From NCBI RefSeq assembly GCF_000225705.1, contig NZ_JH126470.1:200299-264298 (forward strand): a DNA stretch of 64,000 bases, written 5' to 3'. This document shows positions 1 to 64,000 of this stretch, in pieces (position 1 is the stretch's first letter; each line of letters opens with the position of its first letter). This DNA is from Collinsella tanakaei YIT 12063. GTDB taxonomy: Bacteria > Actinomycetota > Coriobacteriia > Coriobacteriales > Coriobacteriaceae. The position numbers and the translations under genes were made by a program. The notes beneath the pieces were generated by a model. The model worked only from the letters and a program-made list of their open reading frames with translations, did no database searches and was not told the DNA's origin.

Positions 1-2079
1 GCCCCTGCCGCGCGAAGTGCCGCCGTTGTCGCTGCGGCCGCCGGCGCCGCGCGAGGCGCCCTTGTCTCCTGTAAGCTCGCTCGCCTTGGGCGGATACGGC
101 TTGATTAGGCACTTCTTGTCAAAGCCAATGAGGTCCTGGCGGCCGGCCTTTTCAAGCGCCTCGCGGACCAGCTTGTAGTTCTCGGGCTTGCGGTATTGGA
201 TCAGCGCGCGCTGCATGGCTTTCTCGTGCGGGTCGTGCGCCACGTAGATGGGCTTCATGGTGCGTGGGTCGACGCCGGTGTAGTACATGCAGGTGGACAT
301 GGTCGACGGGGTGGGGTAGAAGTCCTGCACCTGCTCGGGCATGTATCCCATGTCTCGCACCGCGCAGGCAAGCTCCACGGCTTCCTTCATGGTCGAGCCG
401 GGATGGCTGCTGATCAGGTACGGCACCACGTATTGCTCCAGCCCGTACTCGCGGTTGAGTGCGTCAAAGCGTCGACAAAACGCGTCGTAAACCGACCTCG
501 ACGGCTTGCCCATGACCGAGAGCACCGCATCGCTCACGTGCTCGGGTGCCAGGCGCAGCTGGCCGCTCACGTGGTGCTGCAGCAGCTCGCGCAAAAACTC
601 GTCGCTGGCGTCGGCCATGGTGTAGTCAAAGCGGATGCCGCTCCGCACAAAGACCTTCTTCACGCCGGGCAGATGGCGAAGATCGCGAAGCAGCGCCGTA
701 TAGCCGCTTTCGTCCACCACCATGTTGCGGCACACCGTGGGCCAAAGGCAGCGACGGTTTTGGCATACGCCGTGCCTGAGCTGCTTGTCGCAAGCGGTGC
801 GGAAGAAGTTCGCCGTGGGGCCGCCCACGTCGTTGATGTAGCCCTTGAACTCGGGGTCGCGCGTCAGCTCGCGCGCCTCGCGAACGATGCTGTCGTGGCT
901 GCGGGTCTGCAGCACGCGCCCCTGGTGAAACGTGAGCGCGCAGAACGAGCACTCGCCAAAGCACCCGCGATTGGACGATATGGAGAACTTTACCTCGGAA
1001 AACGCGGGCACGCCGCCCGCCGCGTCGTAGTCCGGATGCCAGTCGCGCGCGTAGGGCAGCTCGTAGACCTCGTCCATCTCTGCGTCCGTGAGGATGGCAG
1101 AAGGCGGGTTTTGCACCACGTACACCCCGTTGGGATAGGGCTCCACCAGGCGCTTTGCCGTGATGGGGTCCATGTTGCGGTATTGCACGTTGAAGCTGCG
1201 GGCATATGCCAGGCGGTCGGCTTCGAGCTCGTCCCAAGAGGGAAGCAGCTCGTAATCAAAGACCTGGTCGAGCGCTCCCTCGCCGGAGGTGCGGTAGACC
1301 GTGCCGTCCACGTAGGTGATCTGGTCCACGGGCAAGCCGGCGTCCAGGGCGTCGGCGATCTGCACCACCGCATGTTCGCCCATGCCGTAGATCAAAAGGT
1401 CCGCGCCGGAGTCGAGAAGGATGGAGCGCTTGAGTTTATCCGACCAGTAATCGTAGTGGGCCAGGCGGCGCAGGCTCGCCTCGATGCCTCCGATGATGAG
1501 GGGCGTGTTCTTGTAGACGCGGCGAATCAGGTTGCCGTAGACCGCGACCGCGTGGTTGGGACGCGCGCCAGCGACGCCGCCGGGGGTGTAGGCGTCCGTG
1601 TGCCGGCGGTGCTTGGTGACCGAGTAGTGGTTGACCATGGAGTCCATGTTGCCGGCGGACGCGAGAAAGCCCAGGCGCGGCTCGCCCAGGACTTGGATGC
1701 TTGCGGGGTCGCGCCAGTCGGGCTGGCAGATGATGCCCACGCGGTAACCGTGCGCCTCGAGCACTCGGGTGATGATGGCCATGCCAAAGCTGGGGTGGTC
1801 CACATAGGCATCTCCGCAGATGTAGACAAAGTCGCACTGATCCCAGCCGTGGACTTCCATGTCCGCGCGGGTCACGGGTAGAAACTTCTCGCGGCCCGGG
1901 CGCCACGGGCGTGCGGCGCCGACGGTGCTTGTGTTGTTGGCGCCTGCGTTGACGTTTGCCTTCTTGGGCACGGGGCTCTTCGCGCGAGCCGCCTTCTTGG
2001 AGGACGAGGCCTTGCGGGGACGGCTTGCGCCTTCGCCATGCGATGGCTTGTGGGATGGGTTCTTGGTCTGCTTTGGCAT
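1..2079 (-). CDS. ygiQ: YgiQ family radical SAM protein, C-terminus cut by window edge
   Basis: Radical SAM protein of the YgiQ (UPF0313) family. The family's reaction is not settled; members are cytoplasmic and predicted to bind a 4Fe-4S cluster. The frame is open from the ATG at 2077-2079 to the left edge, so 693 codons are visible and the end is missing. After a ~45-residue Lys/Ser/Pro-rich extension come the family blocks REKFLPVTRADM, GWDQCDFVYICGDAY and VDHPSFGMAIITR. The cluster motif GCFGECSFCALTFHQG (Cx3Cx2C) lies around 925-975. The visible C-terminal end becomes Gly/Arg-rich, as in other members. AAGGAAAG precedes the ATG by about 9 nt and decides the start. Confidence 0.93.
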   Translation of the reverse strand, partial: MPKQTKNPSHKPSHGEGASRPRKASSSKKAARAKSPVPKKANVNAGANNTSTVGAARPWRPGREKFLPVTRADMEVHGWDQCDFVYICGDAYVDHPSFGMAIITRVLEAHGYRVGIICQPDWRDPASIQVLGEPRLGFLASAGNMDSMVNHYSVTKHRRHTDAYTPGGVAGARPNHAVAVYGNLIRRVYKNTPLIIGGIEASLRRLAHYDYWSDKLKRSILLDSGADLLIYGMGEHAVVQIADALDAGLPVDQITYVDGTVYRTSGEGALDQVFDYELLPSWDELEADRLAYARSFNVQYRNMDPITAKRLVEPYPNGVYVVQNPPSAILTDAEMDEVYELPYARDWHPDYDAAGGVPAFSEVKFSISSNRGCFGECSFCALTFHQGRVLQTRSHDSIVREARELTRDPEFKGYINDVGGPTANFFRTACDKQLRHGVCQNRRCLWPTVCRNMVVDESGYTALLRDLRHLPGVKKVFVRSGIRFDYTMADASDEFLRELLQHHVSGQLRLAPEHVSDAVLSVMGKPSRSVYDAFCRRFDALNREYGLEQYVVPYLISSHPGSTMKEAVELACAVRDMGYMPEQVQDFYPTPSTMSTCMYYTGVDPRTMKPIYVAHDPHEKAMQRALIQYRKPENYKLVREALEKAGRQDLIGFDKKCLIKPYPPKASELTGDKGASRGAGGRSDNGGTSRGRG

Positions 2080-2282
2080 GGAGCTCGCTTTCCTTGCAGG
2101 TTGAATGCTACAAGGATACGACAGCCGCGGCGCCGCTTGCGCCGCATGGGCGTCTCGCGCAAAACGGATACAGGCGGCGAGGGTTGGGGCATGATGGGTC
2201 GCCCGGCTCCCGCGGCCCTGAAGATAGGGCTGCCAGCGCTTGGCGGGGTTGCTTGCTTTTTGGTAGGGCGCTCGCGATGCGG

Positions 2283-2936
2283 TTAGTCCGTGAGCTGAAG
2301 ATCGATCGCGCCGGGAAGCTCTGTCAACGACGGAAGCACCGCGGTGCAGAGGCTTTCGATCTCCGGCGTGGGGGCGTTGTAGTCCGGGACCATGAAAACG
2401 GCCATGCCCGCCGCCGTTGCAGCGTGGATGCCATTGAAGGAGTCTTCCACGGCGCCGCATTCGTGCGCGGGGACATCCAGGCGCTCTGCAGCGGTGAGGT
2501 AGACGTCTGGGGCTGGCTTGGGATGTGCGATGTCCTCGTGGAAAACGGTCGCATCGAATGCCTCCGCGAGGCCGAAGTGCTCAAGGCAGAACAGCGCGCG
2601 GTCGCGTTCACTGGAGGTTGCCAGGGCGCACTTGAGTCCGCGCTGGTGCACGGCATCGATGGCCTCTCGCGCTCCGGGCTTGAGTTCCAGCTGGTCAATC
2701 CAGGTGTCGCTGTAAATCTTGTTGCGTCGCGCGAAGAGGTGGTCGGTAAGCGCGGGATCGCCAAACTCATCGTCGATCATGGTGTGGGCGGTTTTCATAG
2801 AGAGGCCCACGAATGCGTGCAAGATGCGCTCGGGAATCTCGATGCCCAGGTCCGCCGCGGCGGCGCGCCAGGAGGCCTGGCTTACGCGCTCGGTATCGAT
2901 GAGGGTTCCGTCCATGTCGAAGATGATGGCCTGCAT
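2283..2936 (-). CDS. HAD family hydrolase (beta-phosphoglucomutase-like)
   Basis: Haloacid dehalogenase-fold phosphatase or phosphomutase, 217 aa, the usual length for subfamily I. Motif I is IIFDMDGTL with nucleophile Asp7 and acid Asp9. Motif II is LATSSERD near residue 108, motif III the Lys of HPKPAPDVY near residue 140, and motif IV GAVEDSFNG near residue 164. The cap follows the first motif and is the four-helix type. Members dephosphorylate small sugar phosphates in the cytoplasm; the substrate cannot be read from sequence. GAAAGGACGG sits just before the ATG. The gene stands alone, 203 bp from the ygiQ start on the same strand, so co-transcription with ygiQ is possible. Confidence 0.9.
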   Translation of the reverse strand: MQAIIFDMDGTLIDTERVSQASWRAAAADLGIEIPERILHAFVGLSMKTAHTMIDDEFGDPALTDHLFARRNKIYSDTWIDQLELKPGAREAIDAVHQRGLKCALATSSERDRALFCLEHFGLAEAFDATVFHEDIAHPKPAPDVYLTAAERLDVPAHECGAVEDSFNGIHAATAAGMAVFMVPDYNAPTPEIESLCTAVLPSLTELPGAIDLQLTD

Positions 2937-3033
2937 GTCCGTCCTTTCGGGATGGCGCGCGTTGTGTGCTATGTGCTTTCTGCAGCATAGTAGCAGGCTG
3001 AGCTACCGCGGGCCCACTAAGCACGGCGGCCCT

Positions 3034-3056
3034 CCGCGCGAGTTGCGCGGGTTTTT
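3034..3056 (+). terminator. Orphan rho-independent terminator-like hairpin
   Basis: CCGCGC and GCGCGG pair around a 5-nt loop and are followed by GTTTTTG on the plus strand. No plus-strand gene ends upstream: the nearest gene is the divergent HAD start at 2936. It may terminate an unseen short RNA or be a relic. The rest of 2937-3083 shows nothing else. Confidence 0.4.
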
Positions 3057-3083
3057 GCCGATCGGGGCGATTTTGAAAGGCAA

Positions 3084-3223
3084 GGTTCTTACGGATAATC
3101 GCATCTATTTTGAAAACTGAATTGTATACAAGAAACATATCAATTTATAACCAGCTGTTTTACGTTCGTAATTGCTGGGCTACTCGAGGAAAACCGAAAT
3201 CGATGCGATTATCCGCGAGAACC
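3084..3223. repeat. 140-bp inverted-repeat element, copy 1
   Basis: The ends are GGTTCTTACGGATAATCGC (left) and, inverted, GGTTCTCGCGGATAATCGC (right): a 22-bp inverted repeat with two mismatches enclosing about 95 bp. The interior (TATACAAGAAACATATCAA, then AATTGCTGGGCTACTCGAG) is roughly 80% identical to copy 2 at 4644, so the whole unit is repeated and not just the termini. Non-coding, MITE-like. The following 3224-3475 holds no other recognisable feature. Confidence 0.85.
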
Positions 3224-3475
3224 GTGTTGACGTGAATTCTCGAGTTTTTCGTTTTCGGTTTGCATGGTCCCAAAGGGGTGACTCTCAGTAGCCGTTGTTC
3301 ACAAGTATCTCTTGGGATATGCGCCCTTTCTTACAAATTGCTTGCTCCAATCTATCGATGGATATGTGGATAGCAGCAGGTAGATACCGTTAAACGATGG
3401 ACAATGCCCGCTTGCCGTCCGTATGGTCCTGCCCGTTTAATACGGATTAGGGTTTTGGATATGGGGGTGTTGGGA

Positions 3476-4534
3476 ATGGAGAAGATACTTTGTGACATAT
3501 CGGCGTTGAAGCTCTATCGCGTCCCACCGCGATACCTTTACATGATGCCGAACCTACCCGACTTCGATACACCGTTTGGTCGCAGCGAGCTGCGCGGAAG
3601 CCCAACGGTGTCGGAGATTTTTGGCCTGCCGATCCATGCGCTAGACACCAGGAGAAGCCTTTTGCACTCTACGTTGGTCAAGCCGCACCGATGGGACGGG
3701 CCGCTGCCCACGGGCTCGATTCTCGAGAGCCCGCATGATGTTTCCGTGACCTCGCCACTGCTTACGCTGCTCATGCTGGCATATCGCTTCTCGCCAATCC
3801 AGCTTGCAATGCTGCTCTATGAGTTCGTAGGGAAGTTTACGTTCTTTACCCCCACGCAGGTGCTTGAGGAAGCGTGCAGGGGTCTGCCGCCCGCGCCCGA
3901 GTGGGAGTTTGATGGTGGATGGAAGATGGTTCGTGATGCCAAGGGAAATCCAAGCGGGCTTTGGCAGAGGCCGCCTTTGCTGACCATGGATCAAGTGCAT
4001 GAGTTTATCGATAGGGGGAAGGGTGTTCGCGGGAGAAAGAAGCTCGCTCAAGCGATGCGCTACGTGACGGGAGTGACTCGAAGCCCGTTTGAAGCCTGTG
4101 CCTCTATGCTGCTTTGCGCGCCGCGCCGCCTTGGCGGACGCGGCTTCAGTGGCGTGCAAAACAACTTCAGGATCGATTTAAGCGAGGACGCACGCACGAT
4201 ATGCGGCCTTTCGTATGCGGAGGGTGACCTCACTTGGCTTGTGACTGCTCGTCATCCTACGACGATAGTCGAGTGTCAGGGAGGAATGACCCATAGCGGA
4301 GCGGAGGTTTCTGAGAGCGATGATGACCGGGCTCTAGCATTGGAGAATATGGGGAACGACGTGCTGCGAATCACCTATAAGCAGATAAGCGACGAGGAGA
4401 AGTTTGATCTGTTTGCATCGCATTTGGGATCAAAGCTTGGCGTTCGCCAGAATCCGCCTAGTAGCAGGATGGCGGATGCTGAAAAGGTGCTAAGACAGAC
4501 AATATTGACCGATTGGTCGGTGCTGGACGGTTGA
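3476..4534 (+). CDS. Hypothetical protein, possible AbiEi/Vsr-like nuclease fold
   Basis: Unrecognised protein of 352 aa. The N-terminal half contains LLTLLMLAYRFSPIQLAMLL and FTPTQVLEEACRGLP, probably helical. The C-terminal half carries TTIVECQGGMTHSG, then SDDDRALALENMGNDVLRIT. That pattern of a beta-strand E-x-Q followed by D/R, AL and G-x-x-V-L-R-x-T resembles the PD-(D/E)XK fold of Vsr and DUF559 proteins, but no catalytic activity can be claimed. ATG 3476 (MEKILCDISALKLYR) is preferred because GGGGG lies 10 nt upstream; ATG 3461 and ATG 3404 are in frame. The gene lies alone between copies 1 and 2 of the 140-bp inverted repeat, which suggests cassette-like gain. Confidence 0.72.
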   Translation: MEKILCDISALKLYRVPPRYLYMMPNLPDFDTPFGRSELRGSPTVSEIFGLPIHALDTRRSLLHSTLVKPHRWDGPLPTGSILESPHDVSVTSPLLTLLMLAYRFSPIQLAMLLYEFVGKFTFFTPTQVLEEACRGLPPAPEWEFDGGWKMVRDAKGNPSGLWQRPPLLTMDQVHEFIDRGKGVRGRKKLAQAMRYVTGVTRSPFEACASMLLCAPRRLGGRGFSGVQNNFRIDLSEDARTICGLSYAEGDLTWLVTARHPTTIVECQGGMTHSGAEVSESDDDRALALENMGNDVLRITYKQISDEEKFDLFASHLGSKLGVRQNPPSSRMADAEKVLRQTILTDWSVLDG

Positions 4535-4643
4535 CGAGGCGCGCGATCCGCTTCGGAGGTGCGTTTTTGCGCGGCCGCCGCTGCTTTCAGGGTGTCTGGA
4601 CTTTTTGGAGACTCGTGACTGAATGATTGTCGGATTCGCATAT

Positions 4644-4782
4644 GGTTCTTACGGATAATTGCATCCAATTTGAAAAGCGCTTTCTATACAAGAAGTGTAG
4701 CAATTCAATACCAGCGGTTTTAAGCTCGGAATTGCTGGGCTACTCGAAGGAAATCGAAATTGATGCGATTATCCGTGAGAAT
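4644..4782. repeat. 140-bp inverted-repeat element, copy 2
   Basis: Left end GGTTCTTACGGATAATTGC; right end read inverted AATTCTCACGGATAATCGC. The interior CTATACAAGAAGTGTAGC and AATTGCTGGGCTACTCGAAG aligns with copy 1 in the same orientation. It lies 110 bp after the stop of the hypothetical gene at 3476-4534. Apart from this and the mgtA terminator the 4535-4911 gap is empty. Confidence 0.85.
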
Positions 4783-4835
4783 TGCTCTCGCATGGTTGGA
4801 CGAGCGGCTGCTAAACGGTTGAATCCACGCAAGAA

Positions 4836-4862
4836 AGGCCCCTTTCAAGGGGAAAGGGGCCT
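4836..4862 (-). terminator. Terminator of the Mg2+ ATPase gene
   Basis: AGGCCCCTTTC and GAAAGGGGCCT form a perfect 11-bp stem with a 5-nt loop. On the minus strand it is followed by TTCTTGCG, a short U-tract. It lies 50 nt past the mgtA stop. Confidence 0.6.
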
Positions 4863-4911
4863 GATGGATGGGATATGCGGACGTCGAATGCGGGGTCTGG
4901 CTGTCCGGCGG

Positions 4912-7665
4912 CTACAGCAGCGTTCCGTAACGGCGTACGTACAGGGCCTTGACCGCGCCGCAGAGCAGCAGGTAGAGCGCCATGCACGCAAAGAGCAGCC
5001 CAAAGAAGGGCAGCGGCAGCGGGCTCAGGCCAAGTGCCGCTCCCAGGCCGGGCACGTAGGGAAGCGCGGTCACCACGGCGACGCCGGCGAGCGTGAGCAC
5101 GGTGAGCGAGGCCGCGGGGCGGCTGCCCGCAAGGGGGACGTGCTCGGTGCGCAGCATGTGAAGAACAAAGGTCTGGGTCCACATGGACTCGACAAACCAA
5201 CCGCTCTGGAACACCGCGGCGAACAGGGCGATCTGCGCGGGGTCGGCTAGCTGCGCGAAGGGCGCTCCCACCACCATGGGGCAGATGATGAAGAACATCG
5301 CGGCGTAGGTGAGGATATCGAAGACGGAGCTGGTGGGGCCCAGCCAAAGCATGAACGAGACAATGGACTTGGCGTCCCAGGTCTTGGGCTCGCGCAGGAA
5401 CTCCTCGTCAACGTTGTCCCAGGGGATCGCGGTGCAGGAGACGGTGTAGGCTACTCCCAAAAGCAGCAGTTGCAGGGCGGTCATGGGCAAAAACGGCAGG
5501 AAGGCGCTGGCGACCAGCACGGAGAATACGTTGCCAAAGTTGGAGCTCGCGGTGGTCTTGATGTACTTGATGGTGTTGCCGTAGGTGCGGCGTCCCTCCA
5601 TGATGCCGCGCCCCAGGACCATGAGGTCCTTCTTCAGCAGGATGATGTCGGCGGACTCCTTGGCGATGTCCACGGCGGTGTCCACGGAGATGCCGCAGTC
5701 GCTGGCGCGCATGGCCGCGGCGTCGTTGATGCCGTCCCCCATAAAGCCCACGGTATGCCCGCCCTGCTCGCGCAGCACGCTTACCACACGCTGCTTCTGC
5801 AGGGGAGAGAGCTTGGCGAACAGCTGGCATCCCTCGGCGCGGGCGGCGAGCTCCTCATCGGTGAGGCCGTCTACCTCGCTGCCCAGCAGCATGCCGGAGG
5901 GGTCGATGCCCACCTTACGGCACACCGCCGCCGCGACGCCCTCGTTGTCGCCGGTAAGGACCTTGACGCCTACGCCGTATTCGGCCAGGCGCGCGACGGC
6001 TGCAGCGGCGCTCTCCTTGGGCGGATCGAGAAACGCAAGGTAGCCTATGAGCACCATGTCGCTTTCATCAGCGGTCGAGAAGGAACCGACGGGGCGGGGG
6101 TTGGTCTTCTGCGCCACGGCGACCACGCGCATGCCGTCGTCGTTGAAGCCGCGGACGCGCTCGAGCACGCGATCGCGCAGATTGTCGGTGAGCGGCAGCA
6201 CCTGCCCGTCGTATTCCACGCAGGTGCAGATGCCCAGCACCTCTTCTACGGCGCCCTTGGTTATCAGCTGGGTCTTGCCGCTGCGGTCGGCGACGACAAC
6301 GCTCATCAGGCGACGCTCGAAGTCGAAGGGGATCTCGTCCACCTTGGTGTAGCGCTCGCTCATGCCCGCTTGCGCAGGATCGGCCGCTGCCAGCTCATCC
6401 ATCTTCTCGATCACGGCGACGTCGATAAGGTTCTTCAGTCCCGTCTGGAAGAAGCTGTTGAGGTAGGCGTGGCGCAGTACGCGGTCGTCATCGCGACCGT
6501 GGACGTCCATGTGGCGCTCCAGGATAACCTTGTCCTGGGTGAGGGTGCCGGTCTTGTCGGTGCACAGCACGTCCATGGCGCCCAGGTTCTGGATGGCGTT
6601 GATGTTCTTAACGATCACGTCCTGGCGCGACATGTTGGTGGCGCCGCGGGCCAGGCAGGTGGTCACTATGACGGGCAGCATCTGCGGGGTGATGCCCACC
6701 GCGATGGAGATGGAGAACAGCAGCGCATCCAGCCAGTCACCCTTGGTAATGCCGTTCACCACAAAGACGATGGGGCACATGATCAGCATGAACGCCACCA
6801 GTACGCGCGACACCGCCGCCACGCCAACGTCGAAGCTGGTGCGCGTGGGCTTGACCTCCAGGGCGCGGGCGACCTTGCCCAGATAAGTGTGCTTGCCGGT
6901 GCACAGCACCACGGCGGTAGCCGATCCGCTCTGCACGGTGGTGCCGGAGAATGCGATGTTGGTGCAGTCGTCGATGGCAATCGAGGTCCCGCGACCGTGG
7001 TATTCGATCTCGACGGGCTCGGCCGTCTTCTCAACGGGCTCGCTCTCGCCGGTGAGCGCCGCTTGGGTCACAAACAGGTCCTTGGCGGTGATGATGCGCA
7101 CATCGGCCGGGATCATGTCGCCGGCGGAGAGCTTCACGATGTCGCCGGGCACCACGTCTTCCATGGGGATCTCGCGCCCCGCGTCCCCGCCGCGGATCAC
7201 GCAGCAGGTGGTGGTCACCATGTTCTTGAGGGCGCTGGCGGCGCTCTCGCTCTTGGACTCCTGCGTGTAGCGAAGAGCGCCGGAGATCAGCACCATGATG
7301 CCGATGATGATGGCGGTGGAGGGATCGGCCTCGCCGGGCGCCGCCATGACCACGTTGGTGTAGACGGAGACCGCCGCCAGCGCTGCCAGGATCAGCGTGA
7401 ACGGGCTCACAAAAGCAGCGGCGACGCGCTTGAACTTGGGCTCGTGGCGCTCTTCCTCCACCACGTTCTTTCCGTAGACGCCGGTGAGGTCGCGGGCAAG
7501 CTCGGGGTCCAGGCCGGCCTCGCCGGTATCGAGCTGGCCAAAGACATCGCCGGGTCGGTGGGTCGCCGCATAGACCACCAGACGGTCGAGTTCGCTAGTC
7601 TGAACGTTCTTCTGCTGGCGGCGCAGCTGGTGGAGCTGATGAATCGTGCGGGTTAACTTGGACAT
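4912..7665 (-). CDS. mgtA: Magnesium-translocating P-type ATPase (MgtA type)
   Basis: P-type ATPase of the magnesium importer group (P3B), 917 aa, an integral membrane protein that drives Mg2+ uptake with ATP. In order: N-terminal cation-transporter domain, TM pair, actuator motif ALTGESEPVEK, phosphorylation site CTDKTGTLTQDK (Asp is the phosphate acceptor), nucleotide-binding domain, hinge MGDGINDAAAMRASDCGIS, then six C-terminal TM helices. The ATG at 7663-7665 is preceded by AGGAGG with a 7-nt gap, so the ~65 extra in-frame codons upstream are leader rather than protein. The promoter is ~520 nt upstream, leaving a long leader with a small ORF and a hairpin just before the SD, as expected if Mg2+ controls expression post-initiation. 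It is a single-gene unit. Confidence 0.95.
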   Translation of the reverse strand: MSKLTRTIHQLHQLRRQQKNVQTSELDRLVVYAATHRPGDVFGQLDTGEAGLDPELARDLTGVYGKNVVEEERHEPKFKRVAAAFVSPFTLILAALAAVSVYTNVVMAAPGEADPSTAIIIGIMVLISGALRYTQESKSESAASALKNMVTTTCCVIRGGDAGREIPMEDVVPGDIVKLSAGDMIPADVRIITAKDLFVTQAALTGESEPVEKTAEPVEIEYHGRGTSIAIDDCTNIAFSGTTVQSGSATAVVLCTGKHTYLGKVARALEVKPTRTSFDVGVAAVSRVLVAFMLIMCPIVFVVNGITKGDWLDALLFSISIAVGITPQMLPVIVTTCLARGATNMSRQDVIVKNINAIQNLGAMDVLCTDKTGTLTQDKVILERHMDVHGRDDDRVLRHAYLNSFFQTGLKNLIDVAVIEKMDELAAADPAQAGMSERYTKVDEIPFDFERRLMSVVVADRSGKTQLITKGAVEEVLGICTCVEYDGQVLPLTDNLRDRVLERVRGFNDDGMRVVAVAQKTNPRPVGSFSTADESDMVLIGYLAFLDPPKESAAAAVARLAEYGVGVKVLTGDNEGVAAAVCRKVGIDPSGMLLGSEVDGLTDEELAARAEGCQLFAKLSPLQKQRVVSVLREQGGHTVGFMGDGINDAAAMRASDCGISVDTAVDIAKESADIILLKKDLMVLGRGIMEGRRTYGNTIKYIKTTASSNFGNVFSVLVASAFLPFLPMTALQLLLLGVAYTVSCTAIPWDNVDEEFLREPKTWDAKSIVSFMLWLGPTSSVFDILTYAAMFFIICPMVVGAPFAQLADPAQIALFAAVFQSGWFVESMWTQTFVLHMLRTEHVPLAGSRPAASLTVLTLAGVAVVTALPYVPGLGAALGLSPLPLPFFGLLFACMALYLLLCGAVKALYVRRYGTLL

Positions 7666-7684
7666 ATCGCACCTCCTAATCCTC

Positions 7685-7733
7685 GCGCCAACGTCGGTTC
7701 GCCCCCGTGTCGAGCGGGGCGGCGCATTGGCGC
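7685..7733 (-). promoter_or_regulatory. Two-tier hairpin directly upstream of the mgtA SD
   Basis: GCGCCAA and TTGGCGC form the outer stem and GCCCCCG/CGGGGC the inner stem. The 3' arm on the minus strand ends about 11 nt before the mgtA AGGAGG. It could hide or expose the ribosome site. I could not match the leader to the ykoK M-box. Confidence 0.4.
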
Positions 7734-8057
7734 ACGTGATGGTCGCAGCGCTGGGGCTGCCTGGTAGTTGGGCTTGGCTCCGTAGCCGGCCGACACCGTG
7801 CCACAAACGGCGTACGGGCGGCGTAACGGATGCTCGATGCGCCGCATCTCGCAGACGCACGCGTACCCTACGGATTTAGTTGGTGGATGCTATCAGCACA
7901 TCGATTACGTTACAGTGTCTCGAATTCGGCGCGCTTCAATTAAGGCGTTTTTGGACGAGGAGCCTTCGAACAGGAATTATTAGCTTGGCGGTCCTTTGGG
8001 CAAAGCTTCTTTGGACGAGGAATCCTTATTGCGGCCTCGCTTTAACGCGGCCTCACC

Positions 8058-8135
8058 TTAAGCGCACGCGTTGGAGGCATGCCATGCGCGCAATCGATAG
8101 CCGGCATCGCCGGATCTACTACTGGGAACGTCCAT
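8058..8135 (-). CDS. Possible 25-aa leader peptide of mgtA
   Basis: ATG at 8133-8135 follows AAGGAGGTGCAGCC, the best SD in this region, and opens 25 codons (MDVPSSRSGD, then AGYRLRAWHASNACA) to TAA. It begins about 45 nt after the predicted start of the mgtA transcript and ends ~390 nt before mgtA. Salmonella mgtA also has a leader ORF (mgtL), but the peptides do not resemble each other. Role as a regulatory peptide is inferred from position and SD strength only. Confidence 0.4.
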   Translation of the reverse strand: MDVPSSRSGDAGYRLRAWHASNACA

Positions 8136-8185
8136 GGCTGCACCTCCTTGTGCTTGGGCCGAGGCCTCTTGAATAACCTACTGGC

Positions 8186-8213
8186 AGTATAGGTATGAAC
8201 CTGTACTTGTCAA
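8186..8213 (-). promoter_or_regulatory. Promoter of the mgtA transcript
   Basis: On the minus strand TTGACA (8208-8213) and TATACT (8186-8191) are 16 bp apart, a nearly perfect housekeeping sigma promoter. Transcription would start near 8180 and run through the leader ORF into mgtA. Between leader ORF and mgtA (7734-8057) I see only two TTGGACGAGGA words at 7950-7961 and 8010-8021. Confidence 0.7.
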
Positions 8214-8244
8214 CGGTATTATCTCTAACATCCGTCGCTTTTCT

Positions 8245-8273
8245 TTGACAACACGGTTTCGACACGCCATATA
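8245..8273 (+). promoter_or_regulatory. Possible divergent plus-strand promoter
   Basis: TTGACA at 8245-8250 followed after 17 bp by CATATA (TATACA at 19 bp). It would point toward the DUF1275 gene 380 bp downstream. The -10 box is weak. Confidence 0.3.
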
Positions 8274-8554
8274 CAGGTCGTCGACACGCTTTGCCCAAAC
8301 TCTCTTTACCGGGGCCTTACAAATGGGCCTTTCGATGGGTCGCCGGAATCGCGCATGCACCTTGTCTAGACGCTAGCGGGCTAAAGCTGCGCGTGCGAAG
8401 GATGAGCCGGGGCATGCCGTGGGCGTCGCTGGGGGACATATCTGGCTATGCGTTGGGCGTGCGCCGGGCATGTGCGCCATTTTAAGGAAACGGACGTTAA
8501 CAAATATTGTCCCTCTCTTAGACGCGTGCGCATGGGGTAGTATGGTGCGGTACA

Positions 8555-8635
8555 ACAACGGCGGCGCCGTCCCGCACGACGCCACAACGGCGGCGCCCCG
8601 CACGACGCCACAACGGCGGCGCCCCGCGCGGCGTC
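8555..8635 (+). repeat. Three tandem GC-rich repeats before the DUF1275 gene
   Basis: Three head-to-tail units of 29, 26 and 26 bp, each starting ACAACGGCGGCGCC and ending near ACGACGCC or GCGGCGTC. They end 19 bp before the ATG at 8654, so they lie in the 5' leader. Each contains the palindromic core GGCGCC. Confidence 0.8.
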
Positions 8636-8653
8636 ACAAAGGAAGCGAAGGTA

Positions 8654-9361
8654 ATGGAGCGAGCACGGCAGATATCCGAGTCAATCGAGCTCGGCATCAT
8701 CCTCTCCCTGGTGGGCGGCTTCATGGACGTGTACTCCTACATGGGCCGCGACCAGGTCTTCGCCAACGCGCAAACCGGCAACATCCTGCTGTTCGGCGTG
8801 CATCTGTCGCAGGGCAACCTCGACCTCTCCGTTCGCTACCTGCTGCCCGTGATTTCGTTCGCGCTGGGCATCATGCTGGCGGACATGATTCACGCCCGTC
8901 TGGGCAGCGTGCTGCACTGGCGCCAGGTCTCCATCTTCATCGAGGCTCTGATTCTTTTGGGTGTGGCGTTCATGGGGCCAGGCCTCAACCTGCTGGCCAA
9001 CAGCCTCACCTCGTTCGCGTGCGGCATGCAGGTGGAATCGTTCCGCAAAATACATGGACGAGGAATCGCCACCACCATGTGCATAGGCAACCTGCGCAGC
9101 GCTCTTCAAAATGTGGACGATTATATCCTCAACCATGAGCGTGGCTTCCTTATCAACGCGCTGCTCTACGCCGGCGTCATCGCGTGCTTTGTGCTGGGTG
9201 CGGTGCTGGGCAACTGGTCGCTCGAGCGCTGGGGCCTGCAGTCCATCGCCATCTGCACGCTGCTGTTGTTTGTGGCGTTTGGCATAATGTTCATCGATCG
9301 CGAGCACCCCGGCGATCGCGGCCACGGCCACCATGGCCACCACGGTCACGGCAAGCGTTAA
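8654..9361 (+). CDS. YoaK/DUF1275 family membrane protein
   Basis: Integral membrane protein of the YoaK (DUF1275) family, 235 aa, usual length. Function of the family is unknown. The signature QTGNILLFG (family form TGN) follows SLVGGFMDVYSY near residues 20-50. About six hydrophobic helices follow (for example YLLPVISFALGIMLA and LLYAGVIACFVLGAVLG). The C-terminus is His/Gly-rich (GHGHHGHHGHGKR), which could bind metal. AGCGAAGG lies before the ATG. The gene is monocistronic; a weak hairpin follows it. Confidence 0.85.
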   Translation: MERARQISESIELGIILSLVGGFMDVYSYMGRDQVFANAQTGNILLFGVHLSQGNLDLSVRYLLPVISFALGIMLADMIHARLGSVLHWRQVSIFIEALILLGVAFMGPGLNLLANSLTSFACGMQVESFRKIHGRGIATTMCIGNLRSALQNVDDYILNHERGFLINALLYAGVIACFVLGAVLGNWSLERWGLQSIAICTLLLFVAFGIMFIDREHPGDRGHGHHGHHGHGKR

Positions 9362-9397
9362 CCGGTGCCAATGGCACTTCAGCGCCCAGCAGGCTAC

Positions 9398-9428
9398 GTT
9401 CACGGGATTCACGCCTCGTGAACTAATT
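9398..9428 (+). terminator. Weak hairpin after the DUF1275 gene
   Basis: GTTCACG and CGTGAAC are separated by 12 nt and followed by TAATTT. The loop is large and the T-tract short. The remaining 9429-9599 region before the next gene shows no clear site. Confidence 0.3.
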
Positions 9429-9599
9429 TAAGGTGCCGCAGAGATATAGAATGCAAAACGTTGGCGGGACCACCGCGCGCCCAGTCAGTCGCAAGCCCAC
9501 AGCTGCGCCAAGCAGCGGCAAACCCAAAAGGCAGCGCACCCAAACGGCTGCACCAAACGGCGCTGTGCTCCCTATATATCTATGCACGGAGGCAACATC

Positions 9600-10760
9600 A
9601 TGGCTAATCGCATCGTTCTCAACACCATCTCCTATCATGGCGCCGGCGCCATCCAGGAGATCCCCGGCGAGCTCACCCGTCGCGGCTACAAGAAGGTCTT
9701 TGTCTGCACCGACCCCGACCTGGTGAAGTTCGGCGTCGCCGCCAAGGTCACCGACCTGCTCGATGAGGCCGGCATCGCCTACAGCGTCTACTCCGACATC
9801 AAGCCCAATCCCACCATCCAGAACGTTACCGACGGCGTCGAGGCCTTCAAGGCTGCCGAGGCCGATTCCATCGTCACCATCGGCGGCGGCTCCGCCATGG
9901 ACACCGCCAAGGCCATCGGCGTCATCATCACCAACCCCGAGTTCGCCGACGTGCGCTCGCTGGAGGGCGTCGCCCCCACCAAGAACCACGCCGTGTTCAC
10001 CATCGCCGTGCCCACCACCGCCGGCACCGCCGCGGAGGTCACCATCAACTACGTCATCACCGACGTCGAGAAGGTCCGCAAGTTCGTCTGCGTCGACACC
10101 AACGACGCTCCCGAGGTCGCTGTGGTCGATCCCGAGATGATGGCAACCATGCCCGCCGGCCTCACCGCCAGCACCGGTATGGACGCCCTCACCCACGCCA
10201 TCGAGGGCTACACCACCAAGGGCGCTTGGGAGATGAGCGACATGTTCCATCTCAAGGCCATCGAGCTCATCTCCAAGAACCTGCGCGACGCCGTGGCAGA
10301 GGCCAAGAGCGGCGTTCCCGGCTCCGGCCGCGAGGGCATGGCGCTCGCCCAGTACATCGCCGGCATGGGCTTCTCCAACGTCGGCCTGGGCGTCGACCAC
10401 TCCATGGCCCACACCCTCTCCGCGCACTTCGACACCCCGCACGGCGTCGCCTGCGCCATGCTGCTGCCCATCGCCATGGAGTTCAACAAGCCCGTCGTGA
10501 TCGAGCGCCTGGCTAAGGTAGCCGTCGCCATGGGCGTCGACACCACCGGCATGAGCACCGACGAGGCCGCCGACGCCGCCATCGCCGCCGTCAAGCAGCT
10601 CTCCGTCGACGTCAACATCCCCACCGTCTGCGAGGCCATCACCGAGGACGAGCTGGACACCCTCACCAAGGACGCCATGGCCGACGCCTGCTTCCCGGGC
10701 AACCCCCGCGAGGCCACCTATGACGACGTCATGGGCATGTTCCGCCAGATCATGAAGTAG
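9600..10760 (+). CDS. fucO: Lactaldehyde reductase (iron-containing alcohol dehydrogenase)
   Basis: Group III iron-dependent alcohol dehydrogenase of the FucO type, 386 aa against about 383 in E. coli. It would interconvert lactaldehyde and 1,2-propanediol with NAD(H), as in fermentation of fucose or rhamnose. The Rossmann part has IGGGSAMDTAKAIG near residue 95; metal ligands are expected in MDALTHAIEGY (Asp, His) and in the segments VDHSMAHTLSAH and FDTPHG. CGGAGG precedes ATG 9600; six upstream in-frame codons starting at 9582 are less likely. Codons are almost all C/G-ending, which suggests high expression. No fucose or rhamnose genes are adjacent. Confidence 0.92.
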   Translation: MANRIVLNTISYHGAGAIQEIPGELTRRGYKKVFVCTDPDLVKFGVAAKVTDLLDEAGIAYSVYSDIKPNPTIQNVTDGVEAFKAAEADSIVTIGGGSAMDTAKAIGVIITNPEFADVRSLEGVAPTKNHAVFTIAVPTTAGTAAEVTINYVITDVEKVRKFVCVDTNDAPEVAVVDPEMMATMPAGLTASTGMDALTHAIEGYTTKGAWEMSDMFHLKAIELISKNLRDAVAEAKSGVPGSGREGMALAQYIAGMGFSNVGLGVDHSMAHTLSAHFDTPHGVACAMLLPIAMEFNKPVVIERLAKVAVAMGVDTTGMSTDEAADAAIAAVKQLSVDVNIPTVCEAITEDELDTLTKDAMADACFPGNPREATYDDVMGMFRQIMK

Positions 10761-10820
10761 ACCGCCTAGAGCAGTCTGTTCATCCTTCTGCTTCGACAGT
10801 CCGTCTTGTAGCAACGGCAA

Positions 10821-10858
10821 AGGCGCCGCGAGCACATCTTCGCTCGCGGCGCCTTTTT
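10821..10858 (+). terminator. Terminator of fucO
   Basis: AGGCGCCGCGAGC and GCTCGCGGCGCCT form a perfect 13-bp stem with an 8-nt loop, followed by TTTTGCGTTTTT. A TTGGACGAGGA word starts directly after the second T-run. It also lies between convergent fucO and mnmA and may serve both. Confidence 0.88.
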
Positions 10859-10906
10859 GCGTTTTTGGACGAGGAGGAGCGCCTCGCGTCTTTGTCCTGC
10901 CCGCAG

Positions 10907-12160
10907 CTACTTCTCAGCTGCAACAGCGGTACCGCCGCCCAGGACAACGTCGCCATGGTAGACAACCACGGCCTGCCCCGGGGCGATCGCGCGCTGCGGT
11001 TGATCAAACACCACGCGGTAGCTGCCCGGATCATCGCCGCGCATTAGGCGGGCCGGCTGGTCTTGCTGGTGGTAGCGCACCTTGGCGGTCACGGGTACGC
11101 CGGCATCGCCCGCGCGATCAAGCGCCGCCTCCATACGGCTGGCAGGTGCGCTCCAAACCCAATCGTCCGCAACCAGCGCGCGCGACATCAAGTCCTCGCT
11201 TTCGCCCAAGACGACGCGGTTTGCCTGAGGGTCCACAGACGTTACAAACACCGGGTGCGCCAGCGCCACGCCCAGGCCCTTGCGCTGGCCTATGGTGTAG
11301 CGGATGGCGCCGTGGTGGCGGCCCAGCACCTCGCCTGCGGCATTGACGATGTCGCCCTCGGGTAGCGCCTGCCCGCGGCGCAGCTCTATGAACGTGGCGA
11401 AGTCGTTGTCCGGCACAAAGCAGATGCCCTGGCTGTCGCGTTTTTGCGCGTTGGCAAAGCCCTGCTCCTGCGCAATACGGCGCACGTCGCGCTCTTTGAC
11501 AAGGCCGCCCAGTGGAAACAACGTGCGGGCGAGGCACTCCTGCGTGAGCGAATACAGCACATAGCTCTGCTCCTTGGAGGTATCCACGCCTTTTTTGAGC
11601 AGGTAGATGCCCTTGCCTGCGGCGTCGTCGCTTGCGAGGGTCTCGCCGTCCTCGTCCACGTGAACAACCTGCGCGTAGTGGCCGGTCGCAATGTAGTCGC
11701 ATCCCATCTGGTCGGCGAAGTCCAGCAGCGCGCCAAACTTCATCACGCGGTTGCACAGCACGCAGGGGTTGGGGGTGAGGCCGTGCTCATAGGCGGTGAC
11801 AAAGCGCTCGATCACGTCGCGGTCAAAGGCTTCGCGGCAGTCGATCACGCGGTGCTCAAAGCCCAGTCGCTGGGCGATGGCGCGCGCGTCCTCAATGTCC
11901 GCCACGTTGTTGCAGGCTCTGCCCTCGCCGCGCCCCGCGCAGCCCGCGTCGTACAGGCGCATGGTGGCGCCAACGCATTCGTACCCCTGCTGAAGCAGCA
12001 GGTAGGCGGTCACGCTGGAGTCGACGCCGCCGCTCATGGCGACCAGCACGCGCTTCTTGCGGCCGGTTCCGTTCGTTGCGGCTGCTGCGGCGGCTGCGTT
12101 GGTCGCGGCAGGCGCGTCGTTTGCGGTGCTGTTTGCGGACAAGGTGGGGGAGAGGGTCAT
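10907..12160 (-). CDS. mnmA: tRNA 2-thiouridine(34) synthase MnmA
   Basis: ATP-dependent tRNA-uridine 2-sulfurtransferase that makes s2U34 in tRNA for Lys, Glu and Gln, taking sulfur from a cysteine desulfurase relay. 417 aa from the chosen start. The PP-loop is VAMSGGVDSSVTAYLL; catalytic Cys residues are in NPCVLCNRVMKFG and QGICFVPD. Family members are about 360 aa; the excess is an Ala/Asn/Thr-rich N-terminal extension of ~30 residues. AGAAAGG precedes the ATG at 12158-12160; an ATG 15 nt upstream is in frame but lacks an SD. It follows cysK by 53 bp on the same strand, so the two sulfur genes are probably co-transcribed. Confidence 0.93.
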   Translation of the reverse strand: MTLSPTLSANSTANDAPAATNAAAAAAATNGTGRKKRVLVAMSGGVDSSVTAYLLLQQGYECVGATMRLYDAGCAGRGEGRACNNVADIEDARAIAQRLGFEHRVIDCREAFDRDVIERFVTAYEHGLTPNPCVLCNRVMKFGALLDFADQMGCDYIATGHYAQVVHVDEDGETLASDDAAGKGIYLLKKGVDTSKEQSYVLYSLTQECLARTLFPLGGLVKERDVRRIAQEQGFANAQKRDSQGICFVPDNDFATFIELRRGQALPEGDIVNAAGEVLGRHHGAIRYTIGQRKGLGVALAHPVFVTSVDPQANRVVLGESEDLMSRALVADDWVWSAPASRMEAALDRAGDAGVPVTAKVRYHQQDQPARLMRGDDPGSYRVVFDQPQRAIAPGQAVVVYHGDVVLGGGTAVAAEK

Positions 12161-12213
12161 ACGGGCCTTTCTCATAAAACGTGCGGGATGCCTGTTAAGG
12201 GTACCAGTTGAGT

Positions 12214-13152
12214 CTACTCGCTGAACAGCGGGGTGGACAGGTAGCGCTCGCCGGTGTCGGGCATGACGGCGACAATGGTCTTGCCGGCGTTCTCCGGCTT
12301 GCGGGCAAGCTCAAGGGCGGCGTGCAGGGCGGCGCCGGAGGAGATGCCAACCAGCACGCCCTCCTCATGTCCCAGTCGACGGCCCGCGGCGAACGCGTCC
12401 TCTGCGGCCACGGGCATGATCTTGTCGTAGATAGACGTGTCGAGCGCCTCCGGCACAAAGCCGGCGCCGATGCCCTGGATCTTGTGGGGGCCGGGCTTGC
12501 CGCCGGACAGCACGGGCGAGTCTGCGGGCTCAACGGCAACAACCTCTACCTGCGGGTTTTGCTTCTTGAGGTAGCGGCCGGTGCCGGTGATGGTGCCGCC
12601 GGTGCCCACGCCGGCAACCAGGATATCGACCTGGCCGTCGGTGTCCTCCCAAATCTCCGGACCCGTGGTCACCTCATGGATGGCGGGGTTGGCGGGGTTC
12701 ACAAACTGGCCGGCGATCATGCTCTTGGGGGTCTCGCGCGCCAGCTCCTCGGCCTTGGCGATAGCGCCCTTCATGCCCAGCGGGCCCTCGGTCAGCACCA
12801 GCTCGGCACCGTAGCCGCGCATAAGCTGGCGGCGCTCCACGCTCATGGTCTCGGGCATGGTGATGATCAGGCGGTAGCCGCGGGCGGCGGCGACGCTGGA
12901 CAGGCCGACGCCGGTGTTGCCGCTGGTGGGTTCGATGATGGTGTAGCCGTCGTTGCGACGGATCTTGCCCGTGCGCTCCGCCTCGTCCAACATCGCCTTG
13001 GCGATGCGGTCCTTGGCGGAACCCGCGGGGTTGAAGTACTCAAGCTTTACCAGCACGCGCGCGGCCAGGTTGTCCGCCGCCTCGATGTTGGTGACCTCCA
13101 GCAGCGGGGTGTGTCCGATAAGCTGGTCGATCGAAGTGTATACCTTGCTCAT
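12214..13152 (-). CDS. cysK: Cysteine synthase A (O-acetylserine sulfhydrylase)
   Basis: PLP enzyme that makes cysteine from O-acetylserine and sulfide, 312 aa, normal length. The PLP lysine lies in [12 protein letters not shown] near residue 46; the substrate loop is [11 protein letters not shown]; the phosphate-binding loop is [12 protein letters not shown] near residue 180; and the end has [24 protein letters not shown] precedes the ATG. It heads the probable cysK-mnmA unit and diverges from an Rrf2 regulator 370 bp away. Such regulators (CymR) control cysK in Firmicutes, so local control is a reasonable inference. Confidence 0.95.
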
Positions 13153-13521
13153 GAGAGCCTCCTTCTTGCAGTAGCTGCGCGCACGGATCGTGCGACTTGG
13201 CTGTAAATCCTATAACCCACATGAATAGTATGTAATAGTCGACATCGATAGTTAACTTTATACATATATCCCTGTCAAGCATCCGAAAGCGCTCGCCGGC
13301 AAATGAGACCGCATGTTAACAAAAATACCTTGTCAGAGGTACTTTTTTAGCCGTGGGCGGCGCGTGGGCAATCTGTGTACTTCGCTCTATCCATTCATCT
13401 GGAATAAAACCCCTCTTGTCCGGGTTTTTGCAACGTCCACCGCGCCGCCGACGGATAGAGGCGCCACTTTCGCAGCGGTCTGCTAGGATAAGGCTACCAA
13501 TCACGTCGGAAGGTGGAAGTA
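13153..13521. promoter_or_regulatory. Divergent control region between cysK and the Rrf2 gene
   Basis: This 369-bp gap contains an AT-rich core at about 13205-13280 within otherwise GC-rich DNA. On the minus strand TTGACA at 13276-13281 and TTAACT/CATACT further in give two possible cysK promoters. I could not define a convincing Rrf2 operator by eye. The section 13320-13510 holds no other feature. Confidence 0.4.
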
Positions 13522-13950
13522 ATGCTGGTATCCACAAAGGGACGCTACGCGCTGCGCGTTATGGTCGATCTTGCGGAGCATCAGGGCGAGGGGCGTATCC
13601 CCTTGAAGCAGATCGCGGAGCGCCAGGGCGTCTCCGAGAAGTATCTGGAAAACATCTTGGCGACCTTGGTCCGCAACGGCATGTTGTCCGGTATGCGCGG
13701 CAAAGGTGGCGGCTATCGTCTTACGCGCAACCCGTCTGATTACAGCGCGGGGGAGATCCTGCGTCTTACCGAGGGCAGCTTAGCCCCGGTTTCCTGCCTG
13801 GATGGTACGTGCAGCGGTTGCGAGCGCGCGGCAGATTGCCCTACGGTGGGGATGTGGTCCAAGCTGGACAGCATGATTACCGGCTACCTGGATAGCGTCA
13901 CCATCGAGGATTTGCGCTGCTCGCCGCGCGGCATCGACTACGTGATCTAG
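13522..13950 (+). CDS. Rrf2 family transcriptional regulator (IscR/CymR type)
   Basis: Winged-helix regulator of the Rrf2 family, 142 aa. It opens MLVSTKGRYALRVMVDLAEH as is typical, with recognition helix VSEKYLENILATLVRNG and wing KGGGYRLTR. Residues ~93-107 read CLDGTCSGCERAADC: four cysteines (Cx4Cx2Cx5C), so the protein may hold an Fe-S cluster like IscR or NsrR, whereas CymR has none. ATG 13522 is chosen for GGAAGG 7 nt upstream; an in-frame GTG lies at 13513. It diverges from cysK-mnmA, its likely target. No isc or suf genes are visible nearby. Confidence 0.9.
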   Translation: MLVSTKGRYALRVMVDLAEHQGEGRIPLKQIAERQGVSEKYLENILATLVRNGMLSGMRGKGGGYRLTRNPSDYSAGEILRLTEGSLAPVSCLDGTCSGCERAADCPTVGMWSKLDSMITGYLDSVTIEDLRCSPRGIDYVI

Positions 13951-14018
13951 CGTCTGACAGCGCAGGCGGGTGCGTGCTTGCTACCGCCGGCTTCGCTTTA
14001 ACAACTGAACGCATGGGG

Positions 14019-14042
14019 GCGGGCCCATGGGGGTCCGCTTTT
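14019..14042 (+). terminator. Terminator of the Rrf2 gene
   Basis: GCGGGCC pairs with GGTCCGC (one G-U) around a 6-nt loop, followed by TTTTC, about 70 nt after the stop. Confidence 0.6.
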
Positions 14043-14091
14043 CTGTGCCCGGCTAACGATCGGTGCGTCTTTCGACACGTACCCTTGCGCA

Positions 14092-14236
14092 CTTGTTGAG
14101 GATAATTGCATCGATTTTCGTTACCCCCAATGTATATACCTTGCGCCCCCAAGCCGCTCTACCTTAGGCGAAGCGCGGTGTATGTGGCGTCTACTGGGCA
14201 AAACCTGAAATCGATGCGATTATCCTTAAGAACTGC
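14092..14236. repeat. 140-bp inverted-repeat element, copy 3
   Basis: Left end TTGAGGATAATTGCATCGAT; right end read inverted GTTCTTAAGGATAATCGCATC. The right interior (CTACTGGGCAAAACCTGAAAT) corresponds to CTACTCGAGGAAAACCGAAAT of copy 1, so it belongs to the same family although the middle has diverged. It lies between a terminator and the operator array of the next gene. Confidence 0.8.
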
Positions 14237-14323
14237 ACGGGTAAATCGTGCCGGTCCTTCGCGGGTGACCGAATCGCCTTCTTGCGCGGGGTGTCTCGCG
14301 CGCCGTTCGCATTTGTGGAAAGC

Positions 14324-14448
14324 AAATTGAACCAAATTCTCAAGGAGTTCAATTCTGCACCGTGCTATGCTCCCAACTAAATTGAACTTTGCCTCTAAAT
14401 TGAACCAAGTAAAGAGATCCAATAACTAGAGCGCCGTTCAAATTGAAC
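14324..14448. promoter_or_regulatory. Operator-like array of TTGAAC motifs
   Basis: AAATTGAAC occurs at 14324-14332, 14379-14387 and 14397-14405, inverted (GTTCAATT) at 14347-14354, and as the perfect palindrome GTTCAAATTGAAC at 14436-14448, just before the SD of the next gene. That gene encodes an XRE-type DNA-binding domain, so autoregulation is a natural reading (inference). The region is AT-rich against GC-rich surroundings. Confidence 0.65.
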
Positions 14449-14462
14449 TATTGGAGGTCAAC

Positions 14463-16148
14463 GTGGCCAATACCATATTCAGCGATCGCTTAGTACAGGC
14501 TTTGGAGCAGCGCAACATGCGACAGTCGGACCTTATCCGTATCGCGGCGCAGCAGGGCATCAAGCTTGGAAAAAGCCAGGTTAGCCAGTATGTAAGCGGT
14601 AAGACGATGCCCCGGGCGGACGTGGTGCGCGATATCGCGTCAGTGTTGGGTGTGGACCAGGAATGGCTTGCAGGCCAAGAAGGGCGGGCGGTCGATCCTT
14701 CGGCGTCTACGGCACAGGCCCCCGCGGCATCGCCGCCGGCAGGCGCATCGGCAAGCGGTGCCATGTCCGTCGCCGTTGCCTCAGCAGCCGCAGCTCCAGA
14801 ACCCGGAGCCCCCGCAGCCGGCCCCGCCATCGCAGAGCAGGCCGCAATAAGCGAGGCGGCTGCAGGCGATGCCGTGCCACCCGCCACCCCTACGCAATCC
14901 ACCCAGCAGCAACCCACAAGGAGCACCCCCATGCGCGAGTTCAAAAAGTCCTCCAAGCTCGATAACGTCCTGTACGATGTCCGCGGTCCCGTGGTCGACG
15001 AGGCCAGCCGCATGGAGGCGGAGGGCCTTCGCATCCTCAAGCTCAACATCGGCAACCCCGCGCCCTTCGGCTTCCGCACCCCGGACGAGGTGGTGCAGGA
15101 CATGCGCCACCAGCTGCCGGACTGCGAGGGCTATTCCGACTCCAAGGGCCTGTTCTCCGCGCGCAAGGCCATCATGCAGTACGCGCAGCTCAAGCACATC
15201 CCCAACGTGGACATGGACAGCATCTACACCGGCAACGGCGTGTCCGAGCTCATCAACCTGTGCATGCAGGCGCTGCTCGACACGGGTGACGAGATCTTGA
15301 TCCCCAGCCCGGATTACCCGCTGTGGACCGCGTGCGCAACGCTCTCCGGCGGCACGCCCGTGCACTACATTTGCGACGAGGAGGCTGAGTGGTACCCGGA
15401 CCTCAAGGACATCGAGTCCAAGATCACCCCGCGCACCAAGGCCATCGTCATCATCAACCCCAACAACCCCACGGGCGCCCTGTACCCGCGCGAGGTGCTG
15501 GAGGGCATCGTCGAGATCGCCCGCAAGCACCAACTCATGATCTTCTCCGATGAGATCTACGACCGCCTGGTGATGGACGACCTGGAGCACGTCTCCATCG
15601 CCTCGCTCGCGCCCGACCTGTTCTGCATCACGTTCTCCGGCCTGTCCAAGAGCCACATGATCGCCGGTTACCGCATCGGCTGGATGGTGCTCTCCGGCAA
15701 CAAGCGCTGCGCGCGCGACCTCATCATGGGTATCAACATGCTCTCCAACATGCGCCTGTGCTCCAACGTGCCGGCGCAGTCCATTGTCCAAACGGCGCTG
15801 GGCGGGCACCAGTCAGTCAAGAGCTACGTGGTGCCGGGCGGCCGCATCTACGACCAGCGCGAGTACGTCTACAAGGCGCTCAACGAGATCCCGGGCATCA
15901 CCGCGGTCAAGCCCAAGGCGGCCTTCTACATCTTCCCCAAGATTGACGTCAAGAAGTTCAACATCACCAACGACGAGCAGTTCGCGCTCGACCTGCTGCA
16001 CGAGAAACGCGTCCTCATCGTGCCCGGCAAGGGTTTCAACTGGCACAAGCCCGACCACTTCCGCGTGGTCTACCTGCCCCGCATGGACGTGCTACAGGAG
16101 TGCATGGAGGACCTTTCCGACTTCATGGCGCACTACCGCCAGGCGTAA
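14463..16148 (+). CDS. XRE-type HTH domain fused to alanine/aspartate aminotransferase (AlaA-like)
   Basis: 561-aa two-part protein. Residues ~1-70 form an XRE-like HTH (RQSDLIRIAAQQGIKLGKSQ, then VSQYVSGKTMPRADVVRDIA). Residues ~75-155 are an Ala/Pro-rich linker. Residues ~157-561 are a complete class I PLP aminotransferase closest to AlaA: IGNPAPFGFRTPDEVV, INPNNPTGALYPREV, FSDEIYDRLV and the PLP lysine in SGLSKSHMIAGYRIG. The start is GTG 14463 after TTGGAGG. An internal SD (AAGGAG at 14918-14923) precedes ATG 14931, exactly where the enzyme domain begins, so an enzyme-only product is likely too. Unlike MocR/PdxR the DNA-binding part is XRE-type, not GntR-type. Confidence 0.92.
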   Translation: MANTIFSDRLVQALEQRNMRQSDLIRIAAQQGIKLGKSQVSQYVSGKTMPRADVVRDIASVLGVDQEWLAGQEGRAVDPSASTAQAPAASPPAGASASGAMSVAVASAAAAPEPGAPAAGPAIAEQAAISEAAAGDAVPPATPTQSTQQQPTRSTPMREFKKSSKLDNVLYDVRGPVVDEASRMEAEGLRILKLNIGNPAPFGFRTPDEVVQDMRHQLPDCEGYSDSKGLFSARKAIMQYAQLKHIPNVDMDSIYTGNGVSELINLCMQALLDTGDEILIPSPDYPLWTACATLSGGTPVHYICDEEAEWYPDLKDIESKITPRTKAIVIINPNNPTGALYPREVLEGIVEIARKHQLMIFSDEIYDRLVMDDLEHVSIASLAPDLFCITFSGLSKSHMIAGYRIGWMVLSGNKRCARDLIMGINMLSNMRLCSNVPAQSIVQTALGGHQSVKSYVVPGGRIYDQREYVYKALNEIPGITAVKPKAAFYIFPKIDVKKFNITNDEQFALDLLHEKRVLIVPGKGFNWHKPDHFRVVYLPRMDVLQECMEDLSDFMAHYRQA

Positions 16149-16276
16149 AGCCCGTGCCCGCCATCAAGGCGGCATCGCCTCGAAGGCGGGTTCTTCCGCG
16201 TGCCGCCGCGTCCCGGCACGCCCCGATCGCGTACGTACAGGAGGGGGCAGGCACCGGCGCCACCTCTCTCGTACAG

Positions 16277-16313
16277 AGCCGCGTCCGGCTTTACGGCTGG
16301 GCGCGGCTTTCTT
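16277..16313 (+). terminator. Terminator of the HTH-aminotransferase gene
   Basis: AGCCGCG and CGCGGCT pair around an 18-nt partly self-complementary loop, followed by TTCTTGTT. Two TTGGACGAGGA words follow at 16319-16329 and 16338-16348. The rest of the 16149-16470 gap shows nothing else. Confidence 0.6.
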
Positions 16314-16470
16314 GTTATTGGACGAGGAAGGGTTTTTTGGACGAGGAATTGCTGCTCTTGGTGGGGATGAGGTTTAAAGCTGTGATAGCTCGCGATGCTG
16401 AGAGGGGTAAAACGTGGCAAATGATCAGCTGAATCGACCGACCAGCAAGAGGAGCGAGTTGTAATCGAAG

Positions 16471-17301
16471 TTATCTTCTTGCGGAGAAGGCAGCGACGAG
16501 GCTTTCGCCGTAGCTCTTTTGATACCTTTTTCTATCGAGTTGGAATATGCACATTGTTAGCGCGTCGAGAGCGAATAAAACGCCAGCAAATGTGCCCATT
16601 GCGGGAGCGGGGGTGGAACGGTTGTCATCTTCAAGTATTTTGAGATGGATATCGGATTTTTTAGACAGCGAATTGCCCGCAGCATCGGAAATCGATATAA
16701 CGGGAATATGAAGAGACTGAGCGTATTCGGCAATGCCGACAGGCTCGGCTTTCTCGCCTGATTTCGAAATCACAATAACCACGTCGCGTGTGGGGTCCAG
16801 CATAAGAATCCTGCGCTTCGCCTGCACAAAATCATCGACACTTATTGCCTGGACCCCGAGTTCGACAAGTGAGTCTCCAAGGTATTCGGCAAGGATGTGG
16901 CTATTGAGATATCCGTAGCAAACGACGGTTGATGCCCTATTGATATAGCGGGCGGCGGCATCAAAGTTGTCCCCTGCGTTGCTTTTGACAACCGCGTCGA
17001 TAAACCCATGGTATTGCTCTCCGAGTTTGGAGAGAACCTCGAAGGGGGCGTCTTCCGGTTCGATTTCCGATTCAACGCTTCCTTTGGCGTGTTGGACGTC
17101 TTCTATGAGCTCACCAAACATGCGATAGCCCATTTTCTTAGAGAACCTAATGACGGTAGATTGTCCGACGCCTAAACGCTCCGCAAGCTCATAGGAGGTC
17201 ATATCCGCAAGCTCGCCCCTGTTTACAAGTAGGTAATCGGCAATCTTTTTTTCAGCCATGGAGAATTTTGGATACATGCTTTTGACCGTGGCGGAAAACA
17301 T
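16471..17301 (-). CDS. MurR/RpiR family transcriptional regulator
   Basis: 276-aa sugar-phosphate-sensing regulator. An N-terminal HTH_6 domain (MAEKKIADYLL, LAERLGVGQSTVIRFSKKMG) is followed by a SIS domain near residues 115-240 (VVCYGYLNSHILAEYLGDS, VVIVISKSGEKAEPV) that would bind a phosphosugar. GAGG precedes the ATG. It is the last gene of the mannose-family PTS run, 69 bp after the dehydrogenase stop, on the same strand. It probably controls that operon, and its gap suggests it may also have its own promoter. Confidence 0.9.
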   Translation of the reverse strand: MFSATVKSMYPKFSMAEKKIADYLLVNRGELADMTSYELAERLGVGQSTVIRFSKKMGYRMFGELIEDVQHAKGSVESEIEPEDAPFEVLSKLGEQYHGFIDAVVKSNAGDNFDAAARYINRASTVVCYGYLNSHILAEYLGDSLVELGVQAISVDDFVQAKRRILMLDPTRDVVIVISKSGEKAEPVGIAEYAQSLHIPVISISDAAGNSLSKKSDIHLKILEDDNRSTPAPAMGTFAGVLFALDALTMCIFQLDRKRYQKSYGESLVAAFSARR

Positions 17302-17370
17302 GGGGGCCTCGTTTACTACAGGGGCGTCGTTTGGTTAACGGCGCCCGGTCTTTTCATCTCTTTTATTGTA

Positions 17371-18585
17371 TTATCCAACTCGCATAAGCGGTTTGGAATC
17401 TCCTGCGGTTATCTCGCGTATGGCCGCAGTAATCATATCCCTTGCAAAGCGAGACTTCTCTTCGTTTTCGTTAATGCCGCATATTGTTGATACTGCAGCG
17501 CTAAGCTCCTTTTCTTTCAAGACCTCAGCGATTTGCACTGATTGCGGCTCAGTTTCATCGGTGTAGCAAAAACCGTATGCCGCTGCGTGAAAGATGAAGT
17601 AGGGGACGATGCCGTGCTTCATGCACAGGAACGCTGGGCCAAGGAATCTATCGTTTGCCTGCAGTTTTCTTATTGGTTGACGAACAATACGGCTGATCTG
17701 ATCGGAAAAGAATGGGCTGGTGAATTTCTCGAATGTCTCGCGAACCTCCTTATCGGATGGCATGGGCATGCCATATTCAAGTTCCAGAGCGCGCCTTCCT
17801 TCAAACCATGCGTACTTTGCCAGCTCCCATGCTCGCTTATCCGAAGCGATCTGGTTAATCGTCTCGCATCCTGCATAGGCTCCCATAAAGCCGAGGGAGC
17901 AGTGAAGCAGATTCTCGTTCCAGATTTTTTTAATCATTCCAAGCTCGCACGAATCGATAGGCTCGAAGAATGAGGGCATATTCCAATCTGGACCAAAGCG
18001 GAACGCATTATCGACCTGGAGGACGGGCTTATCATCGCCGGTAAGTGCCAACGCGTCTTCTTGAAGAACATCTGGATAGACAACCTTGCGATTGGCTTTC
18101 GAAGTGATCAGCGTGACGTACTTGTTGTAGTGGTCTTTCTCCGGTTCGCTCAACAGGGCTGTCATGGCGGTATCGAAGCGCGGTTTAAGCCCAACATAGT
18201 TTCCGCCAAGAATAACCGCGACAGGGGCTACGATATGACGATTATTCCGAAGACTGACCATCTCCGCTAAATCGGCTGCAACGGCATCGAACGATTCCGG
18301 AAAAACTGCCGTTGCGACTATTTCAGATTCTGCCAGGAAATCGATGTATGCTGCATGATCGCGTTTTACGTCGACGGCGTGGAAGTTATCCACTCGCGTT
18401 TTGCGGATCGTTCCCGTTAGAAGGTTCTTTTGCTCAACGGTGTAGTATCCCTGTTCACGGAGCGTGTCGACCAGCTTTGAATCGATATCGGCAAAAACTA
18501 GGTCGAAGTTCTTTTCAGAATAGAACAATTCGCCGAGCATGCCTCGACCAGTGCGGCCGGAGCCGATGATGGTGACACGCCTCAT
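17371..18585 (-). CDS. Mannitol-1-phosphate 5-dehydrogenase-like oxidoreductase
   Basis: NAD-dependent polyol-phosphate dehydrogenase of the long-chain mannitol dehydrogenase family, 404 aa (MtlD is ~382). The N-terminal Rossmann motif is VTIIGSGRTGRGMLGELFY; the C-terminal domain carries ELGMIKKIWNENLLHCSLGF, with the catalytic Lys expected in this region. It would oxidise a hexitol phosphate to fructose 6-phosphate, the same product as the neighbouring isomerase. The start overlaps the isomerase stop by 4 nt (ATGA), so the two are translationally coupled. The exact substrate is uncertain. Confidence 0.8.
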   Translation of the reverse strand: MRRVTIIGSGRTGRGMLGELFYSEKNFDLVFADIDSKLVDTLREQGYYTVEQKNLLTGTIRKTRVDNFHAVDVKRDHAAYIDFLAESEIVATAVFPESFDAVAADLAEMVSLRNNRHIVAPVAVILGGNYVGLKPRFDTAMTALLSEPEKDHYNKYVTLITSKANRKVVYPDVLQEDALALTGDDKPVLQVDNAFRFGPDWNMPSFFEPIDSCELGMIKKIWNENLLHCSLGFMGAYAGCETINQIASDKRAWELAKYAWFEGRRALELEYGMPMPSDKEVRETFEKFTSPFFSDQISRIVRQPIRKLQANDRFLGPAFLCMKHGIVPYFIFHAAAYGFCYTDETEPQSVQIAEVLKEKELSAAVSTICGINENEEKSRFARDMITAAIREITAGDSKPLMRVG

Positions 18586-19529
18586 GCCTTATCGCCGTTC
18601 TTCTCGTTATAGGAGATGGCAATAAGCTCCATAGAACCCTTGAGTTCAAATGTGCCGTAGTTGCAGGGGATGAGGATGGTCTCGCCCTTCGCAATGGGTT
18701 CATTGGCGATGGCTCCCGATCCATCAGCGCACGTCACGATGAGGAAGCCGTCGTAGCTATACGAGCCCGATCCATTCACTTTGAACTTCTTGGCAACATA
18801 TTCGCCATCGACGTCGTAATAGTCGTAGCGCAGAATGTCATCCATTTTTACCGGCTCAACGTGTTTCGAGCAAAATGGCAGCTCTGGGAAGCTGGCGCAA
18901 TCGCAGACCTTTTCGATTTCCAGCGGACGGTTCGGGTCGTTGCGATCGTTATCATAGAAACGATAGGTCAAATCTCCGTTCGTTCCAAACGTGGCGCTTA
19001 CAATTCCGCTGCCCCATCCACCATGGATTACACCCGCCGGCGTGTGCACAAAGTCTCCATCTTTAACTTCGAGAACACTGAACAAATTGTCCCAGTCCTT
19101 GGCATCGATAAGCGCTCGAAACTCTTCGCGACTGCTTGCCTTATGACCAAATAGCCATGTGCCAACATGATCGCTTTCGCGAAGCGCAACGGCTCCCGAC
19201 ACCTTTCCGCGGCATCCATCGTGTTCGAGGGCATAGGCGTCGTCGGGATGTGACTGATACGATTGGAAACCTTCGTTGCAGGTGATCGTCATGCGAACTG
19301 GGAACTCCGGCTCGTTGCAACCAAAGACTTCTGGATGATTTGCATAGAACTGAGAAAGAGGCTCATTTGTCTCGCGTACTACCGAATCCAGGTCTCCTGG
19401 GATGGCGATTGCGCAGTAAATCGTTCCGATTTTATCCAAACTTTGATCAAGTCCGAATTCGTCGATTAGCTTTCTGCCCGCCCAAACAAAAGACTTATAG
19501 ATCGGTTCAAGATGAAATAGTTCTCGCAT
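18582..19529 (-). CDS. manA: Class I mannose-6-phosphate isomerase
   Basis: Zinc-dependent isomerase that converts mannose 6-phosphate to fructose 6-phosphate, 315 aa, the short bacterial type I form. It starts LEPIYKSFVWAGRKLIDEFG. Zinc ligands are expected in FQSYQSHPDDAYA and in VHTPAGVIHGG. AGGAGATAAC precedes the ATG. It follows the IID gene by 12 bp. With the PTS delivering a phosphorylated hexose to the cytosol, this enzyme feeds it into glycolysis. Confidence 0.88.
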   Translation of the reverse strand: MRELFHLEPIYKSFVWAGRKLIDEFGLDQSLDKIGTIYCAIAIPGDLDSVVRETNEPLSQFYANHPEVFGCNEPEFPVRMTITCNEGFQSYQSHPDDAYALEHDGCRGKVSGAVALRESDHVGTWLFGHKASSREEFRALIDAKDWDNLFSVLEVKDGDFVHTPAGVIHGGWGSGIVSATFGTNGDLTYRFYDNDRNDPNRPLEIEKVCDCASFPELPFCSKHVEPVKMDDILRYDYYDVDGEYVAKKFKVNGSGSYSYDGFLIVTCADGSGAIANEPIAKGETILIPCNYGTFELKGSMELIAISYNEKNGDKA

Positions 19530-19541
19530 TGCAGTTATCTC

Positions 19542-20375
19542 CTACAGTATTCCTATAAGGCCAAGCACTACAACCGCTGTCATGAGTCCAAAAATGGCCT
19601 TGGTAACGGACAGACCCTTCTTGGCGAGCAGCCACCAGCATCCAATTACAAGCAGAAGGCCCAACAGGTTGGGGAATACCCCATCGATGATCTCCTGAAT
19701 TACAACGGGGTCTGCATCTGCCGACGCCGCGAATTGAAGGGGCGTTGCCAGCTTGACATAGCTTGCGGAGAGCGCGCCGATTACGATAATGCCGAACAGC
19801 TGAACGGCGACCTTGATCTTTTCCATGGCCTTGCCCATGAGCATCGATACCGCTTCCTTGCCAAGTTCGTAGCCCTTGTCAAAAAGGAAGCGGGCATATA
19901 CCCACAGCAAAATGGGGGTGACCACGATGAAAAGCGCTGGGCCGAGGGGGCTATAGGGGCCCGTTCCGGCCAAAGAGATGGCGATCGTTGTCAAGAGAGG
20001 GAGCGCCGTTGCTTGGATCAAGCTGTCTCCGATGCCGGCGAGCGGACCCATGAGCGAGGACTTTACGGTGCGGATCATTTCATCGTCCACGTCTGCTCCC
20101 AGGGCCTTCTGCTCTTCCATGCCAACGAGAATGCCCCACAGCACGCTTGCTGTCGTCTGTTCGGTATTCAGGAAGTCCATCATGCGCATCATGCCCGCGC
20201 GCTGACCCTCTTTGTCGTAGTACTTGCGATACAACGGGGCCATGTCGTACGCGTAGCAATTGCCGTGCCAGTTTTCCAAGTTGCAGCAGTACAGATATTG
20301 CAGCTGATAACGCCAGAAGAGTTTGTTCAGCTCCGCCTTTGTCAGCGGCTCGCGAGTAGCGATGTTCTTTTCCAT
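19542..20375 (-). CDS. PTS mannose/fructose/sorbose family IID component
   Basis: Membrane subunit of a mannose-family PTS permease, 277 aa. The cytosolic N-terminal part has LFWRYQLQYLYCCNLENWHG and MMRMMDFLNTEQ; the family block MGPLAGIGDSLIQATALPL follows near residue 125; the C-terminal third has about four hydrophobic segments. GAGGAGC precedes the ATG. It lies 3 nt after the IIC stop. With IIB and IIC it forms the translocating complex. No IIA gene accompanies the set. Confidence 0.93.
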   Translation of the reverse strand: MEKNIATREPLTKAELNKLFWRYQLQYLYCCNLENWHGNCYAYDMAPLYRKYYDKEGQRAGMMRMMDFLNTEQTTASVLWGILVGMEEQKALGADVDDEMIRTVKSSLMGPLAGIGDSLIQATALPLLTTIAISLAGTGPYSPLGPALFIVVTPILLWVYARFLFDKGYELGKEAVSMLMGKAMEKIKVAVQLFGIIVIGALSASYVKLATPLQFAASADADPVVIQEIIDGVFPNLLGLLLVIGCWWLLAKKGLSVTKAIFGLMTAVVVLGLIGIL

Positions 20376-20378
20376 GGC

Positions 20379-21176
20379 TTAAAGCTCCTCGTCATCGTTG
20401 AAGTTGGCTGCCTGGGCCAATACGGGCTCTTCTCGTTGTTCAATTCGGTAATACAGGTAAGCAATGGCAGCCGCCGCAATTGCGATGGCTATGAAGCTCA
20501 TCTTCATAACAGAGAACATCATGAATCCCAGCACGAAGAAGATGAACATCCAATTGCCGCTCACATTGAATTTGAGAAGCATAGCCATTCCCACCGCAGG
20601 CAGGGTTCCTCCAAGCAAGCTGAGGGCGTGGAGTACGTTTTGGGGAACAACGGCAAGGAAGCTTTCGATAGCTCCGCTTCCCAGGTACAGCAAGACGAAG
20701 ACTACCGCAAAGTTCATTACTGCAAGGAACAGCTGAGGGAGCACCACGTTACCGAGGAACATTTTGCGATAATCGACTTCCTCGATTGCCTTGCGCACAA
20801 TTCCGGTGCATACGGTGTTGAAGGCTCGCATAACGTGAGTGAGATTTGCGGTAAGCACCGAGACGGGCGCAGCGAGTGCGAGTGCGGTGCCCGTATCCAA
20901 GCCGCTGCTGATCGCAAGGGCCATGATGGGATAGGAGACCACTCCCACATCGACGGTGACCGCTCCACCTACGGCAAAAGCGCCCATATACGCCAGCTGG
21001 AACGCAATTCCCAGCTCCAGTCCCTTCTGCACATCTCCAAGCAAAAGCCCGACCAGAAGTCCGCCCACGAGCGGTCGTTGGCAAGTGTACCTACCAAATA
21101 CCATGCCGCCCGTTGAAGCGAACGTGTTGGTCAGGTGGTACATGCATGCCACAAGCAGAATTTGAATAAACGACAT
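20379..21176 (-). CDS. PTS mannose/fructose/sorbose family IIC component
   Basis: Membrane sugar-channel subunit, 265 aa, of the sorbose-specific IIC family. The sequence is hydrophobic throughout, with the family blocks QRPLVGGLLVGLLLGDVQKG, LELGIAFQLAYMG and GGAVTVDVGVVSYPIMALAI. The tail FNDDEEL is acidic. GGGAGC near the end of the IIB gene serves as SD; only one base separates the IIB stop and this start, so the genes are coupled. Confidence 0.93.
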   Translation of the reverse strand: MSFIQILLVACMYHLTNTFASTGGMVFGRYTCQRPLVGGLLVGLLLGDVQKGLELGIAFQLAYMGAFAVGGAVTVDVGVVSYPIMALAISSGLDTGTALALAAPVSVLTANLTHVMRAFNTVCTGIVRKAIEEVDYRKMFLGNVVLPQLFLAVMNFAVVFVLLYLGSGAIESFLAVVPQNVLHALSLLGGTLPAVGMAMLLKFNVSGNWMFIFFVLGFMMFSVMKMSFIAIAIAAAAIAYLYYRIEQREEPVLAQAANFNDDEEL

Positions 21177-21177
21177 G

Positions 21178-21666
21178 TTAACGTGCTCCCATCTCGTTTT
21201 TCGCGGTGCTCCAGGAAAGATTGGGTGTGGTGAAAGCTGGGTTAACGATCATGTTCGTGCCTACGCTTTCCAAGTAATTCAAATCTGCAATCTGCTCACT
21301 GGTAAGGTAGAACATCTTTTCAACCAGCTGCGCACCCTCGCAATTCGGCTGCGGGCCCAGGTTCAATGTGCCTTTAAACCGGTAACCGGTTTCGACAAGT
21401 CGCCTTGCGCTTTCAGTGGTCTTAAAAATGATTAGGTAGCTCTTTTTAGATGCTTCTGTTTCAGGCAGCTTGCGGGCGGCTTTGTCCACGGTAAAGCACA
21501 GCATTCGGATAGACCCCAGTGCACTGGCGTATATCTTCTGGATAAACCCATCGCCAGCAATGTCATCGTCAACAATTATGACTCCGTCAACTGGGTGTTC
21601 CTTAACGACGCGTGTCGTTGTTTGTCCGTGTACCACGCGACTGTCTATTCGATAATGCGCAATCAA
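21178..21666 (-). CDS. PTS mannose/fructose/sorbose family IIB component
   Basis: Cytosolic phosphocarrier, 162 aa, full length for the family. The phosphorylated His is in YRIDSRVVHGQTTTRV near residue 14, and DDIAGDGFIQKIYASA follows. It takes phosphate from a IIA domain and passes it to the incoming sugar. The start codon is TTG (21664-21666), with AGGAGG 5 nt upstream. It is the first gene of the operon IIB-IIC-IID-manA-dehydrogenase(-rpiR). Confidence 0.93.
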   Translation of the reverse strand: MIAHYRIDSRVVHGQTTTRVVKEHPVDGVIIVDDDIAGDGFIQKIYASALGSIRMLCFTVDKAARKLPETEASKKSYLIIFKTTESARRLVETGYRFKGTLNLGPQPNCEGAQLVEKMFYLTSEQIADLNYLESVGTNMIVNPAFTTPNLSWSTAKNEMGAR

Positions 21667-21754
21667 CTGAACCTCCTGACCTCTGATGGTGATTACTTGC
21701 TAAGGCCTTGACACAGGATGATGACATAAAACTATAAAAGACGGAACTAGATAA

Positions 21755-21772
21755 TTCATAAATAACTATGAA
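21755..21772. promoter_or_regulatory. Palindromic operator candidate of the mannose-PTS operon
   Basis: TTCATAAATAACTATGAA has 6-bp arms around a 6-bp centre. It lies about 90 bp before the IIB start, next to a TATAGT box (21731-21736 on the minus strand) that could be the -10. The RpiR regulator at the operon end is the obvious candidate to bind it (inference). Confidence 0.4.
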
Positions 21773-21889
21773 CGGTCGAATTATTAGGATTATAGGTATT
21801 AAACGAGCTATTTGGTAAGGCGCCGCCCTCTTTTTAATCGGAGATACCTGGCGGGAGGAATCTCCCGTCCGCATTCAAGATCTAGTGAG

Positions 21890-22568
21890 AATTCACGTGG
21901 CTAAGATTTGAGGGCAAGATAAAGGGTTCCATCCAGTTTCTCGAAGAACATAATGTCTGCCTTTTATGAGGGGTTGCGAGATTGGACCGCTGTGGTGTCA
22001 TTGGGGAGGCTGATGAATCGGACTGGATTGTGAAAGGTAAAGACGCTCGTGGTCAGACCGTGTTGGCTTACCGCTTTCGACTTCATGGATAACTGTGCGA
22101 GCGATCTGTGTGGCCGCTGTGCTCATCCTCGTAACGTGTGAAGATTCGCAATCAAACATCGTCGTCATGAATGCTCGCGATTGCGAGAGCGTTCATGGAA
22201 AACCTGCACATCTTCTCCAGCAAGACTCCTTCGCGCAAGATCGAGCGCAGGATGACGCAGACTCGAGAAGGTAGGCTGCAGGCTCATGAACTTGTAGAGG
22301 ACGAGAACGACTGGCGGGCACTCTGGTTGTGGGGTCACTAACTGCGAGGCTACTGGTTGCGGGACAAACAAAATTAAATCAACGCCGTGTGTCAACCAAG
22401 GTCCTGCTGTGTATGGACGAGGAATTCTTGAAGTGATCCATCTTAGATGACAGGGCATCCGTGCCGGCCAGGTTAAGTAAGTCAAATAACTAGAATAATC
22501 AGAATAATTAGAGTAAGTGCGATATATTGCAGGATATTGACCTCTTATCGGTTTTTCAGGAGGTTGCT
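21890..22568. other. Decayed intergenic DNA
   Basis: 680 bp without a full gene. It contains an inverted repeat at 22166-22197 (CATGAATGCTC with GAGCGTTCATG), the TTGGACGAGGA-like word ATGGACGAGGAATTCTT at 22413-22429, and a 48-codon open frame at 22195-22341 starting MENLHIFSSKTPSRK with no family match that I recognise. Composition is lower in GC than the flanks. It leads into a pseudogene, so I read the region as degraded acquired DNA. Confidence 0.4.
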
Positions 22569-23300
22569 ATGAGGCAGGCGAATCCATTTACGCCGTCCGC
22601 CGGGGTCGAGCCGCCGGCGCTTATTGGACGCGAAGATGTTCTTTATGACTTTGAGGAGTCTCTCCTGGCGGGCGTTGGAGCCCCCGGCAGACTTATGCGC
22701 ATAACTGGCCCGCGCTTCAATCAAGAAAAAAGACAATTTCGAGGAGTTCGATATTCGCGAAGCGCTCGATGCTCAGGCAACCCCTCTCACTAAAAAGGGA
22801 AAAGGCCCGCTGGTAACCGTCGATGAAGTGCAAAACGCCGAGCGGGAGGATATCACGCGAGTCGCCATCGCCGTCCAGCTTTGAAGAGCTCTCGTCCATT
22901 CCCATCGATGCCGTAGCAGATTCACTTGGCAAAACAATGCGCAAGGGCGGCCTTGAGATAGGGGATGAGGAACTCGAGCGCGCCGCTGAGGCCACAGCGG
23001 GCTACGCATACCTGGTTCAGCTCGTTGGCTATAACATCTGGCGCACCGTGGCTATGAAGCGTGGCGAGCTTATTGCGACCAGCGAGGATGTCCGGGCAGG
23101 TATTGACCGTGCTATGGGCGAGTACGAGCGCGCGGCTGTAGAGACGGCGATTGCCGGCATTGGCAAAAACGCGCTTTGGTACCTTCTCGCCATGGCGCAG
23201 GATACCGCCGTGGCCTCTGCGACGGCGGATATAGCCGCCCGCATGGGTGCGCCGACCTCGTCGCTATCTTCAGCGCGTCCGCCGCGCGTTCCTGTATACG
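22569..23300 (+). pseudogene. Remnant of an AAA-type ATP-binding protein
   Basis: The pieces come in family order but different frames. ATG 22569 after AGGAGG starts MRQANPFTPSAGVEPPALIG, like the N-terminus of actinobacterial ORC/Cdc6-like ATPases. The Walker A segment expected after RLMRITG is missing. A second frame around 22780-22880 gives [16 protein letters not shown] (Walker B) and hits a stop. A third frame from ~22880 gives the helical C-terminal part ([34 protein letters not shown]), then loses similarity near 23250. Deletions and frameshifts have destroyed the gene. 23300-23563 is junk with no recognisable site except the next SD. Confidence 0.7.
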
Positions 23301-23563
23301 CTGTGGAGCCACAGGTTCTTCACCGGAATGTCCCGCGCGGCGCATACACTAATGAACGGCCGAAAGGCCCAAGCTGGCGCGGCGAGGAGAATGCCGTGCC
23401 CGTTCATTCAATAGCGGCCAATCAGAGTACATCAGAGCAACGTATGAGAGCAGCCCGGGTAAACGCGCCGGGGCCAATCGCAGCCCGCATGACGCGCGGG
23501 TGCAACGTATTTTTGAACGCAATGGGAAGGCCGCCCAACACGCGCGGAAGCGCAGGAGGAAAC

Positions 23564-24565
23564 ATGTCTGAGATCAACGAGACTGTAGAGACCATGGACG
23601 AGAACGTAGAGACCATCGAGACCGTTGAGACCGCTGTCGAGGCAGTGGAGGAGTCCGCCGGCGAGCAGGTTGCCGCCGAGAACGAGAACGAGACCGAGAC
23701 CGTCGTCGAGGACGAGGCCGCCGAGGTTGTCGAGGAGACCGCCGAGGTCGAGGATGACAACTCCGACGACGAGCTGTTTGATAAGACCAACCGCGCCGCC
23801 CGCCTGCTGCGCGCCCGTCGCGCCGTGATGGGTCGCGAGGCTGAGGCCCGCGCCGCCCGCATGGAGGACCTCAAGCGCGCCCTCAAGCTCCTGGAGCTCA
23901 AGCCCAAGATGGAGCAGAAGGAGATGGCCGACCTGCTGGGCATGCGCCTGCGCGAGCTGGACGCCCTGCTGGCCGAGGCCGAGGCTGCCGACATCGTGGC
24001 CCGCGTCGAGCCCGCTGACGAGCCCGATATGCGCAAGGTTGTTGTCTACACCGGTGAGGACGCCGTCGCCCGCGTCGGCGTGCTCGCCAAGAAGCAGGAC
24101 AAGCTGGTTCCCAGCCTTGACGACGAGGAGACCGAGCAGCTGCTCGCCCTGCTGAGCAAGGTCATCGACCCCCTGACCGCTATGGGTCTGGACAATGATG
24201 ACGATCGCGGCGGCCGCGGCGGCTTTGGCGGCCGCGGTGGCGACCGTGGTGGCCGCGGCGGCTTTGGCGGCCGTGATGACCGTGGTCCCCGTCGCGATGA
24301 CCGTGGCCCGCGTCGCGACTTCGACCGCGGTGGCGACCGTGGCGGTCGCGGTGGCTTCGGTGGCCGCGATGACCGTGGTCCGCGTCGTGACGATCGCGGT
24401 CCCCGTCGTGATTTCGATCGTGGTGGCCGTGGCGGCTTTGGCGGCCGTGACGATCGCGGTCCGCGCCGCGACTTCGACCGTGGTCCCCGTCGCGATGACC
24501 GTGGCTTTGGTGGACGCGGCAACGACCGTGGCAACCGCGGCGGCTTTGGCGGCAAGCGCTACTAA
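23564..24565 (+). CDS. Acidic/winged-helix/RGG-tailed putative nucleic-acid-binding protein
   Basis: 333-aa protein with three zones. Residues ~1-75 are Glu/Val/Thr-rich and disordered. Residues ~75-205 are helical, with a MarR-like pattern ([33 protein letters not shown]). From ~210 the protein is a repetitive Arg/Gly tail of [28 protein letters not shown] units. RGG tails bind RNA in many proteins, so an RNA or nucleoid role is plausible but not shown. AGGAGG precedes ATG 23564; the longer in-frame extension upstream runs into the ATPase pseudogene and is not used. Codons are highly biased, suggesting strong expression. Confidence 0.8.
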
Positions 24566-24638
24566 GCCTTCCGCCCACGCGCCTGCGCCTGCAAGTCTGG
24601 CTCGCGTCGCTTGCATATAGCGCTTTCAGCTACATGAA

Positions 24639-24676
24639 AACGGATCCGGAGCATTAACGCTTCGGATCCGTTTTTT
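24639..24676 (+). terminator. Strong terminator of the RGG protein gene
   Basis: CGGATCCGGAGC and GCTTCGGATCCG pair (one G-U) around a 6-nt loop, followed by TTTTTTC. GCGTTTTTGGACGAGGA follows at once. Confidence 0.88.
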
Positions 24677-24679
24677 CAT

Positions 24680-24722
24680 GCGTTTTTGGACGAGGACGAG
24701 GGCGAGGACGAGGACGAGGACA
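24680..24722 (+). repeat. TTGGACGAGGA word followed by GAGGAC hexamer run
   Basis: GCGTTTTTGGACGAGGACGA continues as near-perfect GAGGAC hexamers (about five, one as GAGGGC) to 24722, directly after a terminator and 19 bp before the stop of the convergent gene. It looks like hexamer expansion of the dispersed word. Confidence 0.7.
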
Positions 24723-24740
24723 ATGCGTTGAGAGGAATAT

Positions 24741-25328
24741 CTATTTGAGCAAGTCTACGAGCATGAGTTCATCGCGATCTCGATGTGCCGTTTCGGAGTA
24801 AACCTTGATTGCATGTATGAGCTTGCCACAGTCGCTCCAATAATCTGATAGGAATCTGTCCTCCTTTACATCTTTAATCCCTAGCGTGCTTTTGCAGAAC
24901 ACGTTTGGCCTTAGCGAGCGGTCTTTCCTACTTGCCCGTTCCCATTCGCGAAATGCGCCTTCTCGGTGAATGACGAGCATCTCGATTTCTGGTTTCGTGT
25001 AGAAGCTCAGTACCTCTGCCTCGTCCTTCAGGCTTTTTGGTAGAACGAATTTGCCAGAAGAAGTATCCACTATTCTTGCAATGGCAAGTCCATTGGCTGT
25101 GGCAGACCGGTAGTTCACATTGAAGTACCGGTCGACTATGTCTTTAGCTTTTCTGGTCCTGGTGTAGTAACGCGTTGCGTCGGTGTAGTCGGAAACCAGA
25201 TGGTCATGAGGGACAATGAGCGCATCGTTCTCAATCAGGGAATTGATAATTGCGGCCTCAGCGGTTCCCTCCACAGAGAAAAGGACAAAGTGGTCTTTCA
25301 GTATGTCGCGACACCGGTCTCTATCCAT
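24741..25328 (-). CDS. TOPRIM-like partner of the upstream AAA ATPase (putative defence protein)
   Basis: 195-aa unrecognised cytosolic protein. Residues 13-30 read HFVLFSVEGTAEAAIINSL, close to the strand-Glu-Gly loop that opens TOPRIM domains. Later blocks are TKPEIEMLVIHREGAF and TAHRDRDELMLVDLL. The start overlaps the end of the ATPase gene by 8 nt, so the two are made together. An AAA ATPase with a small TOPRIM-type nuclease is the layout of AbiL, OLD/Gabija-like and PARIS defence pairs; assignment to one type would need profile searches. No metal-binding DxD pair is obvious, so activity is uncertain. Confidence 0.6.
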   Translation of the reverse strand: MDRDRCRDILKDHFVLFSVEGTAEAAIINSLIENDALIVPHDHLVSDYTDATRYYTRTRKAKDIVDRYFNVNYRSATANGLAIARIVDTSSGKFVLPKSLKDEAEVLSFYTKPEIEMLVIHREGAFREWERASRKDRSLRPNVFCKSTLGIKDVKEDRFLSDYWSDCGKLIHAIKVYSETAHRDRDELMLVDLLK

Positions 25329-26535
25329 TCAGCTGCTCCCTTACATAGAGTCGCATTGCCTGAACATCGGGATAGTTAGGCAGGGAGCCGCGAACGGCGT
25401 TTCTTAGAATGGCTGCGGACTTCTTGTTTTCTATCCTCTTGATTTCGGCAGAGTATTTTACCGCCTCCGTGTTGTAATTCTCATCCCTGCGCAGCACATA
25501 TACCGCATCTTTTCGGTGCAGCTCATCAAGTATTTCTGGAACGTGCGTGGTAAAGACTAGCTGCGCGCCGCGCGGATTGGTGACGGGCGATGTGAAGAGC
25601 CCTATTACCACTCCCACAAGGGATCGGTTCAAACTCGTGTCAATCTCGTCGATAATCATATAGCCGCCATCGCGAAGCCTCTGCAGCGCAAACTGCACCA
25701 TCTCGGCTCCTATGATTGTTCCCTGCGATAGGAAAGAGGGGATTGCGTCGGGGCCCACCACGCGCTCCTTCTCGCCGTGAAAAGTAAGATGGTAGACCTG
25801 CAACTCTGGATCGTAAGACAAAGACTCTATGCTTGGATCAAACGCGCGCAAAACGGGGGAGGGAAGGCTTTCTCGTGGTAGAATGCGCTCCGGCCTAGAT
25901 ACGGTACCGCCACGTTTGCCGGTAACGCGGAAGACAATGCTCTCGTGATCTCCAAGGAATGCCCGCTCCTCGTCAGTGAGCACGGTGGCGTCGAGCTTGT
26001 GATCGCCGTTTCTACGGATGAGCACGGCTGCGTTGTCTTTAAATGCCGCCAGGTCATTCAAAGTATCACGCTTCAAGCTTGCGGAGTTGTATTTCCAAAG
26101 GGTCTCGTCAGCAAATACAAGGTCGTCGGTGCGGACGCATCCAGATCGGCTCAGATCATCTTTCTCGCATTGTAGCGCCGATTCCAACAGGTAAAACGCC
26201 CCGTCATTCCAGAAGATCACGGAGAGCTCTAGGCGCTCGTCAACCCTGCCTATACGGTTGATTTCTCGTGCTAAGTGCCTCGATACGCTTAGGTCCGTGA
26301 GATATGAAACAATGAAATCGATTAGATTCAGGGTGGTTGTTTTTCCGGATGCGTTAACGCCAACAATACCCGTAGCATTCTGCGAATAGATAGCGCCGGA
26401 GTTTCCTAGGCGAGTGACGTCGGGGGTTAAGCCGTCTTCGTTTTTCGAAACGCGGTCGGTAGCGTAAAAATCAAGCTCTAGCATGCCGTTCTGGTATAGG
26501 GGCAAGCCCTTGGCAACAATCTTTAAAATCCGCAT
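25321..26535 (-). CDS. AAA family ATPase (AAA_15/21, OLD-like) of a two-gene defence system
   Basis: 404-aa SMC/OLD-like ATPase. Walker A is GIVGVNASGKTTTLN near residue 60; the signature-like stretch is LSQGTIIGAEMVQFALQ; Walker B is GGYMIIDEIDTSLNRSLVG; and the switch His lies in VFTTHVPEILDEL. The insert between Walker A and the signature contains probable sensor sequence (LRAFDPSIESLSYDPELQVY). The SD is GCGAGG before the ATG. It diverges from the restriction-modification gene 278 bp away and forms an overlapping pair with the TOPRIM-like gene. Its expected role is to detect phage and license the partner; this is inference from architecture. Confidence 0.82.
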   Translation of the reverse strand: MRILKIVAKGLPLYQNGMLELDFYATDRVSKNEDGLTPDVTRLGNSGAIYSQNATGIVGVNASGKTTTLNLIDFIVSYLTDLSVSRHLAREINRIGRVDERLELSVIFWNDGAFYLLESALQCEKDDLSRSGCVRTDDLVFADETLWKYNSASLKRDTLNDLAAFKDNAAVLIRRNGDHKLDATVLTDEERAFLGDHESIVFRVTGKRGGTVSRPERILPRESLPSPVLRAFDPSIESLSYDPELQVYHLTFHGEKERVVGPDAIPSFLSQGTIIGAEMVQFALQRLRDGGYMIIDEIDTSLNRSLVGVVIGLFTSPVTNPRGAQLVFTTHVPEILDELHRKDAVYVLRRDENYNTEAVKYSAEIKRIENKKSAAILRNAVRGSLPNYPDVQAMRLYVREQLNG

Positions 26536-26714
26536 ATCTAATCCTCGCTTCGTCTCTTGTTCTCGATGTACGCCTGTTTGCTTAAAAGCGGGTAGCGTGA
26601 GTAATCATAGCACTATAAACATAATAACTGTTTATAAGTTTTACAGTCGCAGCGGCAATATCTGTGAAGCGCTCTCTAGATTGGCGATGGTCGGCCGACC
26701 CATTGCGTTCATGA

Positions 26715-26789
26715 GATCGGATCCTTCCCGTAATACCTCCAATCGCAAGATCGTACACACGTTCGATCGATACAATGACATGATCGAAC
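26715..26789. promoter_or_regulatory. Five GATC sites and an inverted repeat in the R-M promoter region
   Basis: GATC occurs at 26715, 26720, 26749, 26765 and 26782, five times in 71 bp. GTTCGATC (26761-26768) and GATCGAAC (26782-26789) form an inverted repeat around TACAAT (26771-26776), a good -10 candidate for the plus-strand gene. The gene encodes a Sau3AI-type enzyme expected to act on GATC, so self-regulation by methylation or binding is plausible. Confidence 0.6.
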
Positions 26790-26813
26790 ACGCGTTCTTT
26801 CATGGGAGGGGAT

Positions 26814-29584
26814 ATGGACGGGTCCCAGGACTACTACGATGCCAGCTCCCTAGACTCCATCTACAGCTACGCCAAAAAGCTCGAGGGCAAGACGCTGCGC
26901 ACCGCGTGCCATCTAGCCGCCATCGATGACCCGCATCGCCGCAAGGGCTCGTTTGGCAACGCAATCGAAGAGCATTACTTCCACTATGACATCAACAGCT
27001 CTGCGGATCCGGATTTCGCCCAGGTAGAAACGGAGCTTAAGACCACGCCGCTTCGTCGTAAAAAGAACGGCGAGCTCTCCGCCAAGGAGCGCTTGGTCAT
27101 CAGCATGATCAACTATATGAGCGTGGTGGACGAGACCTGGGAGACAAGCTCGGTCCAAAAGAAGCTCAGTAAGATCCTGCTCATCGCCTATGAATACGAT
27201 AAAGACCTCAACCCCGTGGACTTCTTTGTCGACCTGGTAGAGCTTTGGGGCATTCCGCCAGAGGACGTGCCCGTGTTCCGCCGCGACTGGAATACCGTGG
27301 TCGAAAAGATCCGTCAGGGCAAGGCGCATGAGCTTTCCGGCTCGGATACGTTCTATCTAGAGGCGGCGACAAAGGCCGCGTCCAGTAAGGTCCGCAGGCC
27401 GCAGCCGTTCTCGTCCATTCCCGCCAAGCCGCGCGCGTGGGCCATCAAACCTGCGTACATGACGGCGATCTTCAACAGTATGTTGGACGCAAAGGCGATC
27501 GAGCGGCGAGAGGGGGAGGGCGACCTCGACCTTGAGCATCTTGTCCGCTCTCGCTTTGAGCCCTACTTTGGCCTTACGGAAGAGGAGCTGGGCGAGCACT
27601 GCGGCTACCTCCATAATGGGCGCCGCAAACCCAAGAACCTGTGCGCGCTCATCACCAAGCATATTCTGGGCGTGGACCAGAACGCCAAGATCGCTGAGTT
27701 CGAGAAGGCTGGCATCAAGACCAAGACTATCCGCCTAAAGCGCGACGGGGTACCCAAAGAGTCGATCTCCTTCCCAACGTTTGATTACTTCGACCTGGTG
27801 GCTCGCCCGTTTGAGGAGAGCGACTTTAGGGAGTACCTGCGTAGCAAGTACCTCTTTGTTATCTATAAAGAGGACGAGGAAACTCGCGGCCGCTACCTGC
27901 TTTCGGAAGTCCTCTTTTGGCAGATGTCCGATAAAGACTTACTAGAAGCGCAGCGTTGTTATGAGGAGATGCGCCGTCGCGTCGCCATGGGTCGCGCGGA
28001 CTGGTCGGTCAAATCCAGCGAGAACCGCTGCTGCCACGTCCGTCCCCACGGGCGCAACAAGGCAGACGTTCTACCCACGCCGGCGGGCAAGCCAGAAACA
28101 AAAAAGTGTTTTTGGATCAATGCTCGATATATAGGCGAAGAGATCGATAGAGTAAGGCGGGAAACGATCTCAGGGGCGTCCGGCACCCTTACGGCCAACG
28201 GCACCCGCGCGGTCCACGGCTCCACCGTGGCCCAAGGCGTCGCTACCGCGCACGGCGCCGGCGCATGCAACCCGCCCACGCAGCCAAGCGCCTCTGTAGT
28301 TGATAGGAGTTATGTGACAAAGAACGTCATTCGAGTGGCCGAGCTTTTCGCCGGCGTTGGAGGCTTCCGCCTGGGTCTGGAGGGCTATAGCGACCCCGCG
28401 CATCCGCAGTTCGCCATGCCGTCCGCAGGTCCCTTCAAAACCATCTGGGCCAACCAATGGGAGCCACCGGGAACCCCAACGCGCCAGTTCGCCGCCAAGT
28501 GCTATCGCGAGCGCTTTGGCGAGGATTCCCTCATCAATGAGGACATCAACAAGGTGCTAGACGCCTACGAGGCGGGCACCATAGACATCCCGGACGTCGA
28601 CATGGTGGTCGGCGGCTTCCCCTGCCAGGACTACTCGGTGGCAAAGCCGCTGTCTCAGGCAAGCGGCATCGTTGGCAAGAAGGGTGTGCTCTGGTGGGAC
28701 ATCTACCGGTTCTTGCGCCTTAAGAACACGCCGCGTTACGTGCTGCTCGAAAACGTCGACCGCCTGCTTAAAAGCCCCGCGTCGCAGCGCGGTAGGGACT
28801 TCGCCATCATCCTTTCCTGCTTCGCCTCCCTGGGCTACGCGGTCGAGTGGCGCGTTGTGAACGCCGCGGACTACGGTTTCCCCCAAAAGCGTCGCCGCGT
28901 CTACATCTACGCGGAAAAGACGGATGAGGCGTGGGACCTCGCCGACCGTATGACGCGCGGCGTGATGGCCCAAGCGCTGCCCGTAAAGCCAGAGGTCGAT
29001 CCCGTGGGCTTCACCATTCCCGCCGACCCCTATGAGTGCTCGGAGTCTTTTGGTATGGGCGCCAAGCGCTCCCGCTTTGAGACGGCGGGCGTTATGCAGG
29101 GCTGCAAGGTCATGACGGGCAGGCTAAACGTCGAGTACAACGGGACGTACAAAACCCTTGGCGACGTGCTGGTCGATGATGCGGAAGTGGACGAGTCTTT
29201 CTTTATTACGGACGAGGATAAGCTGGAGCGTTGGCGCTACTTCAAGGGCGGCAAAAGCGAGCCCCGCGTGGACAAGAAGACCGGCTTTACCTATCAGTAC
29301 ACGGAAGGATCGATGGCGTTTCCGGACCCGGTTGACTGTCCGGCGCGTACCATCCTCACAAGTGAGGGGGGGGGTCGGCCTCACGGAGCAAACATATTGT
29401 GCAAGCGGGGGACGGCCGCTGCCGCAGGTTGGTTCCGGACGAGTTGGACCAGCTGCAAGGGTTCCCCAAGGGCTGGACGGACGTGGGCATGACAGATATC
29501 CAGCGCGCCTTCTGTATGGGCAACGCACTGGTAGTAGGCATTCCGCATATGATTGGACGAGTAATCGCCGAGCGCATGGAGTAG
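26814..29584 (+). CDS. Fused Sau3AI/MutH-type endonuclease and C5-cytosine methyltransferase, frameshifted at a G9 tract
   Basis: Type II restriction-modification fusion. Residues ~1-450 are a Sau3AI-like endonuclease: RRKGSFGNAIEEHYFHYD, then DPDFAQVETELKTTPLR with the D...ExK catalytic set, and a second MutH-like half with SISFPTFDYFDLVARPFEES. After a Ser/Thr/Ala/Gly linker comes a C5 methylase: motif I VAELFAGVGGFRLGLE, motif IV GGFPCQDYSVAK (catalytic Cys), motif VI LLENVDRLL, motif VIII FPQKRRRVYIY, motif IX RTILTSEGG. Sau3AI cuts GATC, the expected target. The frame shifts at nine Gs (29366-29374) and stops at 29492; motif X (MGNALVVGIPHMIGRVIAER) continues in another frame to 29584. 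Start ATG 26814 follows GGGAGGGG. An internal TAGGAG plus GTG 28314 could start the methylase alone. Confidence 0.88.
29366..29374 (+). repeat. G9 homopolymer in the methylase domain
   Basis: Nine consecutive G between AGTGA and TCGGCC. G7 or G10 would join SEGG to SASRSKHIVQAGDG and on to motif X in frame; with G9 the product ends in about 40 unrelated residues. Such tracts slip during replication and drive phase variation in other methylases; a sequencing error is the alternative. Confidence 0.9.
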
Positions 29585-29597
29585 ACGCCAAAGAAGA

Positions 29598-29632
29598 TGG
29601 GGCCAACCGCATTCTTGTAGCAGTTGGCCCCA
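29598..29632. terminator. Bidirectional hairpin between convergent defence genes
   Basis: TGGGGCCAAC and GTTGGCCCCA form a perfect 10-bp stem around a 15-nt loop. The methylase gene ends 13 bp to the left and the minus-strand HNH-like gene 5 bp to the right. T-tracts are poor on both sides. Confidence 0.6.
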
Positions 29633-29636
29633 CGTG

Positions 29637-30665
29637 TTAGCAGTTCAGCTGCATAAACGAGCTGTGATGGGCTTCGAGTCTGGCTTTGGATGGCCAGAGC
29701 TGCTCGTTGCTGGGAAGAGAAATCCGTCGCCTGTCAAAGTGGTTGTAGGCGGTGTTTCGCAGCGCGCCGCCCACCATGACCTCATAGGTATCAGGTCTAA
29801 TCGAAATGAGCGACTGTTGGTACAGTGTGCCCAGGTCCGTCCTAAGCAGGATTCCAGCAGACGGCGTATTGCTTGCTGCGCCCAGATAGGAACTGAGATA
29901 TGTCGCGTTGAGTGCGGGCAGTGCATCGTAGCCAGAAATCGCGCATTGGCCGTTATACGCCTCGATAAGATCCGTTTTAAACGTTTCGCCGTGGGCATTT
30001 TTAAGGTCCCTCTTGAGCGAGGTGAAGTCGCGCTTCCCCTCATGGGAAGAACCAAGGTAGTCAAGGTCAAGCGTTTTGCTGTTAAACAGCACGTCGGCGC
30101 GCAGCTTGGCTGCGTTTTCAAGGGCATCTTCTATCTCTTTTGCGGAGATGGGGGAGAGGGCACCGCTATCGAGTTTGTGAACGGGTCCATGAAGGGTGAA
30201 GATGCCCGCCATGTTGTTGTAGCTTTCAAGAAACGCAAGGCCAAGGCACTGGTACTCGTTGCCGGTCTTGTAGAAAACGCCTACGGGCACGCCGTCCTCA
30301 AGGCAATTGATAAGAGCTTGGTTGTACCTTGGCGAGCCGGGCTTTCGTCCCGTATTGTGATGGTGCTCGCAATATTGGATCATCCATGTGCCGTCATCAA
30401 GAAGGTGGACGGAATCCGCTCCGTATATCGTAGGGTTCGCGATGGTGATCGAAATCGCGTAGTCCTGCCCGCCCGGTTTGTGTATCCCTCGTTGCGCAAC
30501 AAGGGTGATGGGCATATCTTTGGGGGCATGGTCTTTCCACGGACGAGGTCCAACTTCTCCCTCGTGGCTCAGAAACCATTGATACGCCGGCAAGTAAGAG
30601 TCGGGCACAAGTGAAGTGGCTCGCTCATACGATAGCGTTAGGCCTTGATACGTTTCTATAGACAT
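29637..30665 (-). CDS. HNH-endonuclease-like protein with degenerate active site
   Basis: 342 aa. The N-terminal half (GTWMIQYCEHHH, NQALINCLEDGVPVGVFYKT, YQCLGLAFLESY) resembles SRA/PUA-like DNA-base-reading modules found with HNH nucleases. The C-terminal part follows the HNH_2 layout: FKTDLIEAYNGQCAISGYDA, ATYLSSYLG, SAGILLRTDLGTLYQQSLISI. The usual AHI, NGL and DLH residues are replaced by TYL, AGI and DLG, so the nuclease centre appears lost. GGGAGG lies 9 nt before the ATG. It follows the DUF262 gene by 18 bp and is probably co-transcribed. A modification reader or decoy role is only inference. Confidence 0.65.
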   Translation of the reverse strand: MSIETYQGLTLSYERATSLVPDSYLPAYQWFLSHEGEVGPRPWKDHAPKDMPITLVAQRGIHKPGGQDYAISITIANPTIYGADSVHLLDDGTWMIQYCEHHHNTGRKPGSPRYNQALINCLEDGVPVGVFYKTGNEYQCLGLAFLESYNNMAGIFTLHGPVHKLDSGALSPISAKEIEDALENAAKLRADVLFNSKTLDLDYLGSSHEGKRDFTSLKRDLKNAHGETFKTDLIEAYNGQCAISGYDALPALNATYLSSYLGAASNTPSAGILLRTDLGTLYQQSLISIRPDTYEVMVGGALRNTAYNHFDRRRISLPSNEQLWPSKARLEAHHSSFMQLNC

Positions 30666-30683
30666 GCTCGCTCGCCTCCCGGG

Positions 30684-32543
30684 TTAATCTTTGGCGAGGA
30701 TTTCAACGAGTTTATCCAGCATGATTTGCGCGCGTTCATGCAAGAACTTTTTAGCGGCTGCGGGATTGCCGTTCTTAAGGTCGAGGTCGGCATCACGCAG
30801 GTCTTGGCCGTTGTAAACAAACTCCCTTTCTCCGTTGAAGGTAAAGAGTTCTCCCTTGGATGCGGGGAGCGTGGTTGATCCCTTTGCCCTGTTCTCGGCG
30901 CTAGAAAGGTAAGCGATGTTGCCGAGGTTGCCGCCAGGGAGCTTGTACGTTTTGTACGCGTACTGTCCGCTCGTCTTATTTCGGAGCGTCTCGCGTGAGA
31001 TTAGATGCTCAATGTCGTAGGCGCTCTCGGAATATGCCTGAGGATTGCAGCTTGCAAGGACGGTCAGCAGGGTCTTTGCGATGGGGTCAACATTGATCGA
31101 CTCGTTGTTTTCGATTGAATCCAGATAAGACTGGGTTGCAATTTCGAGTTTTGCCCTGGAGAAGGCAGCGCTCGTCGCATACGACAGCGTCCCGTCTATA
31201 TAGTTGCCAAGCCTGGAGTCGCCCGAGCCCTTCCATTGATTGGTGAGCATATCCAAGATAAAGCACCTAAAGAGGTTGCGGGTTGTTTCGTTGTAGCCCT
31301 TCTTCTTATAATCCGGCAGCGATTCAAAATCCGTTGAGCGAATCGCTCCATATCGCGCGAACCAAAGAGCTGCAAAAAACGAGAGAAATTGCAGCTGGCC
31401 GCTAGATTTAGAGGTTTCGTACGCCTCTTTGCTGCCTGGCTTTTTCAGGAACTTGGCAAAGCGTCCGTTGATCTCATCGTATTCGGCAAGCATGCACTTT
31501 ACCAGGTGCTCCGTGGCAGTGGGGCTATCCTCAAAGCCTGCATTTGCGAAGACGTCGGGAAGTCCTTGGGGACCTTCCTTCTTTCCGGCGATTTCCTGCG
31601 GGCGGAGTCCAAATACAATCGCAAGCGTGTTGTAGCCAATGGTGTCTACGGTGTCGTCTTGCTCGGCGGCCTTATCCGGCCAGCATGCTCGGCATCGCGA
31701 GATAACGAGCTCTCCCAATGCGTGGCAGAATTCCGGAAGGGTGACAATGCGCTCGCGTCTCATTTCCTCAGCGCTAAAGTCTTCGATCTCAAGGCCGTCG
31801 CGATCTTCTGTGAGCGCTTCATAGCGTGAAATAGTGCGCTCAAGAATGTCATCGGAATAAGGTTCCGGTGACAGCTGGACTTGATAGCGGTTCCATTGGG
31901 CAGCGAAAACCTGGTATTTCGTCAGCTTTCTTCCGCCAAGGTTGACGTTGGCGAATACCTCGGGCAGCTCCGATTTGTCGCCCGTGAAGAACACACAGGG
32001 GATTTGGAGGGTCGACAGGTTGACATACTTATCGAGAGCGGTGATGAGCTCGACTTGGATATCAACAATCTCCAGCATATGGCCATCGCTGCATGCCGGG
32101 TAGATTTCCTTGATTTGTTGAGCTAGATATGAACCGGGCAGATTCCTCTTGGTGGCATGCAGGTGCAGCATCTCTTTGATTGCGGAGATGAATTGATTCC
32201 TTAATTTGGTTCTTGCGTCTTCCGATTGCTGCGCTGCGCCGGAGAGCGCCATCAAGGAGTCAATCTGCTTCGCTGAGTTTGATTCAATGGGAAAGTACTC
32301 CTCTGGATGACGTTGATATTCTCGCAGTGTAGAAAAGCGCTGTTGTCCATCAATGAGAGAGTACTGCTCGGCATTATCGTATTTATATAAAAGCAGTGAT
32401 CCAAAAGGAAAGCCCCTGCTTATGTTGTCGATGAAAGCAGCCTTTTGAGATTTGGACCATACCAACGGACGTTGATACGTTGGTATGGTCATCTGGTTTT
32501 CAAGATCTTCGAAGTTGATGGTTTCTATTCTGTAGTTCGACAT
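30684..32543 (-). CDS. DUF262 domain protein (GmrSD-type restriction-like)
   Basis: 619-aa protein. The N-terminal DUF262 (ParB-like) domain shows IPTYQRPLVWSKSQKAAFID, GFPFGSLLLYKY and the hallmark LIDGQQRFSTLREY near residue 65. The C-terminal third has YDIEHLISRETL and LPGGNLGNIAYLSSAENRAK, matching a His-Me finger (DUF1524-like) core. This pairing is that of GmrSD enzymes, which use NTPs and cut modified DNA. GGGAGG precedes the ATG by 4 nt. It is the middle gene of a minus-strand set of three. Three GATC sites lie in 32 bp just upstream (32566-32597). Confidence 0.8.
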   Translation of the reverse strand: MSNYRIETINFEDLENQMTIPTYQRPLVWSKSQKAAFIDNISRGFPFGSLLLYKYDNAEQYSLIDGQQRFSTLREYQRHPEEYFPIESNSAKQIDSLMALSGAAQQSEDARTKLRNQFISAIKEMLHLHATKRNLPGSYLAQQIKEIYPACSDGHMLEIVDIQVELITALDKYVNLSTLQIPCVFFTGDKSELPEVFANVNLGGRKLTKYQVFAAQWNRYQVQLSPEPYSDDILERTISRYEALTEDRDGLEIEDFSAEEMRRERIVTLPEFCHALGELVISRCRACWPDKAAEQDDTVDTIGYNTLAIVFGLRPQEIAGKKEGPQGLPDVFANAGFEDSPTATEHLVKCMLAEYDEINGRFAKFLKKPGSKEAYETSKSSGQLQFLSFFAALWFARYGAIRSTDFESLPDYKKKGYNETTRNLFRCFILDMLTNQWKGSGDSRLGNYIDGTLSYATSAAFSRAKLEIATQSYLDSIENNESINVDPIAKTLLTVLASCNPQAYSESAYDIEHLISRETLRNKTSGQYAYKTYKLPGGNLGNIAYLSSAENRAKGSTTLPASKGELFTFNGEREFVYNGQDLRDADLDLKNGNPAAAKKFLHERAQIMLDKLVEILAKD

Positions 32544-32661
32544 GCTACCTCCCTGCTCTCGCTTTGATCATTAGATCACGTTGAAGTGTTCTAGATCAAG
32601 CATTCGCTTGCTGGGAGGTATTTCCAGCAGGGCTAGCTGTCGTATGTGGATGAAAGGGGTC

Positions 32662-33438
32662 CTACTTTAGAAAAATGACATCGTTGTGATATTCGATGAA
32701 CTCCTTCTTTGGTTTCTTAACCGAAGGTAGGTCGATTTCTGCCCCGTCGAAGCTCCATAGCCAATCGAGCGGATCTTGCTTGTGCTTTACGGTATGGGAA
32801 ACGCGAATCTTATACTGTTGGTCGATCGTAATCAGCCCTTGGTCGAACGCGCGATCATGGAATGCGTTTAAGAGCAAGCCGTTGTCGGTGGCAAGGCGTT
32901 CTGTTTTTGGATTGCAGATATTCCAAGGCTTGATGTGGCTAGCCACCAATAGTCTTGGTATAGAAATGCCTGTTATGCAGCATTTATTGTGATACGCGCT
33001 AAGAAGGGAATTGCGGAAATACCGCTGGTTGACTCGCTGCCTTACAGCGGCGATACGCTCTTGTCCCTCTGGAATCGATTCTAGGTTGCGCTCGATGGGT
33101 CGGAAGGAATCAAGCTTCTTGTCGGGATCAGCGGTTGCCTGGTTGAGGAGGTCGAGTGATTCGCTAACCAGCTCATCTCCTTTGCTGTCGTACTCAATCC
33201 AGATTTCCTTGTCGAGTTTGCTACCATGCGACATGCCCACGCGGCCAGATTCAACGCGGTTGGCATCGTTGGCGGCAATGTTCCAGAGCTTAAGAGCCAC
33301 AGCGGAGGGGGTTCTGTCTAGAGCTTTGGCTAGCGCTATGATATCCGAGTTACGTTTATCAATCTGGGAGGGTTCAAGAAGCAGGTAGAGCGCAAACGCC
33401 GCCCGCGTCTCTTGGATAGTCCAGTTTCTGCGTGTCAT
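32662..33438 (-). CDS. HNH endonuclease
   Basis: 258-aa protein. The N-terminal ~60 residues form an HTH-like module (IIALAKALDRTPSAVALKLW). The C-terminal HNH_2 domain is intact: RNSLLSAYHNKCCITGISI, LVASHIKPWNICN, NGLLLNAFHDRAFDQGLITI, with the first His, Asn and last His in place. AGGAGG precedes the ATG at 33436-33438; an in-frame TTG lies 15 nt upstream. It is the first gene of the minus-strand defence run, 118 bp before the DUF262 gene. Likely a DNA nuclease; target unknown. The 33439-33725 gap holds no clear site. Confidence 0.8.
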   Translation of the reverse strand: MTRRNWTIQETRAAFALYLLLEPSQIDKRNSDIIALAKALDRTPSAVALKLWNIAANDANRVESGRVGMSHGSKLDKEIWIEYDSKGDELVSESLDLLNQATADPDKKLDSFRPIERNLESIPEGQERIAAVRQRVNQRYFRNSLLSAYHNKCCITGISIPRLLVASHIKPWNICNPKTERLATDNGLLLNAFHDRAFDQGLITIDQQYKIRVSHTVKHKQDPLDWLWSFDGAEIDLPSVKKPKKEFIEYHNDVIFLK

Positions 33439-33725
33439 GAATTGCCTCCTCAAGGTGAGTCATTTATTGCAGCGTCTGTTTGGATCGAGAATATATCTTT
33501 TGTCTGGCAAAGGGTAGCGGAGCGTGACCGGTGTTCATCTATCCGGGCATGGATTGTGCTTCAATTAAAGAGCGGGATTCGTTGTTCTTTTGAGCCTTAG
33601 CTTTGTCTTGTGTGCTATCTGCTAGCCAACGCCATCCTGATGCTGAGTGTTTGGTTCAGGATTCACTTGGTATAGCGTGCGGTGGGGCTCAATCGTTCGG
33701 GCGCAGGTCGAACTTGCCTTCGGCA

Positions 33726-35660
33726 TTAGAATATGTTGTTGGGTGCCGTCCAACTAAAGGGCTGCTCGACGGATGTAGGGCCGTTGACTAGTATGTCCAA
33801 GAATTCCTGGAGCGAAGTCGATTTAGACAATCTGTCACTTCGTTCCCGATCGGAGCAGGCTTTTACGATTGTGTCGAACACTTCAAGGAATCGACGGCGG
33901 TCATCATGGCAAACAGCTATCATCAGCGCCAACTTGATTGTAGGACCGTTCCATGCGACTCCTTTATGGCAAAGTGCCACGCACACCATGGTTCTCTTGG
34001 CGTTCATTTCGACTGAATGGGGGATGGCGAACAGGTCGAACATGCATGTTGAAGAAAGCTCTTCGCGCTTCAAAACGAGGTCAATGAACTCATCGTCTAC
34101 TACGCCTTCTTGTTGGAGCAGGGTTCCCATTTTGCGGATGAGGTTGTCTCGTTCCATCGGTTCGTCGGTTGATAAGAACAGTCCGTCTGTGAAAAACGGC
34201 TCAAGAAGAGCCCGTTGGCGGGAGTTTTTTCTGTTCTGAACCGCAGCGTCAATGATGCGCTCAACGCGGACCTGGTCGTCTGCGGTAAAGAATGGGGAAA
34301 TCAATACAGAGCCGCTGGATTTGCAAAGGGATTTCCTCGTTGTGATGATTACGTCTGCTTCCGAATCGATAGAACGGAGCCCTTCTATGTCGATTTCGGC
34401 TAGAAGCGCTACGTCTTGATATCGACGATCAAGCGCTTCGCGAATTCGTTGTGATATCCCTTGATAATGATCGCATGCGAGGAGAATGCGGACTTTATCA
34501 TTTTCAAGGGTGGACAGCAGGAGCATGCCAACGTGGATGCAGATGAACCCTACTTCACCATCGGAGACTATCACGCCAAACATCTCGCTTATTCGCCAGG
34601 CGATAAGTACGGAAAGCTCGTAGATAAACGGGCAGTTGAGCTTAATGTTCTCTAGGGCATCGGTGTCTTTGATTTGGGCTTCCTCGCGCCTTTCGATAAG
34701 CGCTTGCACGTGGACCGAGAAGTTGCGCAGCGCTTGCTCTGAATCAATTTCAAGCTGATACGAGCCAAACACGTCTTCAACAATCGAGCGGACGCCTTCT
34801 AGAACCTGTAGGGATTTTCCTTGAGAGGGGGCGTCGTCATGGGGCTTTCGCGATTCAACCTGACCGATAAGAAGGGTCGCCAGATAGTCTATATCTCCTT
34901 GTGTTGGGGCGACGTCATGGTGGCGCGCGTACATGCTGCATAGCTCGCTGGCGATACTTCTCTCGGCCTCACGATCGGATAGCTCGCATGCCGGGTCTGG
35001 CACGTGCAGACCGTGTCGCATGCGGTAAAGGGCAACGGCGATCGAGGTAATGAGGTTTTGGGCATAGCCTTGCTTAATCTGGTGGCCTTGGTTTTCAATT
35101 ACCGACAGCGTGCAGGTGCGTACGCGGCTAATATCCATGTCGTCAAAGTACTCCGAAAGGCCGCCGTATCTCGACATGGAGTTAACGGCTTCTTGGGAGA
35201 CGAGGGATCCAATAAGAGAACGCTTGTCATGCTCGTTGCCTTCGATGCTCAGGGATCCCTGTTTGCGCACTAGCTTTAGGCTGTGTGCCTCGACTATTCT
35301 TCGCACATTTTTGATTTCGCGCTCTACCGACGAAGAGCTCATGTAGAGTTTTTCGGCTATATCATCGACGCCGAGGGTGCCGTCGTTCTTTGAGATGAGT
35401 TTCAAAATTAGCCATTCTGTTGAAGCGCTCTCCTCATTGGGTGCATCGAGAAGCTTGGAGACCGCGTCTCGAGAGGGAGCGATGTAGCCGCGGTTGGTGC
35501 TTTGGATAACTTTTTCATTGATATTGATCCGAGCAACTTCGGATTGAATGGTACGAACCGAGCAATCCAGCGTGGCTGCGAGCGATTTGCCGGTGACGGG
35601 ATAATCGGATGCGGCGATATGTTGCAGCAAAGTTGCCTGTCGACGGGTTAATCGCTGCAT
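33726..35660 (-). CDS. BglG/LicR-type PRD transcriptional regulator with EIIB and EIIA domains
   Basis: 644-aa PTS-controlled activator. Two N-terminal HTH modules (VTGKSLAATLDCSVRTIQSE; VDDIAEKLYMSSSSVEREIK), two PRD domains (conserved His near LHVPDPACEL and FICIHVGMLLL), a EIIB-like domain (VRILLACDHYQGISQRI, Cys kept) and a C-terminal EIIA-like domain (FAIPHSVEMNAKRTMVC, His kept). Phosphorylation by HPr and EII would set its activity by substrate supply. GGAGGGG precedes the ATG at 35658-35660; an ATG 12 nt upstream has no SD. It diverges from the cellobiose-type PTS operon, its likely target. Confidence 0.9.
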   Translation of the reverse strand: MQRLTRRQATLLQHIAASDYPVTGKSLAATLDCSVRTIQSEVARININEKVIQSTNRGYIAPSRDAVSKLLDAPNEESASTEWLILKLISKNDGTLGVDDIAEKLYMSSSSVEREIKNVRRIVEAHSLKLVRKQGSLSIEGNEHDKRSLIGSLVSQEAVNSMSRYGGLSEYFDDMDISRVRTCTLSVIENQGHQIKQGYAQNLITSIAVALYRMRHGLHVPDPACELSDREAERSIASELCSMYARHHDVAPTQGDIDYLATLLIGQVESRKPHDDAPSQGKSLQVLEGVRSIVEDVFGSYQLEIDSEQALRNFSVHVQALIERREEAQIKDTDALENIKLNCPFIYELSVLIAWRISEMFGVIVSDGEVGFICIHVGMLLLSTLENDKVRILLACDHYQGISQRIREALDRRYQDVALLAEIDIEGLRSIDSEADVIITTRKSLCKSSGSVLISPFFTADDQVRVERIIDAAVQNRKNSRQRALLEPFFTDGLFLSTDEPMERDNLIRKMGTLLQQEGVVDDEFIDLVLKREELSSTCMFDLFAIPHSVEMNAKRTMVCVALCHKGVAWNGPTIKLALMIAVCHDDRRRFLEVFDTIVKACSDRERSDRLSKSTSLQEFLDILVNGPTSVEQPFSWTAPNNIF

Positions 35661-35742
35661 ATGCCCCTCCATGTTTAAAGGCTAAACGAATAGACGTATA
35701 CAAATATGCTGCTAAATATTAAATCAATCTTCAAATCTAATA

Positions 35743-35785
35743 TTGCGGCGCATGCCGCAACTCCAAAGTGGAAACGGCCGCAACT
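35743..35785. promoter_or_regulatory. Operator candidate between the LicR-like gene and the PTS operon
   Basis: TTGCGGCGCATGCCGCAA (35743-35760) has perfect 7-bp arms TTGCGGC/GCCGCAA. GCCGCAACT is repeated directly at 35754 and 35777, 23 bp apart. It sits about 75-95 bp before the IIA start with a weak TATTCT further down, as for an activator-dependent promoter. The flank toward the regulator gene is AT-rich. Confidence 0.5.
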
Positions 35786-35836
35786 GGTTTCTATTCTTGG
35801 GCCATGCAGGGTTCGTTGCGCTTTGGAAGGAGTGGT

Positions 35837-36160
35837 ATGAACAAGGAAGAACTTCAGTCGATGTCGTTTCAGCTTGTCGCGCATGCGGGTGAAGCCTCAG
35901 CCCATTTCTATGAGGCCATCGCTTGTGCGAAAAGCGGGTCTTACGAGGAGGCGAACGAGAAGCTTGGACTTGGCGATAAGGCGATCATCGAAGCGCATGA
36001 AGCGCAGACCGCTTTACTTCGAGCTGAGGTGACGGGGGAGGACATCGCCTTCAGTATTCTTCTCATGCACGCTCAAGACCATTTGATGACGACCGCCCTT
36101 CTTGGGCGTATGGCACGTGAATTCATCAGCGTCTATAAGGAGATGCGCCATGAAGACTGA
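35837..36160 (+). CDS. PTS lactose/cellobiose family IIA component
   Basis: Cytosolic phosphocarrier, 107 aa, usual length. It has the family helices FQLVAHAGEASAHFYEAIAC and SILLMHAQDHLMTTALLGRM; the phosphorylated His is in LMHAQDHLMT. It passes phosphate from HPr to the IIB encoded three genes on. GGAAGGAG lies before ATG 35837; the ~23 in-frame codons upstream overlap the operator and are not used. The 3' end overlaps the glucosidase start by 11 nt. Confidence 0.92.
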   Translation: MNKEELQSMSFQLVAHAGEASAHFYEAIACAKSGSYEEANEKLGLGDKAIIEAHEAQTALLRAEVTGEDIAFSILLMHAQDHLMTTALLGRMAREFISVYKEMRHED

Positions 36161-37544
36161 TTTCATGTGGGGAAGCGCCACCGCCGCCTACCAATGCGAG
36201 GGCGCGTGGCAGGAAGGCGGGAAGGGGCTTTCAAATTGGGATGCCTTTTGCCATAGCGAGAAGAATGTGGTTAATCCCGTGACTGCGGATGTCTCCTGCG
36301 ATCATTATCATCGCTACGAAGAAGATATAGAAATGCTGGCTGCTGGCGGCCAGAACGCATACCGCTTCTCAATTGCCTGGTCGCGCGTCATTCCCGATGG
36401 CATCGGCGCAGTTAGCGAGGAGGGCGTTGCGTTCTACAACCGTGTGATCGACTGCTGCCTGGCTCATGGCGTGACCCCGCTCGTTACCCTGTACCACTAC
36501 GATCTGCCTCAAACGCTGTTTGAGCGGGGCGGTTGGGAGAACCGCGAAACCTGCAAGGCATTTGAGGCATATGCGAAAGTCTGCTTCGATCGCTTTGGCG
36601 ACCGTGTCCGCTATTGGGCGACGGTAAACGAACCCAATTACGAGACCCAATGTTGCTACGCCGTGGGCAACTATCCTCCTAACGTCCAAGACCTCGGTCG
36701 TCGTTGGTGCGCCATGTATCACATCTTGCTTGGTAGCGCGATGGTGGTCCGCGCATTTCGCGAAGGAGGTTATCAGGGGAGCATCGGCCTTGTAAGCGAT
36801 TCCTATTCTATCGAGACGCTCGTCGACAACGATGAATACAGGGAAGCCGCTGTTAACGCCGAGCTTTTCTACAATCGCTGCGTCAATGACACGTGCGTAC
36901 TGGGGAAGATGCCGCAAGAGTTTGTGGATAAGATCGTGGCAGATGGGTGCAACCGTGATTACGCGTTGCCCGGGGACGATGATATCTTCCGCGCCGGCAC
37001 GGTTGACTACCTTGGCGTGAATGCATATGCGCGTTATCTTGTTAAGCCCTATACAACTGGTGAGACCTGCCTTAAGGCGAGCAATACCGGCAAAAAGAGC
37101 GACCGCCAGGAGGCCGTTGTCAAGAATTGGTTCGAAATTGACCGCGATGATTCGATGCCAACCAACGATTGGGATATGGAACTATATCCAAAGTCCCTGT
37201 ACAACCTTCTCATTCGTTTGCGCGAGCTTTACCCGGAAACGTTTTTCATCATTACGGAAAACGGTATTGGTTACAAAGACGTTCTCGAGGAAGACGGCAC
37301 GGTGCATGACCCGTATCGCATCGAGTTCCAAAAGGGCTTTGCCGAGTGGATGCTGGAGGCTATGAAGGAAGGGGTTGATGTACGCGGTTACTTTGTCTGG
37401 TCAACGATGGATCTCTACAGCTGGATCAACGGCTACGCGAAGCGCTATGGGCTTGTGTACATCGATTACGAGAACGGAAATAAGCGCATTCCCAAGGACA
37501 GCTACTACTGGTACCGCGATTTTATCGAGTCTCAGGAGGTATAG
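36150..37544 (+). CDS. GH1 6-phospho-beta-glucosidase
   Basis: Glycoside hydrolase family 1 enzyme, 464 aa. It splits phosphorylated beta-glucosides delivered by the PTS into glucose 6-phosphate and an aglycone or glucose. It starts MKTDFMWGSATAAYQCEGAW (GH1 signature). The acid/base Glu is in WATVNEPNYETQ and the nucleophile Glu in FFIITENGIGYKD; the end has VRGYFVWSTMDLYSWINGY. AAGGAG precedes ATG 36150. Its position between IIA and IIC marks it as the catabolic enzyme of this operon. Confidence 0.94.
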   Translation: MKTDFMWGSATAAYQCEGAWQEGGKGLSNWDAFCHSEKNVVNPVTADVSCDHYHRYEEDIEMLAAGGQNAYRFSIAWSRVIPDGIGAVSEEGVAFYNRVIDCCLAHGVTPLVTLYHYDLPQTLFERGGWENRETCKAFEAYAKVCFDRFGDRVRYWATVNEPNYETQCCYAVGNYPPNVQDLGRRWCAMYHILLGSAMVVRAFREGGYQGSIGLVSDSYSIETLVDNDEYREAAVNAELFYNRCVNDTCVLGKMPQEFVDKIVADGCNRDYALPGDDDIFRAGTVDYLGVNAYARYLVKPYTTGETCLKASNTGKKSDRQEAVVKNWFEIDRDDSMPTNDWDMELYPKSLYNLLIRLRELYPETFFIITENGIGYKDVLEEDGTVHDPYRIEFQKGFAEWMLEAMKEGVDVRGYFVWSTMDLYSWINGYAKRYGLVYIDYENGNKRIPKDSYYWYRDFIESQEV

Positions 37545-37547
37545 GAC

Positions 37548-38867
37548 ATGGAAAAGTTTACCGAGTTTATCGAGCGCCACGTTGCTCCTGTTGCTGGCCG
37601 GCTCGGCGCAAACCGCTATATCCAGGCGATTCAGAATACGTTCCTGACGCTTATTCCGTTTATGACGATAGGGTCCATGGCGTTGGTTATCGTTACGCCG
37701 CCCATGGACTACACGACCATGGATCCGGGCATCGCGCAATCCTTCATGCAGGGATGGCAGACGATTGCCGATTTTCTGGCGTTTCCCTTTACTATCATCA
37801 ACACCATCACAACCGGATGCCTCGCGCTTTGGGTTTCTGTGGGACTGGCGTTTTTCCTGTCCCGTCACTACAAGATGAACTCGTACCTTCCCGTTGCGCT
37901 TAGCGCCGCCTCCTTCATTGCCACGGGATTTATCAGTACTGAGGGCGCCCTCATGACGGACTTTATCGGCGGCGCTGGATTGTTCTGCGCCATCGTTATG
38001 TCTGTTGCCACGGTCGAGCTTTTCAAATTCCTTTCGGAACGGAACGTTGGCCGCATCAATCTGCCCGGCGCCGTACCTCCCGCTCTTGGCGAGTCTATGG
38101 CTCATCTTGTACCCGCTGCGCTATGCCTTCTCGCTGTTTCCCTTATCAGCACCGCCGCTATTAAGTTGACTGCGGCGCCGTTCGCCAATCTCATCGCGAC
38201 GATTGTTTCTCCTCTGGTTGGTGCGGTCGACAGCCCCGCTGGCATCATGCTCATTGCTTTCCTGATGCCTTTGTTCTTCTGGTTCGGAATCCACGATTCC
38301 GTTCTTACAAGTCCTCTCGATCCGTTCCTTTATGCCAACCTTGATGCGAATATGGCGGCTTATGCCGCGGGTGCCGCCGCTACGGCCCTGCCTTGCACGG
38401 TCACCCCTCCCTTTGTGTGGTATTTCATTACCATCGGCGGCAACGGGGCAACCCTTGCCCTGGCGTTGCTCACCTTGAGGAGCCGTTCTAAGCAGATCAG
38501 CACCATCGGCAAGCTCGGTATCATCCCCACGCTCTTTGGAGTTAACGAGCCCATTATTTTCGGCCTGCCCGTTATGTATAACCCGCTGATGTTCGTTCCC
38601 TCTATTCTCAATATGGTTCTCAATGCGGGCCTTACGTTCTTGGTAATGGATCTTGGCATCATCAACCATACGTTTGCTTATCCTGGCTGGAACGTTCCCG
38701 CGCCTATCGGAGCGTTGCTGTCGACCATGGATGTCAAGGCGCTCATCTTTATAATTGGACTCATAATTCTTAACGGCCTCGTCTACTACCCATTCTTCAA
38801 GGCATATGAAAAGAAGAAGGTAGAAGAAGAGCAGGCCGAGGCTCCCGCACAGGCGGAAGTCGCGTAA
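37548..38867 (+). CDS. PTS lactose/cellobiose family IIC component
   Basis: Membrane sugar-translocating subunit, 439 aa, hydrophobic throughout. It begins MEKFTEFIERHVAPVAGRLG and carries the family blocks NTFLTLIPFMTIGSMALVI, FFWFGIHDSVLTSPLDPFLY and GIIPTLFGVNEPIIFGLPVM, the last being the conserved substrate-region Glu motif. The tail is Lys/Glu-rich. AGGAGG at the end of the glucosidase gene is the SD; only 3 nt separate the genes. Substrate probably cellobiose or another beta-glucoside. Confidence 0.94.
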   Translation: MEKFTEFIERHVAPVAGRLGANRYIQAIQNTFLTLIPFMTIGSMALVIVTPPMDYTTMDPGIAQSFMQGWQTIADFLAFPFTIINTITTGCLALWVSVGLAFFLSRHYKMNSYLPVALSAASFIATGFISTEGALMTDFIGGAGLFCAIVMSVATVELFKFLSERNVGRINLPGAVPPALGESMAHLVPAALCLLAVSLISTAAIKLTAAPFANLIATIVSPLVGAVDSPAGIMLIAFLMPLFFWFGIHDSVLTSPLDPFLYANLDANMAAYAAGAAATALPCTVTPPFVWYFITIGGNGATLALALLTLRSRSKQISTIGKLGIIPTLFGVNEPIIFGLPVMYNPLMFVPSILNMVLNAGLTFLVMDLGIINHTFAYPGWNVPAPIGALLSTMDVKALIFIIGLIILNGLVYYPFFKAYEKKKVEEEQAEAPAQAEVA

Positions 38868-38887
38868 CTCAGAAGGGGTTGGTCAAT

Positions 38888-39184
38888 ATGAAATGGATGC
38901 TATGCTGTTTTGCAGGCATGACGACAAGTATTCTGGGTGCGAAGCTTGAGGAAGAGGCCCGTGGACGTGGCCTGGACGTTGAAGTAAAGGTGTTTCCCAT
39001 TGCTGAGGCCGAGTCGGCAATGGACGGCATGCAGGCGATTCTACTTGGTCCGCATGTTAAGTATATGGCCGAAGAACTTGCGAAAACTGCTGGGGATATT
39101 CCCATCTACATCATTCCTCCCCAGGACTTTGGAATGATGAATACTAAGAAGATTGTCGATGCGGTTCTTGAGGCTATAGGATAG
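38888..39184 (+). CDS. PTS lactose/cellobiose family IIB component
   Basis: Cytosolic phosphocarrier, 98 aa. It starts MKWMLCCFAGMTTSILGAKL; the phosphocysteine is in the LCCFAGMTTS loop, which has two adjacent Cys where the family usually has one. Later blocks are AILLGPHVKYMAEEL and IPPQDFGMMNTKKIVD. GAAGGGG precedes ATG 38888; an in-frame TTG lies 9 nt upstream. Last gene of the IIA-GH1-IIC-IIB operon. Confidence 0.92.
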   Translation: MKWMLCCFAGMTTSILGAKLEEEARGRGLDVEVKVFPIAEAESAMDGMQAILLGPHVKYMAEELAKTAGDIPIYIIPPQDFGMMNTKKIVDAVLEAIG

Positions 39185-39211
39185 AGTTCCTGGCTTTGTT
39201 GCTTGGTGAGG

Positions 39212-39245
39212 GCGGGCGTTCTGGTTGGGACGCCCGCTTGTTTTG
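39212..39245 (+). terminator. Terminator of the cellobiose-type operon
   Basis: GCGGGCGTTC and GGACGCCCGC pair with one internal mismatch around a short loop, followed by TTGTTTTG, about 30 nt past the IIB stop. Confidence 0.75.
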
Positions 39246-39357
39246 CTTTAATGCCGATAATTGAAATTGGACACCAATAGTTGATGAAGCTGCTTTACAT
39301 CTTGGTAGAGAATGGGGCTGGCTAGATTGCTATGGGAATATGGGGGATAGCTTTCTT

Positions 39358-39963
39358 ATGATCTGGTTTACCGCTGATACGCACTTTGGGCATGCCAACA
39401 TCATTCCGGCTGCCGACCGCCCGTTCTCGTCCATAGGCCGCATGAACTCGCAGCTTATCGCCAGCATCAACGACCGCGTGAGCATGACGGACACGCTCTA
39501 CGTGCTGGGCGACTTCTCGTACCGCATCACGGTTGAGCAGGCGTATGCGCTGCGGCGCCGCATCAACTGCCGCAAGGTGATCCTGGTGCGCGGCAACCAT
39601 GACAAGGGGTGGGGCGAGCCCGGTCATCCGCCGGCGTTTAGCGAGGTGCTGGATTACGCGGAGCTCAAGCCCGGTATGTGCCACGGCCAGCGCATGTGCA
39701 TGCTGCATTACCCCATGCTCAGCTGGAACGGTAAGTGGCGCCATGCTATCCACCTGCACGGGCACATCCATGCCAAGCCGGAGTACAACCTGCGCAACCG
39801 CGATTTGGGCATTTTGCGCTACGACGTGGGGGTGGATGCCAACAACTACTGCCCCGTGAGCCGCGACGAGATCCTTGCGTTCTTTAAGGGCGTGGACCCC
39901 GTGCCGGATTCCGACCGCGAGCGTCGGCTGTTGGAGCGCGGCGATCAGGCGCGGGACGAGTAG
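39358..39963 (+). CDS. Metallophosphoesterase (calcineurin-like)
   Basis: 201-aa small phosphoesterase of the type often beside 2H phosphoesterases. Metal ligands are visible: FTADTHFGH near residue 4, YVLGDFSY, VRGNHDKGW, and HLHGHIHAKPEY. These are the D-H, D, N-H and H-x-H sets of a two-metal centre. The substrate is unknown. ATG 39358 gives the classical MIWFTADTHFGH start, with GGGGGA ~11 nt upstream; ATG 39340 is in frame and also possible. Single gene. Confidence 0.88.
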   Translation: MIWFTADTHFGHANIIPAADRPFSSIGRMNSQLIASINDRVSMTDTLYVLGDFSYRITVEQAYALRRRINCRKVILVRGNHDKGWGEPGHPPAFSEVLDYAELKPGMCHGQRMCMLHYPMLSWNGKWRHAIHLHGHIHAKPEYNLRNRDLGILRYDVGVDANNYCPVSRDEILAFFKGVDPVPDSDRERRLLERGDQARDE

Positions 39964-40081
39964 GCGCGGGCGGACAATCCGTACGATTCGCAGGTTATCG
40001 CCATCAAAGACGCGGCGAGATGCTTGGCTCCGTGACCGGCGCTCGCGGCGTTCCCTTTCGCTTCGTTTCCGGCTTATGTAT

Positions 40082-40132
40082 CGGAAGTGAATGCGCTTTC
40101 ACTTCCGTTAGCACTACCTATTGGGAAGTGAA
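40082..40132. repeat. Perfect hairpin plus third copy of the arm
   Basis: CGGAAGTGAA and TTCACTTCCG form a perfect 10-bp hairpin with a 6-nt loop; GGGAAGTGAAC follows at 40123-40133 as a direct third copy. There is no T-tract, so it is more likely a protein site or RNA structure than a terminator. It lies between the phosphoesterase and the DUF2130 gene; the rest of 39964-40324 is unremarkable. Confidence 0.5.
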
Positions 40133-40324
40133 CTAGGCGTAGACGCCGATAGGAATCCCCGATGGGAATCCCGCAGCGCCGCGGCGCATCCCTGTTCGGT
40201 ACAAATTAAGTCCGCACGAGCGGGTATAGTTGAAAGAGTTTAAAGGCCCATCGGTTTGAAGGCTCCGGCAACCCAGCTGACAGCATTTTTGACCGGTCGC
40301 CAGGCGGTAAAGGCGGGAGCGCGT

Positions 40325-42136
40325 ATGAATGAGATCAAGTGCCCAAAGTGCGGAACGGTTTTTCAGGTTGATGAGACCGGGTACGCTGACATTATGAAGC
40401 AGGTTCGCGACCAGGAGTTTGCGGACGAGCTTTCCGAGCGTATGCAGATGCTCACCCGCGAGAAGGAGCAGGCGCTGCAGCTTGCCCGCGCGGACGCGGA
40501 GGCCACGCTGCAGCAGAGCATGGCGCAGCGCGATGCGGAGCTGGCGCAGCTCAAGGCCAAGCGCGATGCCGACCTTGCCGACCTTACGGCTCGCCGCGAC
40601 GCAGAGCTGGCGCAGGTGACCGCCCAGCGCGATGCCCAAGTGGCCGAGCTCACCGCCAAGCTTGAGGCGGCGGTGGGGGAGCGCGCGCTTGCCAGCGAGC
40701 AGGCTGCGGCGCAGGCCCGCGCGGAATCGCAGAAGACGGCGGCGGAGCTGCAGCATCAGGTGGACGAGCTCAAGGCGCAGCTTGCCCAGCGCGACAACCA
40801 GGCACAGATTGAGCAGGCCCGCCTGCGCGAGGAGTCCCGCGAGCAGGCGGCGGCGGAGGCCGAGCGCCTACGCACCCAGGCAGAGCAGGAGCGCCGTACG
40901 CTGCAGGAACAGCTGCAGCAGGCGACCTCCCAGGCAGTCCAGCTCAAGGTGCAGCTGGATGCGGCGGCAAGCCAGCGCGACCTTGCCGTGGAGGCGGCTC
41001 GCTCCCAGGCGCAGCAGGCCATGCAAGAGCAGATATCCTCGTCCAAACAAGAAGTGGCGGACCTTAAATCCAAGCTGGAGTCCCAAAAGGGTGCGGCGGA
41101 GATAGCCCGCATGCAAGCCGTCGCCGCGGTCGAGCGCGAGCGCGACGACGCACGGGCGGCCCTTGCTCGCGAGCAGGCCGTGCGCGATTCCGAGCGCCAG
41201 CAGGTGCAGGCCGCCCATGAGCTTGAGTTGGAGCAGACCCGCAAGGCCAACGCGGAAATCGTCCGCTTTAAGGACGAGGAGATCGAGCGCCTGCGCGACA
41301 TGAAGGCGCGCCTCTCTACCAAGATGGTGGGCGAGACCCTGGAGCAGCACTGCGAGACCGAGTTCAACCGCCTGCGCATGACGGCGTTTCCCAACGCGTA
41401 CTTTGAGAAGGACAACGACGCGTCCGAGGGCACCAAGGGCGACTTCATCTTCCGCGAGTGCGATGAGGACGGCAACGAGATCATCTCGATCATGTTCGAG
41501 ATGAAAAACGAGAACGACACCACGGCCACCAAGCACAAGAACGAGGACTTCTTTAAGAAGCTCGACCACGACCGCACGCAGAAGGGCTGCGAGTACGCGG
41601 TGCTGGTGACGCTGCTTGAGCCGGAAAGCGAGCTGTACAACGCGGGCATTGTGGACGTGAGCTACCGCTATCCCAAGATGTACGTGATTCGTCCGCAGTT
41701 CTTCATTCCCATGATCACGCTGCTGCGCAACGCCGCCATGAACTCGCTTACCTACAAGCAGGAGCTTGAGCTGGCGCGCCGCCAGAACATCGACGTGACC
41801 AACTTTGAGGCCAAGATGGAGGAGTTCAAGACCGGCTTTGCTCGCAACTACGACCTGGCGAGCAGGAAGTTCCAGACAGCGATCGATGAGATCGACAAGA
41901 CCATCTCGCACCTGCAAAAGACCAAGGAGGCTCTGCTTTCTTCTGAGAACAACCTGCGCCTGGCCAACAACAAGGCAGAGGAGCTGACCATTCGCAAACT
42001 CACTTGGCACAACAAGACCATGAAGGCGAAGTTTGACGAAGCACGTACCGCGGCGGAAGAAGCTGCCCGCGACGGCGTGTCGATTGAGGCGGCGGACGGC
42101 GCGGAGCCGGATCCCGCGGACAGCTACGAGGTGTAG
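40325..42136 (+). CDS. DUF2130 protein with zinc-ribbon start and long coiled coil
   Basis: 603-aa protein. The N-terminus has [14 protein letters not shown], half of a zinc ribbon. Residues ~40-320 are an almost unbroken Ala/Gln/Glu/Arg coiled coil. The DUF2130 domain follows at ~330-500: [42 protein letters not shown] and [20 protein letters not shown]. The D...ExK arrangement is that of a PD-(D/E)XK nuclease fold, so the protein may act on DNA, perhaps as a repair factor; this is inferred. A second helical segment ends the chain. GGGAG precedes ATG 40325; the upstream in-frame ATG at 40256 lacks an SD. Confidence 0.87.
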
Positions 42137-42229
42137 CGCTTCGCGGTGCATGTCCGGCGCGTGCGACTCTGGTGTGCGCACCGCGGATTGAGATAAATGC
42201 CCTATAGGACCACGACAGCTTGCATAGAA

Positions 42230-42277
42230 AACGCGGCCGCCTGCAAAGGATAATCCTGCAGGCGGCCGCGTTGGTTT
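42230..42277 (+). terminator. Terminator of the DUF2130 gene
   Basis: AACGCGGCCGCCTGCA and TGCAGGCGGCCGCGTT form a perfect 16-bp stem with an 11-nt loop, followed by GGTTTTG. Confidence 0.75.
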
Positions 42278-42313
42278 TGCCGGGTATTGGGGGACAGGCC
42301 CTGAACGTCCATC

Positions 42314-42357
42314 TAAATAAAATACGGGACGACCCGCATATGCGAGCCGTCCCGTAT
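42314..42357 (-). terminator. Terminator of the rubrerythrin gene
   Basis: ATACGGGACG and CGTCCCGTAT form a perfect 10-bp stem that extends through further pairs around CGCATATGCG. On the minus strand TTTTATTTAG follows. It lies 57 nt past the stop. Confidence 0.8.
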
Positions 42358-42413
42358 GTCTAGCAGCTAGAATGCGTGCTACGGAGCCGGATGACCGGTG
42401 TGTCCGTTGTGGC

Positions 42414-42974
42414 TTAGCCGAAGTAGCGCTTGAGCAGGCCAGCGAAAGCCTTGCCGTGGCGAGCCTCGTCACGAGCCATCTCGTGAACGGTGTCGTGGAT
42501 GGCGTCCAGGCCGGCAGCCTTGGCGCGCTTGGCCAGGTCGGTCTTGCCAGCGGTAGCGCCGTTCTCGGCCTCAACGCGCATCTCGAGGTTCTTCTTGGTG
42601 GAGTCGGTTACGACCTCGCCCAGGAGCTCAGCGAACTTGGAAGCGTGCTCGGCCTCCTCGTAAGCTGCCTTCTCCCAGTACAGGCCGATCTCGGGATAGC
42701 CCTCGCGATGAGCAACGCGAGCCATGGCCAGGTACATACCAACCTCGGTGCACTCGCCCTCAAAGTTGGCGCGCAGGTCGTTAACGATGTCCTCGGAGAC
42801 CTCGGGGAGCTTGCCAACGCCGATGACGTGCTCGGCGGCCCAGGTCATCTCGGTGTCGCTCTGCTTGATGAAGCGGTCGCCGGAAACGCCGCACTGGGGG
42901 CACTTGAAATCGGCGGGCAGCTCCTCGCCGTCGAACTCCTCAACGTAACCGCAAACGGGGCATACAAACTTCAT
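42414..42974 (-). CDS. Rubrerythrin with N-terminal rubredoxin domain
   Basis: Peroxide-reducing di-iron protein of anaerobes, 186 aa. An N-terminal rubredoxin-like site (FVCPVCGY and [10 protein letters not shown], two CxxC pairs) precedes a four-helix ferritin-like domain with [27 protein letters not shown] and [11 protein letters not shown] holding the Glu/His ligands. The order rubredoxin-first is that of reverse rubrerythrins, whereas classical ones carry the rubredoxin at the C-terminus. GGAGAAGG precedes the ATG at 42972-42974. Codons are strongly biased. The promoter region carries a Fur/PerR-like box. Confidence 0.93.
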
Positions 42975-43095
42975 GACCTTCTCCATTCGGTCGCAGGCGA
43001 TAGTGCGGGCGCCCAGTCCCTGTGGGCCCTCTCCGGGCAACCGCACTTGGTACGATTTTCATTATGCGGAGAATGGGGCTTGCTTAGACTCATAT

Positions 43096-43110
43096 TGATA
43101 CTCATTCTCA
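43096..43110. promoter_or_regulatory. Fur/PerR-like box upstream of rubrerythrin
   Basis: On the minus strand TGAGAATGAGTATCA matches the 7-1-7 Fur pattern TGATAATNATTATCA at 12 of the 14 defined positions. It overlaps a TATCAA box that, with TTGCGA 16 bp upstream, could be the promoter. That placement fits repression by an iron- or peroxide-sensing Fur-family protein. Confidence 0.55.
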
Positions 43111-43319
43111 AAAACATCGCAATAAGTTAAATGTGGCTTACTATGAACAAATGATATCCCGATGGGCGCGCGGCTGCGCATGGCGACGTTGGCGGAATGC
43201 CGCCGTGCGCTTGCGGGCGCGTCGCGCCATGTTGCGCACAACGGGTACAACCTGGTGGAATGCAACGCCGATATCGCATGATTGGCTTGCGATCGCTCCG
43301 TTGCGGTGGGGGAGTAAGC

Positions 43320-43847
43320 ATGAGAACTTTTATAGCCCTGGATCTGCCCAATGAACTAATCGAACAGGTTGCCGATTTATCTCGACAGCTTTCTTCTATG
43401 GTGCGCGGACGGTTTGTTGCGCGTTCCACCTACCATGTGACGCTTGCGTTTTTGGGCGAGATTAGCGAGGCGGAGGCGCGCCGTGTTATGGACGTTTTGG
43501 ACACCGCGTGCGCTCATGCCGCCGCGATCCGGTTGGTGCCGGACGGCCTGGGGATCTACGGCAAGCCGGTCGACGCGACTTTGTTGCTTAAGCTGGCGCA
43601 CGGGCGCGACCTTATGAATCTCGCCATGGCGGTTCGCGAGGAGCTGCGAGCACAGGGGGTTTCATATGACGAGAAAGCGTTCGATCCGCACGTGACGCTG
43701 GCTCGACGAGCACGCGTGCTTCCGCAGGCGCTGTCCGATCTAGTCTTTCCAGCAGAAAGCTCTTCCAACAGCGTGACGCTCTATAAAAGCGAGCTCTCGC
43801 AAGAAGGGGCGACCTACAAGCCGCTCTATACCGCGCATCTGGGATAG
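43320..43847 (+). CDS. thpR: RNA 2',3'-cyclic phosphodiesterase (2H family)
   Basis: 2H phosphoesterase of the LigT/ThpR family, 175 aa. It opens cyclic 2',3'-phosphates at RNA ends and can ligate tRNA halves in vitro. The two catalytic HxTx motifs are present: YHVTLAFLGE near residue 40 and DPHVTLARRA near residue 125. It starts MRTFIALDLPNELIEQV. GGGGGAG precedes ATG 43320; 41 in-frame codons further upstream have no SD. Single gene. Confidence 0.9.
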   Translation: MRTFIALDLPNELIEQVADLSRQLSSMVRGRFVARSTYHVTLAFLGEISEAEARRVMDVLDTACAHAAAIRLVPDGLGIYGKPVDATLLLKLAHGRDLMNLAMAVREELRAQGVSYDEKAFDPHVTLARRARVLPQALSDLVFPAESSSNSVTLYKSELSQEGATYKPLYTAHLG

Positions 43848-43849
43848 CC

Positions 43850-43920
43850 GCTAATCTGTGCCGCTGATTTGGGGCTACTGATCCGGGGCTGCTAATCAAG
43901 CGTTGCTAATCCGGTGCCTG
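43850..43920 (+). repeat. About five degenerate ~14-bp tandem repeats
   Basis: Units of the form GCTAATCCGGTGCC (GCTAATCTGTGCC, GCTGATTTGGGGCT, ACTGATCCGGGGCT, GCTAATCAAGCGTT) follow one another just after the thpR stop and before the guaA promoter. Confidence 0.5.
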
Positions 43921-43934
43921 ATAGCCCCTGCTTG

Positions 43935-43966
43935 TTGCGCCTAAGCTGCTGCGAATCCTATATACT
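43935..43966 (+). promoter_or_regulatory. Probable guaA promoter
   Basis: TTGCGC at 43935 and TATATA at 43959 are 18 bp apart; TATACT overlaps the latter. Start of transcription would be ~35-40 nt before the guaA ATG. Confidence 0.45.
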
Positions 43967-44006
43967 TTTAGATTGGTATATGCACTTACACATGGGAGGA
44001 GTCCAG

Positions 44007-44990
44007 ATGGATCCCAACAAGCGTCCTGACGACATGGTTCGCATCACCACCCCGGAGCTTGCTCGCACGTTTATCGACGAGCAGGTTGCCGCTTGCCGTG
44101 AGCAGATCGGCGACAAGAACGTGCTGCTCGCCCTTTCCGGCGGTGTGGACAGCTCCGTTGTCGCGGCCCTGCTGATCAAGGCGGTTGGCAAGCAGCTGAT
44201 CTGCGTGCACGTCAACCACGGCCTTATGCGCAAGGGCGAGAGCGAGCAGGTTGTCGACGTCTTCAAGAACCAGCTGGACGCCAACCTAGTCTACGTCGAC
44301 GCCACCGACCGCTTCTTGGATCTTCTGGACGGCGTTGCCGAGCCCGAGACCAAGCGCAAGATCATCGGCGCCGAGTTCATCCGCGTCTTTGAGGAAGAGG
44401 CCCGCAAGGTGGGCGACCAGGTGAGCTTCCTGGCACAGGGCACCATCTACCCCGACATCCTCGAGTCCGACGGCGTCAAGGCGCACCACAACGTTGGCGG
44501 TCTGCCCGACGACCTGCAGTTCGAGCTGTGCGAGCCCGTTCGCCTGCTGTATAAGGACGAGGTCCGCATGGTGGGTCGCGAGCTGGGCCTGCCCGAGAAC
44601 ATGGTCGAGCGCCAGCCGTTCCCCGGCCCCGGCCTGGGCGTGCGCTGCTTGGGCGCCATCACCCGCGACCGCCTGGAGGCCCTGCGCGAGGCCGACGCCA
44701 TCCTGCGCGAGGAGTTCGCCGCAGCCGGTCTCGAGGGCAAGGTTTGGCAGTACTTTGTCTCCGTGCCCGACTTCCGCGTCACCGGCGTGAAGGACGGCAA
44801 GCGCCTCTACGAGTGGCCGGCGTTCATCCGCGCCGTCAACACCGTCGACGCCATGACCGCCGAGGTCCCCGAGCTCGACTGGGCGCTGCTCAAGAAGATC
44901 GGCGACCGCATCGCCTCCGAGGTTCCGGGCATTTGCCGCGTCCTGTACGACCTCACGCCCAAGCCTTGCGGAACGATTGAGTTCGAGTAA
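44007..44990 (+). CDS. guaA: GMP synthase, ATP-pyrophosphatase subunit (no glutaminase domain)
   Basis: ATP-PPase half of GMP synthase, 327 aa, converting XMP to GMP in purine synthesis. PP-loop VLLALSGGVDSSVVAAL near residue 40; VHVNHGLMRKGESEQ; the XMP site ERQPFPGPGLGVRCLG; C-terminal dimer domain ending PKPCGTIEFE. Most bacterial GuaA proteins (~510 aa) have an N-terminal class I glutaminase, which is absent here. The enzyme must use a separate glutaminase subunit, as in archaea, or free ammonia. ATG 44007 follows GGGAGGAG. Codons are heavily biased, so expression is likely high. Confidence 0.93.
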   Translation: MDPNKRPDDMVRITTPELARTFIDEQVAACREQIGDKNVLLALSGGVDSSVVAALLIKAVGKQLICVHVNHGLMRKGESEQVVDVFKNQLDANLVYVDATDRFLDLLDGVAEPETKRKIIGAEFIRVFEEEARKVGDQVSFLAQGTIYPDILESDGVKAHHNVGGLPDDLQFELCEPVRLLYKDEVRMVGRELGLPENMVERQPFPGPGLGVRCLGAITRDRLEALREADAILREEFAAAGLEGKVWQYFVSVPDFRVTGVKDGKRLYEWPAFIRAVNTVDAMTAEVPELDWALLKKIGDRIASEVPGICRVLYDLTPKPCGTIEFE

Positions 44991-45051
44991 ACGGAGCCAC
45001 CGCTCGTTTCGTGAAGTCGCATAGTAATCTGCACCATAATTGCAGGTAGAA

Positions 45052-45090
45052 GAAGGGTTTCGCTCTGGTTGGGCGAAACTCTTCTTTCTT
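45052..45090 (+). terminator. Terminator of guaA
   Basis: GAAGGGTTTCGC and GCGAAACTCTTC pair at 11 of 12 positions around a 9-nt loop, followed by TTTCTT. Confidence 0.85.
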
Positions 45091-45105
45091 AGAGCGGTGG
45101 GGGAT

Positions 45106-45388
45106 GTCAAAAAACGCCTTAGTGCGGAAAGGGCGGAGTGTCAAAAAGTGCCTTAGTGCGGGGGTTTGGTCAAATAGTGCGTTAGTACGGATTGGAGTCG
45201 CCCTGACGGGCTCGCCTTATACATCGAGCGGTGGTGCCCGAGCTTTCTAACTCGAACGACGCGAACGCTCTATTCATAAGGTACCATTACTATCTATCGC
45301 CCATTCCGCACTAACTCAATATTTGGTCCAAAATCTTCCGCACTAAGCGACTATTTGACCTAAGTTCCGCGCTAACTCGAAATTTGTC
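45106..45388. repeat. Symmetric array of six ~23-bp repeats, three in each orientation
   Basis: Units at 45106-45128, 45140-45162 and 45169-45191 read GTCAAAWAGTG then CSTTAGTGCGG. Units at 45305-45328, 45337-45359 and 45366-45388 are the same motif inverted (TCCGCACTAA then a TATTTGAC-like end). Start-to-start spacings are 34 and 29 bp on the left and 32 and 29 bp on the right. The half TTAGTGCGGA is best conserved. The 113-bp centre has no gene. It lies between the guaA terminator and the 3' end of the HipA-like gene, so it is not a promoter of either. The layout resembles multi-site ends of Tn7/Mu-type transposons. Confidence 0.85.
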
Positions 45389-45436
45389 CTACCTGGAGCC
45401 TGCGTCCTTCTTCTGGTCGATAATTCAGATTAGAAG

Positions 45437-46825
45437 CTATCGCCAGCCGCGGTGGGCAAACTGCAGCGCCTCCATCGCCGCGGATACCTGGTCCACACGC
45501 TTTTGAAGCCCGCGCGCAATGTAGTCAAGCCGTCCGTTTGCGGCTGCGTGCTTGCTGTGCGAGAGAATCTCGACCGCCTCGTCCACAAAACCGGATAAAG
45601 CAGCGTGATCAAAAGCGGTGGGGTCATACCATGAAAGGTCGTTGGCAAGCGCCAGCTGGTGCGCGGGATTGGGTTCAAACGGCCTGCTTTGAAACGTCCA
45701 GTCGTTTCGCTCTACCTGCTGCGGCGTCTTGTTGTACCACAGCGAGTTGCCGGAGTCGAAAAGAGGCGCGGGGCGCATCTGCAGCGTGTCGACCGAGCGG
45801 ATAAAGCCAAAGTTGCACCAATGCCGGTCCGTGTTCGCAAGGATTGCGTCGCATACGATCATCTGCGACAGCGCACAGTGCATGTTAGCGGCATCGCATG
45901 CGTGGCGCTCCGCAAAGCGGACCAGGCGATCGTACGTTGTGGCCCCGCGCATGGAAGAAAGGTCGCCGCGAACAAGCGCCGCCGGAACGTACTCCTCGCG
46001 CTCGCCCAAGAAATTGGGGCATAGGCACAAGGGGCCGTCTTGGATGTGCGCAAGGGTGTAGGGAACGTATTCGTCCGGCTGCAGCAGGCGGCAGTACAGG
46101 GCGGTCGCTACGACCTCGTTAAACGGTCGCTGGTCATCGCCCGTGCAGCCTTTGGCAAGGCAACGCACGCCATCGCGGATAACCCAGCGCTTTGGCAGCT
46201 CGCCCTCAGACGTGTTGTCGGGCGAATCGAGCCCCACCGCACTGAGCCAGTTATCCCACGCCATAAGGTTTGACTGGACAAAGTCGTTCTCAAAATAGTT
46301 GACGTCGCTCCACTGTAGGGTCTCATTGGTGGCGGGCCGCAGCCAATAACAGTCCGAGAGCGAGAGCGCCATGTTATTGAGGGGCAGCAAGGAGAAGTCG
46401 GCAATCTCGATTTGGCCAAGGCGGGCGAGCAGCCCTGGACGAGAGGCAGGAACGGACCTGTGTCCCCACCAGTCCGTGACGTTTCGGGGTTTCGTCTTGC
46501 CGCCGGAGGTGACGGTGCCAAGGGGCATGCGCGGCGCATCCAGGATCTCGCGAACAACCAGGGGGTTATCTTTCCGCGGGTCATGGCGCACCACTGCAAC
46601 CTCATGGTCGGCAGACATAAGGACAAAGGTTCGCGATGCGTCGAACTCGACTGCGGCAGCCTTTCCCGCAAGGTAGCGTTCGGTCGAATCGCCATCGATC
46701 ATCCGCCTGCCGCCAACAAGCGACCCCGTTAGCTCGCCTGATGAAAGCAATTGCGAGATTCGCGGCTTGGTCACGCCCAGCGCTCGTGCCGCATCTCCCA
46801 TGGGAATATAGGTATCGCCACCCAT
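45437..46825 (-). CDS. HipA-like Ser/Thr kinase with N-terminal HTH
   Basis: 462-aa protein. Residues ~1-50 form an excisionase/MerR-like DNA-binding module (YIPMGDAARALGVTKPRISQ, then LLSSGELTGSLVGGRRMI). The remainder has HipA-type kinase features: CLAKGCTGDDQRPFNEVVAT, catalytic ILANTDRHWCNFGFI (Asp and Asn) and metal-binding PAPLFDSGNSLWY. In classical HipBA the antitoxin HTH is a separate protein; here the HTH is in the same chain. No separate hipB gene is seen. ATG 46823-46825 is chosen for domain fit; an in-frame GTG 24 nt upstream and further codons overlap an AT-rich promoter-like region. Role in stress tolerance or defence is inferred. Confidence 0.72.
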   Translation of the reverse strand: MGGDTYIPMGDAARALGVTKPRISQLLSSGELTGSLVGGRRMIDGDSTERYLAGKAAAVEFDASRTFVLMSADHEVAVVRHDPRKDNPLVVREILDAPRMPLGTVTSGGKTKPRNVTDWWGHRSVPASRPGLLARLGQIEIADFSLLPLNNMALSLSDCYWLRPATNETLQWSDVNYFENDFVQSNLMAWDNWLSAVGLDSPDNTSEGELPKRWVIRDGVRCLAKGCTGDDQRPFNEVVATALYCRLLQPDEYVPYTLAHIQDGPLCLCPNFLGEREEYVPAALVRGDLSSMRGATTYDRLVRFAERHACDAANMHCALSQMIVCDAILANTDRHWCNFGFIRSVDTLQMRPAPLFDSGNSLWYNKTPQQVERNDWTFQSRPFEPNPAHQLALANDLSWYDPTAFDHAALSGFVDEAVEILSHSKHAAANGRLDYIARGLQKRVDQVSAAMEALQFAHRGWR

Positions 46826-46968
46826 TGCCGCACCACCAATCACTACCACGTTAAATAAGCGTTGACAATTACATATACGTCTACAATGATAGCAATTAAT
46901 TATGTGGACGATGAAGCGTGACCGTGTTTGGATTGGCGACGTCTCCGGCTGCGGCGGCACGGCGCCCG

Positions 46969-47829
46969 TTACAGGGAGCACGCCAGAAGGTCCGGGCGCT
47001 GCAGGACTCGTCGCAGCGAGTTGGACAGATGCGCCAGGCGATTATCGAGCATCGCCAGCGCGCCAAAGGCGTAGTGGCTGCGCCCTTCCTCGTCCTCGAT
47101 AATCAGCGTCCATGTGCCGCTATTCGATTCGTACACGTTGCAGCAATGGCATCCCATCCAGTCAGACGCTTCATCGAGCAAGCGGGCGGCTTCGTCCTTC
47201 GATATGGAGATGTAGGAGTCGGATGAGATGCAGCTGCGCCCGTATTCGTCCAAATAATGATCGACCAGGCGGCAGTCGCCGTTTTGATGGAGCTCCAGCC
47301 GCTGGTGCACAAGGGGGCTTCGCGAGGGCTGCCGGCTGTGATCGTGCGTGCTCGATATAAGGTAGAGCGCGGTGGGCTGGCAGGTCAGCGGCGCGGACGA
47401 GTTCTCGCCCGCGAGCTGCGCCAATCGTTCGAGCGCTAGGATGAACCACAGGCGCACCTCGTGCCCCGCGGCTTTGCAGCGGGCCTTGTCCGTCGCCCAG
47501 AAATGATGGCTCACCAGGTGCGAAACCTGATCCCATTTTGACATGACGGCCGATCCCAGAAGCGAGGCGTCCGTGACGGCGGGCAGATGCCAGTCCAGCT
47601 CCTCGAGGTTGTCGAAGGCGCCGGGATACGTGGCGTCGAAGGCCTCGCCCGCATCGTCCATATATCCAAGCGCGGCGCAGCCGGCGCGAAACTCGCCTGT
47701 GTCCAGCAGCTGGTGCAGGTTTTGGCGGCTGTCCCTAAAGCGCGGCAGCCATTTGCGGGTGAAGTCTCGCAGGGCGTTGGCAGCGGCTGCGGCGGGGGCC
47801 GCGTCGGCGGCTGCGGTAGTGGACGTCAT
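46969..47829 (-). CDS. Hypothetical protein
   Basis: 286-aa protein that I do not recognise. After an Ala/Thr-rich start (MTSTTAAADAAPAAAAANAL) it shows RDFTRKWLPRFRDSRQNLHQ, EELDWHLPAVTDASLLGSAV and, in the C-terminal third, LDEASDWMGCHCCNVYESNS and WTLIIEDEEGRSHYAFGAL. No signal peptide or membrane segment. AAAGGAGGAGCCC precedes the ATG at 47827-47829; the longer in-frame opening upstream is not used. It is transcribed away from the hexosaminidase end and 143 bp before the HipA-like start on the same strand. The 47830-48079 gap shows only a possible GGGCGCCCC-type hairpin (GGGCGCCCCGC / GCGGGGCGCCC, 47979-48014). Confidence 0.7.
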   Translation of the reverse strand: MTSTTAAADAAPAAAAANALRDFTRKWLPRFRDSRQNLHQLLDTGEFRAGCAALGYMDDAGEAFDATYPGAFDNLEELDWHLPAVTDASLLGSAVMSKWDQVSHLVSHHFWATDKARCKAAGHEVRLWFILALERLAQLAGENSSAPLTCQPTALYLISSTHDHSRQPSRSPLVHQRLELHQNGDCRLVDHYLDEYGRSCISSDSYISISKDEAARLLDEASDWMGCHCCNVYESNSGTWTLIIEDEEGRSHYAFGALAMLDNRLAHLSNSLRRVLQRPDLLACSL

Positions 47830-48079
47830 GGGCTCCTCCTTTGTATCGATGGCTCGAATATAGGGAGGGGCTCGCTGCCGCGCTGTACCTTTTGTTAGCC
47901 GATGCGCCTTGGGTTGGCGGCTCCGCTCCGCCGCCCGCCCGCCATGGCCACTCCCCGTTTGCCGCCTGCAAATAAAGTGGGCGCCCCGCCTGCGAACGTG
48001 CAAGCGGGGCGCCCTGTCGTACGGGGTTGCTAAGTGGGTTGTGGAGTCGCTGGCTTTGGGGCCGCGATTCCTGGGGTTG

Positions 48080-51000
48080 CTACTGCGCTTGTTCCTGCGC
48101 CTCGAAGTAGCGCATCAATATGGTTGCGACTTCAGCGCGGGAAGCCACGTCGCCGGGCTTGAGCTCACCGGAGTCCAGGCCCTTGATAAAGCCCTCCTCA
48201 ACAGCCCATTTCATGGCGTTGCCGGCGAAATCGGACACCTTGCCGGCATCGGGGAACTTGGACAGGTCGCCACGGCCCGAGGTATCGACGCCGTTCTTCT
48301 GGGCAAAGCGCATCAAGAACACCGCCACCTGCTCGCGCGTGACCGCGTGGTCGGGGCCAAAGTCATTGGTGCCGTCGTAACCGCTGACAATGCCGTTCTC
48401 GGCGCCCCAGGCGACCACGCCCGCAAACCAGTCGTCGGCGTCGACATCGCCAAATGTACCGCCTTTGCCGTCCAGCTTGCCGTTGTCGGCGCCGGCGGCG
48501 CGCGCCAGCATGGCGACAAATTGCGCGCGGCTGGTGGTGTCGCTTGGGCCCATCAAGTTGGTACCTTCGTAGCCCCGCAGGTAGCCCTTCTCAAGTGCCC
48601 AGTCGATGGGGTCGTGGTACCACTGGCTCGCGTCGATGTCGGCAAACTTGTGGGTTTCGCATAGATCGCCGCCGTCGCAGCCAAAGACCACGTTCACCTC
48701 GACGTCGCCCTGGGGCATGGTGAACTCAAACTCACCTTTCTCGTTCTTGCGGACCTCGACCTTGTTGCCGTCCTTATCCGTGACGGAGATGCTGCGGACC
48801 TCCTTGCCCGCCTGCGGCTTGGGGTAAACGGTGACTTTATCGCCCGCATCCGGGTTCTTAGGGCTCACCTCCACCTTGCCGCCGGGGTGCGCGGGGATCT
48901 CGATATCGTCCTTGGCGGGCGGCTGCGGGGTCACGGGCGGCTGGGGTTCGGGATCGGGCGTGGGCGCCGGCGCTCCCTCAAGGCGAAGGTTGAGGATTGC
49001 CTCCATGAGCGACAACCTCATGGCGTTGGCGTCGTTGATGGTGGGGGAGCCCTGGGCAAGTGCCTTGGCCTCGGCGATCTTCGAGGTCAGCGCGTCATAG
49101 GTTTGGGACGAGAACGCCGCGGCGCCTTCTCCCTGCTTGACGGCCTCCGCCGCGGCGATTTGCGCTTTCAGTGCTGCGGTGTCCGCAACGGCGTTGGCGT
49201 CGTGCAGGCGAAGCTCCGCTGCTGACGCAAAGCCGCCCTCGCCCTCAATGTAGACCAGCTTGACGGCGCGGACGTTGTCCTGGCGCTCGAAGCTGATGAG
49301 GTAGGGGTCGCGGGTGAGGTTCTTGATGGTTCCGTCCGCGACCTTCTTGAAGGTCTTGCCGTCGGCGGAGACGTGGACCTCGTACTTCTTAAGCTCGCCG
49401 TTGGTGCCGGTTTGGCGCGGGGTGTAGACAATGCCGTCCACGCCCAGCGGCTGCTCCGAGCTTAGGGTGATGTGGTGCTGTCCCGTGCACTTGTCTGGGC
49501 TGTAGCGAGAATGCCAGATGCTGCCGGTGTTGCCGTCCAGAGCGCTTGCCGCCTTGCCGTCGCCGTTCTCGCAGTCCGCGGTCGCCTTCAGCAGGGCGGG
49601 GTCCACCACGCTCAGGTCGGCGACGGGCTTGAGCTTGAGTTCGTCCAGGGCGCTGACCAGGGATTTCTCATAGTTGTCCACAACATCCTGCTGCGAGGCG
49701 CTCATGTTGCGAACGATGCTGTCGCGGGCAATCGTGACGGCGCGCGCACCGGCGTCCTCGTACTCGGAGAGGTCGGCGGGGATGATGGCGAGGTAGGCGT
49801 CGATCCGGCCGTAGTCGGCCTTCTTGTAGCCTGCGGCGTCCAGCTTGGCCTCGATCTTGGCGGCGAGATCGGCGATGGCGTCTGCCGACGGGTCGTACTG
49901 GCGGAAGACCTCTGCAGCCTGGGACAGCATGCCCTGCAGCTCCGCGTCACCCTTGATGGCGGGGTTCTTGGAGGCCAGCAGGTTCGCCTTCACCACGGCG
50001 TGGTCCAGGGGCATGGTGGAGTTGAAGTCTTTAGCGGTGCCCAGACGGATATCGTCCACATAACCCGCGAACGCGTTGCCGGATTCGCTGCCAACGGTGC
50101 CTACGGGCAGCATGCAGGTGGCCTTGATCTGGGCGCGCGCATTGGTGCCGATGGTGTCGACCAGCTTGCCGTCCACATACAGATGGGTCTTCTCGAACTC
50201 GTTTTTGAACTCGAGTTCAACCCACTGGTTGGCGGGCAGGGCGTAGTTGAAGGAATACGCGCGGTTCTCGCGGGTGATGCCCACTTTGCCGGTTTTCTCC
50301 TGGACGGCCATGATCTTGCCGTAGGGGGACTCGAACAGCACCTGCGCGTCCTTGGAATTGTCCGTGCGCTTGACCTTGACGCGCAGGCTGTTGCCCAGAC
50401 CGGCGGTCTCGATGCCATCTAGCTTGGCAAAGGACTTGCCGCCGTTGAGATGCAGTGCCTGGCGCCCGTCGACGCTCTCAAGCTCGGCGTTCTCCATCTT
50501 GCCCAGGGCGTGCTTCTGGCCGGATGCATCGTCCAAAGAATCCATGGTGAGATGGGCGATCGAGCCTTGCTGGCTGGCCTTTTGCTCGTAGCCAAAGTTG
50601 GTGGAGGGGGCGTCGCCCAGCTGCTTCACGCGCTCTTGCGCGGCGGCGAGGTCGACGGCGCCGGTCTTGCCCCAGGTGTTGGCGGCGAACAGGCCCAGCG
50701 CGCCGTCGATGCGGCGGTAGATGTCGTACTCGCTCATGCCGTTTTCTTGGAAGTCGCACATGTCGTTCCATACGGCGAAGGCGCCGCCGGAGATCTGCGG
50801 GTCGCCCGCGGGGATCTCGAAGCCGCTGATCTCGTTGACCTTGTCGTTGTAGCAGGAGTTCTGGTTGAGGTAGTCATAGTAGTAGCCGGCGTTGGGGACG
50901 ATGTAGAACGCGCCGTCCTGGCAGTCGATCAGCTCGAAGCCAAGGTCGTACATTGATTTCATGTCCGCCCAGCCGGGGTTCCACAGGTTCATCTGGCGGC

Positions 51001-53365
51001 GCTTGCCGGTATCGGAGACGCCCTTGACCGCCACGTCGCCTTTGATCTCCGAGAGCGAGCCCCATACGCGGGCGGTCTTGCCGTTGTCCTCCGCGTACGT
51101 GAACATGTCGTTCACAAAGCGGCGGTAGGCGTTGCCGTCTGCGTTGTACTCGTCCGCGCCGATGTGGATCACGTCCGCGTCCGCGAAGACGGCCGCATCG
51201 CCGCCCTGCACGTACTCGTCAAAGATACCCTGGACAAACGACAGGCTCTCGTCGTACTGGTTCTTGAGGTCCAGATGGTCGGTTGCGCGACCGGCGGTGC
51301 CGTGGCGCAGGTCCGGGCGCACCTTGGTGAGGGCGAGCGAGTGGGCGGGGGTATCGATCTCTGGGATGATGTTCACGCCCAGCGCGCGCGAGTGCTCGAT
51401 GTAGGCCTTGAAGTCCTTCTTGGTGTACCACACGTCCTTAGCGGTAAGGTCCGCCTGGTTCTTGCCCTCGCCGGCCTTGACGTCCGATTCCAGGCGGAAG
51501 GCGGAGTAGGCCTGCATGGGGTCTTTGAGCTGCTCGAGCGGGATGAGGTTGTCGTTGAGGTGGATCTGCAGGTCGTTCATCTTGTACCAGGACATCTGGT
51601 CGGTGAGCTGGCGCAGCCACTCGATGGTGAACGTCTTGCGGCCCACGTCTAGGATGAAGCCGCGGACTTTGTGCAGCGGGTAGTCGCGTGCGGTGCCGCA
51701 GGGGAAGTCGCCGGTCTGCTTGACGCTTTGCAGGATGGTTTTGGAGCCCCAGTTGGCGCCCGCCACGGCCTCTGCGCTGACGGTGATCTTGTCCGCGGTG
51801 GCCTCGATGAGGTAGCCCTCCTCCTTAAGGCCGCGCTTCTTGTCCGCGCCCAGGGTGAAGAAGACGTCTCCGGCCTGGGCGGCGTCCGCCTTGGCGACCT
51901 CTATGCCGCGGCCGGTGAGCGCTTGGTAGTCCGAGGCGAACTGCTCGGCCATCTCTTTAAGGGAGGCGTCCTTGTAGGTGACGCGGGCAAAGGCGGTGAA
52001 TCGACCCGTGCCGCCCTTCCATTCACGCAGCTCGGGAAGGATGACCGGAGCGGCCTCGCCCTGCTCGCTGCCCTTCATGGAGCCGGGCACGGTGACCTCG
52101 ACCTCGCGGAAGGAGTACGCCTTGGTCTTCTCGTCCACCACCTTGAAGGACGCCTTGACCTTGGTGTCCACGATGGGCTGGTAGATGGTGCCGTCCGCAT
52201 CGATGACCTGCTCGTAGTCCGTGCCGTTGTAGGTGATCTGGTAGCCCTCGTGCTTGGGCAGGGTGATCTGGTCGGTGAAGTTCTTGGCGGGGTCGATTTC
52301 TGCGTTGACGGTGATGCCCGAGAGCATGTCGCCCATGCTTGTGGCCGGCTCGCCTCCGTAGACCTCCATCTCGTAGAGCGAGACGGTGCCCCAGGCGGTG
52401 CCGCCATCCGGGTCGCTATAGGTGCTGCCGTTGATGTAGAGGCGCACGTAGCGGGCCTGCTTCGCGGTGTCGCCCAGGGTGATGGTCTCCATCTTTGCGG
52501 CGGGATGGTCGTTGTTGGTGTAGGCGTCTACCCAGCTGCTCTCCTGGTTGAGGTCCGCGCCGTCTTGCGCCAGCTGGATCTTGTAGCCCTTGGCCTTGCG
52601 CTGCTCCCAGAACAGGCGGATGGTCTTGACGTCGCGGGTCTGGCCCAAGTCGACGTAGACCCAGTGAGGGGTGGTGGGGCAGGCGCTCTCGCTGGCGGAA
52701 GCGCTTGACCAGCGGGATTCGCGCTTATCGACCTTGCCGTCAAAGAGATTGTTTGGCCCTAGGGTGTCCGCCTCCTCGCTGTCTGAGACGCCGGTCATTT
52801 TGAGGGCGACGTTGGCTGCAGGGTCCTGTGTTTGCTGCGAGCCGTCATCGTCCGCGGAGTTCATGATGGTAAAATCGCAGGCGCTGACATTGGGGTACTT
52901 GGAAACCTTGGTGACCAGCAGCTTTACGTAGCGGCCTGTGACGGGCTTTTCGAGCTTGATGGTCGAGACGGCGTCTTTGTTGCCGGTGACGGCCCTCTTC
53001 GCTTCGCCCCAGCCGTCTTCCTTGCTGGAATCTGATACAAAGATTTGGAAGTCGACCGCGTGCTCGGTGGCGCTTTCCCAGGTGATCTCGAACGTGTCGA
53101 AGGTCTTTGACTCTTCGAGGTCTAAGATCGCCCACTGGGGGACGTTTTGCTCTGCGGACCAACGCGAACCCTTGGTCTTGTCGTCATCGGTAAGCTTGGT
53201 GGTGGTGTTCTTGCCGCTGGCGTCTCTGCTTACGGTGACCGGCTTGCCCTGTGCCAGGTTCGTCGGCGCGGCGAAGACGACTGCGGGTGCGGTGAGGGAC
53301 GCGGCGAGCGCCCAGGTGCATGCGCCGATCGCGACGGCCGACCCCTTCACGTAGCGGTGGTTCAT
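48080..53365 (-). CDS. S-layer-anchored GH20 beta-N-acetylhexosaminidase
   Basis: 1761-aa exported multidomain enzyme. Signal peptide ~1-33 (GACTWALAASLTAPAVVFAA). Two F5/8C (CBM32-like) carbohydrate-binding domains, ~35-345. Then GH20: MVGRKTF-like entry is KVRGFILDVGRKTFTIEWLR, and the catalytic Asp-Glu pair is in VIHIGADEYNADG. A LamG-like domain (LHLNGGKSFAKL, THLYVDGKLVDTIG), a helical part, a third F5/8C (WHSRYSPDK), a FIVAR-like helical repeat, a Pro-rich linker, a beta repeat and three SLH domains at the end (FADIDASQWYHDPIDWALEK; FGDVDADDWFAGVVAW; MKWAVEEGFIKG). It would hydrolyse terminal GlcNAc/GalNAc of host glycans while held on the cell wall. GAGAGGAG precedes the ATG at 53363-53365. 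Confidence 0.93.
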   Translation of the reverse strand: MNHRYVKGSAVAIGACTWALAASLTAPAVVFAAPTNLAQGKPVTVSRDASGKNTTTKLTDDDKTKGSRWSAEQNVPQWAILDLEESKTFDTFEITWESATEHAVDFQIFVSDSSKEDGWGEAKRAVTGNKDAVSTIKLEKPVTGRYVKLLVTKVSKYPNVSACDFTIMNSADDDGSQQTQDPAANVALKMTGVSDSEEADTLGPNNLFDGKVDKRESRWSSASASESACPTTPHWVYVDLGQTRDVKTIRLFWEQRKAKGYKIQLAQDGADLNQESSWVDAYTNNDHPAAKMETITLGDTAKQARYVRLYINGSTYSDPDGGTAWGTVSLYEMEVYGGEPATSMGDMLSGITVNAEIDPAKNFTDQITLPKHEGYQITYNGTDYEQVIDADGTIYQPIVDTKVKASFKVVDEKTKAYSFREVEVTVPGSMKGSEQGEAAPVILPELREWKGGTGRFTAFARVTYKDASLKEMAEQFASDYQALTGRGIEVAKADAAQAGDVFFTLGADKKRGLKEEGYLIEATADKITVSAEAVAGANWGSKTILQSVKQTGDFPCGTARDYPLHKVRGFILDVGRKTFTIEWLRQLTDQMSWYKMNDLQIHLNDNLIPLEQLKDPMQAYSAFRLESDVKAGEGKNQADLTAKDVWYTKKDFKAYIEHSRALGVNIIPEIDTPAHSLALTKVRPDLRHGTAGRATDHLDLKNQYDESLSFVQGIFDEYVQGGDAAVFADADVIHIGADEYNADGNAYRRFVNDMFTYAEDNGKTARVWGSLSEIKGDVAVKGVSDTGKRRQMNLWNPGWADMKSMYDLGFELIDCQDGAFYIVPNAGYYYDYLNQNSCYNDKVNEISGFEIPAGDPQISGGAFAVWNDMCDFQENGMSEYDIYRRIDGALGLFAANTWGKTGAVDLAAAQERVKQLGDAPSTNFGYEQKASQQGSIAHLTMDSLDDASGQKHALGKMENAELESVDGRQALHLNGGKSFAKLDGIETAGLGNSLRVKVKRTDNSKDAQVLFESPYGKIMAVQEKTGKVGITRENRAYSFNYALPANQWVELEFKNEFEKTHLYVDGKLVDTIGTNARAQIKATCMLPVGTVGSESGNAFAGYVDDIRLGTAKDFNSTMPLDHAVVKANLLASKNPAIKGDAELQGMLSQAAEVFRQYDPSADAIADLAAKIEAKLDAAGYKKADYGRIDAYLAIIPADLSEYEDAGARAVTIARDSIVRNMSASQQDVVDNYEKSLVSALDELKLKPVADLSVVDPALLKATADCENGDGKAASALDGNTGSIWHSRYSPDKCTGQHHITLSSEQPLGVDGIVYTPRQTGTNGELKKYEVHVSADGKTFKKVADGTIKNLTRDPYLISFERQDNVRAVKLVYIEGEGGFASAAELRLHDANAVADTAALKAQIAAAEAVKQGEGAAAFSSQTYDALTSKIAEAKALAQGSPTINDANAMRLSLMEAILNLRLEGAPAPTPDPEPQPPVTPQPPAKDDIEIPAHPGGKVEVSPKNPDAGDKVTVYPKPQAGKEVRSISVTDKDGNKVEVRKNEKGEFEFTMPQGDVEVNVVFGCDGGDLCETHKFADIDASQWYHDPIDWALEKGYLRGYEGTNLMGPSDTTSRAQFVAMLARAAGADNGKLDGKGGTFGDVDADDWFAGVVAWGAENGIVSGYDGTNDFGPDHAVTREQVAVFLMRFAQKNGVDTSGRGDLSKFPDAGKVSDFAGNAMKWAVEEGFIKGLDSGELKPGDVASRAEVATILMRYFEAQEQAQ

Positions 53366-53493
53366 AGTGCTCCTCTCGATGCGTTGCTTCACGTGGGATT
53401 CTCGAACGTGCGAGATTTTCCTATTTTCGGGAGCGCGTTTTTTGCCGTGGGCGGCGAGTCGGCGTGCGGTTCTAGGCGGCGCGTGGTTGCTCA

Positions 53494-53507
53494 TGTTCGT
53501 TCGAACA
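53494..53507. promoter_or_regulatory. Palindrome upstream of the hexosaminidase gene
   Basis: TGTTCGTTCGAACA (6-bp arms, 2-bp centre) lies 130 bp before the ATG; ACGTGTACACATGT, nearly palindromic, follows at 53519-53532. Between them and the neighbouring AT-rich stretch a promoter is likely. The remaining gap to 53794 shows no gene. Confidence 0.4.
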
Positions 53508-53794
53508 GATTCTGAGAACGTGTACACATGTCGTATAAACAATATCTGCAGCTACAGGGAAGGCGCCTTGTTCGTTTTTCTGGACGATCTGCAATTATGG
53601 GAATAATCCCAGAGGCTTTCTTGCCAATCGGTGAACGGTATTAAAAATATTTGCTGGTAAATGCTGATTTTTACTAATAAATACCAACTGGTTTCTACAA
53701 AAAGTAACAAATGTATCCAATTGCTGGACGCTGGTTGCGCTTCTTTGCCTATGGGCATACCCGTAGCCAAACCCCTTGCCCGCGCGTATCCTAA

Positions 53795-55132
53795 ATGGTG
53801 CGAGGGGAGCTGTTTACGGAACTTGTGACTCTAGGGATATTCTGCGCAGCCTTGGTGGGCGCGATCTTTACCGGAGTGCCGACCGTGTGCGCGCTGTTTG
53901 TTGGATTGGCGGCGTTTTGCATCTATGCGTGGCGATGGAGCGGTTCGGCGCGGCGGGTTGCCCGCATGTGTTGGGAGGGAATCGCCCCTATCGCTAAGAT
54001 CCTGGGCATGCTGGCGCTGATAGGCGTGCTCACGGGGCTATGGCGCGCCGCCGGCGTGATCCCCGCCATCGTGTACTACGCCGTGCCGCTCATCAGCCCT
54101 GGCGTGTTTTTGTTGGCGACTTTTCTGCTCAACTGCCTTGTTTCCGTTTTGACGGGGACCTCGTTTGGCACGGCCGCGACGGTGGGATCCATCTGCATCT
54201 CGATGGCGGGTGCCATGGGCGTACCACTTTTCGCGGCGGGCGGGGCGGCGCTTTCCGGGGCGTTTTTTGGAGACCGTTGCTCGCCCATCTCTACCAGCGC
54301 TCTTTTGGTGGCAGATCTTATCGGCACGGATTTCTACAACAACCTGAAGCGCATGGTCAAGAGCGCGGCGGTTCCCTTTGTGTTGACGTGCGCCGTGTAA
54401 TTCGCGCTGGGGCCGCTTATCCCCGCAAGCGGCGAGGCGGGTGATATGGCCGCTTCGCTGGCGAGCGCATTTGCCGTGGGGCCCGTGGTTCTGCTGCCGC
54501 CGATGATCGTGTTCGCCCTGGCCTTGATGCGCGTTGATATCCTGGCGGTCATAGGGGCGGGCATCGCCTCTTCGATTCCATTGTGTCTGATGGTTCAGGA
54601 CATGACCATGGCGGACGTAGCTCGCACGGCAATCTTGGGATACGCGGCTTCGCTGCCGCAGGTACGGGCGCTTTCCGGCGGCGGGCTGGCTTCAATGCTC
54701 GATGCGGTGCAGATCGTCTGCATCACCTCCGCGTATGCGGGCATTTTTAAGGAGACGCCGCTGTTGGCGGGCATCGACCGCGTGGTGCGGAGGATGTCGC
54801 GGCGGCTTTCTCCTTACGGGGTTACGCTAATGACGTCTGTGCTTACGGCGATCATTTCTTGCAACCAGACGTTGGCGATCATGCTGGCGCACCAGCTGTG
54901 CGGCGATCTCGATCAGTCTGCGAACGACCATGCCCTTGACCTGGAAGATTCCGTGGTGCTGGTGGCGGGATTGTTGCCGTGGTCCATCGCTGGGGCGGTG
55001 CCGCTGGCGTCCATGGGCGCGCCCATCACGTCGAGCATGGCGCTGGCGATCTATCTCTACGCCGTTCCCGCCTGGCGGCTGCTGTCGGGATGGTTCGCGG
55101 CGCGAGGGCGGGCGCGCTGCGCTGTGCGTTGA
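53795..55132 (+). pseudogene. NhaC-family Na+/H+ antiporter interrupted by one in-frame stop
   Basis: A 445-codon frame for a membrane antiporter is complete except for TAA at 54398-54400. The first part has GIAPIAKILGMLALIGVLTG, TGTSFGTAATVGSICISMAG and GAFFGDRCSPISTSALLVAD, typical NhaC blocks. After the stop the same frame goes on (FALGPLIPASGEAGDMAA) to ISCNQTLAIMLAHQLC and PLASMGAPITSSM. No frameshift is present, so a single base change explains the break. Both halves keep coding character, suggesting a recent loss or, less likely, read-through. Confidence 0.8.
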
Positions 55133-55243
55133 GCAGGGGATTGCGATTCAGGTTTGCCTGGAAGGCCTCGGGGAGCATGTTATGCATGAATGAGCGTGAA
55201 ATGTGGATGTTTATGCAGGCGAAAACGGCGCTAAAAAATCGTA

Positions 55244-55557
55244 CCCATTCGGCGTGGTCAATGAGTGCCACGAGGCGGGTAAGCAGGGGCCACCCATGCC
55301 TTTGACAAGGTCGTGCTTGTCCGCTTTGAACGTTAAAGGGTCCTTGCGGAAGTCTATTTGTTCCGCTTTACACGTACTTAATTGGAGACATGTATTAGCT
55401 ATATTGCGCATACGCTTGATTTGTTTTCAACTGGCTGTGCGTATTCGCGGTGCTTCTTCCCTGCCTGGTTGGTCGCAGGGTGGGATCCGGCGGGTTTTCG
55501 CAATGTATAAAGCGAGGCTTGCCCGCCTCGTGGCGCTCATTGACCACACCGAACGGG
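55244..55557. repeat. 314-bp element bounded by 41-bp inverted repeats
   Basis: 55244-55284 and 55517-55557 are inverted copies, 37 of 41 matching with four transitions. The core reads GTGGTCAATGAGTGCCACGA in the left copy. The ~230 bp between is mixed AT/GC with no convincing gene. The right copy overlaps the terminator arm at 55551. This accounts for most of the 55133-55622 gap. Confidence 0.75.
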
Positions 55558-55600
55558 GGCGCCATGCGTCGAGCTGATCACATGGCGCCCCCGTTCTCTT
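55551..55600 (+). terminator. Strong hairpin before the helicase 3' end
   Basis: GAACGGGGGCGCCATG and CATGGCGCCCCCGTTC form a perfect 16-bp stem with a 14-nt loop. TCTTTTG follows on the plus strand. It may stop plus-strand transcripts from the antiporter side and, less well, the helicase transcript. Confidence 0.6.
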
Positions 55601-55622
55601 TTGCTGTCTTATTAGAGCGTTT

Positions 55623-58460
55623 TTAGCCCGCGGTGTCCTCGATTACGCCCGCGCGGTAGTTGGCGAACACAATGCCGTCGCCGTCCTGCGTCGCGTCCAG
55701 GTCTACATCCGCCATGATGCCGAAGTCACGGTCGCCGTCTGAATCGCTGAACACCTGGTGAACGTGCCAAACGTGGTCGGTTTTCTCGTCCGAGTCGTCA
55801 ATGGAGAGGAACGCCATGGAGCGGGCGTCCGCATCGGTGAGCAGCTCTTCATGTGCTTCGAAGAACGCTTCGAGCACGCGGCGCCAGCGCAGCTCTCCCA
55901 TGCCCCAATCCTCGTCCAGCGCTCCCAGCTGGTCGGCTCGGCCGCGGGCGGCGAGGCGAACGCGCTGGAACAGCGAGTTGCGCACCAGCACGGTGAGGCC
56001 GCGTCGGTCGATGACGACGGCGTCCGCGGGACGCGGGGGCGCGGCATCCAAGGTAGAGCCGGCGTTCTCCCATTCGTCCACCAGGCTGGAGTCGACCGAA
56101 CGGACCACCAGGCCAAGCCAGGCCACAACGTCGTTGAGCTCTTCGTTGCGCTTGTCGTGCGGGATGGTGCGGTCCAGCGTGCGGTAGGCCTCGGTGAGGT
56201 AGCGCAGCAGGATGCCCTCGCAGCGGGCGACGTTGTAGCGGGCGATGTAGCCCTTGAAGTCGCTGCCGCTCTCCAACATGTCGCGCAGGACGCTTTTGGG
56301 CGAGAGCTCGTAGTCGCCGGCCCACGGCACCTTGGAGCAGTACTGTTCAAAGGCCGCGGCAAGCATGTCTTCCAGGGGTTTGGGATAGGTGATGTCCTGC
56401 AGCTTCTCCACGCGCTCCTCGAAGTCGATGCCCTCGGCCTTCATCTCGTTCATGGCGCGGTCGCGCGCCTGGCGCTCTTGCGCACGCAGGATCTGCTTGG
56501 GGTCTTCAAGCGTGGCTTCCGCCATGGAGATGACGTCCAGGGCGTAGGTCTCGCTTTCCGGGTCGAGCAGTTCCAGCGCGGCGAGCATGAAGGGGGAGAG
56601 CGGCTGGTCCAGCGCGAAATCTTCCGGCAGGTCGACGGTGAGGTAGTAGGAGGCATCGCCGTCCAGGAAGGCAGCGACCTCGGCATCGTTCGCGGCGCCG
56701 GATTCTGGCTCCGCCTCGGTGTCCGCATCGGGATCCGCATCGGTGTCCGCATCGGAATCCTGCTCGGGCGCGCCGGCGGGTGCGGTGGCTGCTTCCGTTT
56801 GATCGGAGAGATTCGAGGCGGCGACGGGCTTGCCGTTCTCGTCCAGCTCCTCGCGAACCACCACGCCGGCATCGATCAGCGTCGCGAAAATCTGGGCGGC
56901 GCGGGCGCGCAGGCGCTCCTTCTCCTCATCCGTCTGCAGGGAGTCTTCGATCAGGGTGAGGACGCGGCGCCAGGCGTTGCCGCCCTGCTCAACCTCTGCC
57001 AGCACCATGGAGTTGGTGATGCGCATGCGGGGCTTGAGGGTTTCCGGCGCGCTCTCGATCAGGCGGTCGAAGGTGCCCTGGTTCCAGGTGACAAAGCCCT
57101 CCGGCGGCTTCTTCTTTTTGAGCTTCTTCATCTTTTTGGGGTCACCCATGGCCTTGAGCTCGGCCTTGTGGTTCTCGATCTCGTACTCGGGCGCCTCGGC
57201 GATGACCACGCCTTCGGTATCGAAGCCGGAGCGTCCCGCGCGGCCGGCGATCTGATGGAACTCGCGCGACCGCAGGCGGCGCTGCTTGTAGCCGTCGAAC
57301 TTGGTGAGGCCGGTGAGCAGCACGGTGTGGATGGGAACGTTGATGCCCACGCCCAGGGTGTCGGTACCGCAGATGACGGGCAGCAGGCCCTGTTGGGCGA
57401 GCTTCTCGACCAGCAGGCGGTAGCGCGGCAGCAACCCTGCATGGTGAAGGCCCACGCCGCAGGAGATAAGGTGCTTGAGCGTCTTGCCAAACGCCGTGGT
57501 GAAGCGCCCGCCCTTGATGGCTTCCTTGATGGCCTCGCGCTGCTCCTTGGTGGCCACGCCGTAGCTCGCCAGCGCCCGCGCGCTCGCCAGTGCGGCGTCT
57601 TGCGAGAAGTGGACGATATACAGCGGCGAGTCGCCCTGGCGTAGCGCGAGCTCGACCGTGCCCTCGAGACCGGTCTTGACGTATTCGTATGAGAGCGGCA
57701 CGGGGCGCGGGGCATCGGCGATGGTCTCCACGTCGCGACCGGTGTGGCGCTCGAGCGCCTGCGAGATGGCGGTCATATCGCCCAGCGTGGCGCTCATGAG
57801 CATGAATTGGGTGTGCGGCAGCGTGAGCAGCGGCACCTGCCAGGCCCAGCCGCGGTCCGGATCGCTGAAGAAGTGGAACTCGTCCATGGCGACAAAGCCC
57901 ACGTCCGTGTCCTCGCCCTCGCGAAGCGCCTGGTTGGCCAGGATCTCCGCCGTGCAGCAGATGATGGGCGCGTCCGTATTGATGTGCGAGTCGCCGGTGA
58001 TCATTCCGACGTTGTCGCGCCCAAAGATGTCGACTAGGTAGAAGAACTTCTCGGACACCAGCGCCTTGATGGGGGCGGTGTAGTAGCCGCGCTGGCCGGT
58101 GGCCATGGCCATGAACATCATGCCGATCGCGACCAGCGACTTGCCCGACCCCGTGGGCGTGCCCAGGATGACGTTGCTGCCCGCGGCCAGCGCGAACAGG
58201 GCTTCTTCCTGGTGCGGCCAGGGCTCGATGCCGCGGGCCTCCACCCATTCGAGGAAGCGGCCGTATGCGTCTTCCGCGGTGAGCCAGGGCTCCGCCTCCT
58301 CGCCGTCGGCGGGTTCCCACCAGCTGGGAGCCAGTGCACCTAGCGACCCTGGGGCGTGCGCGTCGAACGCGCCGTCGGTCGCGTTTGCGTTCGCCGCTGC
58401 GGTCGCGCTTGCGTTTGCGGACGAGGAATTCTCTTGGTTGATGGCTGGGCTGTCTGGCAT
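55623..58460 (-). CDS. Ski2-like DEAD/DEAH-box helicase with DUF3516
   Basis: 945-aa superfamily 2 RNA/DNA helicase. Low-complexity N-terminal ~40 residues, then Q-motif region, motif I ILGTPTGSGKSLVAIGMM near residue 98, motif II GFVAMDEFHFFSD (DEFH), motif III LMSATLGDMT, motif V ICGTDTLGVGINVP, motif VI FHQIAGRAGRSGFD. A highly acidic Asp/Ala insert (DADTDADPDADTEAEPES) splits the C-terminal part, which ends in a DUF3516-type domain. Substrate is unknown; actinobacterial relatives are linked to RNA turnover only by similarity. GGAG lies before the ATG. A structured leader region lies upstream. Confidence 0.9.
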   Translation of the reverse strand: MPDSPAINQENSSSANASATAAANANATDGAFDAHAPGSLGALAPSWWEPADGEEAEPWLTAEDAYGRFLEWVEARGIEPWPHQEEALFALAAGSNVILGTPTGSGKSLVAIGMMFMAMATGQRGYYTAPIKALVSEKFFYLVDIFGRDNVGMITGDSHINTDAPIICCTAEILANQALREGEDTDVGFVAMDEFHFFSDPDRGWAWQVPLLTLPHTQFMLMSATLGDMTAISQALERHTGRDVETIADAPRPVPLSYEYVKTGLEGTVELALRQGDSPLYIVHFSQDAALASARALASYGVATKEQREAIKEAIKGGRFTTAFGKTLKHLISCGVGLHHAGLLPRYRLLVEKLAQQGLLPVICGTDTLGVGINVPIHTVLLTGLTKFDGYKQRRLRSREFHQIAGRAGRSGFDTEGVVIAEAPEYEIENHKAELKAMGDPKKMKKLKKKKPPEGFVTWNQGTFDRLIESAPETLKPRMRITNSMVLAEVEQGGNAWRRVLTLIEDSLQTDEEKERLRARAAQIFATLIDAGVVVREELDENGKPVAASNLSDQTEAATAPAGAPEQDSDADTDADPDADTEAEPESGAANDAEVAAFLDGDASYYLTVDLPEDFALDQPLSPFMLAALELLDPESETYALDVISMAEATLEDPKQILRAQERQARDRAMNEMKAEGIDFEERVEKLQDITYPKPLEDMLAAAFEQYCSKVPWAGDYELSPKSVLRDMLESGSDFKGYIARYNVARCEGILLRYLTEAYRTLDRTIPHDKRNEELNDVVAWLGLVVRSVDSSLVDEWENAGSTLDAAPPRPADAVVIDRRGLTVLVRNSLFQRVRLAARGRADQLGALDEDWGMGELRWRRVLEAFFEAHEELLTDADARSMAFLSIDDSDEKTDHVWHVHQVFSDSDGDRDFGIMADVDLDATQDGDGIVFANYRAGVIEDTAG

Positions 58461-58654
58461 GGGGTCTCCGTTAGATCGCGTGTTGTTTTGCCCATTATAC
58501 GGTGATGCGGGGACGTGGCCCGCTGCCGGGGTAGCTTCGCAGAAGAACTCCGTGTGCCCGTGTGCCTTGTGGGCTTATGTTTGGAATCTGGCGCAAGGAT
58601 GTGGATTTGGGCGCGACCGTACCGAATCTGGGCCGCCGCGCGGAGGAGGATTCG

Positions 58655-58768
58655 CTAAAAGGGAACAGCCGCCCTGGCAGGAGCGGCTGTTCGTGCGGGT
58701 TTTACCCCACAATAACCTGTTCCAGGAGGGCGTACGCCTCCCGATCGCTTCCAGTATACCCGCTTTTT
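58655..58768. ncRNA. Structured RNA candidate or leader attenuator upstream of the helicase gene
   Basis: GAACAGCCGC (58663) pairs with GCGGCTGTTC (58683). GCGGGT (58695) pairs with ACCCGC (58758), followed by TTTTT. GGAGGGCG/CGCCTCC (58725-58741) forms an inner hairpin. Read on the plus strand this is a three-stem RNA with a terminator-like end. Read on the minus strand, TATACT at 58753-58758 starts a leader whose last hairpin is followed by CCCTTTT, an attenuator about 200 nt before the helicase ATG. I cannot match it to SRP, 6S or RNase P RNA. The other parts of 58461-58930 show nothing. Confidence 0.35.
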
Positions 58769-58930
58769 GACGCCCCTGCACGCCGATGTGGGTATTGCTG
58801 GGCGGCATTTGTCTTCGCGAGGCTGGTGCCGTGATGGCTGCGGGTCCGCTGTCCACGTTATGTAGGGATGTGGGCCCGCGCCCTATTGGCTGCCGTTATT
58901 CTCGACCGCGCTTGGGTCCGTGCGTGCGGA

Positions 58931-59866
58931 TTAGTATTTGTAGAAGCCCTCGCCCGCGTTGACACCGGTTTTGCCCTCATCGATATAGCCTTTGAGGAGG
59001 GCGGCGACCTTGCCTTGAACGGTGCCGGGATCTTTGGAGCGTGGATCCATGATGCCGATGTTGTATGCGGTTGTGAGGCCGACGATGTCCAGGATGCGGA
59101 ACGGCCCTAACGGGGCGCCGGTGGCAAGCATCCACGTTTTGTCAATGGTTTCGCAGTCTGCAACGCCGGTTGCCAGCAGTTCTTCTGCAGCGGAGAGGAA
59201 GGGGACAAGCAGGCTGTTCAAGATGTATCCCGGTTGCTCCTTGTGGAGTTCCAGCGGGATCATCGATATCGCCTGGGCGAATGTGACCACTTTATCGAAC
59301 CCTTCTTTGCTGGTTTCTGGATGCCCCATGACCTCGGCGGTGTTGTTGCGCCAGATCTCGTTAGCGAAGTGGAGTGCCAAGTATTTCTCCGGACGGCCAG
59401 TGTATTGTGCGAAAGCGCTGGGGAGCATGGTCGACGAGTTGGTCGCGATGATTGTCTTCTCGGGAAGGTGTTTTGCGAGCTCGGTGTAGAAGGCGATCTT
59501 CTCTTCTGGATTCTTGGCGATCGCCTCGATGACGAGGTCGCAGTCGCGCGCGGCGTCCTCGTAACTTAGCGTGAAGGTGATGTTGTTCAAGGCCGCATCT
59601 GCCCGCGCCTTCAGCTGGTCGATCTCTTCTGCGCTCATGTCGGGGGAGGGGGCGAGCCCGCGGCAGTATGCCTGCGGGTTTGTTTTCATGGCTTCAAGGG
59701 TGTTGAGGTAAATTGTTCGCAGTCGTTCAAACTTGGGCTTCGCGCGCCCCACCGAGCCTTCGCTGCGAAGCCAGACGGTGACGTTGAAGCCGCAATATGC
59801 CGACTGAAAGGCGATTTGGCTGCCGAGCACTCCACCGCCGGCTACGGTAACGTTTTTGATGTCCAT
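58931..59866 (-). CDS. 3-hydroxyacyl-CoA dehydrogenase (3-hydroxybutyryl-CoA type)
   Basis: NAD-dependent 3-hydroxyacyl-CoA dehydrogenase, 311 aa. The Rossmann motif is VTVAGGGVLGSQIAFQSAYC; the acidic recognition block is CDLVIEAIAKNPEEKIAFY; catalytic residues are expected in IATNSSTMLPSAFA and LALHFANEIWRNN (His); the C-terminal domain has EQPGYILNSLLVPFLSAAEE. It would interconvert 3-hydroxybutyryl-CoA and acetoacetyl-CoA in fatty acid or butyrate-type metabolism. No thiolase or crotonase is adjacent, so the pathway is not shown here. AAAGGAG precedes the ATG. Confidence 0.9.
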   Translation of the reverse strand: MDIKNVTVAGGGVLGSQIAFQSAYCGFNVTVWLRSEGSVGRAKPKFERLRTIYLNTLEAMKTNPQAYCRGLAPSPDMSAEEIDQLKARADAALNNITFTLSYEDAARDCDLVIEAIAKNPEEKIAFYTELAKHLPEKTIIATNSSTMLPSAFAQYTGRPEKYLALHFANEIWRNNTAEVMGHPETSKEGFDKVVTFAQAISMIPLELHKEQPGYILNSLLVPFLSAAEELLATGVADCETIDKTWMLATGAPLGPFRILDIVGLTTAYNIGIMDPRSKDPGTVQGKVAALLKGYIDEGKTGVNAGEGFYKY

Positions 59867-59940
59867 GGTGCTTTCTCCTTTTTATGAAATGTGACGGAAG
59901 CGACGGGTAGTCGCAGTGCCGCTACTGATGATAGAAATGC

Positions 59941-59953
59941 GACAACTGTTGTC
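59941..59953. promoter_or_regulatory. Operator-like palindrome upstream of the acyl-CoA dehydrogenase gene
   Basis: GACAACTGTTGTC has perfect 6-bp arms around one base and sits 75 bp before the start codon, in the expected promoter region. It has the form of a TetR- or LacI-type site. No regulator gene is adjacent. Confidence 0.4.
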
Positions 59954-60111
59954 ATAATTCCCAAAAAGAAGAACGATAGTACCGACGGTTTTGTAAATTG
60001 GCCGGAATGCTGGAACAACCAGCAAAGGCGAGATTCGCGTTAACAAATGAACCTTTGATGAAAAGGGCGCGGGCAACCTGACTAGCTGAAACCGAGTTCC
60101 AGAAGACGGGG

Positions 60112-60972
60112 CTATTGCCTGCTGTTTCGAGCCTCTAGGTTCCTGCGGCGATTGCGGAACGCCGTGATCGCGAAGTTCATGCCGTGGGGAATGTAGGCGC
60201 CTTCGTAGAGGTCTTCGGGGATGTAGTCGTAGAGACTGTTGAGGGACTGTTCGCGAGCTGCTTGAAGCTGCTGCCCTGAGGGCTCCTCGTCCAGGCGGGC
60301 GCAGATGCCGTGGACGGTTGCTCCTTCTTCTACCAGTCGCTCCTCATATTCGCTCATGGGGATAGAGGGGTGGTCGGCGCGCGTATCGTGCGAGGTCCAC
60401 TGAACGGTGTAGCCCGCACCTTCGAACTGCGGCAGCGAGTAATCAAAGAGGGGCTCGCTGTCCGTGCGCAAAACGACGGTGCCGCCTGGGGCAAGCAGCT
60501 TGCGGTAGTCGAGCAGGTGTTCCACGGTGGTGAGGCGCTGCGCTGCCTCGCGTTTGCGGGGGTGCGGCGTGGGGAAGTTGAGGGTGATGCTGGCGAGCTC
60601 ACCGGGGGCGAACATGTGCGAAAGCTTTTCGCCGCTGCCGGGGATGAGCAGCGCGTTCTTGATGCCCGCTTCGATCACGCGCTGGGAGGCGTAGGCGATG
60701 CAGACCGGCTGCATGTCGATGCCTATGAAAAGGGCGTCCGGCTCTGCCTGCGCGGCGGCTACCAGATAGCTGCCTTTGCCGCAGCCAAGGTCGAGTCGCA
60801 CCTCGCGGAAAGACCGCGGCGAGGTGCTATCCGCATGCGGATCGAGAGGCCAGCACGCCTGCGCCCAGTTCCCGGCGTAGGCTGCGGGAATGTACTCGAT
60901 GGCGTCGCGATAGCGCTCCAAGCGCTCGTCCAGGACAAAGTTCTTGGGGGTTCTGGCGCGGGTCGAGCCCAT
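60112..60972 (-). CDS. trmB: tRNA (guanine(46)-N7)-methyltransferase
   Basis: SAM-dependent enzyme that makes m7G46 in tRNA, 286 aa. SAM motif REVRLDLGCGKGSYLVAAAQ near residue 70; FIGIDMQPVCIAYA; the TrmB active-site block ITLNFPTPHPRKREAAQRLT, where most family members have DPWPKKRH; and EGAGYTVQWTSHDTRAD. C-terminal ~45 residues are extra and basic. ATG at 60970-60972 has AAAAGGAG upstream; an ATG 39 nt earlier in frame also contains this SD within its own codons and is less likely. Confidence 0.88.
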   Translation of the reverse strand: MGSTRARTPKNFVLDERLERYRDAIEYIPAAYAGNWAQACWPLDPHADSTSPRSFREVRLDLGCGKGSYLVAAAQAEPDALFIGIDMQPVCIAYASQRVIEAGIKNALLIPGSGEKLSHMFAPGELASITLNFPTPHPRKREAAQRLTTVEHLLDYRKLLAPGGTVVLRTDSEPLFDYSLPQFEGAGYTVQWTSHDTRADHPSIPMSEYEERLVEEGATVHGICARLDEEPSGQQLQAAREQSLNSLYDYIPEDLYEGAYIPHGMNFAITAFRNRRRNLEARNSRQ

Positions 60973-61205
60973 TAGGCTGCTCCTTTTCATGCGGGATTGG
61001 CGGGTAGGCAAGGTGTTTCATGATACCCGCGCTTGGCGTGCGAGTTGTGCAGGGTCTGCGGTGGTTGGCGGCTCTTTATCTGCGCGAGCAGCGCGGCGGG
61101 CGAGGCAAGCGGGCTCTGATCGTGGGTTTTTATTCCTCATATGGGGTATATTTGTCAGTGCTGTACCCGGTCTAAGCGGTGGGGTTGGCCAGGCGCGTGC
61201 AGATG

Positions 61206-61342
61206 TGACGGATAATTGCATCGATTTTGGATTTTGCTGAGTAGACACCCCTGTTGTCTGTAAGAAGGTGCAGGTAGGAAATGTCTACCAAGCTGGTATA
61301 CAAAGACTTTTTTGAAATGGATGCAATTATCCTCAAGAACTG
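61206..61342. repeat. 140-bp inverted-repeat element, copy 4 (opposite orientation)
   Basis: Left end GTGACGGATAATTGCATCGA; right end read inverted CAGTTCTTGAGGATAATTGC. Read on the minus strand the interior has CTTTGTATACCAGC and CTACTCAGCAAAATCC, matching CTTTCTATACAAG of copy 2 and CTACTGGGCAAAACC of copy 3. So it is the same family in reverse orientation. It occupies the gap between trmB and the methyltransferase gene. Confidence 0.8.
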
Positions 61343-61427
61343 CGCAGGCATGCTTATGCTGAAGGCTTACGAAGGCGCGAAAGTCCCGTGGGGGCTTGCT
61401 CCGCATGAATTAAATCAGCTTGCGTAG

Positions 61428-61461
61428 AGGGCGTGCCCCGTTTGCGCGGAGGGCACACCCC
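61428..61461 (-). terminator. Possible terminator of the methyltransferase gene
   Basis: GGGCGTGCCC pairs with GGGCACACCC apart from one position, 27 nt past the stop. No good T-tract follows. Confidence 0.35.
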
Positions 61462-61487
61462 ATAGGCGCATGTTTGCTGCCCCGCCC

Positions 61488-62315
61488 TTAAGCGTTTCGC
61501 TGGAGCACTAGGTAGCGGTTCAGGCTGTGGTTGGATCCGTCTGCCGAGAATGTGTCGATGGGCGCGGCGAGGGGCGAGGCCGATGCCGCAAGCTGGTCTA
61601 TCTCGGCTGTTGAGAAATGGTGGCAATAGCGAAAGGCAGCGTCGTCGGCTTGCCAACCGAGGAGGTGGTCGCCTTCTTCCAGCGAACTGGAGGCGAAGCC
61701 CGCGAACGGAGGCTGGGCGAGTGCGAGGTCGAGGGAGCGCGCTGATTTGCGAGCGATGCGCCCATCATTCATGAACTGCCAAAACGAGACAACGACGATG
61801 CCGCCCGGGCGAACGGCGTCGATGAGCCGGCTGAGTACGGCCTGGCGAAGCTTTGCGCCCGGCACATGGTGCATGAAGCCGAAACATACGGCAAGGTCGC
61901 AGCTTGCGTGGGGAAAAGCCGTGTTGAGTGCGGAGGTCCGGGAACCTGCGATTGCGTCATCGCTTCCATACTCGTCCTCGGCGAGAAGGGAGGTCAGGAT
62001 ATCGAGGCTGTGGTAGTCGACGCGTGCAAGCTCGTTCATGTTCGCGGCGAGCGCGGGGCAGTTGTCGATCGCGGTGACATGTAGCGAGGTGTGCGGAAGC
62101 TGCTCTGCCAAGAAACGCTCGAATCGCAGGTTGCCGCAGGCCAGGTCGAAGACTCGGAGCGCGGCGGGCGTGTCGCCAAAGTGCTCGCGCGCGATGTCCG
62201 CCACGTGCCGCCAGCCTTCCCATGGCGCGCTGCGGGTGGCCGAGAAGGAAGCGGCGTGTTCCGCATAGAAACGCGTGTTGAGATCGATAAGGTTTTGGGC
62301 GGTGGCGTTGTCCAT
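61488..62315 (-). CDS. Class I SAM-dependent methyltransferase, Trm9-like
   Basis: 275-aa methyltransferase. SAM motif RVFDLACGNLRFERFLAEQL near residue 55, motif II HVTAIDNCPALAANM, then CDLAVCFGFMHHVPGAKLRQ and AVRPGGIVVVSFWQF. The HH and GG-I-x-V-x-x-W pattern recalls Trm9/ALKBH8 enzymes that methylate cm5U34 in tRNA. It diverges from elp3, whose product makes the cm5U34 substrate in other organisms, so a role in wobble-uridine modification is a reasonable inference. The ATG at 62313-62315 has only a weak SD; an in-frame ATG lies 63 nt upstream. Confidence 0.78.
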   Translation of the reverse strand: MDNATAQNLIDLNTRFYAEHAASFSATRSAPWEGWRHVADIAREHFGDTPAALRVFDLACGNLRFERFLAEQLPHTSLHVTAIDNCPALAANMNELARVDYHSLDILTSLLAEDEYGSDDAIAGSRTSALNTAFPHASCDLAVCFGFMHHVPGAKLRQAVLSRLIDAVRPGGIVVVSFWQFMNDGRIARKSARSLDLALAQPPFAGFASSSLEEGDHLLGWQADDAAFRYCHHFSTAEIDQLAASASPLAAPIDTFSADGSNHSLNRYLVLQRNA

Positions 62316-62436
62316 GTAAGGGGGGGCTTTCTGTTTGGCGAGGACGAGGGAGCGGGGCGATCTTCTCTGGTATTGCAAGCATAATCATATGCGAGTCGAC
62401 AGGTGGGGGACCAAGACGATGCCCCGTTCTTTACGA

Positions 62437-62442
62437 TACAAT
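62437..62442 (+). promoter_or_regulatory. -10 box placed for a leaderless elp3 transcript
   Basis: TACAAT ends 7 nt before the elp3 ATG, so transcription would begin at the A of the start codon. No SD is present (ATTCCTGCC before the ATG). The -35 region is weak. Confidence 0.35.
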
Positions 62443-62449
62443 TCCTGCC

Positions 62450-64000
62450 ATGGAAGACATCATTTTGAACATATTGAGCGAGCTTGCCGTCGGTCGCGAG
62501 GTCGACGACCGCTCGCTGGTGAAAATAATCAATGCCCAGGCGCGACGCGACGCCGCGGACAAGCGTGCTTACGCCAAGCGTCGTCTGCTGCCGTTCTACC
62601 AGCGCGTCAAGCGCGACGAGCCCCAGCGCTGGGCGTCCTGGGGAGTGACGCCGGAGTTGGAGGAGAAGCTGCTGGCGGTGCTGCGCATGAAGCCGCGGCG
62701 CACGGCGTCGGGCGTGGCGACCATTACGGTCATCACCAAGCCCTGGCCGTGTTCCAGCGATTGCCGCTACTGCCCCAATGATATCCGCATGCCCAAGAGC
62801 TATCTGCACGGCGAGCCCGCGTGCGAGCGCGCCGAGCAAACGTGGTTCGACCCCTACTTGCAGGTGTCCGCGCGCTTGACGGCGCTGTCGCAGATGGGGC
62901 ACGCCGTCGACAAGATCGAGCTCATCGTTTTGGGCGGCACGTGGAGCGATTATCCGCGTGAGTACCAAATCTGGTTTGTGTCTGAGTTGTTCCGCGCGCT
63001 GAACGATAGCGCGATAGCGGACGTGGCCGCCAACCCCATGCTTGCGGATAACCCTTCTGCTCTCGATGCGGCGATGTGCGCGGACGCGAACTCTCAGCGA
63101 GACGCCGGCGTTCCGGCGTACGTGGCTGCCCGTCGAGCGTTTTATCGCGAGTGCGGCTTCCCGCAGACCGCCGAAGAGTTCGCTGCGTTCGCGGCGGAAC
63201 AGCAGCGCGCTATCGATACGGGCGAGCTCAACTACAATCGCGCGTTCGCTCGTCTTTATGGCGAAAGCGATGCATGGGTCCGCGCCACGCAGATGCAATC
63301 CGCCACGCTGGAAGAACTCGTCCAGCTTCAGCACGCCAACGAGACCGCGCGCCATCGCGTGGTTGGCCTGGTGATCGAGACTCGTCCTGATGCCGTGACG
63401 CCAGACGCGCTCACGCTCATCCGGCAGTTGGGCGCAACTAAGATTCAAATGGGAATTCAAAGTCTTGACCAGCAGATTCTCGATTCCAATGATCGCGGCA
63501 TCCGCATCGAGCGCATCCAGCGCGCCTTCGGGTTGCTGCGCGCCTTCGGGTTCAAGATTCACGCGCACGCCATGGTCAACCTGTTGGGCGCAACCCCGGA
63601 AAGCGACAAGTGCGACTACCGGCGCCTGGTCACCGAGGCCCCCTATCAGCCCGATGAGATCAAGCTTTATCCCTGCGCGCTCATCGAGGGGGCGCGTCTG
63701 TGTCGCGATTTCGATAGCGGCGCATGGATCCCGTATACCGAAGACGTCCTCATGGACGTGCTCGCCGCCGACGTGCTCGCCACGCCCTCGTTCTGCCGCA
63801 TCTCGCGCATGATTCGCGACTTCTCGTCCAATGACATCAAAGCCGGCAACAAGAAGCCCAACCTGCGTCAAATGGTGGAGCAGCGACTCGCCGTCGGTGA
63901 GCGAGTGCGCGAGATTCGTTACCGCGAGGTGGGCACGGGCCTGGTCGACGTCAATGCGCTGCGTTTGGACGAGGTCCGCTATGAGACCTCCAATACCTCG
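62450..64000 (+). CDS. elp3: Elp3-type tRNA uridine(34) acetyltransferase/radical SAM enzyme, cut by window edge
   Basis: 517 codons visible, open at the right edge. It starts MEDIILNILSELAVGREVDD. The cluster motif is KPWPCSSDCRYCPNDIRMPK (Cx3Cx2C) near residue 102; ELIVLGGTWSDYPREYQIWF, VVGLVIETRPDAVTPDAL and KIQMGIQSLDQQILDSNDRG are conserved Elp3 blocks, and DEIKLYPCALIEGARL follows. The C-terminal GNAT domain, expected next, begins only at the edge. Elp3 adds a carboxymethyl group at C5 of wobble uridine in tRNA. Bacterial copies are uncommon outside a few lineages. The gene diverges from the Trm9-like methyltransferase. Confidence 0.92.
   Translation, partial: MEDIILNILSELAVGREVDDRSLVKIINAQARRDAADKRAYAKRRLLPFYQRVKRDEPQRWASWGVTPELEEKLLAVLRMKPRRTASGVATITVITKPWPCSSDCRYCPNDIRMPKSYLHGEPACERAEQTWFDPYLQVSARLTALSQMGHAVDKIELIVLGGTWSDYPREYQIWFVSELFRALNDSAIADVAANPMLADNPSALDAAMCADANSQRDAGVPAYVAARRAFYRECGFPQTAEEFAAFAAEQQRAIDTGELNYNRAFARLYGESDAWVRATQMQSATLEELVQLQHANETARHRVVGLVIETRPDAVTPDALTLIRQLGATKIQMGIQSLDQQILDSNDRGIRIERIQRAFGLLRAFGFKIHAHAMVNLLGATPESDKCDYRRLVTEAPYQPDEIKLYPCALIEGARLCRDFDSGAWIPYTEDVLMDVLAADVLATPSFCRISRMIRDFSSNDIKAGNKKPNLRQMVEQRLAVGERVREIRYREVGTGLVDVNALRLDEVRYETSNTS

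Follow-up and report, generated by a model that had tools for sequence, protein, structure and literature searches.

The array of six short boxes at positions 45105–45389 of the window (the whole analyzed stretch of 64,000 nucleotides) belongs to a family of non-coding, intergenic, two-fold symmetric elements of ~290 bp that occupies 26 places in the genome, with 24 two-sided copies and two deletion derivatives, the window array included. The copies descend by whole-block copying, and their boxes, to judge from the pattern of sequence conservation, are probably maintained in place as protein-binding sites. The explanation that we favor, and for which we see about an even chance of being correct, is that of an old MITE-like family with boxes that have been retained where they lie, as stations at which protein binds to several sites. 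To date, the element is known from a single genome.

Architecture of the array in the window

The array in the window consists of three direct copies of the repeat (45105–45127, 45139–45161, and 45168–45190, spaced by 34 and 29 bp) and three inverted ones (45304–45325, 45336–45357, and 45365–45386, spaced by 32 and 29 bp), with 113 bp between the two sets and with the boxes following each other in the order L3, L2, L1 on the left and R1, R2, R3 on the right. The number of copies, their orientations, and the near-mirror spacing given in the preliminary description were all reproduced; the 113 bp between the sets, which had been described as free of genes, includes no ORF of at least 80 aa, nor does the array as a whole. 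A sharper box unit, CAAAWA-N5-TTAGTGCGG, with the length of ~20 bp, was built from 114 boxes in the genome. Because these boxes were chosen by exact TTAGTGCGG, only the CAAAWA half of the unit is an independent finding, with AAA within this half present in 114/114 boxes. The parts of the window copy are as follows.

45108–45127, plus strand: box L3 (CAAAAA-N5-TTAGTGCGG), outermost on the left and not present in every copy of the family
45142–45161, plus strand: box L2, a core box, no mismatches
45171–45190, plus strand: box L1, a core box, one mismatch (TTAGTACGG)
45191–45305, no strand: core separating the two box blocks, homologous in 24/24 two-sided copies
45216–45225, plus strand: core block CTTATACATC, which mirrors the block on the right side
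45231–45262, no strand: imperfect palindrome near the two-fold axis, consensus GCATCGCCCGAGC-N6-GCTCGGGCGATGC, positioned by hand from the alignment
45271–45285, plus strand: core block TATTCATAAGGTACC, mean pairwise difference 0.05
45306–45325, minus strand: box R1, a core box, no mismatches
45338–45357, minus strand: box R2, a core box, no mismatches
45367–45386, minus strand: box R3, a core box, two mismatches in the window copy

Box R4, found in other copies, is absent here, the best match at its position having nine mismatches. The core palindrome is poorly kept in the window copy, and TATTCATAAGGTACC is the most conserved among the core blocks measured.

A chance origin of the array was considered and rejected, since the box counts lie above shuffles, the reversed pattern, and other controls. 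In the window, TTAGTGCGGA with at most one mismatch has eight matches, six of them inside the array, compared with 2.9 expected and with a maximum of seven in 100 shuffles. Genome-wide, there are 74 exact matches to TTAGTGCGGA versus two for the reversed pattern, and all 74 are located, by position, in array places. The unit CAAAWA-N5-TTAGTGCGG, with at most two mismatches allowed, yields 145 boxes in the genome versus one for the control.

Copies of the element in the genome

The places were found by exact boxes (24) and by BLAST with one copy as the query (26). Five core boxes (L2 and L1 on the left; R1, R2, and R3 on the right), facing inward around a core of ~113 bp, are present in 22 of the 24 two-sided copies, with L013 and L014 each one right core box short. 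Overall, the two-sided copies carry two to three left boxes and two to four right boxes; when a box is counted as present with at most three mismatches, the outer box L3 is found in 11/24 copies and R4 in 12/24. Some boxes are dispensable, given how often these outer ones are absent and that two copies do without one of the right core boxes. The spacing varies little: L2–L1 is 29 bp in 23/24 copies, L1–R1 is identical in 19/24, R1–R2 is 32 bp in 21/24, and R2–R3 is 29 bp in 21/22. Mean mismatches per 15 positions are 0.29 for L2, 0.04 for L1, 0.25 for R1, 0.08 for R2, and 1.00 for R3, the last value resulting from the two copies without R3, while the best box matches in the background mostly have 7–11 mismatches.

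One deletion derivative (L011) has lost its middle and retains two perfectly inverted outer boxes, and the other (L020) is half an element. Both were omitted from the box, core, spacing, edge, fold, and divergence analyses of the two-sided copies, and the two copies one right box short were also dropped from the pairwise-difference, tree and parsimony, and core-block analyses.

Linkers and core are homologous between the copies, with a mean column identity of 77% in alignment A1 and a mean pairwise identity outside the boxes of ~64–65% in 22 copies, and the core includes mirrored CTTATGMAT blocks. As linkers and core are common to the copies, the family must have been copied as whole blocks. 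In the best 45 pairs, the homology stops at the outermost shared boxes or a few bases from them; thus, homologous non-coding copies with common ends are found at unrelated sites, as in MITE families. The preliminary description proposed a genome search with the consensus, in which 3+3-type units were expected to recur, and named a single immobile copy as the outcome that would speak against it. Such units do recur, at 26 places, and since they recur as a block, that objection fails. The same description also named variable cargo or a nearby DDE transposase with an AAA partner as support, and a target duplication as a feature to look for. There is no variable cargo among the two-sided copies, all 24 of which have a homologous core, and the results for the other two are described below.

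Conservation of the boxes and decay of the remaining sequence

In 22 of the 24 two-sided copies, pairs differ on average by 0.039 in CAAAWA and by 0.030 in TTAGTGCGG, compared with 0.34–0.36 in spacers, linkers, and core. The tree of the copies is star-like, with long terminal branches and with moderate support (0.48–0.95), and the changes were divided by parsimony on this single tree. On terminal branches, 26 changes fall in 75 box columns versus 530 in 185 other columns, corresponding to an approximately 8-fold constraint on the boxes, whereas on internal branches the numbers are 1 and 214, respectively. The two closest copies differ by 10%, with only one of their 26 differences located in boxes, which make up 75 of the 260 columns; in the three closest pairs, two of which share L016, box differences number 1/26, 3/28, and 0/32. 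A caveat is that among these 22 copies the one in the window shows more box changes than any other (four, by parsimony).

Free decay since insertion would make box changes as frequent as the others, and the observed difference argues for maintenance in place. Neutral decay after insertion, expected for MITEs, is thus not found in these 22 copies. An explanation by very young copies derived from long-diverged, vanished sources is strained, because even the closest pair is 10% different. We would therefore argue, from the contrast between the conserved boxes and the decay of the rest, that the boxes still act in place. No decayed copies without boxes appeared in the exact-box and BLAST searches; copies were found either via boxes or by BLAST, which is also helped by box conservation, and decayed copies may be under-counted.

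The imperfect palindrome of the core is centered ~1.5 bp off the array axis, as placed by hand from the alignment. In it, 73.3% of cells pair, compared with 70.0% in shuffles and 25–34% when the pairing is slid, and double changes number 22 versus 13.4 in shuffles (1 of 500). Free folding of the alignment does not predict the palindrome hairpin, and a covarying fold of this region is suggestive, not firm. A known structured RNA was considered as well, with no Rfam family matched across 801 bp.

Comparison with mobile elements and REP sequences

Several inward-facing sites of ~20 bp at each end, characteristic of the Mu, Tn7, and Tn5053 group, are present in the elements described here, with three on the left and three to four on the right in the fullest copies. 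In the excerpt of the Tn7 account cited here, that transposon has three TnsB sites on the left and four on the right (PMC8649781), and VchCAST, likewise in excerpt, has three sites per end, an 8-bp terminal end, and a conserved terminal TG (PMC10201428). The likeness to Mu/Tn7 end geometry pointed out in the preliminary description is thus sound as far as the inward multi-site blocks are concerned. The arrays differ, however, from Tn7-like and CAST ends by their constant core of ~113 bp, the lack of cargo, and their presence at 26 diverged places, as well as by the absence of a detectable target duplication and of a cognate transposase from any of the three families covered by the search. Membership in the Mu/Tn7-type transposons is not supported, and Tn7-like end geometry by itself does not identify a transposon, although by analogy the array may work like a paired-end complex.

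Terminal sequences and edges were compared in 22 of the 24 two-sided copies, with L085 and L086 left out. The outermost box starts with TGTG on the left in 9/22 copies and on the right in 4/22, and inner boxes often carry TGTG too. No target duplication exceeds the cross-pair controls: a match of 5–6 bp near the edges is found in 6/22 copies, and ~21% of cross pairs reach at least 5 bp. In L001, a match of 9 bp at 35/35 bp was rejected as a target duplication, not being unusual among cross pairs.

The transposase search covered PF09299, PF00665, and PF01797. PF09299 has no match in the genome, but none in the controls either; PF00665 has one match below the cut-off, to an IS21-type ORF, with 6/14 controls positive; and PF01797 (Y1_Tnp) has none in the genome, with 5/14 controls positive. 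The only pair of DDE and AAA proteins found, an IS21-type DDE ORF (Mu-transpos_C_2) with its IstB partner, is located on the 3.65-kb contig C12 (L097). This element shares with the arrays its presence in the same genome and, as judged by eye, repeated motifs near its presumed left end, before its first gene. These motifs are GAAA(A)TGGTAA-like, and no box within four mismatches occurs on the contig. The pair sits directly behind the end of an IS110-type transposase, and the contig is perhaps a collapsed repeat. Elsewhere, two segments ~9 kb apart (L001 23–244 and L002 2441–2662) are inverted and 79% identical and resemble by eye the N-terminal part of IS110 transposases; no Pfam family was matched by L001 1–243.

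Bacterial MITEs are short, non-coding, intergenic, multi-copy sequences that are copied as blocks and have inverted ends. The elements described here share all of these features, but differ in having multi-box ends, in showing no target duplication, and in the apparent selection on their boxes after dispersal. With REP/BIME sequences they share regularly spaced units in two orientations, the extragenic location, and a proposed role in the chromosome, and BIMEs are reported, in the excerpt cited, to bind several proteins (PMC2817692). The REP/BIME unit is, however, a palindrome of 20–40 bp, whereas the box is directional, and no Y1_Tnp gene was found in the genome; this assignment therefore failed on both the unit and the transposase.

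Occurrence in other genomes

In the comparisons, each species is represented by one genome, and the host species likewise. The host genome contains 64 occurrences of the box-pair pattern, compared with none in 64 other genomes of the family; among 396 genomes sampled from the class, three others have a single occurrence each. BLAST with a whole copy against 395 genomes of the order recovered the host genome only, among the up to two candidates scored per genome listed. When the neighborhood of L017 was compared between the host and 42 congeners, the flanking genes matched, whereas the region of the element matched in the host genome only. In the 18 relatives compared at the GMP synthase gene, the sequence downstream of it is a different one, and the element is absent. 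No clean empty site was found, relatives carrying other sequence or another gene order at the place.

Phage and plasmid collections contain no match to the element. In GTDB r220 contigs, a collection that may omit the host genome, the pattern TTAGTGCGG-N6..14-CAAATAGTGC yields seven stretches, none of them an array; by eye, six come from a single MAG, where the start of one gene is repeated close to the ends of contigs, and the remaining one is an isolated match in Serratia. A longer pattern matched three stretches of viral contigs, which, also by eye, are variants of a single sequence and contain no array. A scan by architecture only, for arrays built of other motifs, gave one low-complexity match in 98 congener loci (962 kb, ~765 kb of which comes from three genomes); the same scan recovers 17/26 of the host's own loci. 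A literature search by topic and motif, judged without full texts, revealed no published description of the element. A family kept by selection yet known from a single genome is unusual, which counts against the explanation that we prefer.

Proposed origin and function

According to the favored explanation, the element would have dispersed in the distant past, as a MITE-like unit bearing multi-site ends of the Mu/Tn7 type, the mobilizing transposase being now lost, supplied from outside, or of a family other than those searched. A sequence-specific protein would read each bipartite box, in which roughly one helical turn separates the A-tract CAAAWA from TTAGTGCGG. Neighboring boxes lie 29 or 32–34 bp from each other, or approximately three turns, and two spacings (61–63 bp) amount to approximately six turns, so that bound units could share one face. 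The two inward-facing blocks may then join over the core to form a single, looped nucleoprotein complex, and such complexes would be retained by selection wherever the dispersed copies lie, as stations serving chromosome architecture or insulation. The exact cellular role is the least certain step. We can speculate further that a species-private set of ~26 stations, each a two-fold symmetric array of five to seven bipartite boxes looped by a dedicated protein, was born from transposon-like ends and adopted by the host for chromosome organization or insulation, a tentative proposal that is somewhat more probably wrong than right.

The main competing explanation is a MITE family of the Mu/Tn7/Tn5053 (TnsB/MuA/TniA) type that is, or recently was, mobile, in which the boxes would be transposase sites conserved only because the lineages had to stay mobile, with a transposase outside the assembly, lost, or undetected. 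It accounts for the inward multi-site ends resembling those of Tn7 (3+4) and VchCAST (3+3) in the excerpts cited above, for blocks copied into unrelated sites with homology ending near the outermost shared boxes in the best 45 pairs, for the lower GC content of the elements, and for the existence of deletion derivatives. No pair among 22 copies is less than 10% different, however, so no recent transposition is visible, and the ~8-fold constraint on terminal branches would not be expected under neutrality after insertion. Coupled with the lack of a target duplication above controls, the single sub-cut-off match to PF00665 (controls 6/14), and no match to PF09299 (controls none), this makes recent mobility rather unlikely in our estimation, if the most serious of the competitors.

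The strong box constraint and the absence of marks of mobility in the target-duplication test would agree with sites of a regulatory or architectural role that had never moved and were built locally by duplication of boxes, but homologous linkers and core need whole-block copying, and we regard this origin as improbable. The intergenic inverted arrays and the binding of several proteins by BIMEs recall a REP/BIME-type system mobilized by a RAYT (Y1) transposase, for which directional, non-palindromic boxes and a genome without Y1_Tnp, in a search with 5/14 controls positive, leave very little room. Still less credible is a short signal distributed across the genome, for DNA uptake or another purpose. 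Such a signal comes to mind because TTAGTGCGGA resembles the Haemophilus uptake core, with AGTGCGG in common, but the exact matches to TTAGTGCGGA are all confined to array places.

If the boxes are indeed maintained in place, DNA resembling transposon ends would have been taken over, within a restricted lineage, to provide protein-binding stations across the genome. A single lineage could then serve to study how such stations arise, spread, and are adopted, and a DNA bait of defined sequence could be used to isolate the protein that binds them.

Genomic setting of the copies

All 26 places (25 in addition to the window) are situated in gaps between genes predicted by a simple codon-usage script. 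At L023, a weak ORF with no Pfam family overlaps the edge of the element by 47 bp, and the right-hand gene at L007 is a weak ORF of 49 aa. The gaps are convergent in 11 cases, divergent in 4, and tandem in 11, with convergent gaps over-represented compared to ordinary gaps of at least 60 bp (11/26 versus 14/78, p = 0.017). The convergent setting emphasized in the preliminary description is correct for the window copy, but does not extend to the copies in tandem and divergent gaps. The elements have a GC content of 0.50 compared with 0.62 in their flanks, and their orientation agrees with the local GC skew in 9/24 copies, giving no signal.

Among the 52 flanking genes, 40 were scanned, of which 36 have a Pfam match (that to HipA_C being below the cut-off) and 4 have none; no transposase or recombinase is found among these matches. 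The scanned genes are diverse, thus providing no functional theme that would support regulation. In the window, the left neighbor (43914–44990, 358 aa) matches the GMP synthase C-terminal domain (PF00958) and, in addition, has an NAD_synthase-type match, with no glutaminase domain matched in this ORF; presumably, it may be a GMP synthase of the separate-subunit type. The right neighbor (45437–46981) matches HipA_C with 26.5 bits, below the curated cut-off of 30.5. Of the guaA–hipA junction reported earlier, the GMP synthase side thus holds, while the hipA label remains weak.

Other repeats were noted as well. In L004, a tandem duplication (2358–2549 and 2656–2847, 96% identical) comprising two tRNA-Asn genes is found near an array, and in L012, inverted terminator-like copies of ~60 bp (2931–2990 and 3443–3499, 87% identical) flank an array between convergent genes. 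Self-BLAST of the window reveals imperfect direct repeats at 24196–24553, and on contig C10 (L141) two large open frames have a common N-terminal stretch, as in repeated surface proteins.
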